Below, in pieces: positions 1 through 64,000 of a DNA stretch of 64,000 nucleotides. The translations under genes were made by a program, and so were the position numbers. This DNA comes from Anaerolineae bacterium (GTDB taxonomy: Bacteria; Chloroflexota; Anaerolineae; Aggregatilineales; Phototrophicaceae): positions 1 through 64,000 of the forward strand of contig JAGWBD010000014.1 of the NCBI GenBank assembly GCA_021296065.1, written 5' to 3'. Under the pieces are notes generated by a model. That model had not been told where the DNA came from, made no database searches, and worked only from the letters and a program-made list of their open reading frames with translations. Numbering within the stretch: the first letter of the stretch is position 1; each line of letters opens with the position of its first letter.

Positions 1-2
1 CC

Positions 3-798
3 TTGTCCGACATAAGTGGAGTTTCAGGCTGGGACAAGGCAAGTCTCGAACTGCGTGCGTTGTTTGAGGAACTCGATTCGGCAGCTCTTGCTCTTGGAAA
101 AGACGTGCAAAGGACTCCAAGAAAGGGGTGGGTTGCTTACAAAGGCATGAATAGGAAGGACTACAACATCTGCGCAGTAAGGTTTCGGATCCGCGATGAC
201 TGCCTACACGTTCATGCTGCAGTGAACCCGGGAGAAGTTGAACTTGAGCAGGGGTTCACAGAATATGATGAAAAAATGACGATGCAGTCGCTGTATCGTA
301 GTCCGCTGAAGATCATCATTCGTGACCGAAACTCACTGGAACGCTCAAAGCCGTTTCTCCTTCGGGCGTACGAGAATTACCTGGGCGGTGAACATCTCCG
401 ATGGGACTTTGCTAGCCCCGACTTCAGCCAGACTTCAGGTTGGCGAAGCGCAAAGCCGCAACTACGTGCGCCAGACCTTAGTTCCGGAAGTGCAGGTGTT
501 ACCCAGCAGTCACCGCATCGCATTCAAAGGGAACTTTTTCATATTGGCAATTTATGTGCGTTCACGTAGCAATGAGTTGCACGCCTATGCAGGAGTGGAC
601 CCTGCCACCGTGCAGTTGAAACCGGGATTTACCCGAAATACTGAAGGGTGGCCACTAAGTCACAATCGTCTGGAGATCATCATCCGCAACCGGGATGATC
701 TTGAGCAGGCGAAACCGTACATTGAACAGGTCGTGAAGAATGACTTGCGTGGCGAACCATTTGACTGGGCAAGTATGGAACGCGCAGGACGATTATGA
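3..798 (+). pseudogene. Frame-disrupted gene with two tandem DUF5655-like domains
   Basis: ORF 3..569 (frame 0) ends with VNPGEVELEQGFTEYDE..SPLKIIIRDRNSLERSKPFLLRAYENYLGGE. ORF 322..798 (frame 1) carries the paralogous VDPATVQLKPGFTRNTEG..NRLEIIIRNRDDLEQAKPYIEQVVKNDLRGE. Two copies of one domain lie in different frames. Confidence 0.5.
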
Positions 799-832
799 AC
801 AAGATTGCGTTTACAGAATTGAGGACCCTCCC

Positions 833-1699
833 ATGAGCGAGCTTGAACTGCAGCAGTACCTCTTTGATTTGCAGGGCTACCTGGTCATCGAAAATGCCCT
901 GGACGCGGACGAGGTGGCGGCCCTCAACCGGTTAATCGACGAGCAGAACCTGCCGCCACCCGGCAAATCGCCGCGCTTCGGCAGCGCGCCCACGCTCGGC
1001 TCCTCGCTGGTCAGGGCCGAGTCGATCGTGCCGGACAGCATGGACGTCGGCGAGCGCGGGGCGCCGGTTGGCGCCGGCTTTCTCAACTGGGGCAGGCCCT
1101 TCTGCGATTTGCTGGACCATCCGGCCATCATGCCGGTGCTGCGCTTCCGCCTCGGCGAGGCCTTCCGCCTGGACCGCATCTACGGCATGCACATGCGCAA
1201 GGGCCAGGGCTATGGCAAACTGCACGCCGATTACGGCGCGACGGCCCCCAATCAGGACGTGCAGCCCGGCGAGTACTACGCCTTCCGCAACGACCAGATT
1301 TATGAAGGCTTCGTCGTGGTGGGCTGGGCCCTGGCCGACGCCGGGCCGGGGCATGGCGGTTTCTGCTGCATCCCCGGCAGCCACAAAAGCAATTATCGCC
1401 TGCCGCAGCAGATCAGCGAGAATTTCGAGGAGTCAGCGACGGTCATCATCCCCGAGATGCCCGCGGGCTCGGTGCTTCTCTTCAGCGAGGCGCTGACCCA
1501 CGGCACCGCCGCATGGCGGGCCGACCATGAACGGCGCACGCTGCTCTACAAATACAGCAAATCGCACCTCGTCTGGACTTCAAAACGGGTGGAAGCGCCG
1601 ACGGAAGTCGACCTGACGCCGCGCCAGCAAATCCTGCTGCGCGAGCCCGGCGACCCGCTGCGTCACTTCCCCTCGCTGTTTGAGGGGACCGCTGTCTGA
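833..1699 (+). CDS. Phytanoyl-CoA dioxygenase (PhyH) family protein
   Basis: HAD near KLHADYG, CCIPGSHKSN and distal HGTAAW, typical of PhyH Fe(II)/2OG oxygenases. ATG at 833 inside ORF 740..1699. Confidence 0.8.
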   Translation: MSELELQQYLFDLQGYLVIENALDADEVAALNRLIDEQNLPPPGKSPRFGSAPTLGSSLVRAESIVPDSMDVGERGAPVGAGFLNWGRPFCDLLDHPAIMPVLRFRLGEAFRLDRIYGMHMRKGQGYGKLHADYGATAPNQDVQPGEYYAFRNDQIYEGFVVVGWALADAGPGHGGFCCIPGSHKSNYRLPQQISENFEESATVIIPEMPAGSVLLFSEALTHGTAAWRADHERRTLLYKYSKSHLVWTSKRVEAPTEVDLTPRQQILLREPGDPLRHFPSLFEGTAV

Positions 1700-1874
1700 A
1701 AAGGGAGCTGGTCCCCTGTCGGGGCACTGCTGACGGAAATATGCACGTTGCATTTCCGGGTTGACTGGCCGCTGCAGGAGTCTGCCAGGCCGCCAGGCGC
1801 TACTGGTACCAAATGGCACGTTGCAACCTGCGCTACAATTTACTTCTACTCACCCGAGCGCGGAGTGAAGTGAC

Positions 1875-2282
1875 ATGACCATTGACGTCACCTTTATGCT
1901 GAATGCGCACTTCGGCCTGTTCCTGCTGCTGGTCGTCGTGACGATTATCGCGCTGCTGGTCACGCTGCGCAGCCTGCTGCGCAGTGGCGCCGGAGCACTC
2001 AACCGCGTCGTCATGCTGATCTACCGCATCGTGTTCATCCTGCAGTGGCTGGCAGGTCTGGCCCTGCTGATCATGCTGTCAGCCACCAGTGGCTGGCCGC
2101 TGTATCGCCTTGAGCACGCCCTGACGATGACCGTTGCGGTGATCCTGACGCACCTCTTCGGCGGGCGCCGCAACTCGCGGCCGCTGACCAGCCTGATCGT
2201 GCTGCTGGTCACCTCGGCGCTGGTGGCCGTCGCCTACCTGCGTCTGGAGGAGGCCAGGGCCGGCCTCGGCGCCGTCACCTGA
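1875..2282 (+). CDS. Small integral membrane protein, hypothetical
   Basis: 135 aa with about four hydrophobic segments. Confidence 0.6.
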   Translation: MTIDVTFMLNAHFGLFLLLVVVTIIALLVTLRSLLRSGAGALNRVVMLIYRIVFILQWLAGLALLIMLSATSGWPLYRLEHALTMTVAVILTHLFGGRRNSRPLTSLIVLLVTSALVAVAYLRLEEARAGLGAVT

Positions 2283-2312
2283 GCCCGTCGCCGCGCGGCT
2301 GCGCGCCGGGGT

Positions 2313-3071
2313 CTACGCCGGCTTGCGCGCGATGAGCAGCGTGGTGTAGTTGAAGGCCCAGGGCGCCAGGCGCGTCAGCGCCCCGCCCAGGGCCTCGGCC
2401 AGCGGGCTGCTGCGAAAGTAACCCGGCGCGCGGAAGGGGCCGCCCAGGCCCCAAAGCGTGAAGTCGTGGCTGGTGGGCCGCAGTTCACAGAGCTCAAAAC
2501 CGGCTTCCGTCACCGTCCCGACCAGCGCGCGTCGGCCCCAGGCGCTTTCGTAGAAGTCATCGTGGGTCAGCGCGTCGCGGCCCTGCAGGCGCCGCCGGAG
2601 CACAACCAGACGCTGCACCAGGTTGGGGAAGGGGATGGTCAACACCAGGATGCCACCCGGCCGCAGCACGCGCCGGGCCTCCGCCAGGGCCGGGCCCATG
2701 CCCTGCTCGAAGTGTTCCAGCACGCCAAAAGAGAGGTAGGCGCCGATGGAGGCGTCGGCGCAGGGGATGGCGTGAATGTCGCCTGTCAGCAGCGGCAGGC
2801 CGGGCGTGTGGCGCCGCGCGGCCTGCAGGGCGCTCTCCACGTAGTCCATACCGATGACCTTGTCATGGCCCGCCGCGCGCAGCGCGATGACCGGGCCGCC
2901 GAGGCCGCTGCCGGCTTCGAGGACGGGCGCGTCACGCGGCAGCCAGGGCAGGTAGGCCTGCATGATTGCCTGGCTGCGCGGGTAGTACATGGTGGCCAGT
3001 TCCTCCGCGACCGTGGCGCCGTGCCACATGTCGCTCCAGCCCTGGCGCGTGCTTTCGTAGAGGTCGTTCAT
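2313..3071 (-). CDS. Class I SAM-dependent methyltransferase
   Basis: VLEAGSGLGGPVIALRAAG and EARRVLRPGGILVLTIPFPN motifs. Start MNDLYEST at 3071 overlaps the stop of the upstream gene. Confidence 0.8.
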   Translation of the reverse strand: MNDLYESTRQGWSDMWHGATVAEELATMYYPRSQAIMQAYLPWLPRDAPVLEAGSGLGGPVIALRAAGHDKVIGMDYVESALQAARRHTPGLPLLTGDIHAIPCADASIGAYLSFGVLEHFEQGMGPALAEARRVLRPGGILVLTIPFPNLVQRLVVLRRRLQGRDALTHDDFYESAWGRRALVGTVTEAGFELCELRPTSHDFTLWGLGGPFRAPGYFRSSPLAEALGGALTRLAPWAFNYTTLLIARKPA

Positions 3072-3868
3072 GCGTCCGGTGCCTCTTTCCCTGGCTTGCG
3101 GCCCGCCAGCTGGACCTGGCGGATGAGGAAGCTGGCCTGCGGGCTGCCGAGGTCGCGCGGGGCGAACCACAGCGCGGCCGGCGTGGGCGCTTCACGCAGC
3201 AGGGCGTCCAGCCGGGCGATGGCCGCGTCGTCATTGCCCTGACGCCGCGCCCAGTCCGGCAGGTTATGACGCTTGACGACCGGCGCGCCCTGTTCAACCT
3301 TCAGGCCGGCGCCCGCAAAGAGGGCCCGCCAGCCCGTCTCGCTGTAAGCGCGATTGTGCGAGGGATCGCGGCGGCGCTCGAAGTCGTCGATCCAGCGGGC
3401 GGAGGGTCGGTGTACCGGCAGGGCCTGGTCCTGCAGCAACAGCAGCCCGCCCGGTTTCAGCACCCGCGCGCTCTCCTGGAAGAAGCGGGGTACGTCCGGG
3501 AAGTGGTGCGCGGCGATGCGGCAGGTGACCAGCTCAAAGCTGCCGTCGGCGAAAGGCAGGTCGTCGGCCGCGGCCTCGCGGTAGCTCACGTTGTGGATGC
3601 CCAGCCCGCGAATGTGCGCTTCCGCCTGTTCCAGCATGGCGGGCGTCAGATCGCTGGCGACCACGCTGGCGACGAAGGGCGCGAAGGTCAGGGCGGTGTG
3701 GCCGCCGCCGGTGGCGATATCGAGGACGCGCCAGTGTGGCTCGGGCTGCGCCATGGCGAGCAGGTGCCCAAGGTCCGGCCCGCTGGCGTGGTTTTTGCTG
3801 CTTACGTAGGCGGCGGCAAAGCGGCCGAAGCGCTCGCGCGCGAGGGACGGGGAATCGCTGGCGGGCAT
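3068..3868 (-). CDS. UbiE-like class I SAM-dependent methyltransferase
   Basis: VLDIATGGGHTALTFAP and SARVLKPGGLLLLQD. Start MPASDSPS at 3868. 4-nt overlap with the next gene. Confidence 0.8.
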   Translation of the reverse strand: MPASDSPSLARERFGRFAAAYVSSKNHASGPDLGHLLAMAQPEPHWRVLDIATGGGHTALTFAPFVASVVASDLTPAMLEQAEAHIRGLGIHNVSYREAAADDLPFADGSFELVTCRIAAHHFPDVPRFFQESARVLKPGGLLLLQDQALPVHRPSARWIDDFERRRDPSHNRAYSETGWRALFAGAGLKVEQGAPVVKRHNLPDWARRQGNDDAAIARLDALLREAPTPAALWFAPRDLGSPQASFLIRQVQLAGRKPGKEAPDA

Positions 3869-3988
3869 GTCGCCTCCATCCGGTGGTCGGGCGGCCCCAG
3901 TGTAGCAAAAGCCGCGCCGCGCCTGCTCGCCCCAATTTCCTGCAACGTGGACTACAATGACCCCAGGCGCGGACGACAGGGACAATGC

Positions 3989-6172
3989 ATGGACCTGGAG
4001 CATCTGAACGAACAGCAGCGGGGGGCGGTGACGGCCGGGCCCGGCCCGGTCATCGTCTACGCCGGCCCGGGCAGCGGCAAGACGCGCGTACTGACGCAGC
4101 GCCTCGCCTGGCTGGTGCGCGAGCAGGGAGTCTATCCCGGCGCCATCATGGCCGTGACCTTCACCAACCGCGCCGCCAGCGAGATGCGCAGCCGCGTCGA
4201 GGCCCTGCTGGGCGGCCGACTGCGCGGGGCAAGGGTCGGCACCTTTCACAGTATCTGCGGCAGGTTGTTGCGCGCCGAGGCCGAATATCTGCCCTGGAGT
4301 TCGGATTACGTCATCTTTGACGCGGACGACCAGCGCACGGCCGTGCGCATGGCGCTGACCGACATGGGCATGCGACAGGAGTGGCGTCAGGCGCGCGACA
4401 TCGTCAACAAGATTTCGCGGGCCAAGTGCGAACTCATCACGGCGCAGGACTACGTCGCTCCCGACTATGGTCACCTGCTGGCCCAGGAGGTCTACCCCCG
4501 CTATCAAAACATTCTGCTGGAAGCCGATGCCATGGACTTTGGCGATCTGCTGATGCAGACCGTCTTTCTCCTGCAGCAGAATGAGGACCTGTACCGCAAA
4601 TACGGAAATCTCGTCGAGTATCTGCTGGTCGACGAGTTTCAGGATACGAATCTGGCGCAGTATCGCCTGGTGCGCCTCTTCGCCCGGCCGCAGCAAAACG
4701 TCTTCGTGGTCGGTGACGAGGACCAGGCGATCTACTCCTGGCGCGGCGCGGACTGGCGTAACGTGACCAGCTTTCGCAAGGATTTTCCCCAGGCGCAGGA
4801 ATTCAGGCTGGAGCAGAATTATCGTTCGACGCAGACGGTGGTCGAGGCCGCGCGCAGTGTCATTCGTCACAATCCGGACCGGGTGGACAAGGCGCTCTTC
4901 ACCACGCGCGAGCGCGGCGCGAAGATTCAGATGTATTCGGCCTTCGACAGCCGCGAGGAAGCCGAACACATCGTGCAGAACACCCGGCGGCTGATGAACG
5001 ACGGTCACCTGCAACTGCGCGATTTCGCCGTGATGTACCGCAGCCATTTCCAGTCCCGCGCGCTGGAAGTGGCCTTCATTGACGCCGGTATTCCCTATCG
5101 CCTGGTGCGCGGCGTGGCCTTTTACAGCCGCAGGGAAATCCAGGGCATGATGGCCTGCCTGCGCTTTTCGCACAATCCGAATGACCAGGTGTCCTTCCTG
5201 CGCATCGTCAACGAGTTTGGGCCGGGCATCGGCGACAAGACCCTCGGCGCCTTCAAGCTGTGGCGCGAACGTGAAAAGCTGGGCTGCGGCGAGGCATTGG
5301 TGCGGCTGCTGGAGGGCGCGCAGGTCCCGTTCCCGACGCGGATGGTGCGCAACCTGCAAAACCTCGCCGGTCGCTGCATTGACTGGTGGGGCGTCGCCGC
5401 CACGGGCAACCTGCCGGCGCTCTTCGACAAGATTCTGCCGGCCACGGCCAACGAGGACTGGCTGTGGAAGGTCAGCGACGATGAGGAACAGGTGCGGGAG
5501 CGTGGCGAGAACCTGGCGGAATTGCGCGGCCAGCTGGAACAGGCCCTGCAGGAGGGGCAATCGCTGGGCGATTTTCTGGCGGAAAGGGCCCTTTACACGG
5601 ACGTGGACATACGCGATCCGGACCTTGACGCCGTTTCCCTGATGACCCTGCACGCGACCAAGGGCACGGAGTTCCCGGTGGTCTTCATCGCCGGTGTGGT
5701 GGATGGTCAGTTGCCCCACATGCGCTCACTGGACAGCCCCGAACAACTGGCCGAGGAACGCCGCCTGTTTTACGTGGGTATCACCCGCGCGATGGACGAA
5801 CTGTACCTGTCCTGCACCTTTCGCAGCGCCAATGCCGTCTACGATCCCTCGCGTTTCCTTGACGACATTCCCGCCGAACTGCTCAACGTCAGCGCGTCAC
5901 CCTCCCTGCGCAGCACCTATGAGCCGGTCGTTGACAGTTCCTGGGCGCCGGCGCCGGTCGTCGCGGCGCCCAGGCCGCAACTGCAATTCCGCAGCGGCAT
6001 GCGCGTCCTGCACACGCACTTCGGTCAGGGCATGGTGATCGAGAGCGAGGCCCGCCGCGACGACGAGGAGGTCACCGTGGTTTTCACGGCGCACGGCATC
6101 AAGCGTCTGTCAGCCTCAATCGCCGGCCTGCGCCTGCTGGACCAAAGCGCCGGCCACACGGGCAAGGACTAA
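3989..6172 (+). CDS. pcrA: UvrD/PcrA-type superfamily 1 DNA helicase
   Basis: LNEQQRGAVTAGPGPVIVYAGPGSGKT (Walker A), LLVDEFQDTN, GDEDQAIYSWRGAD, MTLHATKGTEFPVVFIAG. ATG at 3989. Confidence 0.92.
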   Translation: MDLEHLNEQQRGAVTAGPGPVIVYAGPGSGKTRVLTQRLAWLVREQGVYPGAIMAVTFTNRAASEMRSRVEALLGGRLRGARVGTFHSICGRLLRAEAEYLPWSSDYVIFDADDQRTAVRMALTDMGMRQEWRQARDIVNKISRAKCELITAQDYVAPDYGHLLAQEVYPRYQNILLEADAMDFGDLLMQTVFLLQQNEDLYRKYGNLVEYLLVDEFQDTNLAQYRLVRLFARPQQNVFVVGDEDQAIYSWRGADWRNVTSFRKDFPQAQEFRLEQNYRSTQTVVEAARSVIRHNPDRVDKALFTTRERGAKIQMYSAFDSREEAEHIVQNTRRLMNDGHLQLRDFAVMYRSHFQSRALEVAFIDAGIPYRLVRGVAFYSRREIQGMMACLRFSHNPNDQVSFLRIVNEFGPGIGDKTLGAFKLWREREKLGCGEALVRLLEGAQVPFPTRMVRNLQNLAGRCIDWWGVAATGNLPALFDKILPATANEDWLWKVSDDEEQVRERGENLAELRGQLEQALQEGQSLGDFLAERALYTDVDIRDPDLDAVSLMTLHATKGTEFPVVFIAGVVDGQLPHMRSLDSPEQLAEERRLFYVGITRAMDELYLSCTFRSANAVYDPSRFLDDIPAELLNVSASPSLRSTYEPVVDSSWAPAPVVAAPRPQLQFRSGMRVLHTHFGQGMVIESEARRDDEEVTVVFTAHGIKRLSASIAGLRLLDQSAGHTGKD

Positions 6173-7375
6173 CTCCGCCACGGCGCTTTTGCTCATCAAC
6201 GGCAGTTCCTCCGGCGCGCGTTGCGGCGCGAGCAGGACGACGCGGTTGTCGTCGACCTCGAAGCCGGCGTCCACGGCGCTGATGTCGTTGGCCACGACGA
6301 GGTCCAGCCCCTTGCGCGCCAGCTTCTCCGCCGCGCGCTGCAGCAGTTGCTCACTCTCGGCCGCGAAGCCGACCAGGTAAAGCGGCCGGCCACCTTGCGA
6401 TCGTTGTTCGGCCAGCGCCAGCAAGACGTCCGCGGTGGGCTCCAGGTCGAGTTGCAGGCCCTCGCCGTGTTCGCGCTTGCGCAGCTTTTGCGTCTGGCGC
6501 TGCGCCGGGCGGAAGTCCGCCACCGCCGCGGCCATGATCAGGGCGTCCGCCCCCCGCGCCGCGGCCAGCGTGGCCTCCAGCATCTCTTGCGCCGTGTCGA
6601 CGGCGACGCGGGTCGCGCCGACCGGCGTCGGCAGTTGGCGCGCGCTGCTGACGAGCGTGACGTCGGCGCCGGCGTCCAGCGCGGCCTGGGCCAGGGCGTG
6701 GCCCTGTTTGCCACTGGAGCGATTGCCCAGGTGACGCACGGGGTCCAGCGCCTCGCGCGTGCCGCCGGCCGTGACCAGCACCTGGCGCCCGGCCAACGCC
6801 CCCTTGCGCCCCAGCGCGCGTCGCACGTGGCCCAGCAACGCCGGCGGCTCGGGCAGTCGGCCGCGCCCGGCCAGGCCGGAGGCGAAACGCCCCTCGTCGG
6901 GTTCAATGACGGTAGCGCCGCGTTCGACCAGGGTCTGCAGATTGGCCTGGGTGGCGGGGTGTTCGATCATGCCGCCGTCCATGGCCGGCGCCAGCAACAG
7001 CGGGCAACGCGCGGCGAGGGCCGTCAGCGTCAACATGTTGTCGGCCAGGCCATGGGCCAGTTTGGCGATGGTATGGGCGCTGGCGGGGGCGACCAGCAGC
7101 AGGTCGGCGTTTTCGCCGAGGCGCACGTGGGCGATGTGGCCTTCGCTGTCAGCCTCTGTGGCCCACATGTCCGTATGCACCCTGCGTCCGGTGAGCGCGG
7201 AAAAGGTCAGGGGCGTGAAGAAACGCTGCGCGCTGTCCGTCAGGATGACGTCGACCCGCGCGCCGGCCTGGGTCAGCTTGCTGGCGAGGTCGGCGGCCTT
7301 GAAGGCGGCGATGCTGCCCGTCACGCCGAGGATGATGCCCTTGTCACGCAGCAGCGTGATGCGCACGGGGCTCAA
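6116..7375 (-). CDS. coaBC: Bifunctional phosphopantothenoylcysteine decarboxylase/phosphopantothenate-cysteine ligase
   Basis: ILGVTGSIAAFKAADLASKL, PAMDGGMIEHPATQANL, VLVTAGGTREALDPVRHLGNRSSGKQG. 3' end overlaps convergent pcrA by 57 nt. Confidence 0.93.
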   Translation of the reverse strand: MSPVRITLLRDKGIILGVTGSIAAFKAADLASKLTQAGARVDVILTDSAQRFFTPLTFSALTGRRVHTDMWATEADSEGHIAHVRLGENADLLLVAPASAHTIAKLAHGLADNMLTLTALAARCPLLLAPAMDGGMIEHPATQANLQTLVERGATVIEPDEGRFASGLAGRGRLPEPPALLGHVRRALGRKGALAGRQVLVTAGGTREALDPVRHLGNRSSGKQGHALAQAALDAGADVTLVSSARQLPTPVGATRVAVDTAQEMLEATLAAARGADALIMAAAVADFRPAQRQTQKLRKREHGEGLQLDLEPTADVLLALAEQRSQGGRPLYLVGFAAESEQLLQRAAEKLARKGLDLVVANDISAVDAGFEVDDNRVVLLAPQRAPEELPLMSKSAVAELVLARVAGALVQQAQAGD

Positions 7376-7674
7376 CTCCCGGGCGGGTAGCCCAGCGCGT
7401 CGACGCGTTCGGCGGCGTCAAAGTCCTTGTGGCTGAGGCGGTTGCCGGCGTCATGGGTGCAGTAGCTGACCCGCACGCGGCGCCAGCCGATGCCCAGGTC
7501 CGGGTGATGGTCGAGTCCCTCGCTGATGACGCCGACGGCCGTCGCCAGCGCGAGACCGGCCAGGTAGGTGTCGCAGCGGAATTCCTTGACGATGGTGTCG
7601 CCCTCGCGTTGCCAGCCGTCGAGGCGGGCCAGGCGCTCGCGGATCTCGTCGTCGTTCAGGGCCGGTGTCGGCAT
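7372..7674 (-). CDS. phhB: 4a-hydroxytetrahydrobiopterin dehydratase
   Basis: LDGWQREGDTIVKEFRCDTYLAGLALATAVGVISEGLDHHPDLGIGWRRVRVSYCTHDAGNRLSHKDFDAA. Confidence 0.88.
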   Translation of the reverse strand: MPTPALNDDEIRERLARLDGWQREGDTIVKEFRCDTYLAGLALATAVGVISEGLDHHPDLGIGWRRVRVSYCTHDAGNRLSHKDFDAAERVDALGYPPGS

Positions 7675-7873
7675 GGTATCGCTCCCTCTTCGCTTGCCGT
7701 CAGTATAGCCGATACGGGACGGACCCCTGGCCCCGGCAGGCGCGGCGTCCAGCCCCGCGCAGCAGCGACTCGCCACTCCAGGTCCAGCGCCGCCGAGGGC
7801 CGCCCGCCGCCAATACCGCTACAATTGATGCCAGTGAAACAATTCGTTTCGTTGATGCATGGGAAGAGAATTG

Positions 7874-9100
7874 ATGACGACAATGATATTGGGCAATGCG
7901 CGCGTGCTGGATACGCGCGGCGGCAAAATACTGGACAGGCGTCACATCCTGATCGAGGACGGCAGAATCACCGCCGTCAGCGAGACGCGACCGGCGACGG
8001 AGGCGGCGTGGATCGACGTCGGCGGGCGCGTGGTGATGCCTGGCCTCATTGACGCGCACGTGCACGTCACCGCCGCCACGGCGGACATGGCGTCCATGCG
8101 CCACTGGTCGCCGGCCTACGTGACCGCCCACGCCGCGCAGGAACTGGAAGCCACGCTGCTGCGCGGCTTCACGACGGTGCGCGACGCCACCGGCGCGGAC
8201 TGGGGCCTGGCGAAGGCCGTGGACGAGGGGCTGCTCGTCGGCCCGCGGCTGTTTTTCTGCGGCCACGCCCTGTCGCCGACCGGCGGCCATGGCGACATGC
8301 GCAGTTCCGGCGATGACGGCCGCGGCTACAGCTGGTTGACGCCGGACCTGGGCTGGATTTGCGATGGCGTCAGCGAAGTGCGCCGCGCCTGCCGCGAGGA
8401 GATTCGCCGCGGCGCGCATCACATCAAGCTGATGGTCTCCGGCGGCGTCGCCTCGCCCACCGACCGCATCGACAGCCTGCAGTTCTCCGAAGAAGAGGTC
8501 CGCGCGGCGGTCGAGGAGGCCGAAAACGCCAACCTCTACGTCATGGTGCACGCCTACACGGCCCGCGCCATCAATCGCTCGCTGCGCTGCGGCGTGCGCT
8601 CGGTGGAGCACGGCAACCTGCTTGACGAAAGCAGCGTCGAGCTTTTGCTGGAAAAGGACGCCTTCCTGGTGCCGACCCTGTCCACCTATCAGGCCCTGGC
8701 GGACGAGGGCATCGCGGCCGGCCTGCCGCAGGAGTCCTACAGGAAGGTCTTCGACGTGCTGGATGCCGGCAAGCGCGCGCTGGAGATGGCCTACCGGGGC
8801 GGCGTGAACCTGGTCTATGGCACGGACCTGCTGGGCACGATGCGGCGGCGGCAGCTGGACGAGTTCAGCATCCGCGGCGAGATCATGCCCGCCATCGACG
8901 TGCTGCGCGCGGCCACCTGCAACGCGGCCGACTTGTTGTGTCGCAGCGGCGAACTGGGCGAGGTGATCGCGGGCGCGCAGGCCGACCTGCTGGTGCTGGA
9001 GGGCGATCCCCTGGCCGACCTGAATGTGATGACCGAAGCGGAGACGAACCTGCGCCTCATCATGAAGGGCGGCGTGATCTACAAAAACAGCCTGACCTGA
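7874..9100 (+). CDS. Amidohydrolase family protein (imidazolonepropionase/prolidase-like)
   Basis: VVMPGLIDAHVHV, RGFTTVRDATGADWG, MVHAYTARAINRSLRCGVRSVEHGNLLD, YGTDLLG. Confidence 0.88.
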   Translation: MTTMILGNARVLDTRGGKILDRRHILIEDGRITAVSETRPATEAAWIDVGGRVVMPGLIDAHVHVTAATADMASMRHWSPAYVTAHAAQELEATLLRGFTTVRDATGADWGLAKAVDEGLLVGPRLFFCGHALSPTGGHGDMRSSGDDGRGYSWLTPDLGWICDGVSEVRRACREEIRRGAHHIKLMVSGGVASPTDRIDSLQFSEEEVRAAVEEAENANLYVMVHAYTARAINRSLRCGVRSVEHGNLLDESSVELLLEKDAFLVPTLSTYQALADEGIAAGLPQESYRKVFDVLDAGKRALEMAYRGGVNLVYGTDLLGTMRRRQLDEFSIRGEIMPAIDVLRAATCNAADLLCRSGELGEVIAGAQADLLVLEGDPLADLNVMTEAETNLRLIMKGGVIYKNSLT

Positions 9101-9248
9101 GCGCTGACTTTCAGCGCCGGGCCGGGCCGGTGCCGGCGCCACCTGCGGACGCTGGACGGTCAGGCGCCCCGCCGCAGTCAATGCTACCCGCGGCCTGTCC
9201 GCCCGGTGTAGGATAGCGGCACGACACGATCACACAGGGAGCGCGCAA

Positions 9249-11075
9249 ATGACCGACGCAGCTTCGCAGCCGACCACCGGCGCCGAAAACATCCTCTGGG
9301 ACCTTTCGATCTTCTACAGCGGGCCGGAGGACCCGGCCATCGAGGCCGACATGGCGGCGATCGATGCCGACATCGATGCCTTCGCCGACGACTATCGTGG
9401 CAGGGTCGAGTCGCTCGACGCCGCCGGTCTGCTGGCCGCCATGCAGCGCATCGAGGCGCTGCTGGACCGCGTCTACCGCCTCGAGATGTTCGCCCAGATG
9501 CTTTACGTCACCGACACCAACAACCCGAGCTTCGGCGCGCTGATGCAAAAGTTGACCGAATACGCCGCCCGTGTGCAGCAGGGCCTGCTCTTCTTCGAAC
9601 TGGAATGGACGGCCCTGGATGACGACGTCGCCGCGGACCTGCTGGCGCAGCCCGAACTGGCGCATTTTCGTCACTACCTGGAGGCCGAACGGCGCTACAA
9701 GCCGCATCTGCTCAGCGAGCCGGAAGAGAAGCTGCTGGTCGAAAAGGCGGTGACCGGGCGCGAGGCCTGGAACCGCTTCTTCAACCAGTTGATGGGCGCC
9801 GCCCGCTACGAGTTGCGCGGTGAGGAACTGACGCAGTCGCAGGTGCTCAGCAAGCTCTTCGACACCGACCGCGAACTGCGCCGCGAGGCCGCCGCGGCCG
9901 TCACCGCCGGCCTGAAGCAACAGGCCATGCAACTGACCTATGTCTTCAACGTGCTGGCGGCGGACAAGGCCTCCGAGGACCGGCAGCGCGGTTACGACAC
10001 CTGGGTCTCCTCGCGCAACCTGTCCAACAAGGTGGCCGACGAGGTGGTCGAGGCGCTGGTGCAGGCCGTCACCGCCAACTACGATATCGTCGCCGCGCAC
10101 TACGAACTCAAGCGCAGGCTGCTGGGTTACGACGAACTCTACGATTACGACCGCAATTCGCCCCTGCCCGTGGCCGGCAGCGACCGCGTTTACCAATGGG
10201 AAGAGGCGCGCGACATCGTGCAAAAGGCCTACCGCGGCTTCAGCCCGCGCATGGCGGATATCTCGCAGCGCTTCTTCGACGAGGGCTGGATCCACGCCGC
10301 CCTCGCGCCGGGCAAGATGGGCGGCGCCTTTTCCGCCAGCGGGCCGGTCTCGGCGCACCCCTTCATCATGATGAACTACACCGGCCGCGAGCGCGACGTC
10401 TCGACCCTGGCGCATGAACTGGGCCACGGCGTACACCAGGCGCTGGCGACGGAGACCCAGGGCCTGCTCAACGCCCAGACACCGTTGACCACCGCCGAAA
10501 TGGCCTCCACCTTCGGCGAGATGCTGGTCTTCAACGACCTGATGGAGAACGAGCCGGACGCCGAGGCGCGCCTTGCGATGCTGGCGGGGAAGATCGAGGA
10601 CAGCTTCGGCACCATCTTCCGCCAGGTGGCCATGAACCGCTTCGAACACGGTTACCACAACGCGCGCCGCGAGCAGGGCGAACTGAACGCCGCACAATTG
10701 GGCGAGATCTGGCTGCAGACGCAGCGCGACATGTTCCAGGGCAGCGTGACCATGAGCGAGGACTACGGTCACTGGTGGAGCTACGTGCCGCACTTCCTGA
10801 ACGTGCCGGGCTACGTCTATGCCTACGCCTTCGGTGAACTGCTGGTGCTGGCGCTCTTCCGCCTCTACCAGCAACGGGGCGCGGACTTCGTGCCCGATTA
10901 TCTGGACGTGCTGGCGGCCGGCGGCTCGGACTGGCCGCACAACATTCTGGCGCGCCTGGGCGTGGACCTGACCGACCCGGAGTTCTGGAACGAGGGTCTG
11001 GCCATCCTGCGCGACATGGTGCGCCTTGAGGAGCAGCTGGCGCGCGAGGTCTACCCGGAGAAGTTCAACGCCTGA
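9249..11075 (+). CDS. pepF: Oligoendopeptidase F family metallopeptidase (M3)
   Basis: HELGHGVHQALA zinc motif and downstream TTAEMASTFGEM glutamate region; 608 aa. Confidence 0.9.
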   Translation: MTDAASQPTTGAENILWDLSIFYSGPEDPAIEADMAAIDADIDAFADDYRGRVESLDAAGLLAAMQRIEALLDRVYRLEMFAQMLYVTDTNNPSFGALMQKLTEYAARVQQGLLFFELEWTALDDDVAADLLAQPELAHFRHYLEAERRYKPHLLSEPEEKLLVEKAVTGREAWNRFFNQLMGAARYELRGEELTQSQVLSKLFDTDRELRREAAAAVTAGLKQQAMQLTYVFNVLAADKASEDRQRGYDTWVSSRNLSNKVADEVVEALVQAVTANYDIVAAHYELKRRLLGYDELYDYDRNSPLPVAGSDRVYQWEEARDIVQKAYRGFSPRMADISQRFFDEGWIHAALAPGKMGGAFSASGPVSAHPFIMMNYTGRERDVSTLAHELGHGVHQALATETQGLLNAQTPLTTAEMASTFGEMLVFNDLMENEPDAEARLAMLAGKIEDSFGTIFRQVAMNRFEHGYHNARREQGELNAAQLGEIWLQTQRDMFQGSVTMSEDYGHWWSYVPHFLNVPGYVYAYAFGELLVLALFRLYQQRGADFVPDYLDVLAAGGSDWPHNILARLGVDLTDPEFWNEGLAILRDMVRLEEQLAREVYPEKFNA

Positions 11076-11083
11076 GAGAGCCC

Positions 11084-11251
11084 TTGATCACCAGACTGGA
11101 ACTCAGCGCGGCCATCATCTGCATCAGTATTTCCGGCTGGGTGTTGCTGGAGCGCTCCGTTCCGCTGCCGATCATGCTCTTCTTTTGCATCGGGATGATG
11201 CTGTTGCCCCATCTGATGAGCGAGGATTCGCAGGGCAGTTCCTCGCTGTAA
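11084..11251 (+). CDS. Small single-pass membrane protein, TTG start
   Basis: Manual read: (M)ITRLELSAAIICISISGWVLLERSVPLPIMLFFCIGMMLLPHLMSEDSQGSSSL. Starts 8 nt after the pepF stop; absent from the ORF track. Confidence 0.4.
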   Translation: MITRLELSAAIICISISGWVLLERSVPLPIMLFFCIGMMLLPHLMSEDSQGSSSL

Positions 11252-11260
11252 GGCAGTTCC

Positions 11261-12616
11261 TCAGGCCGTCGCCCGCCGCTGCGGGTTGAAGGCGATGCTG
11301 AAGATCAGCGCGGCGAAGACGCCGCAGGCGCCCCAGAAGAGAAAGGGCAGGCCGGGGCTGTAGATCGCCAGGCTGTTGCCCAGCGGCGGCGCAAAGGCGA
11401 TGCCGAGGTTGCGAATCGTCGTGAACATGCCCAGCGCGCTGCCGCTGAGCGAGTTGTCCATGCCGTCCAGTTCCATCACGCTGACCTGTTGCATGGCCAT
11501 CACGGAATCGAAGCTGGAGCCGGTCACCACCGCGACCAGCAGGACAAGGGCGCCGGCGACGAGGCCCAGCGCGCCCACGCCGAGCCCCAGCAGCAGGGCG
11601 AGGGCCACCAGAAAGCCGCGGCGGATGCGCAGCCGGTCCGATAGCGTCGAGATCGGCACCACGCAGATCAGGCTGGCGAGGAAAAAGAGCGAGAGGGCGC
11701 GGTCGGCGTCCAGCGGCGCCCAGCCGACGTTCTTGAGGTAGGTGGGCAGGTAACCGCTGAAGCCGCTGAAGCAGGCGCCGATGCCGATGCCGCCCAGCCC
11801 CATCAGCCACAGGCTGCGCAGGCGTACCACGCGGCGCAGACCGGCGATCACGTCCGGCGCGGCACCGTCGTCGCCGACGGCGTGCTTGCCGGCCGGGTGC
11901 AACAGCAGCCACAGCACACTGATCACGATGGCCAGCAGGCCGTAAAGCACCAGCACCTGGCGCCAGCCCCCGAGGGCCGGCAGGATGACGCTGGTGCTCA
12001 GCAGGGGGCCGAGCATCAGGCCGCTGGCGAAACCCGCCGAGACGATGCCGCTGGCCATGCCCAGGTTCTCTCGCGGGAACCACTGGCGGATCGACTTGAA
12101 GATGATGACCGGCACCGACCCCTGGGCGCAGCCATAGAGCAGGGAGATAAGCAGCAGGCTGCCGAAGTCGGTGGCGACGGCGCGCAGCATGCCGAAGATG
12201 CCGCTGAGCAGACAGATCAAAAAGAGCATGTTGCGCGCGCCGAGGCGGTCGCCGATGCTGCCGCCAATGATGGCGAAAAAGACGCCGCTGAAGCCCACCA
12301 TGCCCCAGATGCCGCCGACCTCCACCAGCGACAGGCCCAGTTCCTCACTGATGATGGAGAACATGGGCGGCAGCGACAGGTTGGGCATGGTGACGATGCC
12401 GAAGGGCGTCAGCACGCAGAGCGCGAGGATTACGAAACGCCAGTTGCTGCTGCTGTCCGGCGCGGAAACACGGCTTAACACGGCGAGGCCTTCCTGCCCC
12501 CTGGTCGCTGATGACCGTACCAGCCTTGCCCGGCCGGGCACAAGAGCCAGCTCACCGGCCATGGCGCTTGCGCGCTCTGCTATACTGGCGCGCGCCTCGC
12601 GGGAGGAGCCCGACAA
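11261..12616 (-). CDS. MFS transporter
   Basis: About 12 hydrophobic segments; GGSIGDRLGARNMLF motif. N-terminal start uncertain (mature part begins near SNWRFVILALCVLTPFG). Confidence 0.8.
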   Translation of the reverse strand: MSGSSREARASIAERASAMAGELALVPGRARLVRSSATRGQEGLAVLSRVSAPDSSSNWRFVILALCVLTPFGIVTMPNLSLPPMFSIISEELGLSLVEVGGIWGMVGFSGVFFAIIGGSIGDRLGARNMLFLICLLSGIFGMLRAVATDFGSLLLISLLYGCAQGSVPVIIFKSIRQWFPRENLGMASGIVSAGFASGLMLGPLLSTSVILPALGGWRQVLVLYGLLAIVISVLWLLLHPAGKHAVGDDGAAPDVIAGLRRVVRLRSLWLMGLGGIGIGACFSGFSGYLPTYLKNVGWAPLDADRALSLFFLASLICVVPISTLSDRLRIRRGFLVALALLLGLGVGALGLVAGALVLLVAVVTGSSFDSVMAMQQVSVMELDGMDNSLSGSALGMFTTIRNLGIAFAPPLGNSLAIYSPGLPFLFWGACGVFAALIFSIAFNPQRRATA

Positions 12617-12622
12617 GCATCC

Positions 12623-13723
12623 ATGAGTACGCCCCAGGACGATACGCAGCCGCTGGCGCCGCTGCCTTCACAGGAGGCACAGACAGGCGGCGCTGCGCCG
12701 GAACGCCAGCGCCCGTCCGCCCGGCGCGACAGGCGCAGTTGCCTCTACCAGGCGCTGGCGGCGGCGGCGCTGCTGCTGCTGGCGCTGCTGATCGTGTTGC
12801 TGGCCGGCCTGGCGGGCTGGACCGCCGGGCAGCAGCAGGCGCAAGATGTCATCGCCGTCACCCAGGCGGCGCGCCTGCGGGACCAGCTGGGCCGCATCCC
12901 CGGGGACGTGGCCGCGGGCAACACACAGTTGCTGCAGGCGCGGCTGGACTTCCTTGCCGACATGACCCCGGGCGTGCCGAAGTTGCCGCAACTGCGACAG
13001 ACGGCCACTGCGCTGGCCCGGCCGACTCTCACTTTCACGCCCGGCCCCACCTTCACGCCCACCATCACCGCCACCGTCGTCGCGCCGCAGACCGTCGCCT
13101 GGGACCCGGAGGAATTGCTGCGCCAGGGACGTGAGGCCATCGGGACCGGCGCGTATGAAGAGGGCGTGGACCTCTTGCAGGCGCTGGAGGCCCTCGCGCC
13201 GGACTACGCCAGCGAGACCGTGCGCGAGCTCATTCTCAACGGCCTGACGCGCCAGGCGCAGCGCCTGTTTCGCAGCGGCGAGCGCCTCGCGGAGGCCATC
13301 CTGGCGACGGACGAGGCGATCCGCTACGGGCTGTCAGCGGACAGCGGCCTGCGCTACGAACGCTACGTGGCGGCCCTGTACCTCGACGCGCGCAGCCAGA
13401 TCAGCCGCGGCCCGGCGGCGTCCATCCCGGCCCTGCGCGCCCTGTATGAGGTGGCGCCCGGCTATCGCGATGGCGAGGTACGCGGCCTGCTTGCCGGGCA
13501 GCACGCGGCCTGGGCGGAGCAGTTGCTGACAGAGGGTGACCCCTGCGCCGCCCATGAGCAGTTGCAGCAGGCCCTCGTCCTGCGCGCCGACGCGGCGCTG
13601 GCCCAGAGGCGGGACGAGGCCAACCAGCTTTGCCAGCAGGGTGTGACCCTGCCGGGCCAGCAGCCTCCGGCCGGCGCGACGCTGGAGACCGGCGCTTATA
13701 TCGGGGCGCCAGGCGGCGGCTGA
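12623..13723 (+). CDS. Single-pass membrane protein with TPR-like extracytoplasmic region
   Basis: TM segment AAALLLLALLIVLLAGLAGW, PT-rich linker, then helical repeats. Confidence 0.6.
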   Translation: MSTPQDDTQPLAPLPSQEAQTGGAAPERQRPSARRDRRSCLYQALAAAALLLLALLIVLLAGLAGWTAGQQQAQDVIAVTQAARLRDQLGRIPGDVAAGNTQLLQARLDFLADMTPGVPKLPQLRQTATALARPTLTFTPGPTFTPTITATVVAPQTVAWDPEELLRQGREAIGTGAYEEGVDLLQALEALAPDYASETVRELILNGLTRQAQRLFRSGERLAEAILATDEAIRYGLSADSGLRYERYVAALYLDARSQISRGPAASIPALRALYEVAPGYRDGEVRGLLAGQHAAWAEQLLTEGDPCAAHEQLQQALVLRADAALAQRRDEANQLCQQGVTLPGQQPPAGATLETGAYIGAPGGG

Positions 13724-13902
13724 CGCCACTCTCACAGCCTGCTCATATCCGGCTCACCGCCTTCTTACGCGCCGCTCCTATCTTTGACAGCAAGACGAAT
13801 CTGGCCTCCGTGCAATACCGGAATCCTCCTTCCTCCATACGTGGCAAGTCTGGCAGGGGCAGGTTCGCAGGCGAGCGGTCAATCCGCTGCCGGAAGCAAA
13901 AC

Positions 13903-13949
13903 AGATCGTGCGCCGGTGTGTCCCCCCTCACGACGCGCGGTCTGTTTTT
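13903..13949 (+). terminator. Possible rho-independent terminator after 12623..13723
   Basis: Imperfect stem AGATCGTGCG / CGCGCGGTCT (with G-U pairs) followed by GTTTTT. Confidence 0.4.
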
Positions 13950-14001
13950 GTGAAGCGCTGGCTTGATATACTCCCAGGCGGGCGGGGAGGAGCGCCCGGG
14001 C

Positions 14002-14448
14002 ATGCGCTATTACGAAGACCTGCAACCCGGCCAGCGCATTCGCCATCGCCTGGCCCGTACCCTCACGGAAACCGACAACCTGCTCTTCTCCAGCCTGACA
14101 CACAATCCACAGCCGCTGCACCTCGACGAGACCTTCGCGCGCGAAACGCTCTTTGGCCGGCGCATCATGAACGGCCTTTTCACGCTTGGCCTGGTGGTCG
14201 GCATCAGCGTGCCGGAAATCACCCAGGGCACGATCGTCGCCAATCTCGGCTACGAGCAGGTGCGGCATCCGCACCCGCTCTACCCGGGGGACACGCTGTC
14301 GGTCGAGACCGAAGTGCTGGCCAAACGCGAGAGTCGCTCACGCCCGGGGGAAGGTCTTGTCACGCTGCGGCATTACGGCCGCAACCAGGACGGCGTGCTC
14401 TGTGTGGAGGTGACGCGCACGGCCCTCTTCCACATGCGGCCGCGCTGA
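14002..14448 (+). CDS. MaoC family dehydratase
   Basis: Hot-dog fold pattern: NPQPLHLDETFARETLFGRRIMNGLFTLGLVVG, HPHPLYPGDTLSVETEVLAKRESRSRPGEGLVT. Confidence 0.85.
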   Translation: MRYYEDLQPGQRIRHRLARTLTETDNLLFSSLTHNPQPLHLDETFARETLFGRRIMNGLFTLGLVVGISVPEITQGTIVANLGYEQVRHPHPLYPGDTLSVETEVLAKRESRSRPGEGLVTLRHYGRNQDGVLCVEVTRTALFHMRPR

Positions 14449-14450
14449 AC

Positions 14451-15737
14451 GTGCGCCTGGCGGCCCTGCGCTACCGCGACTTTCGTCTGCTTTGGAGCGC
14501 CGAGCTGCTTTCCACCACCGGCTCGCAGATGCAGACTTTCGCCATCAACTGGCACGTCTTCCAGTTGCTGAACGACCAGACGCTGACGCTGCAACTTTTT
14601 GGCCAGGAACTGGTGCTGGGGGCGGAGGCCCTGGGGCTGGGCGGGCTGGGCCTGATTCGCATGCTGCCCATCATCCTTTGCTCGCTGCTGGGCGGCATGG
14701 CGGCGGACGCCTGGGAGCGACGCAGCCTGATGGTCGTGACGCGGGCGCTGGCCGCGCTGCTCTCTTTGGGGCTGGCGTTGCTGACGCTCGGCGGCGGCGC
14801 GTCGCTGGTCCCGGTCTATCTGGCCGGGGCGCTGGCGGCCGGCCTGATGGCCTTTGACCTGCCCGCGCGCCAGTCGCTGGTGCCGCAGCTGGTGCGCCGC
14901 GAGCACCTGAGCAACGCCATCAGCCTTGAGATGCTGGTCTGGCACATGGCCAACATCTTTGGGCCGGCGCTGGCCGGCGCGTTCATCGGCCTGGCGCAGC
15001 GGCAGGGCGTGCATTTCAGCGGGCCGGTCGGGATGGTCTACGCCCTGACGGCCCTCGCCCTGCTGCTGGCGGCGGGCGCCGTGGCCCTGTTGCGGCATCG
15101 CGGCGCGGCGCCGGGCCGCCGCCACCTGAACCCGGGCGCCTTCATGGAGGGGCTGCGCTTCACCTTTCGCACGCGCATCATACGCGGCACCATGCTGCTC
15201 GACTTTCTGGCGGTGTTCTTCGGCTCGGCGCGCAGCATGCTGCCCATCGTCGCGGTGGACGTGCTGGGCCTGGGCGCGCAGGGTTACGGTCTGCTGGCGG
15301 CGGCCCAGCCGGTCGGTTCCGTGCTGGCCGGCAGCCTGCTGGCGCTGGGCCGCGAGATCCGGCGCCAGGGGCTGGTGTTGCTGGTCAGCGTGGCGCTCTA
15401 CGCGCTGGCGACCACGCTCTTCGGCCTCTCCACCAGCCTGGCGCTTTCCTGGCTGCTCTTCGCGTTTACCGGCGCGGGCGACACCGTCTCCTCCGTCATC
15501 CGCAACACGATTCGGCAGGTTAACACGCCGGACGGGCTGCGCGGCCGCATGACCGGGGTGAACATGGTCTTTGCCATGGGCGGCCCCCAACTGGGCGAAA
15601 TTGAGGCCGGCCTGGTGGCGGCGCTCTTCGGCGCGCCCTTCGCCATCGTGACCGGCGGCCTGGCCGCGCTGGTCCTGACCGGCGTGATCGCCCTGCGTTA
15701 CCCACGGCTGCGCCGCTACACCAGCGCTGCCGCCTGA
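14451..15737 (+). CDS. MFS transporter (EntS/enterobactin exporter-like)
   Basis: GTG start at 14451 (VRLAALRYRDFRLLWSAELLSTTGSQMQTFAINW); PARQSLVPQLVRREHLSNAISL; 12-TM pattern. Confidence 0.8.
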   Translation: MRLAALRYRDFRLLWSAELLSTTGSQMQTFAINWHVFQLLNDQTLTLQLFGQELVLGAEALGLGGLGLIRMLPIILCSLLGGMAADAWERRSLMVVTRALAALLSLGLALLTLGGGASLVPVYLAGALAAGLMAFDLPARQSLVPQLVRREHLSNAISLEMLVWHMANIFGPALAGAFIGLAQRQGVHFSGPVGMVYALTALALLLAAGAVALLRHRGAAPGRRHLNPGAFMEGLRFTFRTRIIRGTMLLDFLAVFFGSARSMLPIVAVDVLGLGAQGYGLLAAAQPVGSVLAGSLLALGREIRRQGLVLLVSVALYALATTLFGLSTSLALSWLLFAFTGAGDTVSSVIRNTIRQVNTPDGLRGRMTGVNMVFAMGGPQLGEIEAGLVAALFGAPFAIVTGGLAALVLTGVIALRYPRLRRYTSAAA

Positions 15738-15912
15738 GCGTCGTGCGACTGGCATCGGGGCAAGGGCGGCAGTATGATGGCGTCCGGACAGCCATGGTGT
15801 CCGATGCCGCAGCGCCGGGCATCTGGCGGGGGCAACAGATGGATCGCCGGCAGCATCCGCCCCGCCCGTCGGAGCGTCTGTGCCGGACGCGGGCAAATGC
15901 AGCGGAGCGGGG

Positions 15913-16455
15913 ATGGACCCGGGCGAGGCACTGAATTTCGACGAGGCGGAACTGCGCGCCAACCGCGAGGGACGCCTTACCGCTGCCCAGCGCAACCGGG
16001 TCTTCGCGCGTCGGCGCCGGCTGATCGTCGTTCTTGCGCTGCTGACCATGCTGATCGGCCTGTTGGCCGCCAGCGTCATCCTCGGTCTGCTGCCTGGCGC
16101 CACGGCGGAGGGCATTGTGCTGGCCCTCGGCGCCGAGGCGCTGACCGCGGGCCTCGCCTTTCTGGTGTGGATTCTGTGGCAACGCTTCCGCGCCCTGCTG
16201 GCGCCCGGCCTGGTCCACAGCGTCAGCGGCCCGGTCACCTGCTACGTGCTGCGCGAACGCCGCACGGACGACATCGCCGGCCGGCCCGGTGGTACGCGCA
16301 CCGCTTACTATTTGCGCGCGGCGGGGCAGGAATTTGCCGTATCGGAGGCGGCGCTGGCCGCCATCGAGGACGGCGCGACCTACCGACTACACTATGTGGC
16401 GCGGCCCGCCACGCTGCTCAGCGTGGAGCCGGCGCCGGATGACGGGAGCTCATGA
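15913..16455 (+). CDS. Two-TM membrane protein, hypothetical
   Basis: Two hydrophobic segments; overlaps the ABC ATPase by 4 nt. Confidence 0.55.
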   Translation: MDPGEALNFDEAELRANREGRLTAAQRNRVFARRRRLIVVLALLTMLIGLLAASVILGLLPGATAEGIVLALGAEALTAGLAFLVWILWQRFRALLAPGLVHSVSGPVTCYVLRERRTDDIAGRPGGTRTAYYLRAAGQEFAVSEAALAAIEDGATYRLHYVARPATLLSVEPAPDDGSS

Positions 16456-17267
16456 ACGACGACATCCCTGCGGACGGCAATACTGACGATGCGCCCCGCG
16501 ACCTGTTGCGGGTGCAGGGTCTTGGTTACAAATACGGTTCCTTCCACGCGCTCAGCGAGGTGTCTTTCGTTGCCGGCGCGGGCGAACTGATCGCCCTCGT
16601 CGGGCGCAACGGCGCCGGCAAGTCCACCCTCCTGCGCTGTATCGCCGGCTGGTCGCGCGCCAGCGAGGGCGAGGTGCACGTCATGGGCCAGGCGCTGGCG
16701 GAAAACGAGCGCCAGGCGCGCGAGCACGTGGTGCTGCTGCCGGATACGCCGCCTTTCTACGACGAGTTGACGGCCTGGGAGCATCTGCAGTTCGCGGCGC
16801 AGTCGCATGGCTGGCGCAACTGGGAGGACGAGGGCGAGGACCTGCTCGAGCGCTACGGCCTCTTCAACAACCGCGACGCCTTCCCCTTCGCCTTCTCGCG
16901 CGGCATGCGCTACAAGCTGGCGATGTGCATGGCGCTGCTGGTCGAGCCCAAAATCCTGCTGATGGACGAACCCCTCGGCCCGCTGGACCCCGTCTCCGCC
17001 GACGAACTGTGGATCGAACTTAACCGCCACCGCAACGAGGGCATGACCATTCTGCTCAGCAGTCACCAGCTGCCGCATGAGGCCTGGCCCGATCGCTACC
17101 TGATCATGGAACAGGGAGAAATCATCGGCCAGGGCACGCCGGACGAACTGCGCGCCTCGCTGGGTCTTGGCGCGGACGACTCCCTTACCCTCGACAGCAT
17201 GCTGCGCGCGGCCCTGCGCCGGCGCCGCAATGCACCCAGGTCCGATGACGCCGCTGCCGCTGACTGA
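16452..17267 (+). CDS. ABC transporter ATP-binding protein (EcsA-like)
   Basis: Walker A LVGRNGAGKSTLLRCIAGW, degenerate signature FSRGMRYKLAM, Walker B ILLMDEPLGPLDP. Confidence 0.9.
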   Translation: MNDDIPADGNTDDAPRDLLRVQGLGYKYGSFHALSEVSFVAGAGELIALVGRNGAGKSTLLRCIAGWSRASEGEVHVMGQALAENERQAREHVVLLPDTPPFYDELTAWEHLQFAAQSHGWRNWEDEGEDLLERYGLFNNRDAFPFAFSRGMRYKLAMCMALLVEPKILLMDEPLGPLDPVSADELWIELNRHRNEGMTILLSSHQLPHEAWPDRYLIMEQGEIIGQGTPDELRASLGLGADDSLTLDSMLRAALRRRRNAPRSDDAAAAD

Positions 17268-18777
17268 CCTGCGCATCCTCTTTGGTCTGCGCTGGCGCCA
17301 GTTCCGCTCCGGCGCCGTCTTCTGGTTGCGCCTGCTGGGCTACGATGCGCAGGCGAGCTCCTGGATGCAACGCGTCTACGTGCTCTATCTGCTGGGCATC
17401 GGCTCGATCTGGTTCTTCGCCATGTGGGCCTGGGGCCATGACCTCGCCCTGTCGATCGGCCAGTCGCTGGCGCCGCAGATTTTGGCGCAGCTGCTGGAGC
17501 GCGTGCCGCAGGCCGTGTTGCTGCTACAAACGTGGGCCATGATGGCCTCGTTGCGCAGTACGCCGCTGAAGCTCAGTTTCCCCGACATGGCCTGGATCGT
17601 TGGCTCGCCGCTGGCGCGCTCGGTGCCGGTGCTGCCGGGATTCATCCGCCAGGTGCTGACCCGCTGCATCCTCTTTGGCGCCATCTGGGCCTTGCTGACC
17701 GTATTGCTGCGCGCGCCGCTGGCGCCCGCCACCCCGCTGGACAGCCTGCGCGTCGTCCTGGTAGTGGCCCTGCTGGTGGTGTTGACCTGGTCGCTGGCCT
17801 GGTTGCTGGGCATTCTGCGTCTGGTGTATCCGCAGGTCAGTGGCTGGCGCTGGCTGTGGCTGACGCCGCTCGTGTTGCTGCCGCTGGCGCAACTGGCGCC
17901 GGACCAGACGCTGTGGCCGGGGCGTTTGCTGGTGCTCAGCGTCTACGACCTGGCGCCGCCCGGCGCGCTGGTCCTGATCGCGCTGGTGGCGGCCGGGCTG
18001 GTGGCCAGCTTCGTGATTCTGGGCGCGCGCATCAACATGATCCAGGCGGCGGACGAAAGCGCCGTGTATGCGCGTCTGGCCGCGCTGGGCCTGCTGGCCT
18101 GGCGCATGCCGGACCTGCAGTTACGCATCCGCCTGCAGCAGGCGCGCTCCGGTCAGAAGCCCCGTTTGCGCATCCCGAGCGTCTATGGCAAGCGGGCGAT
18201 GGTGGTGCGCTCGGCCATCGCCGGCCTGCGCCACCCCTCGCTGATGCTGGTCAACGCGCTGTGGGGCGCGGGCATGACCTGGGCTGCGGGCCTGATTCTG
18301 GTCAACGAGTTGCCGGTGCCGCTGTGGATCGGCTGGTTGCTGATCGCCGGCATTGCGCCGCCGATCGGTCTGCTTTACACCTTCCGCCGCGACGTGCAGG
18401 AGCCTTTTCTGCGTCAGTTTCTGCCGCTGGACGGCTTTCAGATCTTCCTGGCCGACGTACTCCTGCCGCTGGCCTTTCTGCTGCTGGGCGCGCTGCTGGC
18501 CTGGTTCCGCTTCCTGCAGGACCTGCCGCCGGAACTGTTTTTTGAATACCTCATCACGGGCGTGATGACCATTCCCCTGCTGGGGCTGCTGCTGGCGCTC
18601 TGCGGCGCGGCGGCGATGACGGCCACGCGCGAACTGCAGACGCGGCTGCTGGGCACCGGCGCCAGCTTCGGCCTCGCGATCCTGGCTTCGGTGCTGCTGG
18701 GCACGCCGCTGGCCGGTCTGGTGGTGGTGTGCATTTCAATCGCGCTGCTGGGCGGCGTCCTTATGCAGCACGCCTGA
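17245..18777 (+). CDS. ABC transporter permease (EcsB-like)
   Basis: Polytopic protein following and overlapping the ATPase. Confidence 0.7.
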   Translation: MTPLPLTDLRILFGLRWRQFRSGAVFWLRLLGYDAQASSWMQRVYVLYLLGIGSIWFFAMWAWGHDLALSIGQSLAPQILAQLLERVPQAVLLLQTWAMMASLRSTPLKLSFPDMAWIVGSPLARSVPVLPGFIRQVLTRCILFGAIWALLTVLLRAPLAPATPLDSLRVVLVVALLVVLTWSLAWLLGILRLVYPQVSGWRWLWLTPLVLLPLAQLAPDQTLWPGRLLVLSVYDLAPPGALVLIALVAAGLVASFVILGARINMIQAADESAVYARLAALGLLAWRMPDLQLRIRLQQARSGQKPRLRIPSVYGKRAMVVRSAIAGLRHPSLMLVNALWGAGMTWAAGLILVNELPVPLWIGWLLIAGIAPPIGLLYTFRRDVQEPFLRQFLPLDGFQIFLADVLLPLAFLLLGALLAWFRFLQDLPPELFFEYLITGVMTIPLLGLLLALCGAAAMTATRELQTRLLGTGASFGLAILASVLLGTPLAGLVVVCISIALLGGVLMQHA

Positions 18778-18781
18778 CGCG

Positions 18782-20287
18782 TCACGGCAGCAGAGGCCGG
18801 TAGACGCTGATGGTGACAAAATCGCCGGGACGCGGCAGTTCAGCCAGAGTCTCCAGCCCAGGCGAACGAATGTCCGTCACGGACACCAGGCCGCGCTCTT
18901 CAAAGACCACGAGATAATTCGCCTGTTCCTGGGCCATGGACGTGACGTGGGCGTCCAGCCCCGCGCCACTGCCGGCGGGCGTCATGATGCGCGGGCAGTC
19001 GAGCGCGATGCGCGCCACTTCCGGCAGCGTCCGCAGGTAAAACCCCAGCGTGTCGCACTGGGCGATGGCGCCGGTGACGAACAGGGTGCCCTCGACCTGG
19101 CGTGCTTCCTGCGCCAGTAGCTCCGCCAGTTCAGGAATCATCGTGCCGGCCGAATCCGCCATGACGTATTCGTACCAGTCCTTGCGCGGCAGCGTCAGGT
19201 CGGCCGGTGCGTCCCATGCCGTCCGTATGAAGGGCAGCGCAACAGTCGCCAGCCACAGCGCCAGCGCCAGCCAGGGCAGCGCCGCCAGACTCGCGGCCCG
19301 CAAGCGATCGCGCAGGAGGGTCAGGCCGCCGGCGCAGAGCAGCAGGGCGGGCGGCAGGGCCATCAGCCAGTAGCGCATGGACAGTTGTCCACTGCCACTG
19401 AGGGAAACCGCGAGGAAGGCCAGCAGGCTGGCCAGGGCCGGCAGGGCGCTGCGTCGCGGCCGCGTCAGCAGGGCGAGCAGCATCAGCAGGGCCGCCAGCA
19501 ACAGGGGCAGGGCGCCGTGGTAGACGATCAGGCCCTGCAGCAGGAATGAGCTGTTGACGGGCAGGCGCTGGAGCATGCTGTCGGTTTCGACGGCGGCGCC
19601 GCCGATGCGCCAGGCTGCACCCAGATAGTCGACGTTGCGCAGTCGCAGCAAGGCCAGCAGGGGCAGCCACAGCGCCAGCGCCGTCCCGTAGACCTGGGCC
19701 AGCGTGCGCAGGCGTTCGCGCCAGGACTGTGTGCGTGGCAAAAGACCGACGACCAGCAAGGGCAGGGGCAGCAGGGCGAGGGCCGTCGCCTTGGTCATGA
19801 TGGCCGCGGCCAGCGCCGCGCCCGCCAGCAGGGCCGCGTTGCGCTGCGGACGCCTGAGCGTACGCTCCAGGCCCAGCAGCAACAGGGCCAGTGGAGCCAC
19901 CAGCTGTGCATCCGGCAGGGCCATGCGTTCAAAAAAGAAGGACATGGGCGTCAGGGCCAGCAGCAGCCCGGTCGGCAGGGTCGCCCGAGCGCCGAAGAGC
20001 CGCCGCGCCAGTGCCAGCAGGGCCGCCACTCCTGGCAGGACAAACAGCAGCGTGGCGACACGCAAGAGCCAGGGACTCAGTGGCACAACGAGGGCGGTCC
20101 ACCACGAGCCCAGCAGCTTGCTCTCCCGGCCGAACCACAGCACGTGCCCCTGCGCCGCGGATTCCGCGCGGATCGCCAGCCAGGTCTCGTCGCCGAAGAG
20201 GGGCAGCGCCAGCAGGTTGTGCAGGCGCAGCGCGAAATGCAGCAGCAACAGCGCGACGGCGAGGGCCGGCAAGCCGCTGCGACTCAT
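18782..20287 (-). CDS. GT39-like polytopic membrane glycosyltransferase
   Basis: LPLFGDETWLAIRAESAAQGHVLWFGRESKL near the N-terminus and multiple TM helices, as in PMT/ArnT-like proteins. Confidence 0.7.
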   Translation of the reverse strand: MSRSGLPALAVALLLLHFALRLHNLLALPLFGDETWLAIRAESAAQGHVLWFGRESKLLGSWWTALVVPLSPWLLRVATLLFVLPGVAALLALARRLFGARATLPTGLLLALTPMSFFFERMALPDAQLVAPLALLLLGLERTLRRPQRNAALLAGAALAAAIMTKATALALLPLPLLVVGLLPRTQSWRERLRTLAQVYGTALALWLPLLALLRLRNVDYLGAAWRIGGAAVETDSMLQRLPVNSSFLLQGLIVYHGALPLLLAALLMLLALLTRPRRSALPALASLLAFLAVSLSGSGQLSMRYWLMALPPALLLCAGGLTLLRDRLRAASLAALPWLALALWLATVALPFIRTAWDAPADLTLPRKDWYEYVMADSAGTMIPELAELLAQEARQVEGTLFVTGAIAQCDTLGFYLRTLPEVARIALDCPRIMTPAGSGAGLDAHVTSMAQEQANYLVVFEERGLVSVTDIRSPGLETLAELPRPGDFVTISVYRPLLP

Positions 20288-20664
20288 GCGCCGCTGCCGC
20301 GCCGGCGCAACCAGAGCGCGACGGCCAGCGCGCCGCCGCCGTTGAGCGCCAGGTCCAGCGCCGAGAGGCCGCGATCGGGCACGAAGGTCTGGCCCACTTC
20401 GGTCAGCAGGCCGCAGGCCAGGGCGATCAGCAGCGCGGGCCGAATGGAAGCAAGCGCGCGCCACCAGAGCCAGGTCATCAGGGCGAAGCTGAGGAGATGG
20501 GCCAGGTGCAACAGCAGCAGGGCGAAGGCGTCGTGGTCGCCGGCGGCGGCGGGGCCGATGAGCGGGTCCCTTCCCGGCTGCAGCAGGATGAAGCAGAGCA
20601 GCAGCGTCCAGGCGAGGGCGATGGCCCTGCGTGACGGGACAGGCAGCGGCAGGCGCGACAACAT
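20284..20664 (-). CDS. VanZ-like family protein
   Basis: DPLIGPAAAGDHDAFALLLLHLAHLLSFALMTWLW..GLLTEVGQTFVPDRGLSALDLALNGGG. ATG at 20664, 4-nt overlap with the next gene. Confidence 0.75.
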   Translation of the reverse strand: MLSRLPLPVPSRRAIALAWTLLLCFILLQPGRDPLIGPAAAGDHDAFALLLLHLAHLLSFALMTWLWWRALASIRPALLIALACGLLTEVGQTFVPDRGLSALDLALNGGGALAVALWLRRRGSGA

Positions 20665-20700
20665 GGCGACAACTATACATGCAGAAAATTTCGCACAAGG

Positions 20701-20706
20701 TATAAT
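20701..20706 (+). promoter_or_regulatory. Candidate -10 (TATAAT) for SBP1
   Basis: Exact TATAAT in the divergent vanZ-SBP1 intergenic region; no strong -35 seen. Confidence 0.35.
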
Positions 20707-20750
20707 TGTGAGCGAGGGGATGTAAGGACGAGCGCTGCAGTTGAGAGTGG

Positions 20751-20762
20751 GGGAGGTGCGCC
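20751..20762 (+). promoter_or_regulatory. Conserved SBP leader motif, copy 1 (GGGAGGTGCGCC)
   Basis: 63 nt lie between the motif and the SBP1 ATG; also present in the other three SBP leaders. Confidence 0.6.
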
Positions 20763-20785
20763 GACTGCGGATCAGTAATGTAAGC

Positions 20786-20801
20786 ATTGAAACGCTTCGA
20801 T
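20786..20801. promoter_or_regulatory. LacI-family-type operator candidate ATTGAAACGCTTCGAT
   Basis: Near-palindrome ATYGAARCGYTTCRAT with central CG, 24 nt before the SBP1 ATG. Confidence 0.5.
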
Positions 20802-20825
20802 CGAAAAAAGATATAGGGGTAAGAA

Positions 20826-22214
20826 ATGACTCACAAACTTAGCCGTCGTGACATGTTGAAAGGCACGGCCGCCGGCGCGGCCGGCCTGGTGGCGGGCCTG
20901 ACACCAACCATGGCGCCCGCGCAGGACACGGTGACGCTGCATTTTCATCAGAGCATCGAGCGCTGGACGCCAGTGGTTGAGAACTTCCAGGAGCTGTTCC
21001 CCGGCACCGAGGTCTCATTCATCAACGTCACCGGTATTGACGATGAAGAGGTCGCCAGCAAGACGCTGACGCTGCTGGCCTCCGGGCAGCCGCTGGACGC
21101 GGGCAAGGCCTCGACCGAGGTCACCGTGCTCTACGCCGGCGAGGGCATCGCCGCCCCGCTCACCGAGCGGGTGCTGGATGCCAAGGACGAGCTGGCCGAG
21201 TACTTCTCGGACATGGCGCCGATCCTGCCCGAGACCATGCTGTGGGAAGGCGACCTCTACGAGTTGCCGGATGGTTGCAACGCGCCCAACATGTTCTTCA
21301 ACATGAACATGCTGAACGCGGCGGGCCTGGAAACGCCGCCGGCGGACTGGACCAAGGACGACTTCGTGGAGTATGCGAAGGCCACGACCAACCTCGGTGG
21401 CGAGGAGACCTTCGGCTACGGCTGGCCGATCCGCATCTGGGGCAGCTGGGGCCCCTGGCACTACGTCAATGACACCAACTTCCTGACGGAGGAACGCGCG
21501 CCGGGTGGCGAATGGTTCTGGGAGACTTTCTACGCGGACAACGACGACGTGGGTCACCGCGGCGGCGGCTTCCGCTGGCCCGAGGCCAACGCCAACGACC
21601 CCCTGATGGTCGAGGCGCTGGAATTCGTCATGTCGCTGACGGCCGACGGTTATGCGCCGGGCATCGAACTGGGCGGCGGTCAATCGTTGAGCGGCCTCTT
21701 CCTCTCCGACAAGGTTGCCATGACGCCGGCCGGCGGCTTCTGGGCCGGTGGTCTGTACAACAACGGCATGGAGAAGGGCGAATTCGACGTACAGTACTGG
21801 CCGAAGTGGAAGTCGCAGCGGCACCAGCTGGGCGTCAGCGGCAACTGGCTTTCCAGCGTCACCGACAATGGCGACCGCATGTGGGAACTGCTCAAGTTCT
21901 CCGTCAGGACAGAGCAGATGCTGGCCCTGAAGGACCGCTACCGTCCGGTGATGAGGACCACGCCGGTGCGCCGCTCGATGGTCAAGGCAGAGGCCTACGA
22001 ACTCACGGGCCCGGCCAACTGGCAGGTCTTCTACGACACCATCGACCGGCCGGACACCTACCCGATCCCCTCGCCGCCGGAAGCCGCCGGCATGACCGGT
22101 ATTCACAACCGCGCCGTCGGTCTGGCCATGTCCGGCGAGATGTCGGCGCAGGCCGCGCTGGACCAGGCGCAGGCGGAGCTGGTAGCGCTCTTCGCCCGCA
22201 CGCGCGGCGGATAG
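20826..22214 (+). CDS. ABC transporter extracellular sugar-binding protein (SBP1), Tat-type signal
   Basis: LSRRDMLKGTAAGAAGLVAGL twin-arginine leader; family 1 solute-binding protein architecture; paralogous to the next three genes. Confidence 0.85.
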   Translation: MTHKLSRRDMLKGTAAGAAGLVAGLTPTMAPAQDTVTLHFHQSIERWTPVVENFQELFPGTEVSFINVTGIDDEEVASKTLTLLASGQPLDAGKASTEVTVLYAGEGIAAPLTERVLDAKDELAEYFSDMAPILPETMLWEGDLYELPDGCNAPNMFFNMNMLNAAGLETPPADWTKDDFVEYAKATTNLGGEETFGYGWPIRIWGSWGPWHYVNDTNFLTEERAPGGEWFWETFYADNDDVGHRGGGFRWPEANANDPLMVEALEFVMSLTADGYAPGIELGGGQSLSGLFLSDKVAMTPAGGFWAGGLYNNGMEKGEFDVQYWPKWKSQRHQLGVSGNWLSSVTDNGDRMWELLKFSVRTEQMLALKDRYRPVMRTTPVRRSMVKAEAYELTGPANWQVFYDTIDRPDTYPIPSPPEAAGMTGIHNRAVGLAMSGEMSAQAALDQAQAELVALFARTRGG

Positions 22215-22245
22215 ACGCGGCCGCTTCGGCGGATCCTGCAATTCC

Positions 22246-22269
22246 GGGGGAGCCAGTCATGGCTCCCCC
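22246..22269 (+). terminator. SBP1 3' stem-loop
   Basis: GGGGGAGCC-AGTCAT-GGCTCCCCC followed by TT. Confidence 0.65.
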
Positions 22270-22410
22270 TTCACGTTAAACGGCCTGCAGGCACAGTCTG
22301 TTGTCGGCAGGAGCGGCGCAATCGACGGTCGGAGTCCCGGCAGCGCTGCAGGCAGGTTTGCCCGCTACGGCAGGGTTGGTTAAACTTGCTTCGTGACAAT
22401 GACGCGCAGG

Positions 22411-22422
22411 GGGAGGTGCGCC
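22411..22422 (+). promoter_or_regulatory. Conserved SBP leader motif, copy 2 (GGGAGGTGCGCC)
   Basis: 65 nt upstream of the SBP2 ATG. Confidence 0.6.
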
Positions 22423-22487
22423 ACAGGCAAACAGGACCGTTCCGTATTCGTTGTAGTGCGTCAAAAGAAATAGTTAAGGGGATAGAC

Positions 22488-23876
22488 ATGGACCACAAGA
22501 TTAGTCGTCGAGACATGCTGAAGGGCACGGCCGCCGGCGCGGTCGGGCTGGTGGCAGGCCTGACGCCTGCCATGGCGCCCGCGCAGGATGCCGTGATTCT
22601 ACGCTTTTCGGAAAACGAGGCGCGCTGGACGCCGGTGGTTGAAGCCTTTGCCGAACTGTTCCCCGGCACCGAGGTCGAGTTCCTCAACATTACCGGCATC
22701 GACCATGAGGAAGTCGCCGCCAAGATCCTTTCGCTGCTGGCCTCCGGTCAGCCGCTGGACGCGGGCTACGCCGCGACCGAGGCGACCGTGCTTTACGCTG
22801 GTCAGGGCGTCGCCGCGTCGATGACCGAGCGCGTGATGGATAACGCGGACGAGCTGCAGGAATACTTCTCGGACATGGCGCCGATCCTGCCCGAGACCAT
22901 GCTGTGGGAAGGCGACATTTACGAGTTGCCCGCGCGTTTCAATTCGCCCAACATGTACTTCAACGTGAACCTGCTGGACAAGGCGGGCCTGGAAGTGCCG
23001 GGGCCGGAGTGGACCAGGGATGACTTCGACGAGATGTGCACGGCCCTGACCAACGTCGGTGGCGAGGAGACCTTCGGTTACGCCTGGGTCAACCGCCTCT
23101 GGGGCAGCTGGGGCCCGTGGTACTTCGTCAACGATACCAACTTCCTGACCGAGGAACGCTCGCCCGGCGGTGAATGGTTCTGGGAGACCTTCTATTCGGA
23201 CAACGACAGTGTGTCGTATCGCGGCGGCGGTTTCCGCTGGCCGGAGCCCAACGCCAACCACCCCAATATGGTCGAGGCGCTGGAGTACGTCGTGTCGCTG
23301 ACCGAACAGGGCAAGGCGCCGGGCATTGCGCTGGGCGGTGGTGCCGAGTTGCAGGGCATCTTCGTCGGCGACAAACTGGGCATGACGCCGGCCGGCGGCT
23401 TCTGGGCCGGTGGCCTGATCAACGCCGGCATGGAAAAGGGCATGTTCGACGTGCAGTTCTGGCCGCAGTGGAAATCGCAGCGGCACCAGCTGGGCGTCGG
23501 CGGCCGCTGGATCTTCACCGGCAGCCAGAACCCGGACCGCATGTGGGAACTGCTCAAGTTCTCGATCAGGACCGAGTCGATGCTCATGTTCAAGGACATG
23601 TTCCGTCCCCTGATGCGGACCACGCCGGTGCGTCGTTCGATGGCCAACGCCGAGGCCTACGAGCCCAGCGGACCGGCCAACTGGCATGTCTTCTACGACA
23701 CCGTCGACCGGCCGGACACGGGCCCGATCCCGGCGCCGCCGGAAGCCAACGCCGTCACCAGCGTACACACGCGTTTCACCGGTCTGGCCCTCTCCGGCGA
23801 GCTCTCGCCGCAGGACGCGCTGGACCAGGCGCAGGCGGAACTGGAAGCGCTCTTCGCCCGCACCCGCGGCGGATAG
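22488..23876 (+). CDS. ABC transporter extracellular sugar-binding protein (SBP2)
   Basis: ISRRDMLKGTAAGAVGLVAGL leader; closely paralogous to SBP1. Confidence 0.85.
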   Translation: MDHKISRRDMLKGTAAGAVGLVAGLTPAMAPAQDAVILRFSENEARWTPVVEAFAELFPGTEVEFLNITGIDHEEVAAKILSLLASGQPLDAGYAATEATVLYAGQGVAASMTERVMDNADELQEYFSDMAPILPETMLWEGDIYELPARFNSPNMYFNVNLLDKAGLEVPGPEWTRDDFDEMCTALTNVGGEETFGYAWVNRLWGSWGPWYFVNDTNFLTEERSPGGEWFWETFYSDNDSVSYRGGGFRWPEPNANHPNMVEALEYVVSLTEQGKAPGIALGGGAELQGIFVGDKLGMTPAGGFWAGGLINAGMEKGMFDVQFWPQWKSQRHQLGVGGRWIFTGSQNPDRMWELLKFSIRTESMLMFKDMFRPLMRTTPVRRSMANAEAYEPSGPANWHVFYDTVDRPDTGPIPAPPEANAVTSVHTRFTGLALSGELSPQDALDQAQAELEALFARTRGG

Positions 23877-23908
23877 ACGCGGCCGCTGCGGCGGACCGTG
23901 CAACAACA

Positions 23909-23932
23909 GGGGGAGCCGGTAATGGCTCCCCC
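23909..23932 (+). terminator. SBP2 3' stem-loop
   Basis: GGGGGAGCC-GGTAAT-GGCTCCCCC followed by TT. Confidence 0.65.
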
Positions 23933-23974
23933 TTCACATTAACCGACCAGACCAGTAGATAGCGGGCGAGACTC

Positions 23975-24029
23975 GCGCTGCGGCGATCCTGGCACGCGCG
24001 GGCGAACGCAGCGGGATGCGCGACAGCAT
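23975..24029 (-). pseudogene. vanZ 5'-end relic upstream of SBP3
   Basis: Reverse strand reads MLSRIPLRSPARARIAAA, compared with MLSRLPLPVPSRRAIALA at the start of the vanZ-like gene (20664, - strand). Confidence 0.55.
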
Positions 24030-24104
24030 GCCGGCAACTATACACACAGGAAAGTTGGTACAATATGACGGGGGGGGTACGCTCTGCGGCACAAACAGAC
24101 AGAG

Positions 24105-24116
24105 GGGAGGTGCGTC
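24105..24116 (+). promoter_or_regulatory. Conserved SBP leader motif, copy 3 (GGGAGGTGCGTC)
   Basis: 67 nt upstream of the SBP3 ATG. Confidence 0.6.
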
Positions 24117-24183
24117 GGCAGCAAAGCGGTACGGAAAGTTGTAATTGAATCACGCCGATTAAAAATGGATTTAGAGGTGAGAA

Positions 24184-25557
24184 ATGAATCACAAACTGAG
24201 TCGTCGAGATATGCTGAAGGGCACGGCCGCCGGCGCGGTCGGGCTGGTGGCGGGTCTGACGCCTGCCATGGCGCCTGCGCAGGATGCCATCCAGATCCGC
24301 TGGCATCAGAACGCGGAACGCTGGACGCCGGTCGTCAACAATTACAACGAGATCGCCGATACGCCGGTGGAGATTGAGTTCCTCAACATCACCGGCATCG
24401 ACCACGAGGAAACGGCCTCGAAGATCCTCAATCTGCTGGCCGCCGGTCAGCCGCTGGACGCGGGCAGGGCCGCGACCGAGGCCACGGTGCTTTACGCCGG
24501 CCAGGGCGTCTCCGCGTCGCTCACCGACCGCGTGAAGGATGCCGCCGACGAGTTGGCCGAATACTTCTCGGACATGGCGCCAATCCTGCCCGAGACCATG
24601 CTCTGGGAAGGCGACATCTACCAGCTGCCGGATGGTTGCAACGCGCCCAACATGTACTTCAATCTGAACGTGCTGGAACTGGCGGGCCTGGAAGTGCCGC
24701 CGGCCGACTGGACCAGGGACGACTTCCACGAGTACGCCGTGGCCACCACCAACGCGGGTGGCCAGGAGACCTTCGGCTACGCCTGGACGAACCGTCTCTG
24801 GGGCAGCTGGGGTCCGGTCAACGACAGCAACTTCCTGACCGAGGAGCGCGCGCCGGGCGGTGAGTGGTTCTGGGAGACCTTCTATTCGGACAACGACACG
24901 GTATCGCATCGCGGCGGCGGTTTCCGCTGGCCAGAGCCCAACGCCAACCACCCCAACACGGTCGAGGCGCTGGAGTACGTCGTCTCGCTGACCGCCGACG
25001 GGCTGGCGCCGGGCATTGAGATGGGCGGCGGTTCCTCGCTGCAGGGTCTCTATGTCTCTGACAAACTGGCGATGACGCCCGCGGGCGGTTTCTGGGCCGG
25101 CGGTCTGATCAACGCCGGCATGGAGAAGGGCCACTTCGACGTGCAATTCTGGCCGCAGTGGAAATCGCAGCGGCACCAGCTGGGCGTCGGCGGCAACTGG
25201 ATCTTCACCGGCAGCCCCAACCCCGATGCCATGTGGAACCTGCTCAAGTTCTCCATCAAGCGGGATCAGATGCTCTCACTTAAGGATCGCTACCGGCCCC
25301 TGATGCGGACCACGCCGGTGCGTCGTTCGATGGCCAACGCGGAAGCCTACGAGCCCAGCGGCCCGGCCAACTGGGAGGTCTTCTACGACACGCTGGATCG
25401 CCCGGACACGGGCCCGATCCCGGCGCCGCCGGAAGCCAACGCCGTCACCAACATTCACACCCGTTTCACCGGTCTGGCCGAGATGTCGCCGCAGGATGCC
25501 ATGGACCAGGCGCAGGCGGAGTTGGTCGCGCTCTTCGCCCGCACCCGCGGCGGATAG
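24184..25557 (+). CDS. ABC transporter extracellular sugar-binding protein (SBP3)
   Basis: LSRRDMLKGTAAGAVGLVAGL leader; paralogous to SBP1/2/4. Lacks three residues (WYF) at SWGP[WYF]VND. Confidence 0.85.
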   Translation: MNHKLSRRDMLKGTAAGAVGLVAGLTPAMAPAQDAIQIRWHQNAERWTPVVNNYNEIADTPVEIEFLNITGIDHEETASKILNLLAAGQPLDAGRAATEATVLYAGQGVSASLTDRVKDAADELAEYFSDMAPILPETMLWEGDIYQLPDGCNAPNMYFNLNVLELAGLEVPPADWTRDDFHEYAVATTNAGGQETFGYAWTNRLWGSWGPVNDSNFLTEERAPGGEWFWETFYSDNDTVSHRGGGFRWPEPNANHPNTVEALEYVVSLTADGLAPGIEMGGGSSLQGLYVSDKLAMTPAGGFWAGGLINAGMEKGHFDVQFWPQWKSQRHQLGVGGNWIFTGSPNPDAMWNLLKFSIKRDQMLSLKDRYRPLMRTTPVRRSMANAEAYEPSGPANWEVFYDTLDRPDTGPIPAPPEANAVTNIHTRFTGLAEMSPQDAMDQAQAELVALFARTRGG

Positions 25558-25588
25558 ACGCGGCCGCTACGGCGGATCCTGCAATTCC

Positions 25589-25612
25589 GGGGGAGCCAGT
25601 CATGGCTCCCCC
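25589..25612 (+). terminator. SBP3 3' stem-loop
   Basis: GGGGGAGCC-AGTCAT-GGCTCCCCC, same as SBP1. Confidence 0.65.
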
Positions 25613-25758
25613 TTCACGTTACCGCAACAGCAGGCACATCGCGTCAACAGCAGGGCCATGCCAGGGCCATTCCTGCGCGCCGGGCCGGGCGCCATGGTAT
25701 GGCGATCCTGCAATCGTCCGTCGCGCGGCGCGGTCGGCCCGGTCTGTTGCGTGATAAT

Positions 25759-25787
25759 TTGCGCAACCCGGCGCGGCTTGTTATGCT
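25759..25787 (+). promoter_or_regulatory. Candidate SBP4 promoter
   Basis: TTGCGC - 17 nt - TATGCT. Confidence 0.35.
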
Positions 25788-25814
25788 ACGTGCCGCAATG
25801 ATGAAGTACGTTCA

Positions 25815-25826
25815 GGGAGGTGCGCC
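25815..25826 (+). promoter_or_regulatory. Conserved SBP leader motif, copy 4 (GGGAGGTGCGCC)
   Basis: 71 nt upstream of the SBP4 ATG. Confidence 0.6.
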
Positions 25827-25897
25827 GGACGAAAGCGACGAAACACAGAGGGATTGGACGTATCTGTGTCGACAAGTAAGGTTAAGAAGGAGAGAAA

Positions 25898-27271
25898 ATG
25901 ACTCACAAACTGAGCCGCCGGGACATGCTGAAGGGCACGGCCGCCGGTGCGGTCGGGCTGGTGGCGGGTCTGACGCCTGCCATGGTGCCCGCGCAGGATG
26001 CCATCCAGATCCGCTGGTCGCAGAACGAGGAGCGCTGGACGCCGGTCGTCGACAATTACAACGACATCGCTGATACGCCGCTGGAAATCGAATTTCTCAG
26101 CATCACCGGCATCGACCACGAGGAAGTGGCTTCCAAGATCCTTTCGCTGCTGGCCGCCGGTCAGCCGCTGGACGCGGGCTATGCCGCGACCGAGGCCACG
26201 GTGCTGTATGCTGGTCAGGGCGTCGCCGCGTCGCTCACCGATCGCGTGAAGGACTCCGCCGACGAGTTGGCCGAATACTTTTCGGACATGGCGCCGATTC
26301 TGCCTGAGGTCATGATGTGGGAGGGCGACCTCTACCAGTTGCCCGATGGCTGCAACGCGCCCAACATGTACTTCAACCTGAACGTGCTGGAACTGGCGGG
26401 CCTGGAAGTGCCGGGGCCGGACTGGACCAAGGACGACTTCCACGAGTACGCCGTGGCCACCACCAACGCGGGTGGCCAGGAGACTTTCGGCTACGCCTGG
26501 ACGAACCGTCTCTGGGGCAGCTGGGGCCCGTGGTACTTCGTCAACGACAGCAACTTCCTCACCGAGGAACGCGCGCCGGGTGGCGAATGGCTGTGGGAGA
26601 CCTTCTATGCGGACAACGACACCGTGTCGCATCGCGGCGGCGGCTGGCGCTGGCCGGAGCCCAGTGCCAACCACCCCAACACGGTCGAGGCGCTGGAATA
26701 CGTCACCTCGCTGGTGGCCGATGGCATCAGCCCGGGCATCGAGATGGGCGGCGGTTCCTCGCTGCAGGGCCTCTACGTCACCGACAAGCTGGCCATGACG
26801 CCCGCGGGCGGTTTCTGGGCCGGCGGCCTGATCAACGCCGGCATGGAAAAGGGCACCTTCGACGTGCAGTTCTGGCCGCAGTGGAAATCGCAGCGGCACC
26901 AGCTGGGCGTCGGCGGCAACTGGATCTTCAGCGGCAGCCCCAACCCGGATGCCATGTGGGACCTGCTCAAATTCTCCGTCAAGCGGGACCAGATGCTCAG
27001 CCTCAAGGACCGTTACCGGCCCTTGATGAGGACCACGCCGGTGCGTCGTTCGATGGCCAGCGACGAGTCCTACGAGCCCAGCGGCCCGGCCAACTGGCAT
27101 GTCTTCTACGACACGCTGGATCGTCCGGACACGGGCCCGATCCCGGCGCCGCCGGAAGCCAACGCCGTCACCAACATTCACACCCGTTTCACCGGTCTGG
27201 CCGCGCCGCAGGATGCCATGGACCAGGCGCAGGCGGAACTGGTCACGCTCTTCGCCCGCACGCGCGGGTAA
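25898..27271 (+). CDS. ABC transporter extracellular sugar-binding protein (SBP4)
   Basis: LSRRDMLKGTAAGAVGLVAGL leader; closest by eye to SBP3. Confidence 0.85.
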   Translation: MTHKLSRRDMLKGTAAGAVGLVAGLTPAMVPAQDAIQIRWSQNEERWTPVVDNYNDIADTPLEIEFLSITGIDHEEVASKILSLLAAGQPLDAGYAATEATVLYAGQGVAASLTDRVKDSADELAEYFSDMAPILPEVMMWEGDLYQLPDGCNAPNMYFNLNVLELAGLEVPGPDWTKDDFHEYAVATTNAGGQETFGYAWTNRLWGSWGPWYFVNDSNFLTEERAPGGEWLWETFYADNDTVSHRGGGWRWPEPSANHPNTVEALEYVTSLVADGISPGIEMGGGSSLQGLYVTDKLAMTPAGGFWAGGLINAGMEKGTFDVQFWPQWKSQRHQLGVGGNWIFSGSPNPDAMWDLLKFSVKRDQMLSLKDRYRPLMRTTPVRRSMASDESYEPSGPANWHVFYDTLDRPDTGPIPAPPEANAVTNIHTRFTGLAAPQDAMDQAQAELVTLFARTRG

Positions 27272-27303
27272 GCCCGGCCGCTGCAGCGGCCCACGCACTT
27301 TCA

Positions 27304-27327
27304 GGGGGAGTCGAGGACGGCTCCCCC
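27304..27327 (+). terminator. SBP4-permease intergenic stem-loop (attenuator-like)
   Basis: GGGGGAGTCGAGGACGGCTCCCCC, then TCAATAG, 22 nt before the permease ATG. Confidence 0.55.
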
Positions 27328-27349
27328 TCAATAGCAAAAGGACTTCTTT

Positions 27350-28303
27350 ATGGCCAGCGAGACATTGGCAACGAGGGAGCGGCGGGGCGGTCTGCTCGGC
27401 TGGTTCCGGGCGGACACCTTCGAAGGGGTGCGGCGCCAGCGCGCCATCCTCGGTTACCTCTTTCTGTTGCCGGCCTTCATCGGCCTGGTGACCTTCGTGG
27501 TCGGCCCGATGTTCGTTTCCTTCGGTCTCAGTTTTTACCGATGGAACATTTTTAAACCGCCGGATCCCATCGGCATCGCCAACTTCCAGCGTCTGCTCAC
27601 CGATACGCGCCTGCCCGGCATCTATGCCAACACGCTCTTCCTGGTGGTGGGCACGGTGTTCATCACCCAGGTGCTGGCTCTGGCTCTGGCGCTGGGCGTC
27701 ACCAAACTCCGCAGCCGCAAGCTGGCCTACTTCCTGCGCACCTCCTGGTTCCTGCCGGTGCTGATGTCCGGCGCGGCCGTCGGGGTGACGCTGTCCTATC
27801 TCTTCCAGCGCGAGTTCGGTCCGATCAACTATTATCTGGGGCTCCTGGGTATCGATCGGGTGCCATGGATGACCTCTGCCAGCACGGTGATGTGGACCAT
27901 CATCATCACCGCGGTCTGGAAAAATCTGGGCTTCATCTTCGTCATTTATCTGGGCGCGGTGACCAACATCCCGCAGGAGATTCTGGACGCGGCCGACGTG
28001 GACGGGGCCCAGGGGTGGCGGCGCCTGTGGACGGTGACGCTGCCGCTGATCAGCCCAATCATGCTTTTCGCCACGGTGATCAACGTCATCGGCGCCATGC
28101 AGATCTTCGACGAACCGCAAATCATGACGCGCGGCGGACCGGGCGATGGCAGCCGCACGGCGGTGATGTACATGTACGAGGTGGCCTTCAAGGAACAGGA
28201 ATTCGGCTACGGCTCCTCCATCGCCGTCACGCTCTTCATCGCCATCCTGATCGTCACCGGCATCCAGTTCCTTCTCAGCAAGCGCTGGGTCTTTTACGGG
28301 TAG
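27350..28303 (+). CDS. Carbohydrate ABC transporter permease (MalF/UgpA type)
   Basis: EAA-like loop NIPQEILDAADVDGAQGWRRLWTVTLPLISP; multiple TM helices. Confidence 0.9.
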   Translation: MASETLATRERRGGLLGWFRADTFEGVRRQRAILGYLFLLPAFIGLVTFVVGPMFVSFGLSFYRWNIFKPPDPIGIANFQRLLTDTRLPGIYANTLFLVVGTVFITQVLALALALGVTKLRSRKLAYFLRTSWFLPVLMSGAAVGVTLSYLFQREFGPINYYLGLLGIDRVPWMTSASTVMWTIIITAVWKNLGFIFVIYLGAVTNIPQEILDAADVDGAQGWRRLWTVTLPLISPIMLFATVINVIGAMQIFDEPQIMTRGGPGDGSRTAVMYMYEVAFKEQEFGYGSSIAVTLFIAILIVTGIQFLLSKRWVFYG

Positions 28304-28313
28304 GGGGTAAGCA

Positions 28314-29195
28314 ATGGCCGGCACAACCACGACTGTCGTTCGCGAACGACACACCATCAACCCGCTGGACAGGCCCTGGGGTCACTGGCTGCAGACGGCA
28401 TTCCTGATCGCCATCGGCCTGTTGACGCTGATGCCCCTGCTCTGGGTGATCTCGACTTCCTTCCGCACGCTGCGCGATTCCTTCACCGTGCCGCCGGTGT
28501 GGATCCACTTCGATTTTGACTTCAGCAACTATCAGTCCGTCTTCGATACCATCCCCTTCCTGAACATGCTCAAGAACAGCTTTTACTACGCCGGCGGCGC
28601 CGTGATTGGCGGGGCGGTGACCTCCGCGCTGGCGGGCTACGCCTTCGCGCGCCTGCAGTTCCGCGGCCGCGGCGTGCTGTTCTGGGTGGTGCTCTCGACG
28701 ATGATGGTGCCGGGCCAGATGACCATCATCCCTGTCTACATCCTGATGGGCGTCAAATACCTGAACCTGGTCAACACCATCTGGTCGCTGATCGTTCCCT
28801 CAGTGTTCACGGCCTTCGGCATCTTCCTGCTGCGGCAGTACTTCCGCCAGATCCCGGGCGATTACGAGGAGTCGGCGCTGATCGACGGCGCCAACCAGTG
28901 GCAGATCTTCCGCAGTATCTATTTGCCGCTGGCCGCGCCGGGCATCGCCATCCTCAGCATCCTGACCTTCAACAGCCGCTGGAACGACTACTTCACGCCG
29001 CTGGTCTTCATCAACTCGCAGCACGCCATGCCGATCACGATGGGCCTCGTCGAGTTGCAGGGCGAATGGTCCACCGGCAGTATCGCCGTCGTCTTCGCCG
29101 GCATTGTGCTGAGCGTGATCCCGGTCATCGTGGTCTACATCTTCGGCCAGCGCTATTTGCTGGAAGGCCTGATGATGGGCGGCATCAAGGGCTGA
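28314..29195 (+). CDS. Carbohydrate ABC transporter permease (MalG/UgpE type)
   Basis: EAA-like loop QIPGDYEESALIDGANQWQIFRSIYLPLAAPGIA; C-terminal YLLEGLMMGGIKG. Confidence 0.9.
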   Translation: MAGTTTTVVRERHTINPLDRPWGHWLQTAFLIAIGLLTLMPLLWVISTSFRTLRDSFTVPPVWIHFDFDFSNYQSVFDTIPFLNMLKNSFYYAGGAVIGGAVTSALAGYAFARLQFRGRGVLFWVVLSTMMVPGQMTIIPVYILMGVKYLNLVNTIWSLIVPSVFTAFGIFLLRQYFRQIPGDYEESALIDGANQWQIFRSIYLPLAAPGIAILSILTFNSRWNDYFTPLVFINSQHAMPITMGLVELQGEWSTGSIAVVFAGIVLSVIPVIVVYIFGQRYLLEGLMMGGIKG

Positions 29196-29223
29196 TCGCC
29201 TGCGGGCGCACAGCCACAATGCC

Positions 29224-30138
29224 ATGAAGCGCCGCCGCGATCTGCTGGCGGCGCTTTTTCTTTTGCCGCTGTTCCTGTATCTGCTGCTCTTCGTGCTGCT
29301 TCCCACGCTCGATACGCTGGCGATCAGCCTGCAGCATCGGGTCAACTACGGGCCACGGCAATTCGCCGGCCTGGCCAACTATGTGCGCCTGACGGCCAAC
29401 CCGATGATGCCGTCCATCGCCGGTTTCACCTTCCTGCAACTGGCGAGCGCGGTGGCCATCACCCAGGCGCTGGCCCTGTCGCTGGCCCTGGGCGCGGCCA
29501 GGCTCGGGCGGCGCCTGGCCCACAGTCCGCGCACTGCGCTCTTGCCGGCGATCGGCATTGTGGCCGCCGTCTTCCTTTACCGGGGCTTCGAACCCGGGTT
29601 CAGCGCGGCCCGTTTCCAAATGTTTCTGATCGACTTCCCGCTCCTCTCCTTGCTGCCCTTTGAGGAACGCTGGCGCATCGCCGGATCGCTGGCGCACTGG
29701 GCCGACACCCTCGGGGCCGTGCGGGAATTTGCGGGTTTCACCTTCTGCGTCTATCTCCTGGGCGCGCTGGCGCTCCCGCGGGACGTGCTGGATGCGGCCC
29801 GCGTCGACGGTGGGCCAGCCTGGCGGCGCCTGTGGACGGTGACGCTGCCGCTGCTCGCTCCAACCGTCCTGTTCGCCACGGTGACGGACCTTTTGCGCGC
29901 CATACAGATGCTTGACCAACCGCAGATCCTGCTGTCCGAAAGCCTGGGCGAAGGCAGCAGCACGGGCCTGATTTATCTGATTGAGGTGTCCTTCAGGGAA
30001 GGCCTGTTCGGTTACGCCGCCGCCATTGTGGTCGCGAGCTACGTCGTCGTCGCCCTGCCGGCCGCGCTACTGGGCAACAACGGCGTCCGCTGGCTGCGCG
30101 GCAAGGGCTGGCTCAATCCGGCAAATCGCATGCCATGA
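29224..30138 (+). CDS. Second MalF-type permease paralog, divergent
   Basis: ALPRDVLDAARVDGGPAWRRLWTVTLPLLAPTVLFATV matches the first permease locally at DNA level. Confidence 0.75.
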   Translation: MKRRRDLLAALFLLPLFLYLLLFVLLPTLDTLAISLQHRVNYGPRQFAGLANYVRLTANPMMPSIAGFTFLQLASAVAITQALALSLALGAARLGRRLAHSPRTALLPAIGIVAAVFLYRGFEPGFSAARFQMFLIDFPLLSLLPFEERWRIAGSLAHWADTLGAVREFAGFTFCVYLLGALALPRDVLDAARVDGGPAWRRLWTVTLPLLAPTVLFATVTDLLRAIQMLDQPQILLSESLGEGSSTGLIYLIEVSFREGLFGYAAAIVVASYVVVALPAALLGNNGVRWLRGKGWLNPANRMP

Positions 30139-30824
30139 ACGGGACCATGCCATTCGGGTCCCCGGAAACGCTGCGGGTCGTCGCGCTGGTTCACGGCTAC
30201 GCGCTGGTCGCGCTGGTCGCGCTGGTCGGATTTCTGGCCATCTGCGCGCTGGCAGGCCACGCCGGCGCGCGCATGCGCTTTCGCTGGCGCGGCCCACTGC
30301 TCTGGTCGGCGCTGGTGCTGTTGCTCATGCCGGACCAGATGGCCCTGCCGTCGCTGCTTGTGTCCTCCGGGCCGGGCGCGACGCTGGAGGGCGAATTCGC
30401 CTGGCGAATCTTTGGCAGCCATCACATGCGCCTGCACCTGACCCTGGGCGTTCTTCTGTTGCAGCGCTGCTTCCGCCACGTCCCGCTCGAGTACGAGGAA
30501 GCCGCGCTGCTGGAAGGGGCCGGCCCCTGGCAGGGCTTTTGCCGCGCAGCCCTGCCCCCGACGACGCCCGCCCTTGCGCTGCTGGCGATTGTCGTCAGCC
30601 GCTCCCTCTTCGACAATATCCCCGAACTGCTGTCTCTCTATCCCGGCCCCGAAGCGGGCGCCCTGGCGGGCGGCGGAAATATTGGTTTCTCCGCAGTGGC
30701 GCGTGACTGGCGAATTGGCGAGCTTGCGGGCATACTTGTCGGCATTGTGCCGCTCCTGATTGTTTTTCTTTTCGGCCTGCGTCGTTGGTCGCAGGGACGG
30801 GTGAGCGGTGGCATCTGTGGTTGA
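30135..30824 (+). CDS. Second MalG-type permease paralog, divergent and short
   Basis: LLLQRCFRHVPLEYEEAALLEGAGPWQGFCRAALPPTTPALALL corresponds to the MalG EAA loop; 229 aa versus 293; 4-nt overlap with the previous gene. Confidence 0.65.
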   Translation: MNGTMPFGSPETLRVVALVHGYALVALVALVGFLAICALAGHAGARMRFRWRGPLLWSALVLLLMPDQMALPSLLVSSGPGATLEGEFAWRIFGSHHMRLHLTLGVLLLQRCFRHVPLEYEEAALLEGAGPWQGFCRAALPPTTPALALLAIVVSRSLFDNIPELLSLYPGPEAGALAGGGNIGFSAVARDWRIGELAGILVGIVPLLIVFLFGLRRWSQGRVSGGICG

Positions 30825-30846
30825 GCGCTGCATCCTGGAGGGCGGC

Positions 30847-32232
30847 ATGAGTATCTTTCACCGGCCGGCGGATGGCATCGTCGGCGATGTCATCCCCTTT
30901 TACTGGCAAGGCCAGTACCACGCCTTCTACCTGAAGGCGCCCCTGCCGCCACGGCGCGAGGGCGCTTTCCACAGCCCCTGGGCGCATTTGGTCTCAAGCG
31001 ACCTGGCGCACTGGGAGGAGTGGCCGGAGGCCATCGGCCCTGGCGGCCCTGGCGACCCCGACGAGATCAGTTGCTTTACCGGCTCGGTCATCGAGAAGGA
31101 CGGCCTGTTTTACATGTTCTATACGGGCTTTGCCGGCCGGGACAAGCCGCAGACCGTCTGCCTGGCCACCAGCGAGGACCTGCGCAGCTGGCACAAGGAC
31201 CCGCGCAACCCGCTGATCGTGGCCGACCCGCGCTGGTACGAGGCGATTGACTGGCGCGACCCCTTTCCCTTCTGGAACGAGGAGGCCGGCGAGTACTGGA
31301 TGTTGCTGGCCGCGCGCGAGCTTGAAGGGCCGGACAATCGTCGCGGCTGCCTCGCGCTGATGACCTCGCCCGACCTGCTGGAATGGACGGTGCAGCCGCC
31401 CTTCTGGGCGCCGCGCCTGTATTACACGCACGAATGCCCGGACCTGTTCCGCCACAATGGCCAGTGGGTGCTGGTCTATTCCACCTTCAGCGAACGCAAC
31501 ATCACCCATTTCCGCGTCAGTGATTCGCTGGCCGGGCCCTGGCTGGCGCCGCACAATGACGGCTTCGACGGACGCGCCTACTACGCTGCCAAGACCGCCG
31601 GTGATGGCCGGCGGCGCTTCGTCTTCGCCTGGGACCCGACGCGCGAGGGCGACCAGGACAGCGGCGGCTGGGAATGGGGCGGTGACATGGTCGTGCACGA
31701 GGTCACTGACGACCTGGGCGTGAAGCCGGTGCCGGCCCTGCTGGAGCGCTTCAACGAGCCGCGCGCAACGGGCCTTGAGCCCCTTTGCGGCACCTGGGAT
31801 ACGGTCAATGGCGCGCACCGCTCGGCCTTCGACGACGGCTATTCCGCCGCAAGGCTGGGCGAGTTGCCGCATACGGCCTCGCTGGGCGCCAGCATCCGTT
31901 GCGACCCGCAGACGCGTTCCTGCGGCCTGTTGCTACGCGTGGACGAGGCGCTGGAGAAGTACTATCAGGTGCGCTGGGAGCCGCAGGCCGGGCGCATCGT
32001 GTTTGATCGCTGGCCGCGGCCTGGCGACGAGCCCTTCATGCTGGAGCGGCCGCTAAACGACTGCGAGCAACTGGACCTGCGCGTGCTGGTCGAGGGCAGC
32101 GTGGTGGTCGTTTACGCCAACGATGAAGTGGCGCTGACCTGCCGCATGTACGACCATGTGACGGGCGCCTGGGGCCTCTTCGTCAACGAGGGCCAGGCCA
32201 CCTTCAGCAATTTGAGTTGCGCGGCCGGTTGA
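30847..32232 (+). CDS. Clan GH-J glycoside hydrolase (GH32/GH43-like)
   Basis: WRDPFPFWNEEAGEYWMLLAAR (RDP) and YTHECPDLFRHNGQWVLVYS (ECP), C-terminal beta-sandwich-like segment. Confidence 0.75.
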   Translation: MSIFHRPADGIVGDVIPFYWQGQYHAFYLKAPLPPRREGAFHSPWAHLVSSDLAHWEEWPEAIGPGGPGDPDEISCFTGSVIEKDGLFYMFYTGFAGRDKPQTVCLATSEDLRSWHKDPRNPLIVADPRWYEAIDWRDPFPFWNEEAGEYWMLLAARELEGPDNRRGCLALMTSPDLLEWTVQPPFWAPRLYYTHECPDLFRHNGQWVLVYSTFSERNITHFRVSDSLAGPWLAPHNDGFDGRAYYAAKTAGDGRRRFVFAWDPTREGDQDSGGWEWGGDMVVHEVTDDLGVKPVPALLERFNEPRATGLEPLCGTWDTVNGAHRSAFDDGYSAARLGELPHTASLGASIRCDPQTRSCGLLLRVDEALEKYYQVRWEPQAGRIVFDRWPRPGDEPFMLERPLNDCEQLDLRVLVEGSVVVVYANDEVALTCRMYDHVTGAWGLFVNEGQATFSNLSCAAG

Positions 32233-32275
32233 TGGCGCGCAGTCACGGATATTTGACGCAGCGACACAAAGGGAG

Positions 32276-33976
32276 TTGACCTTGGCGACCTCAAGTTTCA
32301 CAAGAGACTCGATGCGCATCATGCAGGGCCAAAAGGGCGAGGGCCTGAAAGGCAAGGGCACGCCGCGCGTGATCTTTCAGCCTGAAACCAGCCACGCCCT
32401 GCGCGACGGCATCAGTATGCTGGCCGGCGCCATCCGTCCCACGCTGGGGCCCTCCTCCGGCACGGTGGCCATTAACTACATCACGAAGGAAAAGGGCCGG
32501 CCGGAGCTTTTGGACAGCGGCGGCGTGATTGCGCGGCGCATCATCGAACTGGAAGATGCCAGCGAGGACATGGGCGCCATGCTGCTGCGCTCCATGGTCT
32601 GCCGCCAGCATGACGAGATCGGCGACGGCACGGCCACGGCCACGGTGCTCTTCGAGGCGATTTACAAGGCCGGCCTGCGCTACGTCGCCGCCGGCGGCAA
32701 CGGCCAGCGTTTGCGCCATCACCTGGAGCAATTGCTGCCGCTGGTGCTTGCAGAACTGGAGCGCCAGACCTACGCCATCGACAGCATCGAAGACTATGCG
32801 CGCATCGCCGAATCGCTTTCACATGACCCGCCCATGGCCGAGATGATGGGCGAAATCTTCGACGTCATCGGCGAATACGGCCAGCTGGACATTCGCAAGG
32901 ACAACAGCCGCGGCTTGCGTCGCGACTATGTCGAGGGCATTTATTTCAACAGCGGCCTGCTTTCGCGCGTGCTGGTCAACGAGCAGGTCGTCAAAAGGAT
33001 CGAGTTACTCGACACGAACATTTTCATCTGTGATTTCAGCCTTGAGGACCCGCGCGAGCTCTTCCCGGTGATCGAATGCGCCGTGGACGCGAAGCTCAAG
33101 TCGCTGGTAATTTTTGCGCGCAACATGAACGAGGCCGCCCTGTCGCTGGTGCATGCGGCCAACCGGCCCGACCGCTTCCAGGCGCTGGCCCTCAAAATCC
33201 CGGACCCCAACCCGGACTTGCGCAACGCCGCCATCGAGGACCTTGCGGTGCTCACCGGCACGACCCCCTTGCTCAAGGTGATGGGGCACACGATGGAGTC
33301 GGTGACTCCGGCCCACTTCGGCCGTACGCGGCGCTTCTGGGCCACGTCGCATCAGTTTGGCCTGAACGGGCCGCGCGGCAATCCGCGGGCAATGCGCCAG
33401 CACATCATGCGCCTGGAGGAGCAGTTCCGGGTCGAGGAGGACAAGGACCAGCGCGACCAGCTGGAGGCGCGCATCGGCAAGCTGCTGGGCGGCTCGGCCA
33501 CCCTGTTTGTCGGTGGCTCCACCGAACCGGAGATCGAGATTCGCAAGAATCTGGCGGAACGCGCGGCCGCGTCGGTGCGCATGGCGCTGCGCGAGGGCGT
33601 GCTGCCCGGTTGCGGTCTGGCGCTGCTGAACGTGCGGCCGGTGCTGGAAGAACGTCTGGCCACGGCGACGGAAGCCGACGAACGGGCGGCCATCGGCATT
33701 TTGCTGGATGCCCTGCAAACGCCGACGCGCACGATCTACGAGAACGCGGGCTATGACGCCAGCGAGGTGATGGCCAAACTGTCCTTTGCCCCGCCCGGTT
33801 CCGCCTTTGACGTGCTGGGCGGCAAGGTGGTGGACCTGCAGGACGCCGGCATCCTCGACTGCGCCACGGTGGTCAAACGCTCCACCCGCAACGCCATCGC
33901 CACCGCCGCGCTGGCGCTGACCATCGACGTGCTGGTACATCTGCGCGAGCCGGAAATGATTGGAGTACCGACCTGA
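32276..33976 (+). CDS. Divergent GroEL/Cpn60-family chaperonin
   Basis: TLGPSSGTVAI, GGVIARRIIELEDASEDMGAMLL, IGDGTATATVLFEAIYKAG, VGGSTEPEIE..REGVLPGCGLALL. Confidence 0.85.
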   Translation: MTLATSSFTRDSMRIMQGQKGEGLKGKGTPRVIFQPETSHALRDGISMLAGAIRPTLGPSSGTVAINYITKEKGRPELLDSGGVIARRIIELEDASEDMGAMLLRSMVCRQHDEIGDGTATATVLFEAIYKAGLRYVAAGGNGQRLRHHLEQLLPLVLAELERQTYAIDSIEDYARIAESLSHDPPMAEMMGEIFDVIGEYGQLDIRKDNSRGLRRDYVEGIYFNSGLLSRVLVNEQVVKRIELLDTNIFICDFSLEDPRELFPVIECAVDAKLKSLVIFARNMNEAALSLVHAANRPDRFQALALKIPDPNPDLRNAAIEDLAVLTGTTPLLKVMGHTMESVTPAHFGRTRRFWATSHQFGLNGPRGNPRAMRQHIMRLEEQFRVEEDKDQRDQLEARIGKLLGGSATLFVGGSTEPEIEIRKNLAERAAASVRMALREGVLPGCGLALLNVRPVLEERLATATEADERAAIGILLDALQTPTRTIYENAGYDASEVMAKLSFAPPGSAFDVLGGKVVDLQDAGILDCATVVKRSTRNAIATAALALTIDVLVHLREPEMIGVPT

Positions 33977-34860
33977 TGGATGCAGCGCAAACCACGTTGG
34001 AAACCATGACGACCTTCGCCCTCGCGGCCGCGGACGGAAAGCTTTTTGCCGGGCGCGCCGGTGGCCTTTACCGCTCGCCTGATGCTGGCGCCAGCTGGGA
34101 ATACGCCAGCGCGCAACTGGGCGAGGAAGGCACGATCGCGACCACCTCGCTGGTGGCGCGCGGGCGGGATGTCTTCGCCGGCATCAACGGCGGCGTGCTG
34201 CGCTCCAGCGACGGCGGCGGGACCTGGTTCACCGCCGCCCTGAGCAATCCGCCGCCGCTGGTGGTGGCCATGGCGCTCTCGCCGGCCTACGAGGATGACG
34301 GTGCGCTGCTGGCGGCCAGCGCCGAGGACGGCATCTTCGCCTCCACCGACCGCGGCGGCACCTGGCGCGGTTGGAACTTCGGCCTGATCGACCTCAACGT
34401 CAACGCCCTCGCCTGGGCCACGCCGGCGCTGGCTTTCGCCGGCACCGAGAGTGGCATCTTCCGCAGTCGCAACGGCGGCCGCGCCTGGCGCGCGTTGCCT
34501 TTCCCGATGGACCTCGCGCCGGTGATCAGCCTGCAACTCTCGCCCGACTTTGAGACCGACCAGACGCTCTACGCCGGCAGCGAGGCACACGGCCTGCTGG
34601 TGACGCGCGACGGCGGCGAAAACTGGGAGGCGGTTTCCCTGCCGGTGGAAGGCGAAGCCGTCAATGCCATGGCCAACACGGCACAGGGCCTGGCGCTGGC
34701 GCTGGACGAGTACCTGCTGCTCGGGCGCGACGGCGACGGCGGCGCGAGTTGGGAGACGCTGCGACACTTCCCGGGTCAGGCGGGCCTGGCGCTGCTGGCG
34801 CAGGGCGATCACTTGCATCTGGCGCTTTCCGGCGGCGAGGTGTTGACGCTGGATCTCTGA
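33976..34860 (+). CDS. BNR/YVTN-type beta-propeller protein
   Basis: Repeats GLYRSPDAGASWEY, GVLRSSDGGGTWFT, GIFASTDRGGTWRG, GIFRSRNGGRAWRA, GLLVTRDGGENWEA. Start overlaps the chaperonin stop (TGATG). Confidence 0.85.
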   Translation: MDAAQTTLETMTTFALAAADGKLFAGRAGGLYRSPDAGASWEYASAQLGEEGTIATTSLVARGRDVFAGINGGVLRSSDGGGTWFTAALSNPPPLVVAMALSPAYEDDGALLAASAEDGIFASTDRGGTWRGWNFGLIDLNVNALAWATPALAFAGTESGIFRSRNGGRAWRALPFPMDLAPVISLQLSPDFETDQTLYAGSEAHGLLVTRDGGENWEAVSLPVEGEAVNAMANTAQGLALALDEYLLLGRDGDGGASWETLRHFPGQAGLALLAQGDHLHLALSGGEVLTLDL

Positions 34861-34921
34861 GGGCAGGACGAGTCTGCTGCGCCCTTTTCTCGTCCTCCTG
34901 GACGGAAAAAGGGTTTGGGGT

Positions 34922-34957
34922 GAGGGCGGGCAAGGGCTCTTCGCCGCCCTCTTTGTT
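34922..34957 (+). terminator. Rho-independent terminator after the chaperonin/BNR pair
   Basis: GAGGGCGG .. CCGCCCTC followed by TTTGTTT. Confidence 0.6.
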
Positions 34958-35043
34958 TAATCAGTCCATTGCGCGACAACCCTGGGCAGGATTGGGTAAA
35001 CTCCGGTCCTGCTTCCTTATTTTGACTCAATGAGAGGATAAAC

Positions 35044-36590
35044 TTGATGACCGGTCCGCGGCAATTCCCGGATACCCTTGAAGCCCAACTTAAGGCCCTG
35101 GAGAGCGACGAGGAAGTGCAGGGCTATATCGCCGGGCGCGAGGCGCTGGCGGATGATCCCGCGCGCCCGCTTTATCATTTCTCGCCGCCGCTTCACTTCA
35201 TGAACGACCCCAACGGCCTCTGCCAGTGGCAGGGGCGCTACCATCTCTTCTTCCAGTACCTGCCGGGCGGCGAGTTGCTGACTCCGGACCGCAAGGGGGG
35301 CGTCTGTTGGGGCCATGCCGTCAGTGACGATCTGGTCAACTGGCGCGACATGCCGATCGCGCTCTACCCGGCCGTCGAGCGCGACTGCTTCAGCGGCCAG
35401 ACCCTCGTTGAAGACGACCGCGTGATCGCCATCTACCACGGCACGCGCGCCGGCAACGGCATCGCCACGGCCGACGATCCGCTGCTGATCAACTGGCAAA
35501 TGCACCCGGACAACCCGGTCATCCCGGGCGACCCGCAGGGGCTCGGCGGCGGCGGCGGCGACGAGGTGGTCGCGGAAAATGGCAAGTACCGCGTCTTCGA
35601 CCCCTGCATCTGGAAGGAAGATGACGGTTACTATTCGCTTTCCGGCACCTACATGGACGGCGACTTTGGCGGCACGCGCAGCGTCGACGCCCTGGGCGTG
35701 GACCATTTGTTTTATTCGGAGGACCTCGGCAACTGGACCTACCTCGGGCCGCTGGTGAGCGATGACCAGCTGGCCGAGCCGGGCGAGGACATGGCCGTGC
35801 CCAACTTCTGTTCAGCCACAAGCGCGCCGGCCGCTACTATATCGGCAGCTACGATTACGAGACGCACCGCTTTACGCCCGAGACGCACGGGCGCATGAAC
35901 TACGGCCCCTGGACGGTCGGCAGCCTGCACGCGCCCAGCGCCACTATCGACGACGCGGGCCGCTACCTCGGCATCTTCAACATCAAGGAAGGCCGCGATT
36001 TACGCGGCTGGAACGACATCATGTCGCTGCCGCGGCACTACTGGCTGGCGGATGACAACACGCTGCGCATGGCGCCGGTGCCCGAACTGGAGGGCCAGCG
36101 CTTCGATGGCGTGCAGGTACCGGCGCAGGAGATCGCGGCCAACAGCGAGCAACTGCTGGAGAAGGTCAGCGGCCAGGCGATCGAGATCGAGGCGATCATC
36201 GAGCCGGGTGACGCGCGCGAGGTCGGGCTGACGGTGTTGCGCTCGCCGGACGGCGCGGAGCAGACGCACATCTCCTTTTACACGTCGCTGCATGGCCGCC
36301 GCGCCAACCCGGGCTGGCTGCAGATCGACACGTCGCAGTCCTCGCTGGCCGATGACGTGCATGGCCGCCCGCCGGAGCAGGGGCCGCTGGCCATCGCGGC
36401 GGACGAGCCGCTGCACTTACGCATCTTCATCGACCGCAGCATCATCGAGGTCTTCGCCAACGACAAACAGTGCCTGACCCTGCGCGCGGCGTAAGTATCT
36501 TCGCGCGCGGGGGCGCGGCGCAGTTGCGCTCGCTCAGCGCCTGGCAGATGCGCAGCGTCTGGCCGGAACTGAAACAATTCGAGGGCCGCT
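35044..36590 (+). pseudogene. GH32-like gene copy A, frameshifted at two sites
   Basis: MNDPNGLCQWQGRYHLF and VFDPCIWKEDDGYYSLSG in frame 1; C-terminal half (MNYGPWTVGSLHAPSATIDD..) in frame 0. Breaks near 35810 and 36488. Confidence 0.75.
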
Positions 36591-36623
36591 GATCGCAGCG
36601 CTCCCAAAAACAGGAGACAGGTT

Positions 36624-38191
36624 ATGACGCCTGGCGCACAGTATCCAACTGCGTTGGAAGACCAACTCAGGGCCCTGGAGAGCGACGGGGAGGTGCAGGG
36701 TTATACCGCCGCGCGCGAGGCGCTGGCGGCGGACCCCGCGCGCCCGCTCTACCACCTCTCGCCGCCCTGCAACCTGATGAACGACCCCAACGGCCTCTGC
36801 CAGTGGCAGGGGCTCTACCATCTCTTCTACCAGTTCGTGCCGCACGGCAGCGTCGAACCCGGGGAGCGTGAACCCGTGTGCTGGGGCCACGCGGTCAGTG
36901 AAGACCTGGTCAACTGGCGCGATTTGCCGATCGCGCTGCATCCGGGCGTCGAGCGCGACTGTTACAGCGGCCAGACCCTGGTTGAGGACGACCGGGTCAT
37001 CGCCATGTATCACGGCACCTACGCCGGCAACGGAATCGCCACGGCCTCCGACCCGCTGCTGCTCAACTGGCAAATGCACCCCGACAACCCGGTCATTCCC
37101 GGCGAACTGCGCGAACGCCCTGGCGGCGGTCGCGTCGACGTGGTGGGCGGCAATGGCGCGTATCGCATCTTCGACCCCTGCATCTGGAAAGAGGACGACG
37201 GCTACTATGCCATCTCGGGCACCTTCATGGACGGCGATTTTGGCGGCACGCGCACCGTCGATGCGCTGGGCGTGGACCATCTGTTTCACTCGAAGGACCT
37301 GGGGGACTGGACCTACCTCGGGCCGCTGGTGAGCGATGACCAGCTGGCCGAGCCGGGCGAGGACATGGCCGTGCCCAACTTCTGTGTTGCTGCTCTTCAG
37401 CCACAAACGCGCCGGCCGCTACTACATCGGTACTTATGACCAGCAGACGCACCGCTTCACGCCGGAGACGCACGGGCGCATGAACTACGGTCCCATCAGG
37501 ATCGGCAGCCTGCACGCGCCCTCGGGGACCATCGACGACACGGGCCGCTACCTCGGCATCTTCAACGTCAAGGAGGGGCGCGACCGGCGCGGCTGGAACG
37601 ACATCATGTCGCTGCCGCGCCATTACTGGCTGGCGGATGACAACACCCTGCGCATGGCGCCGGTGCCCGAGCTGGAAGGTCAGCGCTTCGACGGCGTGCA
37701 GGTGCCGGCGCAGGAGATCGCGGCAAACAGCGAGCAGCTGCTGGAGAAGGTCAGCGGCCAGGCGATCGAGATCGAGGCCGTCATCGAGCCGGGTGACGCG
37801 CGCGAGGTCGGTTTGACGGTGTTGCGCTCGCCGGACGGGGCGGAGCAAACGCGAATCTCCTTCTACGCGTCGCTGCAGGACCGTCGCGCCAACCCCGGCT
37901 GGCTGCAGATCGACACGTCGCAGTCCTCGCTGGCCGATGACGTGCATGGCCGGCCGCCGGAGCAGGGGCCGCTGGCCATCGCAGCGGACGAGGCGCTGCA
38001 CTTACGCATCTTCATCGACCGCAGCATCATCGAGGTCTTCGCCAACGACAAACAGTGCCTGACCCTGCGCGCCGGGCGGACAGCGCGGGCGTGAGTATCT
38101 TCGCGCGCGGCGGCGCGGCGCAATTGCGCTCGCTCAGCGCCTGGCAGATGCGCAGCGTCTGGCCGGAGCTGAAAGCGTTTGAGGGCCGTTG
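36624..38191 (+). pseudogene. GH32-like gene copy B, frameshifted at two sites
   Basis: N-terminal part in ORF 36624..37439, C-terminal part in ORF 37336..38094. Breaks near 37385-37400 and 38070. Confidence 0.75.
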
Positions 38192-38223
38192 AACCCGATG
38201 AACGACCTGGGAGCAGGGCCCTG

Positions 38224-39809
38224 ATGCCGCCTGAAGCGCATTTTCCCCTGACGCTGGAAGGGCAGTTACAGGCCCTGGCGGGGAACGGGGAAGTGCAGGG
38301 CTACACCGCCGCGCGCCAGCGCCTGGCCGGTGACCCGGCGCGCCCGCTCTATCACTTCTCGCCGCCCGGCAAGGAAATGAACGACCCCAACGGCCTGTGC
38401 CAGTGGCAGGGGCGCTACCATCTCTTCTACCAGTACCAACCGGTCAGGCAGGAGCCGCTTGGCTCCCCGCGGCAACACCGCGGCATCAGCTGGGGTCACG
38501 CGGTCAGTGAAGACCTGGTCAACTGGCGCGACCTGCCGATCGCGCTGCGTCCGGCCTGGGGCGAACTCGGCTGCTACAGCGGCCAGACCCTGGTCGATGA
38601 GGACCGGGTGATCGCCATCTACCACGCGCCCTTCGCCGGCAACGCGCTGGCCCTCGCCAGCGACCCGCTGCTGCTCAACTGGGAACGCCCGCCCTACAAC
38701 CCCGCCATCCCCGGCCACACCGACCCCGACAACGTCGGCGTCTGTCACGGTCCCGACGGGGACTACCTCCTCTTCGATCCCTGCATCTGGAAAGAGGAAG
38801 ACGGCTACTATTCACTCTCCGGCACCTACACGCAGGGCTCGCGCGGCAACACGCGCAGCGTCGATGCTCTGGGCGTCGTCCACATCTTCCATTCGCCGGA
38901 CCTGAAGGAATGGCAGTGGCTGGGGCCGATGGTGTCCGACGAGGTGCTGGCCGAGCCGGGCGAGGACATGGCCGTGCCCAACTTCTGGCCGATCAGCGAC
39001 GACAAACACATGTTGCTGCTCTTCGCTATTACATCGGCAGTTATGACCGGGAGACGCATCGCTTCACGCCCGAGACGCACGGGCGCATGAATTTCGGCCC
39101 CTGGACCCTCGGCAGCCTGCACGCGCCCTCGGCCACCATCGACGACTCGGGCCGCTACCTCGGCATCTTCAACGTCAAGGAAGCGCGCGATTCCCGCGAC
39201 TGGAACGACATCATGTCGCTGCCGCGGCACTACTGGCTGGCGGATGACAACACGCTGCGCATGGCGCCGGTTCCTGAACTGGAAGGTCAGCGCTTCAATG
39301 AGCTGCAGTTGCCGGCGCAGGAGATCGCGGCCAACAGCGAGCAGCTGCTGGAGAAGGTCAGCGGCCAGGCGATCGAGATTGAGGCCGTTATCGAGCCGGG
39401 CGAGGCGCGCGAGTTCGGCTTGACGGTGTTGCGCTCGCCGGACGGCGCGGAGCAGACTCGCATCTCCTTTTACGCGTCGCTGCAGGACCGCCACAATAAC
39501 CCGGGCTGGCTGCAGATCGACAGCTCGCAGTCCTCGCTGGCCGACGACGTGCATGGCCGCCCGCCGGAGCAGGGGCCGCTGGCGCTTGCGGCGGACGAGG
39601 CGCTGCATCTGCGCATCTTCGTCGACCGCAGCATCATCGAGGTCTTCGCCAACGAGCGGCAGTGCCTGACGCTGCGGGCCTACCCCTCGCGGGCGGACAG
39701 CGCGGGCGTGAGCCTCTTCGCGCGCGGCGGCGCGGCGCAGCTGCGTTCGCTCAGCGCCTGGCAGATGCGCAGCGTCTGGCCGGAACTGAAACAGTTTGAG
39801 GGCCGCTGA
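38224..39809 (+). pseudogene. GH32-like gene copy C, frameshifted once
   Basis: N-terminal part in ORF 38179..39090 (ATG 38224), C-terminal part in ORF 38910..39809 with a normal end. Break near 39020. Confidence 0.75.
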
Positions 39810-39838
39810 GCGCGGCGTTTGGCAGGGAGGAAAGAGCC

Positions 39839-41431
39839 ATGGACGGAGCGCGACAGTTCCCGCATACACTGGAAGCGCAACTAAAGGCCCTGGAGCGGGA
39901 TGAAGAGGTGCGGGGCTATACCATCGCGCGCGAGCGTCTGGCGGCTGACCCGGCGCGCCCGCTCTATCATCTGTCGGCGCCCGGCAAGTACATGAACGAC
40001 CCCAACGGTCTGTGCCAGTGGCAGGGGCGCTACCATCTCTTCTACCAGTACCAGCCGGCCGGGCTGGAGCCGGGCGGCTTTCAGCCGCAGTATCGCGGCA
40101 TCAGTTGGGGCCACGCGGTCAGCGACGACCTGGTGAACTGGCGCGACCTGCCGATCGCGCTGCATCCGGCAGGGATCGAACCGGCCTGTTTCAGCGGCCA
40201 GACCCTGGTCGAGGACGAGCGGGTGATCGCCATGTACCATGCCCCCTTCGCCGGCAACGCACTGGCCCTCGCCAGCGATCCGCTGCTGCTCAACTGGGAA
40301 CGTCACCCGAACAACCCGGTCATCCCCGGCGAGACCGACCCCGACAACGTCGGCGACAGTTACAGCCCCGACGGTGAGTACCTCATCTTCGATCCCTGCA
40401 TCTGGAAAGAGGAAGACGGCTACTATGCGCTCTCCGGTGTCTATATGCAGGGCTCGCGCAGCGTCGACTGCCTCGGCGTCGCCCATATCTTCCATTCGAA
40501 GGACCTGTCGCAGTGGGAGTGGCTGGGGCCGATGGTGGCCGACGACGTGCTGGCCGAAGCGGGCGAGGACATGGCCGTGCCCAACTTCTGGCCGATCGGC
40601 AATGGCCGTCACCTGCTGCTGCTCTACAGCCACAAGCGCGCCGGTCGCTACTACATCGGCCGCTATGACCGGGCGACGCACCGCTTCACGCCGGAAACCC
40701 ACGGGCGCATGAACTACGGCCCCTGGACCATCGGCAGCCTGCACGCGCCCACGGCCACCATCGACGACCTGGGCCGCTACCTCGGCATCTTCAACGTCAA
40801 GGAAGGGCGCGAGCACCGCGACTGGAACGACGTGATGACTCTGGCGAGGCATTACTGGCTGGCGGATGACAACACGCTGCGCATGGCGCCGGTGCCTGAA
40901 CTGGAAGCGCTGCGTTTTGACGAACAGACGCGCGGGCCGCTGGAGATACCGGCCAATGAAGAGTTGCTGCTGGAAGGCATCGGCGGCCAGGCGATCGAAA
41001 TCGAGGCCGTGATCGACCCCGGCGACGCGCGGGAGTTCGGCCTCAACGTGCTGCGCTCGCCGGACGGGGCGGAGCAGACGCGCGTCTCCTGGTACCCCTG
41101 GCAGTTCGGTCGCCGCGCCAACCCCGGCTGGCTGCAGATCGACCCGGCACGCAGTTCGCTGGCGGCCGACGTGCATCCGCGCCCGCCGGAGACCGGGCCG
41201 CTGACTCTGGCGGATGGCGAGGCGCTGCACTTACGCATTTTCATCGACCGCAGCATCATCGAGGTCTTCGCCAACGACCGGCAATGCCTGACCCTGCGGG
41301 TCTACCCGGAGCGGGAGGACAGCCGCGGCATTTCGCTCTTTGCGCGCCGTCGGCCGGTACAACTGCGTTCCTTGAAGGTCTGGCAGATGCGCAGCGTCTG
41401 GCCGGAACTGAAGGGCCGCGAGGGACAGTAG
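39839..41431 (+). CDS. GH32-like glycoside hydrolase copy D, intact
   Basis: 530 aa single ORF: YMNDPNGLCQWQGRYHLFYQY, LIFDPCIWKEEDGYYALSG, GEDMAVPNFWPIGNGRHLLLLYSHKRAGRYYIG. Confidence 0.85.
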   Translation: MDGARQFPHTLEAQLKALERDEEVRGYTIARERLAADPARPLYHLSAPGKYMNDPNGLCQWQGRYHLFYQYQPAGLEPGGFQPQYRGISWGHAVSDDLVNWRDLPIALHPAGIEPACFSGQTLVEDERVIAMYHAPFAGNALALASDPLLLNWERHPNNPVIPGETDPDNVGDSYSPDGEYLIFDPCIWKEEDGYYALSGVYMQGSRSVDCLGVAHIFHSKDLSQWEWLGPMVADDVLAEAGEDMAVPNFWPIGNGRHLLLLYSHKRAGRYYIGRYDRATHRFTPETHGRMNYGPWTIGSLHAPTATIDDLGRYLGIFNVKEGREHRDWNDVMTLARHYWLADDNTLRMAPVPELEALRFDEQTRGPLEIPANEELLLEGIGGQAIEIEAVIDPGDAREFGLNVLRSPDGAEQTRVSWYPWQFGRRANPGWLQIDPARSSLAADVHPRPPETGPLTLADGEALHLRIFIDRSIIEVFANDRQCLTLRVYPEREDSRGISLFARRRPVQLRSLKVWQMRSVWPELKGREGQ

Positions 41432-41465
41432 AAACGCCATTCGACAATTGCAGGAAAGGTGTGGC

Positions 41466-42866
41466 ATGTCACAGGGACCCAACATTCTCTTCATTCTGGC
41501 GGACCAGGTGCGCGCCAGTTCGCTGCCGACCTGGGGCGGGACGCAGATCGAGATGCCGCATTTGCAGCGCCTGGCCGGCGAGAGCGTGATGCTGGACAAC
41601 ATGATCGCCACCGCGCCGGTCTGCACGCCCTACCGCGCCATGCTGACCACCGGTCGCCACCCGCAGACCACCGGCCACATCATGAACTTCGTAAACACGC
41701 GCCACGACGAAATCGGCCTCGGCGACGTCTTCGCGCGCAACGGCTGGCGCACGGGCTGGGTCGGCAAGTGGCATCTGCACCGCGGCTCCTTCCCGGAGAT
41801 CGACGGCGGCGACTACGTGCCCGAGGGCCGCGACCGGCTGGGCTTCGAGCACTGGCGCGGCTACAACTTCCACACCGACTACTTCGGCGGCAAGGTCAAC
41901 ACCGAAGACTGGCACAACGAAAGCTGGGAAGGCTACGAGACCGACGCCCTCGCGCGTTACGCCATCGAGTTCATGGAGGGCGTCGCCGACGACGAGCGTT
42001 TCTGCCTCTTCGTCTCGCCGCACCAGGCGCACTACACGCCCTACCGCTACGCGCCCGAGCAGTACTACCAGCGGCTGCCGGATGAATTGCCCCTGCCGGC
42101 CAACGTGCCGCCGGAGATGGTGGACAGGCTGCAGCAGTCGCTGCGCGACTACCTCGCCATGATTCTGACGGTCGACGACATGGTGGGCGAGTTGATGGCC
42201 TACCTCGAACGCAGCGGCCGCGCGCAGGATACCTTGCTGGTCTTCACCTCCGACCATGGCACGCAGATGGGTTCGCAGGGCGGCCATGCCTGGGAGAAGA
42301 AACAGCCCTGGGAGGAGTCGATACGCGTGCCCTGGATGATGCGCTGGCCGGGCGTCTTCGAGGGCGGCCTGCGCCGCGACGCCCTGACCGCGCCGGTCGA
42401 TATCTTCCCGACGCTCTGCGGCCTCTGCAACCTGCCCGTGCCGCGCACGGTCGAAGGCTACAACCTGGCCGACGCCTGGCGAGGGCTGCCGGGCGCCTTC
42501 GAGCAGGAGGCGCTGCTGACGATGAACTTCAGCGCCTCGCACGACTGGCTGCTGGACGGCCACGACTGGCGCGGCGTGCGCACGAAGACGCATTCCCTCG
42601 CGCGGCGTCTGGCCGGCGACGACGAGCTCTACGAGCTGGCCGGCGCCCCGCTGCAGATGAACAATCTGGCGGGCCAGGCGGAAGCGGCCGGGGTGCAGGC
42701 GGAGCTTGAGACGCAGCTGGAGGCCTTGCTGGCCCTGCGCAACGATTCCTTTCGGCCCTGCCGCGAGTATTCTGACTGGTTCGACAACCAGCGCCGTGTG
42801 GTGCGCAACATGTACGGCCCGCTGGGCGACCCCGAGGACGAGCCGGACTGGTCCCTGCTGTGGTGA
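41466..42866 (+). CDS. Sulfatase family hydrolase
   Basis: NILFILADQVR, CTPYRAMLTTGRHP (formylglycine-site type CxPxR), VGKWHLHRG, FTSDHGTQMG. Confidence 0.9.
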   Translation: MSQGPNILFILADQVRASSLPTWGGTQIEMPHLQRLAGESVMLDNMIATAPVCTPYRAMLTTGRHPQTTGHIMNFVNTRHDEIGLGDVFARNGWRTGWVGKWHLHRGSFPEIDGGDYVPEGRDRLGFEHWRGYNFHTDYFGGKVNTEDWHNESWEGYETDALARYAIEFMEGVADDERFCLFVSPHQAHYTPYRYAPEQYYQRLPDELPLPANVPPEMVDRLQQSLRDYLAMILTVDDMVGELMAYLERSGRAQDTLLVFTSDHGTQMGSQGGHAWEKKQPWEESIRVPWMMRWPGVFEGGLRRDALTAPVDIFPTLCGLCNLPVPRTVEGYNLADAWRGLPGAFEQEALLTMNFSASHDWLLDGHDWRGVRTKTHSLARRLAGDDELYELAGAPLQMNNLAGQAEAAGVQAELETQLEALLALRNDSFRPCREYSDWFDNQRRVVRNMYGPLGDPEDEPDWSLLW

Positions 42867-42934
42867 GGAGAAGCTAATTCACCGCGCTTCCAGTTTCCCG
42901 GAAGACTCATTTGCCGGGAAGTGGAACGTGATGC

Positions 42935-42994
42935 GGCCCTGACCCCCGGCCCCTTTCCCGCTCAGTCGCGGGAGCCCTTCCCTCAGGGAGAGGG
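42935..42994. repeat. Dispersed intergenic repeat, copy 1
   Basis: GGCCCTGACCCCCGGCCCCTTTCCCGCTCAGTCGCGGGAGCCCTTCCCTCAGGGAGAGGG; near-identical to 59952..60012. Confidence 0.7.
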
Positions 42995-43326
42995 GGAGTG
43001 TTTCTTGTAGCATGTGCTCGGGAAATGACGGCCCCTTGCTGGAATTCTGGGTTTCTCCCCAAGCAAGAGATCCATGGCGACCATCTCACTGCCCCGGTTG
43101 CTCATCAGGATGGTCCCGCCGTTGAAGTCACGCAGCAAAAATTCGGCGCTTTCAACGGCCTGAGTCAGGGCTTTCAACAGGTCGTGGTGATTGCCGACCG
43201 GTTCAAACGGGACTACGTGCTCCCTTTTGGTCCATGGCACTTTTTGCACATCCCGGATGCTGATCACGTCCTGCTACTTCCTGGAGCGAAGCCCTGGCCA
43301 ACGGTGCAGCCGGGGCTTCACATTTT

Positions 43327-43992
43327 CTACTGTTGGCGCTTCACCCAATACTCATACCAGGTGTTGCCAACCCAGCCGTTGGCTGCCCATTCGCCGCCTC
43401 CCCCAAAGGGATCGTACCGACTGCGCTTCATTTCGCCTTCGGAACAGTACTCCTGCCCGGGGTCGGTTCTGGTGCATGCCGCTACACATCCGGGCCCAGG
43501 GCAGGGGATCCCTGCTGGCTGTGCTGCTGCTGGCTGTGCTGCTGCTGGCTGCGCTGCTGCTGGCTGCGCTACTGGCTCGTCCTCGCCCAGCAGGGCAGAG
43601 TGAACATAACCGTCATCGACCTGGCACCACTCTGTGCTTCCGTTCCACTCGTCACCTTCCACCCCGCAGGCAGCATTCACCGGATCGGCCCATGCCAGCC
43701 TCCCGATTCTCGCTGCGTCCAGCCGGGGCTTTTCCCTGACATTTGCGCCTCGCTGAGCATACATGACCTCTGTTTCTGGCTCTGGCAGGCACACTTCCTC
43801 AATGGTCGCCACGCCTTCCCTGAGTGCGTCGATGCTCGCCGGTGGTTCCTCTGACCACGGCCAGTTCTCCTCAATGCAGCGAGCTTCCTGCATCTCGCCT
43901 TCACTGCCTTCCTGCGCTCCCACACTATCGAGAAACAGCGTGACTCCGCAGACGGCGATGATGATCGATACTGCTGCAATTGCCCTTCCCAT
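43327..43992 (-). CDS. Secreted protein with SH3b-like domain and QPAAA-repeat linker
   Basis: N-terminal hydrophobic signal segment; YAQRGANVREKPRLDAARIGRLAWADPV; AQPAAAQPAAAQPAAAQPAG linker. Confidence 0.6.
   Translation of the reverse strand: MGRAIAAVSIIIAVCGVTLFLDSVGAQEGSEGEMQEARCIEENWPWSEEPPASIDALREGVATIEEVCLPEPETEVMYAQRGANVREKPRLDAARIGRLAWADPVNAACGVEGDEWNGSTEWCQVDDGYVHSALLGEDEPVAQPAAAQPAAAQPAAAQPAGIPCPGPGCVAACTRTDPGQEYCSEGEMKRSRYDPFGGGGEWAANGWVGNTWYEYWVKRQQ
43515..43574. repeat. Four 15-bp tandem repeats (CTGGCTGYGCTRCTG)
   Basis: Encodes the QPAAA linker on the - strand. Confidence 0.8.
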
Positions 43993-44160
43993 TTCGAAGT
44001 CTCCGTTGTGTGCAATTCCTGGGCCAGTGTGACTGTTTGATTCTATACGCAGTCGGAACTCTCCTGGCGTGATTCCACCTGCTTCCCCGATCTCCTTTTC
44101 TTCCGGAGAAAAGGAGAGGGATCAAGTTTCGGCAGGCTGTCGGGAAAAGAAGTCACTTTC

Positions 44161-44195
44161 ACAAACAAAACCCCTCTCCGTCAGGGAGAGGGGTT
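44161..44195 (-). terminator. Rho-independent terminator for the PhyH gene at 44217
   Basis: 11-bp perfect stem AACCCCTCTCC-GTCAG-GGAGAGGGGTT; on the - strand it is followed by TTTTGTTTGT. Confidence 0.7.
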
Positions 44196-44216
44196 TGGGG
44201 CGAAGGCCAGGCCGCC

Positions 44217-45251
44217 TCAGGCCTCGCCGAGGGCCTCCAGCGCGCGTTGCGCCTGGGCCTCGTCTTTCGTCATGCGCACGACGCGGCGCAGATGCAGTTG
44301 CGCGTGTTCGTTGCCGTTGCGCGCCATCTCCAGCGCCTCTTCAAAGCCGCGCTGGCTGAAGCTGGGGTCGCCGGCCCGGATCGGGAACTCGTAATTCTCC
44401 CAGTAGTACTTGAGATCGTCGCTCTTCCAGTCCGCGTAGATGTCTTCCCAGGTGATGGGCGGGTCCACGTGCTCGGTCAGATGCGGCGTCATCATGCCCT
44501 CGCTGACCGGGTTGCCGATGGCGAAGTAACGGTTGTCGAGCGAGATGCGCATGCGGTTGTCGGTGACGTTGGGCAGGGCCCGGTGGATCATCAGGGCTTC
44601 AAAGATGAGCGTGTCGCCGGGTTCGTAGTCGATGGTGTGCCAGGCGCCCTCAAACTGGTCGACCTCCACGTTCAGGCCGCCCGCGCCGAGTGAGAAGTGG
44701 TGGTCGAGCACGCGGTTGACCTTGTGCGAGCCCGGCAGCACGGCCAGGCCGCCCAGTTCGACCGGGCAATCGCCGACCGGCGCCCAGGCGGTCCAGGTAT
44801 CGAAGCTGCCCTGGAAGTGGACGTAGTCCTGATGCGTGGGCGTGGTGTGCTCGGTGTATTGCGGGAACCACAGACGCGCGATCTTCTGCGGATGCGGCAG
44901 CACCGGCTTGCCGGCGATGCGCGCGATCATGTCCACGATCTCCGGCAAATGCGCGGAGCGGTGGAAGGACTCAAGGGCGTAGACCTTGTGGTAGACGTCG
45001 GTGTAGCCTTCGTCGCCCTCGGTGCAGACGCGGTCCACGTCGGCGATGCCGTCCATCGGGTCCGTGTCGGGCAGCAGCCAGCCGCCCTGTTGCAGCGCCG
45101 TGTTGATGTCGAGCCGCAGCTCCATCATCTTGTCCGGGTCCTGCAGGCCCCTGAAGAAAAGGTAGCCTTCGTCAGCCAGACGCCGCTGCAACTCGTCCCC
45201 GTCCGTCATCGCGTCATTGGAGACGCGCAGTTCTTTCAGTTCGCTGTCCAT
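44217..45251 (-). CDS. Phytanoyl-CoA dioxygenase (PhyH) family protein
   Basis: TPTHQDYVHFQGSFDTWTAWAPVGDCPVELGGLAVLPGSHK and distal HRALPNVTDNRMRISLDNRY. Confidence 0.85.
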   Translation of the reverse strand: MDSELKELRVSNDAMTDGDELQRRLADEGYLFFRGLQDPDKMMELRLDINTALQQGGWLLPDTDPMDGIADVDRVCTEGDEGYTDVYHKVYALESFHRSAHLPEIVDMIARIAGKPVLPHPQKIARLWFPQYTEHTTPTHQDYVHFQGSFDTWTAWAPVGDCPVELGGLAVLPGSHKVNRVLDHHFSLGAGGLNVEVDQFEGAWHTIDYEPGDTLIFEALMIHRALPNVTDNRMRISLDNRYFAIGNPVSEGMMTPHLTEHVDPPITWEDIYADWKSDDLKYYWENYEFPIRAGDPSFSQRGFEEALEMARNGNEHAQLHLRRVVRMTKDEAQAQRALEALGEA

Positions 45252-45333
45252 TTATTCTGCTCCATCAAAAATGGCCAATTGCGGCGCGCGCGAGTATAAC
45301 ACAGGTCTGCCTGAGGCCACGAAAGGAATTGGT

Positions 45334-46473
45334 ATGGACCGCTTCGAAAACAGCGTTCTGCACGACAAGGTGCGGGGCTGCCTCTACGGTGGCGCGATCG
45401 GCGACGCCCTCGGCGCGCCGGCCGAAGGTTACACGCCCGAAAGGATTCGCGAACTCTACGGCCAGATCACGGACTTCGTCCCGACCCTCGACGAAAGCCC
45501 CAGACGCCGTTACCGGACGGAAGGGCGCTACACGGACGACAGCCACATGGTGCAGGCCCTGAGCCAGGCCTACGTCGACGAAGGCGGCCATCTGGACGCC
45601 CACAGCTTCGCGCGCCGCATCGTGCCGCTGATATTGGAGCCGCGCTGGATTCCCGACCTCGAGCGCGAGATGCCGATCGTGGAGCGGCTCTTCTACCCCG
45701 AGAAGTGGCTCTACATTCGCAACGGCCTGGCCAACGCCGATCCGCGTCTGGCTGGCGCCGGCAACATGGTCAACTGCGGTGCGGCCATGTACGCGGCGCC
45801 GATCGGCATCGTCAACGCCGGCGATCCGGTCAGCGCCTACAACGAGGCCGTCGACGTCCTCAGCGCGCACCAGCACAGCTATGGTCTGGAGGCCGCCGCG
45901 GTGCAGGCGACTGCCGTGGCCGAGGCCTTCCGCCCCGGCGCCAGCGTCGACAGCATCATCGACGTGGTGCTGTCACTGGCGAAGGATGGCACGCGCAAGG
46001 CCATCGAGGCGGTGGTCGAGTGCGCGCGCGGTTACGACGACTGGCCCGAAGCCATCGGCCCGCTGCGCGACGCCATGCGCCCATGGGATGGCGCGCCGGA
46101 TATCCTGGGCGACCGCGGCAAAGGTAACAACGACAACACGTCCAGCCGCGAGCACAGCATCGAGGAGGTGCCGCTCGCGCTGGCCTTCCTGGTCGTCGCG
46201 AAGGGCGACTTCGCGGCCAGCATCTGCGGCGGTACCAACTACGGCCGCGACAACGACTCGATCGCCAGCAAGGCCGGCGCCATCGCCGGCGCGCTGCACG
46301 GCGCCTCGGCCATTCGCCAGGTCTGGATCGAGAAGGTACGCAGCGCCAACGACGTCGATCTCGACCCCGTGGCGAGGGATCTTACGGCGCTGGTCTGCAA
46401 GTTGCAGCAACAGCAACTGGCGGCTGCCCAGGCCCGTGAGGCGGATTTCGGGACATTGCTGGCCGCGACCTGA
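45334..46473 (+). CDS. ADP-ribosylglycohydrolase family protein
   Basis: GCLYGGAIGDALGAPAEG, TEGRYTDDSHMVQAL, GGTNYGRDNDSIASKAGAIAGALHGA. Confidence 0.88.
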   Translation: MDRFENSVLHDKVRGCLYGGAIGDALGAPAEGYTPERIRELYGQITDFVPTLDESPRRRYRTEGRYTDDSHMVQALSQAYVDEGGHLDAHSFARRIVPLILEPRWIPDLEREMPIVERLFYPEKWLYIRNGLANADPRLAGAGNMVNCGAAMYAAPIGIVNAGDPVSAYNEAVDVLSAHQHSYGLEAAAVQATAVAEAFRPGASVDSIIDVVLSLAKDGTRKAIEAVVECARGYDDWPEAIGPLRDAMRPWDGAPDILGDRGKGNNDNTSSREHSIEEVPLALAFLVVAKGDFAASICGGTNYGRDNDSIASKAGAIAGALHGASAIRQVWIEKVRSANDVDLDPVARDLTALVCKLQQQQLAAAQAREADFGTLLAAT

Positions 46474-46477
46474 TTTC

Positions 46478-47290
46478 TCAGGTCGCGGGAGAGCAGGGCT
46501 GCAACTCCAGCAGCGTGATCTCCGGACGGCAGTTGAAGCGGAACCAGGGGCGGATTATGCCGAGGCCGCGGTTGGTGTAGACGGGCATACTGCCGGCGCG
46601 CGCCAGACCAGCCGTGTAGTGCTGGCCCCAGGCGGGCAGGACCAGCGGCCGCTCCAGCAGGGGCGGGCGCACCTGACCGCCATGCGTGTGGCCGGAGAGT
46701 TGCAGCGTGAAGCGTTCGGTCGGGCCGGCCAGGTCGGCGACGTCCGGCTCGTGCGCCAGCAGGATGGCCGGGCCTTCGGGCGGCAGCCGCTCCAGCAGGT
46801 CGTCGAGGTCGTCGTCGCCCCAGGCCTGGTCACCGAGGCCGGCGACGTGCAGTTGCGCCTCGCCGCGTTGCAGTGTGTACACCTCGTTGCGCAGAACGCG
46901 GATGCCATTGTCCGTCAGCGCCTGGCAGACCCGCTCGACGCCCCGGCGGTGGTCGTGGTTGCCGGGCACGGCGATGACCGGCGCCTGTAGCGCGCGCAGA
47001 ACGGTGAGCAGTTCTTCGGGCTCCTGCCGCGCCGTTTCCTCGATGAAATCGCCGCTGACGAGCACCAGGTCGGGCTGCAGGGCATTGACGCGCGCCAGCC
47101 AGGCCTGCAGACGCGCCGGTTTCAGCCAGCCGCCCAGATGCAGGTCGCTGATCTGCACGAGGCGCAGGCCCTCGAAGGATTCGGGCAGTTGGGGCATATA
47201 CATGGGGACGCGTTTCACCTGTAGCCAGCGCGGCTCCAGGAAGCGGGCGTAGAGGAACAGGCCGGTCAGCAGCAGAATGAGTGCGCTCAT
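46478..47290 (-). CDS. Metallophosphoesterase
   Basis: LVQISDLHLG, VLVSGDFIEE, VPGNHDHRRG, LLAHEPDV, SGHTHGGQVRPP. Confidence 0.9.
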   Translation of the reverse strand: MSALILLLTGLFLYARFLEPRWLQVKRVPMYMPQLPESFEGLRLVQISDLHLGGWLKPARLQAWLARVNALQPDLVLVSGDFIEETARQEPEELLTVLRALQAPVIAVPGNHDHRRGVERVCQALTDNGIRVLRNEVYTLQRGEAQLHVAGLGDQAWGDDDLDDLLERLPPEGPAILLAHEPDVADLAGPTERFTLQLSGHTHGGQVRPPLLERPLVLPAWGQHYTAGLARAGSMPVYTNRGLGIIRPWFRFNCRPEITLLELQPCSPAT

Positions 47291-47847
47291 GCCTCCCCCT
47301 TCGCGCTCAGGGGGTAGCGCTGCAGGACAGTGTAGCGGGCGCCGGCGGGTGTGAGCTCGCTGGCGTAGAGGCAGAACTCGTCCACAGTGACGGGCGCCGA
47401 ACGCAGCGAGCGGTGGGTCTGCAGCCAGGTGTTGAGGCGCTGCGGCGGTCGTTGCGCGCGGAAACGACCCAGCGTGACGTGCGGGTGGAAGGGCCGCCGG
47501 TCCGGCTCAAGGCCGCAACAGACCACGGCCTGCGTCACGCGCCGATGCAGGTCGTCCAGCGCCACGTTGCGGCGCAGACCTGCCCACAGTACGCCTGACC
47601 AGCGGCCGCTGCCCTGCAGCGCCAGCGTCACGGGCATTGCCTCAATCTGCGACAGCGCCCTGCCGATGGTTTCCAGTTGATTGCTTTCACCGATGAAGCA
47701 GAGTGTCACGTGCAGTTGCTGCGCCGGCACGCGGCGCAGGCCGGGCAGGTCCAGCGGCAGGCCTGCGAGGCGCTGCCGCAGCGGCCCCGGCAGCTCCAGC
47801 GCGACGAAGAGGCGCTGGCAAGGTTGCGGCGACTTCGGTTTGATCAG
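47287..47847 (-). CDS. thpR: RNA 2',3'-cyclic phosphodiesterase (LigT/ThpR family)
   Basis: Two HxTL motifs: LHVTLCFIG and FHPHVTLGRFR. Conserved N-terminus QRLFVALELPGPLRQRLAGLPLDLPGLRRV lies upstream of the called start, in frame with a CTG at 47847. Confidence 0.75.
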   Translation of the reverse strand: MIKPKSPQPCQRLFVALELPGPLRQRLAGLPLDLPGLRRVPAQQLHVTLCFIGESNQLETIGRALSQIEAMPVTLALQGSGRWSGVLWAGLRRNVALDDLHRRVTQAVVCCGLEPDRRPFHPHVTLGRFRAQRPPQRLNTWLQTHRSLRSAPVTVDEFCLYASELTPAGARYTVLQRYPLSAKGEA

Positions 47848-48455
47848 GGTGCTATCCCAACCAGGACCAGCGGGACAGCCGGGACTCCCCGGCCCTGCCG
47901 CAGCACGTTGAGCAAATCCCGTTCGTAGTAGGGGACGCCGGAAGACATCTCCTGCTCCAGTTCCTTCATCGGCAGGATTTCAATCCCTACGTCAATGACA
48001 TCAGAGACGTAGAAGCTGAGATGTTTGACGAACAGGTCATGGGCGACGAAGGCGTACTTGCCGAACTGGACCTCAACGGCAACCCGCTCTTTTACAAAGT
48101 CCGTCTGGTTGTATGACATGATCGGCGTCTGACCGGATTCCTCGATCGCCCTCTTCTGCTGATCCTCAGGCAGACCGTATATGTTGCGCATGAGTTTGTC
48201 GTCAGCCGAAAGCCAAAAATTTCTGCGGCGTTCGCTCCAGCCACGCGCCTTGAGTCCGTCACTGAAGGCACGATTCATGTCAATTGGAGAATACAGCAGT
48301 CGCCCGGCCCTGGTTTTCTCTTTTGACCTTTTTGTACGGCAGGCAGCCGCATCGACGCCCGCGATGACTTCCTGAACTTCCTGCCACAAATGTTTGCGAT
48401 GGACCAGCAGGTACTCCTCACCGTTCAGGTGAGAATAGCGCGCCCAGATTTGCAT
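47844..48455 (-). CDS. BglII-type type II restriction endonuclease
   Basis: DFVKERVAVEVQFGKYAFVAHDLFVKHLSFYVSDVIDVGIEILPMK. D-x8-E-x-Q spacing matches BglII D84/E93/Q95. Adjacent DNA methyltransferase. Confidence 0.75.
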   Translation of the reverse strand: MQIWARYSHLNGEEYLLVHRKHLWQEVQEVIAGVDAAACRTKRSKEKTRAGRLLYSPIDMNRAFSDGLKARGWSERRRNFWLSADDKLMRNIYGLPEDQQKRAIEESGQTPIMSYNQTDFVKERVAVEVQFGKYAFVAHDLFVKHLSFYVSDVIDVGIEILPMKELEQEMSSGVPYYERDLLNVLRQGRGVPAVPLVLVGIAP

Positions 48456-49381
48456 CAATGACCGCCGTTTGGTTTCGCAGGGTCATAGACTGGCTTGCCC
48501 ATCGGCCTTGTGCGCAGGGTTCCGGCGCGAAACTGTTGCACCCTGTCGCGCGCAATTTCCACGAATTAGCGGACGATGTCGCAGCCATAACCATTGCGGC
48601 GATGCATCATCGCCGCGATCATGGACGAGCCAACCCCCATGTAGGGGTCGAACACCGCATCGCCCTCGTCGGTCATGGACAGCACCAGACGCTCCACCAG
48701 TTCAACCGGGAACTGGCAGGGGTGAATCGTCTTATCCACGTGATTGTTCTTGACGTTCGGGAACTCCCAGACATCGCTCGGATTCTTGCCCTTCGGATTC
48801 CCGGAGAGCTGACCGACTTTCGGCCCCTTGAAGTGACGCTTGTCGGGGTATTTGGACGGGACGCGAATGGGGTCCAGGTTCCAGGTGTAGTCATCGCCCT
48901 TGGTCCACCAGTTGATCGTTTCGTAGCGGCCGGAAAGGCGTTTGGAAGAATGCAGGCCATGTCCGAAATGCCAGACAATGCGATTCCGCAGGCGCAGCCC
49001 CTCCTTCCGAAACAGGGGATACAGGACTGTGTCGAGGGGAACAATCTCCCCCTCGCTCACGTAGTTGCCGACTTGCCAGCAGAGCGACCCCTGGGGGTGC
49101 AGCAGACGGACACACGCACGAATGACTTGTTCCTGAGCCGCCAGGTAGTCATCCAGCGGGCTGCGCGTCTCGTATTCCTTGCCCAGATTGTAGGGCGGGG
49201 AGGTGACAATCAACTTGAACAATTCGTCAGGGAGAGCCCGCATGAAGCCCAGATTGTCTTCACAGGCGAGGACTGGATCTTCTTTGGTAGCCGGCTCGCC
49301 GGGAGTGATTTCATGCGAAACCGGGGTTTGCACTTCGCCAAACAGGCGGAGTGTGGCGAGCTTGTCTGCGTCGTGGCTCAT
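48455..49381 (-). pseudogene. Site-specific DNA methyltransferase with in-frame TAA at 48566-48568
   Basis: TSPPYNLGKEYE and FDPYMGVGSSMIAAMMHRRNGYGCDIVR, then TAA, then in the same frame FVEIARDRVQQFRAGTLRTRPMGKPVYDPAKPNGGH, ending at TGA overlapping the endonuclease ATG. Confidence 0.75.
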
Positions 49382-49450
49382 GCTTGCTGTTCCGTCTTCG
49401 CGCTGCCTGAAGTCAGTCTAACATGACAGGGAAGAAAACGCGGTTTCATC

Positions 49451-52400
49451 TCACTCCGGCAAGACCTCGCGCGGCTTGCTGCCGTCCTGGGCCGGGCCGA
49501 TGACGCCCTCGTCCTCCATCATGTCGATCAGGCGCGCGGCGCGCGTGTAGCCGATGCGCATGCGCCGCTGCAGCAGCGAGACCGAGGCCTTGTTCAGGCG
49601 GCGCACCATCTCCACCGCCTGCTCGTAGAGTTCGTCGCGCTCGTCGCTGACGCGTTCGTGCAGTTCGATGCCCTTTTCTTCCTCCCAGGCGCTGAAATCC
49701 GGGAAGGCGAGGTGGGCCTGTTGCGCGGCCGCTTTCGTTTCGGCTTCTTCGGATGGCGCCGGCAGGGGCGGCATGTCCGTCAGGGGCGTTGCGGACGGCG
49801 CTTCGTCGTCGCCTTCCGCCTCGTCCGGCAGCATTGTCGCGGCGGGCTCATCCAGCGCCTGACGCTTCCAGTAGCGCGTGACGTTGTCGACCTCTTCCGG
49901 CGAGACCAGCACGCCCTGCAGACGGGCCGCGGCCGGCGCGCTGCCGCTGAGATAGAGCATGTCGCCCTTGCCCAGCAGACGCTCGGCGCCCGGCTGGTCG
50001 AGGATGACGCGGCTGTCCACGCCGCCGGCCACGGCAAATGCGATGCGGGCCGGGAAGTTGGCCTTGATGAGGCCGGTGACGACATCCACCGAGGGGCGCT
50101 GGGTGGCGATGACGAGGTGGATGCCGGTGGCGCGCGCGAGGGCCGCGATGCGCGTGATGACCCGCTCGGTCTCGTCCGGCGCCAGCATCATCAGGTCCGC
50201 CAGTTCGTCGATGACGACCACGATGTAGGGCATGCGCTCCAGCTCGCCGTTGAGGTGGCGATTGTAGTCCTCGATGTTGCGCGCGCCGGCCTCGCTGAAA
50301 CGGCGGTAGCGCTCGTCCATTTCGCGCGTGACCCACTTGAGCACGCCGAGGGTACGTTCGAGGTCGACGACCACCGGCGCCACCAGGTGCGGCACGCCGT
50401 TGTAGCTGGTCAGTTCCACCCGCTTGGGGTCGACCATGATGAAGCGCACCCTGTCGGGGCTGTTGTTGACCAGCAGACTGACGATGATGGCGTTGACCAG
50501 CACGGACTTGCCGGAGCCGGTGGTGCCGGCGATGAGCAAATGCGGCATGCTGGCCAGGTCCGCCGCGACGGGGGTACCGTCCACGCTCTGGCCGAGGCCG
50601 ATGGCCAGCGCGGCCTTTTCCCTGAGCTCGCGGAACTGTTGGGATTCCATCACGTCGCGCAGGCTGACGACGGCGGCCTGCGCGTTGGGCACCTCGATGC
50701 CGACGTAGCCCTTGCCCGGCACCGGCGCCTCAATACGGATCGTCTTTGCGCCCAGCGCAAGCTGCAGGTCCTTGTCGAGTTGGGCGATGGCGCCGACCTT
50801 GACGCGGGTCTTCTTGCCGGCGCGCGTCAGCAGATAGTCCGGCTCGACGCCAAACTGGGTGATGACCGGACCGGTGTTGACCTCCACGACGCGGCCAGGC
50901 GAGCCGAAGCTCTGCAGCGTCTCTTCAATGGTGCGCGCGCGCCCCAGCAGAATCTCGCGGTCCAGGTCGGATTCCGAGCCGACGTTGAGCAGGCTGCTCA
51001 GGTCTGGCAGTTGCCAGTCGCGTTGCTTGCGGCGCGGCGCGGCGGCCAGCGTGGGGCGCATGGAAGTTGGCGAGGGCGGGATGCGCGCGGGCGGCGTTTC
51101 CGCCACGTCCGGTGACGGCGTGACCTCCGCGGCGGCGGGTTGCTGCGTCGCCGCTGGCGGAAGGACCTGCGCCGGCGTTTCCTCCTCAACTGCAGCAGTT
51201 GGCGCTGTGACGAGTTCCGTTGGCGGAGTCCCGGAGGGCGCAGCGGGGAGGCCTTCATGGACGGGCGGCCCGGACCCGGCCGGTATTGGCGCCGGGGGCG
51301 CCGCGTAGGGCGACGCCGGCGCGGGCGTCGGCAGGTCTTCCTGTGGCGGCGCCATGCTCTCCCTGTCGGCAGGTGGTGTTGCCGGGGCCGGTCTGTCGGC
51401 AGGTGCTGCGGGCTCGTTGGCACGCCTGCGCGCGTTCAGGGCCGCCTCTATCCCGGCGCGCAGCCGCGGTGACAGGGCGCGCAGTCCCGACCGGACGGGC
51501 GTATCCGCTTGCTGCTGGCCCACCGTGGTCTTTACGGTGCGTCCGCCCATCGTAATCGGGATTGAGCGCGGCCCGTCATGCGTCTCTGCCTGAAGACTCA
51601 GGGCCTGGGCCGCCTGTCGGCGCGCCTCCCGCTGCTGCGCGCGCCGCTGGCGGACCTGGTCCAGCCGCTGCCAGCCGCGGCTGGTCAGGGCCGCAAGGTC
51701 CGCCACCGAAACCTTCAGGCCGAACATGGCGCCGATCAGCAGCAGGCCCGTCGTGCTGACGAGCATGCCGACCTCGCCGATGCCGGTCACCAGCAGGTAA
51801 TAGAGTTCCGCGCCGGCAAAGCCGCCGCCGCGGCCCGCGTTCCACGAGAGTTCAAGTTGCAGGCGCAGACGCACGGGGTCGGAGAGGTCGATGCTGGAGT
51901 AGCCCGGATTGAAGCTGTCCACAAACTGGAAAAAGAGCAACAGACCGACGAAAAACAGGGCCCCGCCGGCCACGCGCAGGGGGTTGACGACGGGGGCCTC
52001 GCTGCCAAAGTGACGCACGATCAGCCAGGCGCCGACGGCGAAGAGCAGCAGCGGCACGGCCAGCGCGCCCCAGCCGAAGAAATTGGCGAAGAAGGTGTTG
52101 ACGACCTGGGTCAACTGGCCGCGGATGGTGGAGAGGCTGCTGAGGAAGAGCGCCAGCGAGGCCAGCACCAGCAGCACGCCGAGGATGTCCAGCTTGTTGT
52201 CCAGCGTCAGGCCGCTGCCGCCAAGCCGGGGCGCCTTGCTGTCGCTGCGGCGTCGCTTGCGCGCGGCGCCGGCCCTGCGCGCCGGCTCCTGTTCACGGCG
52301 GCCGGGCAGGGGCAGACGCCGTACGCCGCGCGCCCGTTGCGCCAGATCGCCCAGGACCCCGGGCGGGCCGATGTCCGGCAAACGGGCGCGCAGGGCCTGC

Positions 52401-52876
52401 AGGGCCAACGTGGGGCCCGGACCCTGTCGCCGCGTCCGACGCAGCAGCCGCACAAGAGGGCCTGGCTGTTCCTCGCCGCTGTCTGGCCCGGTTTGCGGTG
52501 GAGCAGAGACGTCGCGCAAGGGTTCACCCGGTCGACTGTGCACAATGCGGGGCCGATACTCCGGCTCGGCGGACGAAGACTCCGGCGGCCACTGTTGTGG
52601 CGGCGGGGACGATTTGGCGGGCGCCCGCGACGATTCTCGCTGCCGGCCGGCCGCTGACTGCGCGTCGGCTGCGGGCGACGGCCGGCGCGGCGCAGAACGA
52701 GGCGGCCGCGCCGGCGGACGGGCGGCGGGCTGACGTGACGAGGTCTGCAGCGGCCTTACCGGTGTCGGCGGCCCTGGCCGGTCCCGTTCCCCTTCGTTCT
52801 GCCCGTCATCGTCATCGGGGATCTGGTCGCGGATGTCGTCGTCGTCGTAATATTCGAGTTCGTCGCTATCGGCCAT
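49451..52876 (-). CDS. ftsK: FtsK/SpoIIIE family DNA translocase
   Basis: N-terminal TM helices, Pro/Ala-rich linker, MPHLLIAGTTGSGKSVLVNAIIVSLL, VIDELADLMM, C-terminal winged helix KASVSLLQRRMRIGYTRAARLIDMMEDEGVIGP. Confidence 0.93.
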   Translation of the reverse strand: MADSDELEYYDDDDIRDQIPDDDDGQNEGERDRPGPPTPVRPLQTSSRQPAARPPARPPRSAPRRPSPAADAQSAAGRQRESSRAPAKSSPPPQQWPPESSSAEPEYRPRIVHSRPGEPLRDVSAPPQTGPDSGEEQPGPLVRLLRRTRRQGPGPTLALQALRARLPDIGPPGVLGDLAQRARGVRRLPLPGRREQEPARRAGAARKRRRSDSKAPRLGGSGLTLDNKLDILGVLLVLASLALFLSSLSTIRGQLTQVVNTFFANFFGWGALAVPLLLFAVGAWLIVRHFGSEAPVVNPLRVAGGALFFVGLLLFFQFVDSFNPGYSSIDLSDPVRLRLQLELSWNAGRGGGFAGAELYYLLVTGIGEVGMLVSTTGLLLIGAMFGLKVSVADLAALTSRGWQRLDQVRQRRAQQREARRQAAQALSLQAETHDGPRSIPITMGGRTVKTTVGQQQADTPVRSGLRALSPRLRAGIEAALNARRRANEPAAPADRPAPATPPADRESMAPPQEDLPTPAPASPYAAPPAPIPAGSGPPVHEGLPAAPSGTPPTELVTAPTAAVEEETPAQVLPPAATQQPAAAEVTPSPDVAETPPARIPPSPTSMRPTLAAAPRRKQRDWQLPDLSSLLNVGSESDLDREILLGRARTIEETLQSFGSPGRVVEVNTGPVITQFGVEPDYLLTRAGKKTRVKVGAIAQLDKDLQLALGAKTIRIEAPVPGKGYVGIEVPNAQAAVVSLRDVMESQQFRELREKAALAIGLGQSVDGTPVAADLASMPHLLIAGTTGSGKSVLVNAIIVSLLVNNSPDRVRFIMVDPKRVELTSYNGVPHLVAPVVVDLERTLGVLKWVTREMDERYRRFSEAGARNIEDYNRHLNGELERMPYIVVVIDELADLMMLAPDETERVITRIAALARATGIHLVIATQRPSVDVVTGLIKANFPARIAFAVAGGVDSRVILDQPGAERLLGKGDMLYLSGSAPAAARLQGVLVSPEEVDNVTRYWKRQALDEPAATMLPDEAEGDDEAPSATPLTDMPPLPAPSEEAETKAAAQQAHLAFPDFSAWEEEKGIELHERVSDERDELYEQAVEMVRRLNKASVSLLQRRMRIGYTRAARLIDMMEDEGVIGPAQDGSKPREVLPE

Positions 52877-52929
52877 GGTGGCACCCGCAGCTTCCCATGC
52901 GAGTGAATGAACTATAACACAGGCTGCCG

Positions 52930-54081
52930 TTACCCGGACAGCAGCGAGCGGTAAACAGACTCACAGCGTTGGGCGATGTGCTCCCAGGTGAAGTACTCGT
53001 TGACCAGGACGCGCCCCTGGCGCCCCATCTCTGCCCGCAGCGAGGGGTCTGCCAGCAGACGCTCAAGCGCCTGTGCAAGGGGGGCAGGCTGTGGCAGCAC
53101 TTCCAGCGCCGCGCCGCGGGTCACCGCCTGTGGCAGGTTGCAGCCCGGCGCCAGAATCAGCGGCAGGCCGGCGCCCATGGCTTCCAGCGCCGCCATGGGC
53201 AGGCCTTCACCGCGGGCGGGAAGCGCCAGCAGCGCCGCCGCGGCCAGGGCGTCCAGACGTTCCTGCCCGGTCAGCAGGCCGGTGAACAGCAGTCGTCCAT
53301 CCTGCAGGGGCTCGAGACGGGCGCGCATGCCCTCGTCAGGCCCGGCGATGACCAGCCTGGCGTCCGGCCGCTGTGTCATGCGGAAGGCCTCGACCAGCGC
53401 CTGCAAACCCTTGCGTTGGTGCAGACGCCCCATGAACAGACACAGTGGGCCGGCGCCCGTTTGCCAGGTCTCACGAAAGGAGGCGCCGTCGCCCAGGTCG
53501 GCGAATTCTTCCGGGTCGATGCCGTTGGGAATGACGCTGGTCGGCGTGTCGCCGCTCCAGAGTGCGCGCAGATCGGCAACTTCGGCCTCCGTCAGGGCGA
53601 TGACGTGGCTGAAGCGCTGCGCCAGGCCCGGCCCTGCGGCGCGGTCCCAGAGCGCCTTGAAACGGCCGCGCCCGGTGTCATGGCTGAGCGTGCCGTGGGG
53701 TGAGAGCAGCAGCGGCAGGCCGGCCGCCTGCGCCCGCGGCGTCACCAGCAGATTCTCCAGGGTGCGCAGTTCGTGGCAGTGGACGACGTCCATCGCCGGC
53801 AAAAGGTCGCGCGCCAGCGTTCCCATAGGCAGCGTCGTGGAGAGATTGAAACGGTCGCGCAGCCAGGGCAGCGCGTTGGCGACGCGCAACACGCGAACGC
53901 CGTCGCACAGGTCGTCGGCGGGGCCGGGGTGGCGCCGGCCGGCGGCGAGGGCATCGCTTGTCAGCACGGTGACGCCGTGGCCGCGGCGCTGCAGCGCGCG
54001 CGCCAGGCCCTCCACCGCGCGCGGTACGCCGCCGTAGGCCCAGGCCGGGGCATAATAGGGGGTAAGGTGCAGAATGTTCAT
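52930..54081 (-). CDS. GT4-type glycosyltransferase
   Basis: MNILHLTPYYAPAWAYGGVPRAVEGLARAL; VIPNGIDPEEF; LFMGRLHQRKGLQALVEAF; MAALEAMGAGLPLIL. Confidence 0.9.
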   Translation of the reverse strand: MNILHLTPYYAPAWAYGGVPRAVEGLARALQRRGHGVTVLTSDALAAGRRHPGPADDLCDGVRVLRVANALPWLRDRFNLSTTLPMGTLARDLLPAMDVVHCHELRTLENLLVTPRAQAAGLPLLLSPHGTLSHDTGRGRFKALWDRAAGPGLAQRFSHVIALTEAEVADLRALWSGDTPTSVIPNGIDPEEFADLGDGASFRETWQTGAGPLCLFMGRLHQRKGLQALVEAFRMTQRPDARLVIAGPDEGMRARLEPLQDGRLLFTGLLTGQERLDALAAAALLALPARGEGLPMAALEAMGAGLPLILAPGCNLPQAVTRGAALEVLPQPAPLAQALERLLADPSLRAEMGRQGRVLVNEYFTWEHIAQRCESVYRSLLSG

Positions 54082-54098
54082 CGTCTGAAACGCCAGTT

Positions 54099-55760
54099 GT
54101 GATGAGTGGCGGGCAGGGCGACACTGCATTGCCGCGCCGCCCTGCCTGTATTATACTCACTCCAGGGTCGGGCGGAGCGCAGGCGCCGCCCCCCGCCCCC
54201 CCGGAATGGAGCGCAAGCGATGCAGCGATTGTCAACCCTGTTGCTCCTGTGTTGCCGCAGGGAGAATTGTTGCGGAACCCCGGCATGCAGGGCGAATATA
54301 TCAGCATCCGCGGGGGCGAGAAACGCATTGTTGTGCCGGCCGGCTGGAATGTCTGGCTGCATCCTCACAGCGGCAATTTCGAGGACTATACCAACCGCGC
54401 CGACAAGGTGGATATTCAGCCGCATCCCGGCCCTGGTCCCAATCCGCAGGAGGGCAGCCGCGCCCTGGCGATCGATTGCGGCTACGTCACCTGCACCGTC
54501 GCCGTCTATCAGCAAATCGCTGTGGCGGCGAACAGCAACGTGACTGCCAGCGCCTGGTCGCATGTCCGGGCCTGCAACCATGGCGGCAGCGGCAACTGCG
54601 GTTCGGCCATCGAATCCGGCTCGCAGACCCGTATCGGCATTGACCCCAATGGCGGCAACAACCCCAACGACGCCGACGTCGTCTGGTCGAACTGGTCGCA
54701 GCCGCATGACCAGTGGCTGGAGGTCACCGTCAACGCGACCACCACCGGCCCGACCGCGACGCTTTTCCTGTATTCAACCCAGGCCAACGTCGCCGAACTC
54801 AACAAGACCTATTGGGACAACGTTTCGCTGGTCGGTGGCGGCCCGGGTGGCGCGGTAGCCGGCGCCGAGGTGGCCGCGCCGGCACCCACGGTGCCGCCCC
54901 AGGTGCCCTTTGTGGCGCCGCAGCGTGCGGAAGATGATGGCTCCATCGTGCACGTCGTGCGGCCCGGCAACACCATCGACAGCATCGCCGTCGCCTACGA
55001 TCTGACGCGTCCCGAGTTGCTGGCGCTCAACCCCGATATCACCAACCCGCGCATTATCAGTGTTGGCCAGCGTATCACCGTGCGCCGTGCGGGCGGCAGC
55101 AGCGCGCCGGACGAGAGCGCCGCCGCGGTGGACGAGGCGCCGGCAGAGACGGCCCCCGAGCCCGCACCGGAACGCGTCGACGACGGCGCGGCGCAGGGCT
55201 CACGCCGGGCCGTTACAGCCAACGCCGCCGCGGACCTCGCGCCCGCGCCGGTCTCCGTTGCGGCGCTGCCCGCCATGGACCCGCTGGCCATGCGCGCCAG
55301 CGTCTGCGTGACCCTGTTCGACGACGTCAACCGCAACCGCCTGCGCGAGCCGGACGAGAGGGCGCTGGCCAGCGGTCTGCTGCAACTGATCGGCGCCGGT
55401 GACCCGGCCCGCATGGCCACAGGCGAAGAGGCAAGTTGTTTTGAGGACCTGGAGGGCGGCGCCTGGCTGCTGGAAATCATCGCGCCCGAGGGCTACGGGC
55501 TCACGGCGCCGGGGCAATTGCAGTTGAGCCTGCCCTCCGGCGCGCGTCTGGATGTCGCGGTCGGCGCGGCTGCGGGCCTGCAGCCGCCTGTGGCGCCGGC
55601 GCCGGACGAGGTGCACGTCTTCAGCGACGATATCGTGCGGGACAGTACGGGCACAGCGCTGGATGTGCTGCTTGCCAACCTGGGTTACATCGCCTTCGGC
55701 CTGGCAGGGCTGGTCCTGATCGCCGGAGGCGCCCTGACGCTGTCGCTGCGGCGTCGTTGA
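54099..55760 (+). CDS. Surface protein with LysM domain, SdrD B-like segment and C-terminal TM
   Basis: HVVRPGNTIDSIAVAYDLTRPELLALNPDITNPRIISVGQRITV (LysM); VTLFDDVNRNRLREPDERALASGLLQLIG; C-terminal hydrophobic helix then RRR. True start unclear. Confidence 0.7.
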   Translation: MMSGGQGDTALPRRPACIILTPGSGGAQAPPPAPPEWSASDAAIVNPVAPVLPQGELLRNPGMQGEYISIRGGEKRIVVPAGWNVWLHPHSGNFEDYTNRADKVDIQPHPGPGPNPQEGSRALAIDCGYVTCTVAVYQQIAVAANSNVTASAWSHVRACNHGGSGNCGSAIESGSQTRIGIDPNGGNNPNDADVVWSNWSQPHDQWLEVTVNATTTGPTATLFLYSTQANVAELNKTYWDNVSLVGGGPGGAVAGAEVAAPAPTVPPQVPFVAPQRAEDDGSIVHVVRPGNTIDSIAVAYDLTRPELLALNPDITNPRIISVGQRITVRRAGGSSAPDESAAAVDEAPAETAPEPAPERVDDGAAQGSRRAVTANAAADLAPAPVSVAALPAMDPLAMRASVCVTLFDDVNRNRLREPDERALASGLLQLIGAGDPARMATGEEASCFEDLEGGAWLLEIIAPEGYGLTAPGQLQLSLPSGARLDVAVGAAAGLQPPVAPAPDEVHVFSDDIVRDSTGTALDVLLANLGYIAFGLAGLVLIAGGALTLSLRRR

Positions 55761-55761
55761 C

Positions 55762-56337
55762 GTGCGTCTTCGTCCCCTTTCCCAGTGCTTTCCCCTGTTT
55801 GCGGGGTTGCTGTTGCTGACAGCCCTGTCGTCGCTGCAGGCGCAAAATGGTGGCGGGCAGTTTTGCCTGCGTTCCTTTGAGGACCGCAACGGCAACGGGA
55901 ACCTCGACCCGGGCGAGCCGCCGCTGACGGCGGGAGTCAGCGCCGAATTGCGCGACGCGGATGGTCTGGTGGTCGCCAGCGGCCAGTTGGACAATTCGCC
56001 GCTGGCGGCGCAGGGTGTGATCTGTTTCCAGTTCTTGCAATCAGGCGAATACACCCTGCTGGTGAGCGACACCCTGCGCCAGACCGGCGGGGGAGTCATT
56101 TTCACGCGGCGCATTGAGGACGGCGGCGCGCCCCTGCTGGTCGACTACGGTGCGCGTCAGCAAGCCGTGGCAACCGCCGCCGCGCCGACGCGGGGAGCAA
56201 ACAATCTGACGCAGTTGCTGCCCCGCGTTGTCTTCTCACTGTTCGGCGCGCTGCTGGTCATGGTCGCCATGCTGGCTGTGGGCGCCCTCATCTGGTTTTT
56301 CGCCCTGCGACGTCCCGCGCCTTTACGCAACCGCTAG
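55762..56337 (+). CDS. Membrane-anchored protein with SdrD B-like domain
   Basis: Signal segment LFAGLLLLTALSSLQA; FCLRSFEDRNGNGNLDPGEPPLTAGVSAELRD; C-terminal TM helix. Confidence 0.6.
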   Translation: MRLRPLSQCFPLFAGLLLLTALSSLQAQNGGGQFCLRSFEDRNGNGNLDPGEPPLTAGVSAELRDADGLVVASGQLDNSPLAAQGVICFQFLQSGEYTLLVSDTLRQTGGGVIFTRRIEDGGAPLLVDYGARQQAVATAAAPTRGANNLTQLLPRVVFSLFGALLVMVAMLAVGALIWFFALRRPAPLRNR

Positions 56338-56350
56338 CGGAGCCGCCCTC

Positions 56351-57739
56351 ATGAGCGCCTTCGCGAGCGAGGCGGAGGCTGTCACCTGGGTCTTCCGCTC
56401 CCTGCGCAAACTGCGCGGTCAGCCGCGCCTGCCGGACGACAGGGGACGTGACCCGGCGCCCACGCGGGAACTGCTGCGCACCCTGGGCCTGCCTGCCGTC
56501 GCCCGCGAGTACCTTGTCGTCACCGGCAGCAAGGGCAAGGGCTCGACGACGGCCATGACGGCGCGTCTGTTGCAGGCGCCCGGTCGCCGCGTCGGCATGC
56601 TGACCAGCCCGCACCTCGTCTCCTGGCGCGAGCGGGTTCGGGTGGACGGCCAGGCCATCCCGTCGGAAGATTTCCTGCGTATCCTCGCCTGGCTGAAACC
56701 GGCGACGGAGCGCATTGGGGCGCGCCTGGGGCCACGTCAGTACTTCAGCCCCACCGGGCTGTTTCTGGCGCTGGCCCTGCGCTGGTTCGACGAGCAGGGC
56801 GTGGCGGCGGCGGTGCTGGAGGTGGGGCGCGGCGGGCGTTTTGATGACGTGGCGCTGGCGCCCAACGCCCTGTCGCTGGTGACGCCCGTGGTGCGCGAGC
56901 ATGATTTCTGGCTGGGGCCGGGGCTGGCGCGCATCGCCTGGCACAAGGCCGGCATCATCAAAGCGGGCAGTCAGGTGATCAGCCTGCCGCAGTCCGCCCC
57001 GGTCCTGACCGAACTGGAGCGGGAAGCGCGGCGGCAGGACGCGAGCATGGATGTCCTGACGCCCGCCCAACTGGCGCAGCCGCTTTCCCGCAGGGCGCAG
57101 GGGCAGCGCCTGCGCCTGGCGCCTTTCGGCGATTTCGACCTGCCCCTGCGCGGGCGTCACCAGGCCGCCAACGCGACCCTGGCGCTGCGCGCCGCGCGAC
57201 AGGTCAGCGCGCGCCTGGGCGTCAAAGAGAACCCCGCCGCCATGGCCGCGCGCCTGGCGACCCTGCGCTGGCCCGGGCGCCTGGAAAAGCTGCAGGACTC
57301 GCCCGCGCTTTACGTAGATGGCGCAGTCTACCGCCAGTCGGCGCTGTACGCGCTTGAAGCGCCGGGGGAAGCGCTCGCGCGGCCGCTGCAGGTCATACTG
57401 GCGGTGCCGGACGACAAGGACTACGCAGGCGTGATCGAGGCGCTGGCGCCCGCCAGCGACGGCCTCATCTTCTGCGAGACAGGGCGCAACCCCATCCTGC
57501 GTTTTCCACCGGCTGATGAATTGCTGGCTTTGGCGCGGGCGCAGGGCGCGAAGGCCGTCCACGTGCCGCCACTGGAGGAGGCGCTGGCCCGGGCGGAGGA
57601 GGGAGCCGGGCGAGACGGGACCATCCTGCTCTGCGGCACCCACTCCATCCTGGCGGACGTCATGCTGCTGCGCGGGCGATCCTTCGAAAGGCTGTGGGAC
57701 CAGGGCTCAGGGGCGCTGGCTCAAGGTCACGGGCATTGA
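56351..57739 (+). CDS. folC: Folylpolyglutamate synthase/Mur ligase family protein
   Basis: VVTGSKGKGSTTAMTARLLQAPGRRVGMLTSPHLVSWRERVRVDG; VLEVGRGGRFDD; LCGTHSILADVM. Confidence 0.8.
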   Translation: MSAFASEAEAVTWVFRSLRKLRGQPRLPDDRGRDPAPTRELLRTLGLPAVAREYLVVTGSKGKGSTTAMTARLLQAPGRRVGMLTSPHLVSWRERVRVDGQAIPSEDFLRILAWLKPATERIGARLGPRQYFSPTGLFLALALRWFDEQGVAAAVLEVGRGGRFDDVALAPNALSLVTPVVREHDFWLGPGLARIAWHKAGIIKAGSQVISLPQSAPVLTELEREARRQDASMDVLTPAQLAQPLSRRAQGQRLRLAPFGDFDLPLRGRHQAANATLALRAARQVSARLGVKENPAAMAARLATLRWPGRLEKLQDSPALYVDGAVYRQSALYALEAPGEALARPLQVILAVPDDKDYAGVIEALAPASDGLIFCETGRNPILRFPPADELLALARAQGAKAVHVPPLEEALARAEEGAGRDGTILLCGTHSILADVMLLRGRSFERLWDQGSGALAQGHGH

Positions 57740-58948
57740 CACGGGCGCGCCATCGCGCCAGATGGAGAGCGTGACCTCGTCGCCAGGTCGCGTGTTAATG
57801 GCCATCCACGAGACCAGCGTGCTCATGTCATGGACCGGGACGCCGTTGATGGCGGTGATGATGTCGGCCGAGGTTGGCACCCGTTCGCCGCGCACCGTTA
57901 CCGTGCGGCCCATGTTTCGCAGCCCGGCGCGCTCGGCCGGACCGCCGGGTGACACGGTGGCGACCATCACACCGCGCAGGTTGTTGGGCAGATTGAGGGT
58001 CTCCATCTGGTTGAGCGTGATGGGGCGTCCTTCGTCGCTGAGGGCCGTGATGCCCAAAAAGCTGTAGCGGACTTCGCCGTCACGGATCAGGGCTTCCGTG
58101 ACGCGGCGCACGAGGTTGGCGGGGATGGCGAAACCGACGCCGGAATTGGCGGGGTTGAAGCGCGACTCGGTCACGATCTGCGCGTTCACGCCGATGACCT
58201 CGCCCTGCAGGTTAAAGAGCGGGCCGCCGCTGTTGCCCTGGTTGATGGCCGCGTCGGTCTGGATAACCGAACCGATGGAGAAGTTGCTCAGGCCCTGGAT
58301 GGTGCGGTCCAGCGCGCTGATGATGCCCTGGGTCAGGGTCCAGCGCTGACCGAAGGGGCTGCCGATGGCCAGCGCCGTCTGGCCGATGACGAGGCGATCG
58401 GAATCGGCCAGGGTCAGGGGGCGCAGCTGTTGCGGCGGCAGCGAAACCTGCAGCACGGCCAGGTCGGAACCGGGGTCTTCGCCGGCGATTTGGGCGCGCA
58501 GGATGGTGCCATCCAGGAAATTGACCTCGATGCCATCGCGCATCGCGTTCTGGATGACGTGGTAATTGGTGACGATGTGGCCCTGGTCGCTGATGACAAA
58601 GCCGGAGCCGGAAGCGGTGCCGACACGACCGCGCTGCAGCACGGCCACGTTGATGGAGACGACCGAGGGACTGACCTCGTTGTAGAGACGTGCGATCTGG
58701 CTCTCGTCGGCGCTGATCTCCAGCGCGTCGAAGTCGGGTGTGGGCAGCGGCGCAAGCTCCTGCAGAACGGGCGCCGCCTGACCCGGCAGCAACACGCTGC
58801 CCAGCGAAAAACCGAAGCCGACCAGCAGCAGGGGCAGCAGCGCCAGCAGCAGACGCCGCAGGGGTGAAGGGTTCACGGGATGCAAGGTCTCTGTGTCATG
58901 TTCGTTGCCGTCAGTATAACCCCCGGCAGTGTCGCTCCCGATTAGCAT
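57707..58948 (-). CDS. Trypsin-like serine protease with PDZ domain (HtrA/DegQ-like)
   Basis: SGFVISDQGHIVTNYHVI, QTDAAINQGNSGGPLFNLQGEVIGVN, C-terminal PDZ region GVMVATVSPGGPAERAGL. Confidence 0.92.
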   Translation of the reverse strand: MLIGSDTAGGYTDGNEHDTETLHPVNPSPLRRLLLALLPLLLVGFGFSLGSVLLPGQAAPVLQELAPLPTPDFDALEISADESQIARLYNEVSPSVVSINVAVLQRGRVGTASGSGFVISDQGHIVTNYHVIQNAMRDGIEVNFLDGTILRAQIAGEDPGSDLAVLQVSLPPQQLRPLTLADSDRLVIGQTALAIGSPFGQRWTLTQGIISALDRTIQGLSNFSIGSVIQTDAAINQGNSGGPLFNLQGEVIGVNAQIVTESRFNPANSGVGFAIPANLVRRVTEALIRDGEVRYSFLGITALSDEGRPITLNQMETLNLPNNLRGVMVATVSPGGPAERAGLRNMGRTVTVRGERVPTSADIITAINGVPVHDMSTLVSWMAINTRPGDEVTLSIWRDGAPVSMPVTLSQRP

Positions 58949-59042
58949 TTGCTAACTCTGACGGGAGTTGCCCCGATCAGGCGCTGCCGGGCGCGGGGTA
59001 TACTGCGCGCGTGTTGACATCCAACTGTGAGGGAGACTGACG

Positions 59043-59333
59043 ATGGCCGCCTATTTGCTCGCCCAGGTCGAGGTACACGACATGGAGCAGTATCGCAAGT
59101 ACACGGCGCGGACGCCGGCCCTCATCGAGAAATACGGCGGTCGTTTTCTGGTGCGCGGCGGCGAGGTGGTCACGCTGGAGGGCGAGAGCCCGGTCAGCCG
59201 CCTCGTGCTGATCGAATTCCCTTCATTGCAGAGGGTGCAGGACTTCTACAACTCGGACGAGTATCAGGAAGTGTTGCAGTTGCGTCTGCCGGCCTCCACG
59301 GCCAGCTTCCTCGCGCTGGACGGGGTGGATTGA
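59043..59333 (+). CDS. DUF1330 domain-containing protein
   Basis: AAYLLAQVEVHDMEQYRKYTARTPALIEKYGGRFLVRGGEVVTLEGE..RLVLIEFPSLQRVQDFYNSDEYQ. Confidence 0.85.
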   Translation: MAAYLLAQVEVHDMEQYRKYTARTPALIEKYGGRFLVRGGEVVTLEGESPVSRLVLIEFPSLQRVQDFYNSDEYQEVLQLRLPASTASFLALDGVD

Positions 59334-59337
59334 AGGG

Positions 59338-59949
59338 TCATGGGCAGGGGCTGCGGCGGCCGAGCTCGCAGAAGAAGTACTGCGTCGTGTCGCTCATGGC
59401 GAAGCGCGCCAGTTCCCGCGCGCTGTAGAGAAAGTCGTTGCGCGAACTGGCCTGGTGGCAGTTGAAGCAGGCCGTCAGGTTCTCGTCGATGGTCGCGCCG
59501 TCCTGGCGGTCGAAGGAGCCGAAGTTCCAGTTGCCGGCGCGGGCGGCGCTGGAGAAGTCCGCCTCATCCCAGTCCATGCGCTTGTGGGCGACGTGCAGCG
59601 TGTCCTGCATCTCGCCCTTGCGCAGGTGGCCGGCCGAATCCAGCAGCGGCTCGCCCTGCGCGTCGAGGGCGGCCTGCCACAGTTCGATGACCAGCACGCT
59701 GTCGTGCGGCAGACGGCCCGTGTTGCGCAGGCCCTGCAGCGCGCGCGGGCTGATGTAGAGATCGCGGATGGTGCCGTCGCCGCGGTCCACCGTGGCGTAG
59801 TGCGCGAAGCTGGTGGCGTAGTCCGCCGGATAGCCCACGCCGGCATCGCTGTAGGGTTGCTCGCTGGCGCTGCAGGCGGCCAGCAGCAGCAGGGCGACGA
59901 CGGCCCAGCTTTTCCATTTACCCAGGTTTCCGGACGTTTTCGGATTCAC
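59338..59949 (-). CDS. Cytochrome P460-like lipoprotein
   Basis: Lipobox-like LLLAACS; FAHYATVDRGDGTIRDLYIS; heme-binding CFNCHQ. Confidence 0.65.
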   Translation of the reverse strand: MNPKTSGNLGKWKSWAVVALLLLAACSASEQPYSDAGVGYPADYATSFAHYATVDRGDGTIRDLYISPRALQGLRNTGRLPHDSVLVIELWQAALDAQGEPLLDSAGHLRKGEMQDTLHVAHKRMDWDEADFSSAARAGNWNFGSFDRQDGATIDENLTACFNCHQASSRNDFLYSARELARFAMSDTTQYFFCELGRRSPCP

Positions 59950-59951
59950 CA

Positions 59952-60012
59952 GGCCCTCACCCCCAGCCCCTTTTCCCGCTCAGTCGCGGGAGCCCTTCCC
60001 TCAGGGAGAGGG
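59952..60012. repeat. Dispersed intergenic repeat, copy 2
   Basis: GGCCCTCACCCCCAGCCCCTTTTCCCGCTCAGTCGCGGGAGCCCTTCCCTCAGGGAGAGGG. Confidence 0.7.
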
Positions 60013-60122
60013 AATCCGTCAGGTTTAGCTACTGTTTGCTGCTCTCTTGTACCATGCGCATCTTGCGAATCTGTGACGCGCGGCCGATTCATTGTACAAC
60101 GCGCCGCCGCCGCCGCGGACGC

Positions 60123-60150
60123 TTGACATATTGATGCCCATCAATATAAT
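60123..60150 (+). promoter_or_regulatory. arsR promoter with overlapping operator
   Basis: TTGACA (60123) - 16 nt - TATAAT (60145). Perfect inverted repeat ATATTGATG-CC-CATCAATAT at 60128-60147. Confidence 0.75.
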
Positions 60151-60156
60151 GAGGTC

Positions 60157-60483
60157 ATGAATGATGAGTCGCTGCAATTTGCGAAGGCCCTCGCCGACGG
60201 CACGCGCCAGGAGATTCTGCGCCAGCTTTGCTGCCGCTGGCTGACGGTCAACGCGCTGGTGCTGGCGCTGGAGGGCCAGGTGCGGCAGCCGACTGTCAGC
60301 CATCACTTGGGTCTGCTGGAGGGTGCCGGCCTGGTGCGGGTCCGGCAGCGCGGACGGCATCGGCACTACACGCTCAACCAGGCGCGGCTGACCACCTGTT
60401 GCGGCGAACTGCTGCGCGTCTACGCGCCGGATTACGATTTGGCGCCGGTCCGGGCCAACGATGAGGAAAGGGAACTGACATGA
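60157..60483 (+). CDS. arsR: ArsR/SmtB-family transcriptional regulator
   Basis: [66 protein letters not shown]. Confidence 0.88.
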
Positions 60484-61205
60484 ACGAGAACATCCATGGG
60501 CTCGTGCGCGAACGCTACGGCGCGCTGGCGCAGTCGGGCGACAGTTGCTGTTCGCCGGGGCTCTATGACGAGTTCACGCTGACGGATCTGCCGGTCGAGG
60601 TGAGGGAGTTGTCGCTGGGCTGCGGCAATCCACTGGAGAATGCCGACCTGCAGCCGGGCGAGACCGTGCTGGACCTGGGCAGCGGCGCCGGTATCGACTG
60701 TTTTCTGGCGGCGCGCGCCGTGGGGCCGACGGGGCGCGTCATCGGCGTCGACATGACGCCCGCCATGCTGGAGCGCGCGGAAACGGCGCGCGAGCGCATG
60801 GGCCTGACTCATGTCGAGTTTCGCGAGGGATTTATCGAGGCCTTGCCGCTGGAGTCCGAATCGGTCGACGTCATCCTTTCCAACTGCGTCATCAACCTGA
60901 CGCCGGACAAGGCCCCCGTGTTTCGCGAGGCCTTTCGTGTGCTGAAGCCCGGCGGCCGCCTGGCGCTGAGCGATATTGTCCGTGTTGGCGAGTTCTCGCC
61001 GGCACTGATGGCGGACCGCGGGAAGTGGTCGGAGTGCGTGACCGGCGCCATTCCGCTGGCGGACTACACCAGCCTGATGCGTGAAGCCGGCTTCGTGGAG
61101 ATTGAGGTGCCCGACATGCGCAATGCCGACGGGATCATCCCGATTCAGCCGGGCATGCCGCCGCTCTTCACCGCGCGCATCACGGCGCGCAAACCGCAGG
61201 CGTAG
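60480..61205 (+). CDS. arsM: Arsenite methyltransferase-like SAM methyltransferase
   Basis: [77 protein letters not shown]; 4-nt overlap with arsR. Confidence 0.82.
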
Positions 61206-61227
61206 CTACGTGGCAAATGCGTTTCTG

Positions 61228-61260
61228 ACCGCGCCCGGCAGAGGCCCTGCCGGGCGCGGT
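61228..61260. terminator. Bidirectional hairpin between arsM and the Cache-like gene
   Basis: 14-bp perfect stem ACCGCGCCCGGCAG-AGGCC-CTGCCGGGCGCGGT; weak U tract. Confidence 0.55.
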
Positions 61261-61265
61261 CGTGA

Positions 61266-62672
61266 TTAACCGTCCTGCTGCATTTCCGATTCGTAGAGGC
61301 CGGCGCCGATGGAAATGTGCTCGCCGGCAAGCGTGTCGCCAACGACGAAGGAGTGCTTGATCTCCACCTCGTCACTGGCCTGGTTAAGCCACAGGTAGCG
61401 CACCCAGCCCTCGCCGGCCTCGCTGCGCGCCGCATCGAGGATATCCTGGTTTGGCAGGTTGCCCTCGGCGTCTATGAAGTCGCAACGCGGTTCATCGCTC
61501 TGCTGGCGTTCGTAGTCGAGCGGGTAGACCAGCTGGCGGCAGAGTTCATCCAGCACGAAGATGTAGGCCGGGCCGCCGATCCACTGCGGGTGATGGAGGA
61601 AGAGGTCCCAGGCCAGTTCACCGCGCTCGTCGACCAGGTCCCTGGCGCAGCGCACGTATTGCTCCAGTTCATCGCGCGTGTCGATGTCGCGCGCCAGCGG
61701 CAGGGCGCGACACGCCGCCGACGGGATGTAAAGGCCCGTGCCGAGAGCGTAGGCGCGGCCGTCCAGCAGCACGCGGCGAACATAAGAGGCCTTGTGGCTT
61801 GTCTCGTCGGTGGCGGGGTTGCGGAAGGTGTAATAGACGTAGCCGTCATCGTGGCTGGCCAGGACACGCTGGATTTCCAGGCCGATGCGGACGCCATCAA
61901 CGTCGATCAGATCGGCAGCGCTGGTGCCGACGAGATGAGGCTGGCCGGGGTTGCTGATCTGCATCAGGGTTTGGAGGTCACCGACGAAGAGGTAGGTGGG
62001 GCCGGAGATCCAGCGCGGGTCGCTGGCGAAGTCGTGCAGCGCCTGCAGGCCGTGTTGCTGCAAGTGGTGGGCGGCGCAGGCCACGAAGCGTTCGACGTCG
62101 CGCTCGTTGTAGACCAGTGAGGCGCGCACCACCTCCGGCGCGCAGGTGCCGTGCGTGTCCTGCGGAGAGATCGAAGCGCCGAGATAGGCCGGTTCGCCCT
62201 GATAGTCAATCAGCTGGACGTAAGTCTCCATCGGGTCTTCCCGACCGGTGTCCGGATTGATGAAACGCAGGTAGACGTAACCGCCGCCGAAGTCGCGGGT
62301 GACGCGCACCTGCTCGCGGGAGGGGTAGACGCCGTCCGGGTCCTGCCAGTCCCACAGGTTGTCGCCGGGGCTGATATCCGAACCCGGGCTGAGCAGGGCG
62401 CTGCCGTCCGCCTTGGTGGCGAAGATGTAGACGGGGTGCTCCCACCAGGCGCCGGTCTCGAAGTCCTGCGCAGCCTGCTCCCAGCCGACCGTCTCGATGT
62501 GTTCGGCGGCGCAACTGACGAATTGTTTCAGTTGCTCGCGCGTGTGCAGGTCCGCGAGGCGACCTCCATGGCTGTCGCAGGGCGTCTGCGCCGCGACGGG
62601 CGTTGCCAGCAGCGTCAGCAACAGTGCCAGCGCCGCAATGAACAGGAACTGTCTGGAATTTCCGTAAGCCAT
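61266..62672 (-). CDS. Secreted protein with three tandem Cache_2-like domains
   Basis: Signal peptide FLFIAALALLLTLLATPVAAQ. Three repeats of [LxxFVxCAAxHxxxxGxxAxxDF..W..GPxYIFxxD..L..P..D..G..] ending in GxGYVYxxFxNPxTxxxxxKxSYV. Confidence 0.65.
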   Translation of the reverse strand: MAYGNSRQFLFIAALALLLTLLATPVAAQTPCDSHGGRLADLHTREQLKQFVSCAAEHIETVGWEQAAQDFETGAWWEHPVYIFATKADGSALLSPGSDISPGDNLWDWQDPDGVYPSREQVRVTRDFGGGYVYLRFINPDTGREDPMETYVQLIDYQGEPAYLGASISPQDTHGTCAPEVVRASLVYNERDVERFVACAAHHLQQHGLQALHDFASDPRWISGPTYLFVGDLQTLMQISNPGQPHLVGTSAADLIDVDGVRIGLEIQRVLASHDDGYVYYTFRNPATDETSHKASYVRRVLLDGRAYALGTGLYIPSAACRALPLARDIDTRDELEQYVRCARDLVDERGELAWDLFLHHPQWIGGPAYIFVLDELCRQLVYPLDYERQQSDEPRCDFIDAEGNLPNQDILDAARSEAGEGWVRYLWLNQASDEVEIKHSFVVGDTLAGEHISIGAGLYESEMQQDG

Positions 62673-62750
62673 GGGGCCCTCCCTGCCAGTCCGTAGACCG
62701 GCACTCAGCGCTGTCACGGCTGATGCAGCGGTGACAGCTGCGAAACGAAT

Positions 62751-64000
62751 CTACGATTGCATTTGCGATTCATAGAGACCGGCGGCGACGGATATCAACT
62801 CGCCGTTGAGCATCACGCCGACCACGTAGCTCTCCTTGCCCTCGACCTCGCCGCTGAGCGGGTTCTGCAGCACGTAGCGGAGCCAGCCCTCGCCATCTTC
62901 ACTGGTCACCCTGGCGCGAATCTCCTGGTCCACGGGCGTACCCTCCGCATCCTCGAAGTCGCACGCGCCAGTCTGCGCGCCGACCGGATTGGGCGTGGCA
63001 AGGTAACGGCAGTTCTGGTCCAGCACGAAGAGGTAGGTGGCGCCGCCGATCCACTGCGGGTGGTTGAGGAAGCGGTCGAAGGCCGGTGCGCCGCGTTCCT
63101 CGACCAGTTGTGCGGCGCAGCGCACGAATTGCTGCAACTGGTCGCGGGTGTCCAGGTCGCGCGCCAGCGGCAGATCGCGGCATTCGTCGGCGGGGACATA
63201 TAAGCCGGAACCAATATGGTAGAAACGGCCTTCAAGCAGGAAGCGGCGGAAATAGGCAATCTTGCGCCCTTCCTCTTCTGTGGCGGGGTTGCGGAAGGTG
63301 TAGTAGACGTAGCCATCGTCGTGGCTGCCGAGGATCCGCTGCGTTTCGGGCGCGCCCTGGACCCGGCCTGCCGCATAGGCAGCGGCATTGCGGATGGTGC
63401 CGACCAGATGAGGCTGGCCGGGGTTGGCCAGCATGCGCAGGGACTGCAGGTCGAACAGGAAAAGGTAGGTGCGGCCGGCGTTCCAGCGCGGGTCCGTGTT
63501 GAAGTCGTGAATAGCCTGCAGGCCATGCTGCCGCAGATGGTGTTCGGCGCAGGTGACAAAACGCTCGACGTCACGTTCCGTATAAACGAGGGAGGCGCGC
63601 GCCAGGTCCGGTAAGCAGGTGGCGTGCGTATCCGTCGGGTAGTAACCGGCGCCAATGTAGGCCGCTTCACCCTCATGTTCGACAGGCGTGATCCAGGTCA
63701 CTTTGGGCTCTGTCTCACCAGTGACGGGGTTGTTGAAACGGTAGTAGACGTAACCGGCGCCAAAATCCCGCGATACGCGCAGATGCTGGTGGGAGACGTG
63801 GGCGCCGTCTGCATCGACCCTGTCCAGCGCATCTGTGCCGGGCTCGACGTCGGCGCCGGCCACGAGGATGATCTTGCCTGCTGCGGTACCGGCGAAGATA
63901 TAGACGGGTCCGTCGCGCCAGTCGCTGGTCTCAAAGTCCTGCGCAGCCTGCTCCCAGCCGACCGTCGCGACGTGTGCAGCGGTGCATTGCACGAATCGCT
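62751..64000 (-). CDS. Paralogous Cache_2-repeat protein, 5' end outside the window
   Basis: Same repeat architecture as 61266..62672; in-frame coding continues to the window edge. Confidence 0.65.
   Translation of the reverse strand, partial: RFVQCTAAHVATVGWEQAAQDFETSDWRDGPVYIFAGTAAGKIILVAGADVEPGTDALDRVDADGAHVSHQHLRVSRDFGAGYVYYRFNNPVTGETEPKVTWITPVEHEGEAAYIGAGYYPTDTHATCLPDLARASLVYTERDVERFVTCAEHHLRQHGLQAIHDFNTDPRWNAGRTYLFLFDLQSLRMLANPGQPHLVGTIRNAAAYAAGRVQGAPETQRILGSHDDGYVYYTFRNPATEEEGRKIAYFRRFLLEGRFYHIGSGLYVPADECRDLPLARDLDTRDQLQQFVRCAAQLVEERGAPAFDRFLNHPQWIGGATYLFVLDQNCRYLATPNPVGAQTGACDFEDAEGTPVDQEIRARVTSEDGEGWLRYVLQNPLSGEVEGKESYVVGVMLNGELISVAAGLYESQMQS

Follow-up and report, generated by a model that had tools for sequence, protein, structure and literature searches.

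Seamless frameshift lesions in a tandem GH32 array of an Anaerolineae MAG: very probable artefacts of short-read assembly

Introduction

Three of four neighboring GH32 genes in an Anaerolineae genome are interrupted at one internal site by deletions of different sizes, which raises the question of whether the organism itself carries broken genes or whether the breaks arose in silico. The genes lie in a 64,000-nucleotide stretch of DNA, referred to here as the window (GCA_021296065.1, JAGWBD010000014.1, positions 1 to 64,000), that is part of contig 162 of a metagenome-assembled genome (MAG) of 178 contigs and 85% completeness. An earlier note on this DNA had put forward four causes: a deletion hotspot, selection for split proteins, strain-variable phase switching, and a systematic assembly error at paralog junctions.

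Results and Discussion

The GH32 array and its lesions

The array occupies positions 35047-41431 and is flanked by genes for a BNR-repeat protein and a sulfatase. A chaperonin-family protein (PF00118) is encoded at 32276-33976, directly upstream of the BNR-repeat gene and the array, an order that is kept in both sister species considered below. Lesions were placed by aligning the four copies with one another and with the eight unbroken copies of the sister species:

35047..36590, + strand: GH32 copy A, two lesions, 34 nt missing between 35810 and 35811 and 25 nt missing between 36487 and 36488
36624..38192, + strand: GH32 copy B, two lesions, 23 nt missing between 37384 and 37385 and 10 nt missing between 38072 and 38073
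38224..39809, + strand: GH32 copy C, one lesion, 19 nt missing between 39022-39024 and 39025
39839..41431, + strand: GH32 copy D, intact, 530 amino acids

Copy D matched both Pfam domains of the family (PF00251, residues 44-351; PF08244, residues 354-516), while copies A-C matched one of these domains in each half, such that the GH32N propeller and GH32C sandwich were recognized in copy D and across the halves of the other three.

Read against intact copy D and the two sister species, the losses at the first site fall directly past the VPNF codons and amount to 34, 23 and 19 nt in A, B and C, as the earlier note had reported; the position of the copy C junction carries a 2-nt alignment ambiguity. 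The frame shifts that the note had deduced were likewise borne out, each of the three losses shifting the frame and leaving a half open on both sides. Its further statement that the halves stay open is correct on either side of site 1 and fails toward the C-terminus, where a second site, at one position common to A and B, has lost 25 nt after 36487 in A and 10 nt after 38072 in B and cuts both C-terminal halves before their proper end. Wherever two copies are paired at a lesion, the left end is the same and the right ends differ. The note had also placed the break between propeller blades 4 and 5. An AlphaFold2 model of copy D (mean pLDDT 86, pTM 0.90) places it instead at about residue 251, within a strand (residues 246-254) that opens blade 4, according to our own assignment of blades from strand order.

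Sister species and selection

Two MAGs from the same genus, RHO3_bin_8 (JAPPOB010000007.1) and COS1_bin_10 (JAPOVC010000016.1), carry a syntenic four-copy array in the same order, with a chaperonin-like gene, a BNR-repeat protein, four GH32 genes and a sulfatase. Nucleotide identity to the sister counterparts is 86-90% for copies A-C and 81-87% for D. The sister arrays differ in that all eight of their GH32 copies are full length, in contrast to the lesions in A-C here. Outside the array, comparison with both sisters showed the conserved genes of the window to be unbroken; generally poor sequence quality was rejected as a cause on the same comparison, the conserved single-copy genes of the window being intact. 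For the halves of A-C, dN/dS against their orthologs was 0.10-0.30, the range also found for copy D and for sister-sister pairs, and there were no stop codons in these halves, values that show them to be evolving as would be expected under ordinary purifying selection. With intact sisters, unbroken neighboring genes and no relaxation of selection, the lesions must have arisen very recently or else be spurious. In RHO3_bin_8, GH32 copies A and C have an exact 434-bp tract in common, a sign of recent gene conversion within that array.

A fixed distance into paralog-shared sequence

Each GH32 lesion lies 79 nt from the first base of a stretch shared exactly with a paralog. The blocks, taken from exact-repeat tables for site 1 and from these tables and the alignment for site 2, are as follows:

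35732..35810, + strand: 79-nt block of copy A, identical to 37306-37384 of copy B, site-1 lesion directly after
37306..37384, + strand: 79-nt block of copy B, identical to the copy A block, site-1 lesion directly after
36409..36487, + strand: 79-nt block of copy A, identical to 37994-38072 of copy B, site-2 lesion directly after
37994..38072, + strand: 79-nt block of copy B, identical to the copy A block, site-2 lesion directly after
38946..39024, + strand: 79 nt of copy C from the first base shared with A and B up to the lesion, 77-79 nt given the alignment ambiguity

The site-1 match between A and B is tabulated as 80 bp, made up of 79 plus a T that follows the junction by chance in both copies. 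No exact match between A and B is longer than these two of 79 bp, and in both copies each of them stops at a lesion site; the probability that two random junctions would fall at those match ends is about 0.006 per copy. The earlier suggestion that the lesions cluster non-randomly thus holds beyond chance, all four lesions of A and B being ends of their two longest shared stretches. Copy C is missing from the exact-match table because A and B are cut earlier. When the missing columns are counted as shared, the true A/B blocks would be about 109-124 bp long, and in the sisters the sequence common to the copies runs on through the stretch that is missing here. Lesions placed at random within the shared blocks coincided to 1 nt across four loci in a fraction of about 8e-6 of trials; when copy C was included, agreement was seen in 0 of two million trials.

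The same distance in two unrelated gene families

Apart from the A/B GH32 blocks, the only other exact repeat of about 79 bp in the window lies in a pair of neighboring solute-binding-protein-like (SBP-like) paralogs:

25402..25480, + strand: 79-nt block in a TAT-signal SBP-like paralog (24184-25557), identical to 27125-27203, with a 9-nt in-frame loss directly after (between 25480 and 25481)
27125..27203, + strand: 79-nt block in the neighboring SBP-like paralog (25898-27271), with a 15-nt in-frame loss directly after (between 27203 and 27204)

These genes adjoin ABC-transporter permease genes and their Pfam match is to the TAT signal only, so the solute-binding identity implied by the name is drawn from genomic context. 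The losses of 9 and 15 nt were read against two other paralogs and both sisters. As multiples of three they break no frame and escape a scan for broken frames; they are likely to be further assembly damage. One SBP-like paralog has another 9-nt in-frame gap, between 24816 and 24817, relative to three paralogs and both sisters; this gap does not follow the 79-nt rule, its left flank being unique.

A fourth 79-bp repeat was found on contig 149 of the same MAG, at positions 340-418 and 2526-2604 of the stretch examined, in two Uma2-family genes, one of which matched PF05685. Both genes are frame-broken directly past base 79, with 16 and 25 nt missing and the junctions near 30917 and 33103 of contig 149, and the two sister genomes have four unbroken orthologs. 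Retention of 79 nt was thus recorded at nine junctions in three gene families, and it is independent of both family and frame, with losses that break the frame in Uma2 and in-frame losses in the SBP-like genes (two of the eight lesions at paired 79-bp repeats). Read against the sisters, the junctions in all three families contained no simple repeats or homopolymers, and microhomology, judged by eye from the alignments, was limited to 0-2 nt.

Repeat lengths and traces of scaffolding across the MAG

Exact repeats of at least 50 bp were sought in 898 kb of the MAG, taken in stretches and amounting to about a third of the genome. Their lengths ran from 52 to 72 bp and then 79, 79, 79 and 80 (the last being 79 extended by a chance base). 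No repeat in these 898 kb exceeded 80 bp, and all four of the 79/80-bp repeats are followed in both copies by a deletion directly after base 79. Sister contigs, of which 80 kb and 60 kb were examined, hold exact repeats of 434, 483 and 99 bp, which indicates that the 79-80 ceiling is not a property of the genus. Runs of 6-229 Ns in other contigs of the MAG, with two short and fully masked records left out, indicate that the contigs were scaffolded. Contig ends overlapped by 78 nt in one case, in the larger contig set, and by 37 nt in another pair, among the first 40 contigs; the 78-nt overlap supports the proposed k without fixing its value.

Origin of the lesions

A de Bruijn graph yields broken contigs wherever a shared stretch is longer than k, and about k of the shared bases remain on every unique contig. 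We hold with high confidence, from the sequence comparisons above, that the lesions are artefacts of short-read de Bruijn-graph assembly at a working k of about 79; the 79 retained bases presumably correspond to k=79 if edges are counted or to k=80 if nodes are. Neighboring paralogs in this genus share near-identical stretches longer than k, the graph would fork inside such a stretch, and each contig would stop about 79 bases into the block. A scaffolder could then have linked the two contigs of each copy, left and right, with no Ns in between and with a variable part of the shared block omitted. Had it estimated the contig overlap and trimmed that many bases, the junctions would look as observed, constant on the left, variable on the right, and free of both Ns and microhomology. 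We infer that the assembler behaved in this way, the overlap-trimming step included. Most such joins resemble frameshift deletions because they fall in conserved coding sequence. Two points count against this explanation: the contig-end overlaps are 78 and 37 nt rather than 79, and the gap between 24816 and 24817 is off the rule.

True pseudogenisation, with independent deletions in A-C at a hotspot or a site prone to gene conversion, is very improbable. Lesions absent from both sister species could be recent losses, and the 434-bp tract demonstrates that tandem paralogs in the genus exchange sequence, but selection is not relaxed, stop codons are lacking, and the lesions, rather than being scattered, all end the longest shared blocks at a distance of 79 nt that recurs in two unrelated families. 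Conversion of a lesion from one copy to another would not be expected to produce the same left and different right ends, and the junctions have no direct repeats; a deletion hotspot acting by slippage was rejected on these junctions, at which only 0-2 nt are shared. We give even less credence to a mixed account in which some of the deletions are real, small deletions favor sites where gene conversion makes tandem paralogs identical, and conversion itself inactivates copies.

Strain-variable phase switching at the lesion sites, which might be suggested by the alteration of several paralogs at equivalent positions, is scarcely credible: the junctions offer no simple repeats or homopolymers and hence no substrate, and a fixed 79 nt that holds across unrelated families, for in-frame losses as well and for two Uma2 genes on a separate contig, is not the design of a switch. 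The least credible reading is selection for split GH32 proteins, in which the N- and C-terminal halves would be made separately and then associate. It is favored by halves that are open and under purifying selection, but the break within the first strand of blade 4 in the AlphaFold2 model is a poor place to divide the protein, site 2 deprives A and B of their C-terminal ends as well, and neither sister species has a split copy. Moreover, the 79-nt rule extends to Uma2 genes, whose frames are broken, and to SBP-like genes, which lose whole codons; two of the eight lesions at paired 79-bp repeats are in frame.

Among the causes listed in the earlier note, then, the 79-nt rule, its extension to two unrelated families, the repeat ceiling and the intact sisters single out the systematic assembly error at paralog junctions and speak against the hotspot, split proteins and phase switching. 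The deposited sequence does contain what the note observed; the organism itself almost certainly does not. From the sister genomes and the selection test we infer that A, B and C are probably intact genes in the organism.

The joins share with known repeat-boundary misjoins in short-read de Bruijn-graph (metagenome) assemblies the breaks at repeats longer than k, the retention of a fixed, k-like shared length and the loss of bases at the join, but they differ in being made without Ns and in mimicking clean frameshift deletions in tandem paralogs. Literature searches turned up papers of a general kind on the assembly of metagenomes and on errors in draft genomes (e.g., PMC8021871, PMC9179125, PMC4256071), and no account of this exact signature was seen among the results. 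The biology of the locus is ordinary, as the intact four-gene GH32 array of the sister species illustrates. Caution is suggested for scaffolded short-read MAGs, in which seamless joins can mimic clusters of frameshifts in tandem paralogs. Sequence alone suffices to expose such joins: each break can be checked for a constant, k-like distance from the start of the block that the paralogs share, and the exact repeats of the assembly for an upper limit at that same length.

GH32 family and catalytic motifs

The sequence profile matched the sucrose-6-phosphate hydrolase 7vco with E = 2e-85, and the genes share with this and another GH32 of known structure (beta-fructosidase, 1uyp/1w2t) the five-bladed propeller and beta-sandwich. 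They differ from these enzymes in two motifs, with FDP in place of RDP and Ala aligned to the EC Glu, in intact homologs as well. In the alignment, on which these motif assignments are based, NDPN is kept in this GH32 clade and a conserved GED lies three residues upstream of the Ala at the EC Glu position. The FDP/Ala pattern occurs in copy D (39839-41431) and in intact sister and most Poribacteria homologs, and because these homologs are intact it is not linked to the lesions. The clade, with FDP and with Ala at the position of the acid/base Glu, may represent a non-canonical GH32 group. Among Chloroflexota, a more distant GH32 homolog (60% identity; 1824-3341 of its record) contains a single in-frame stop codon.
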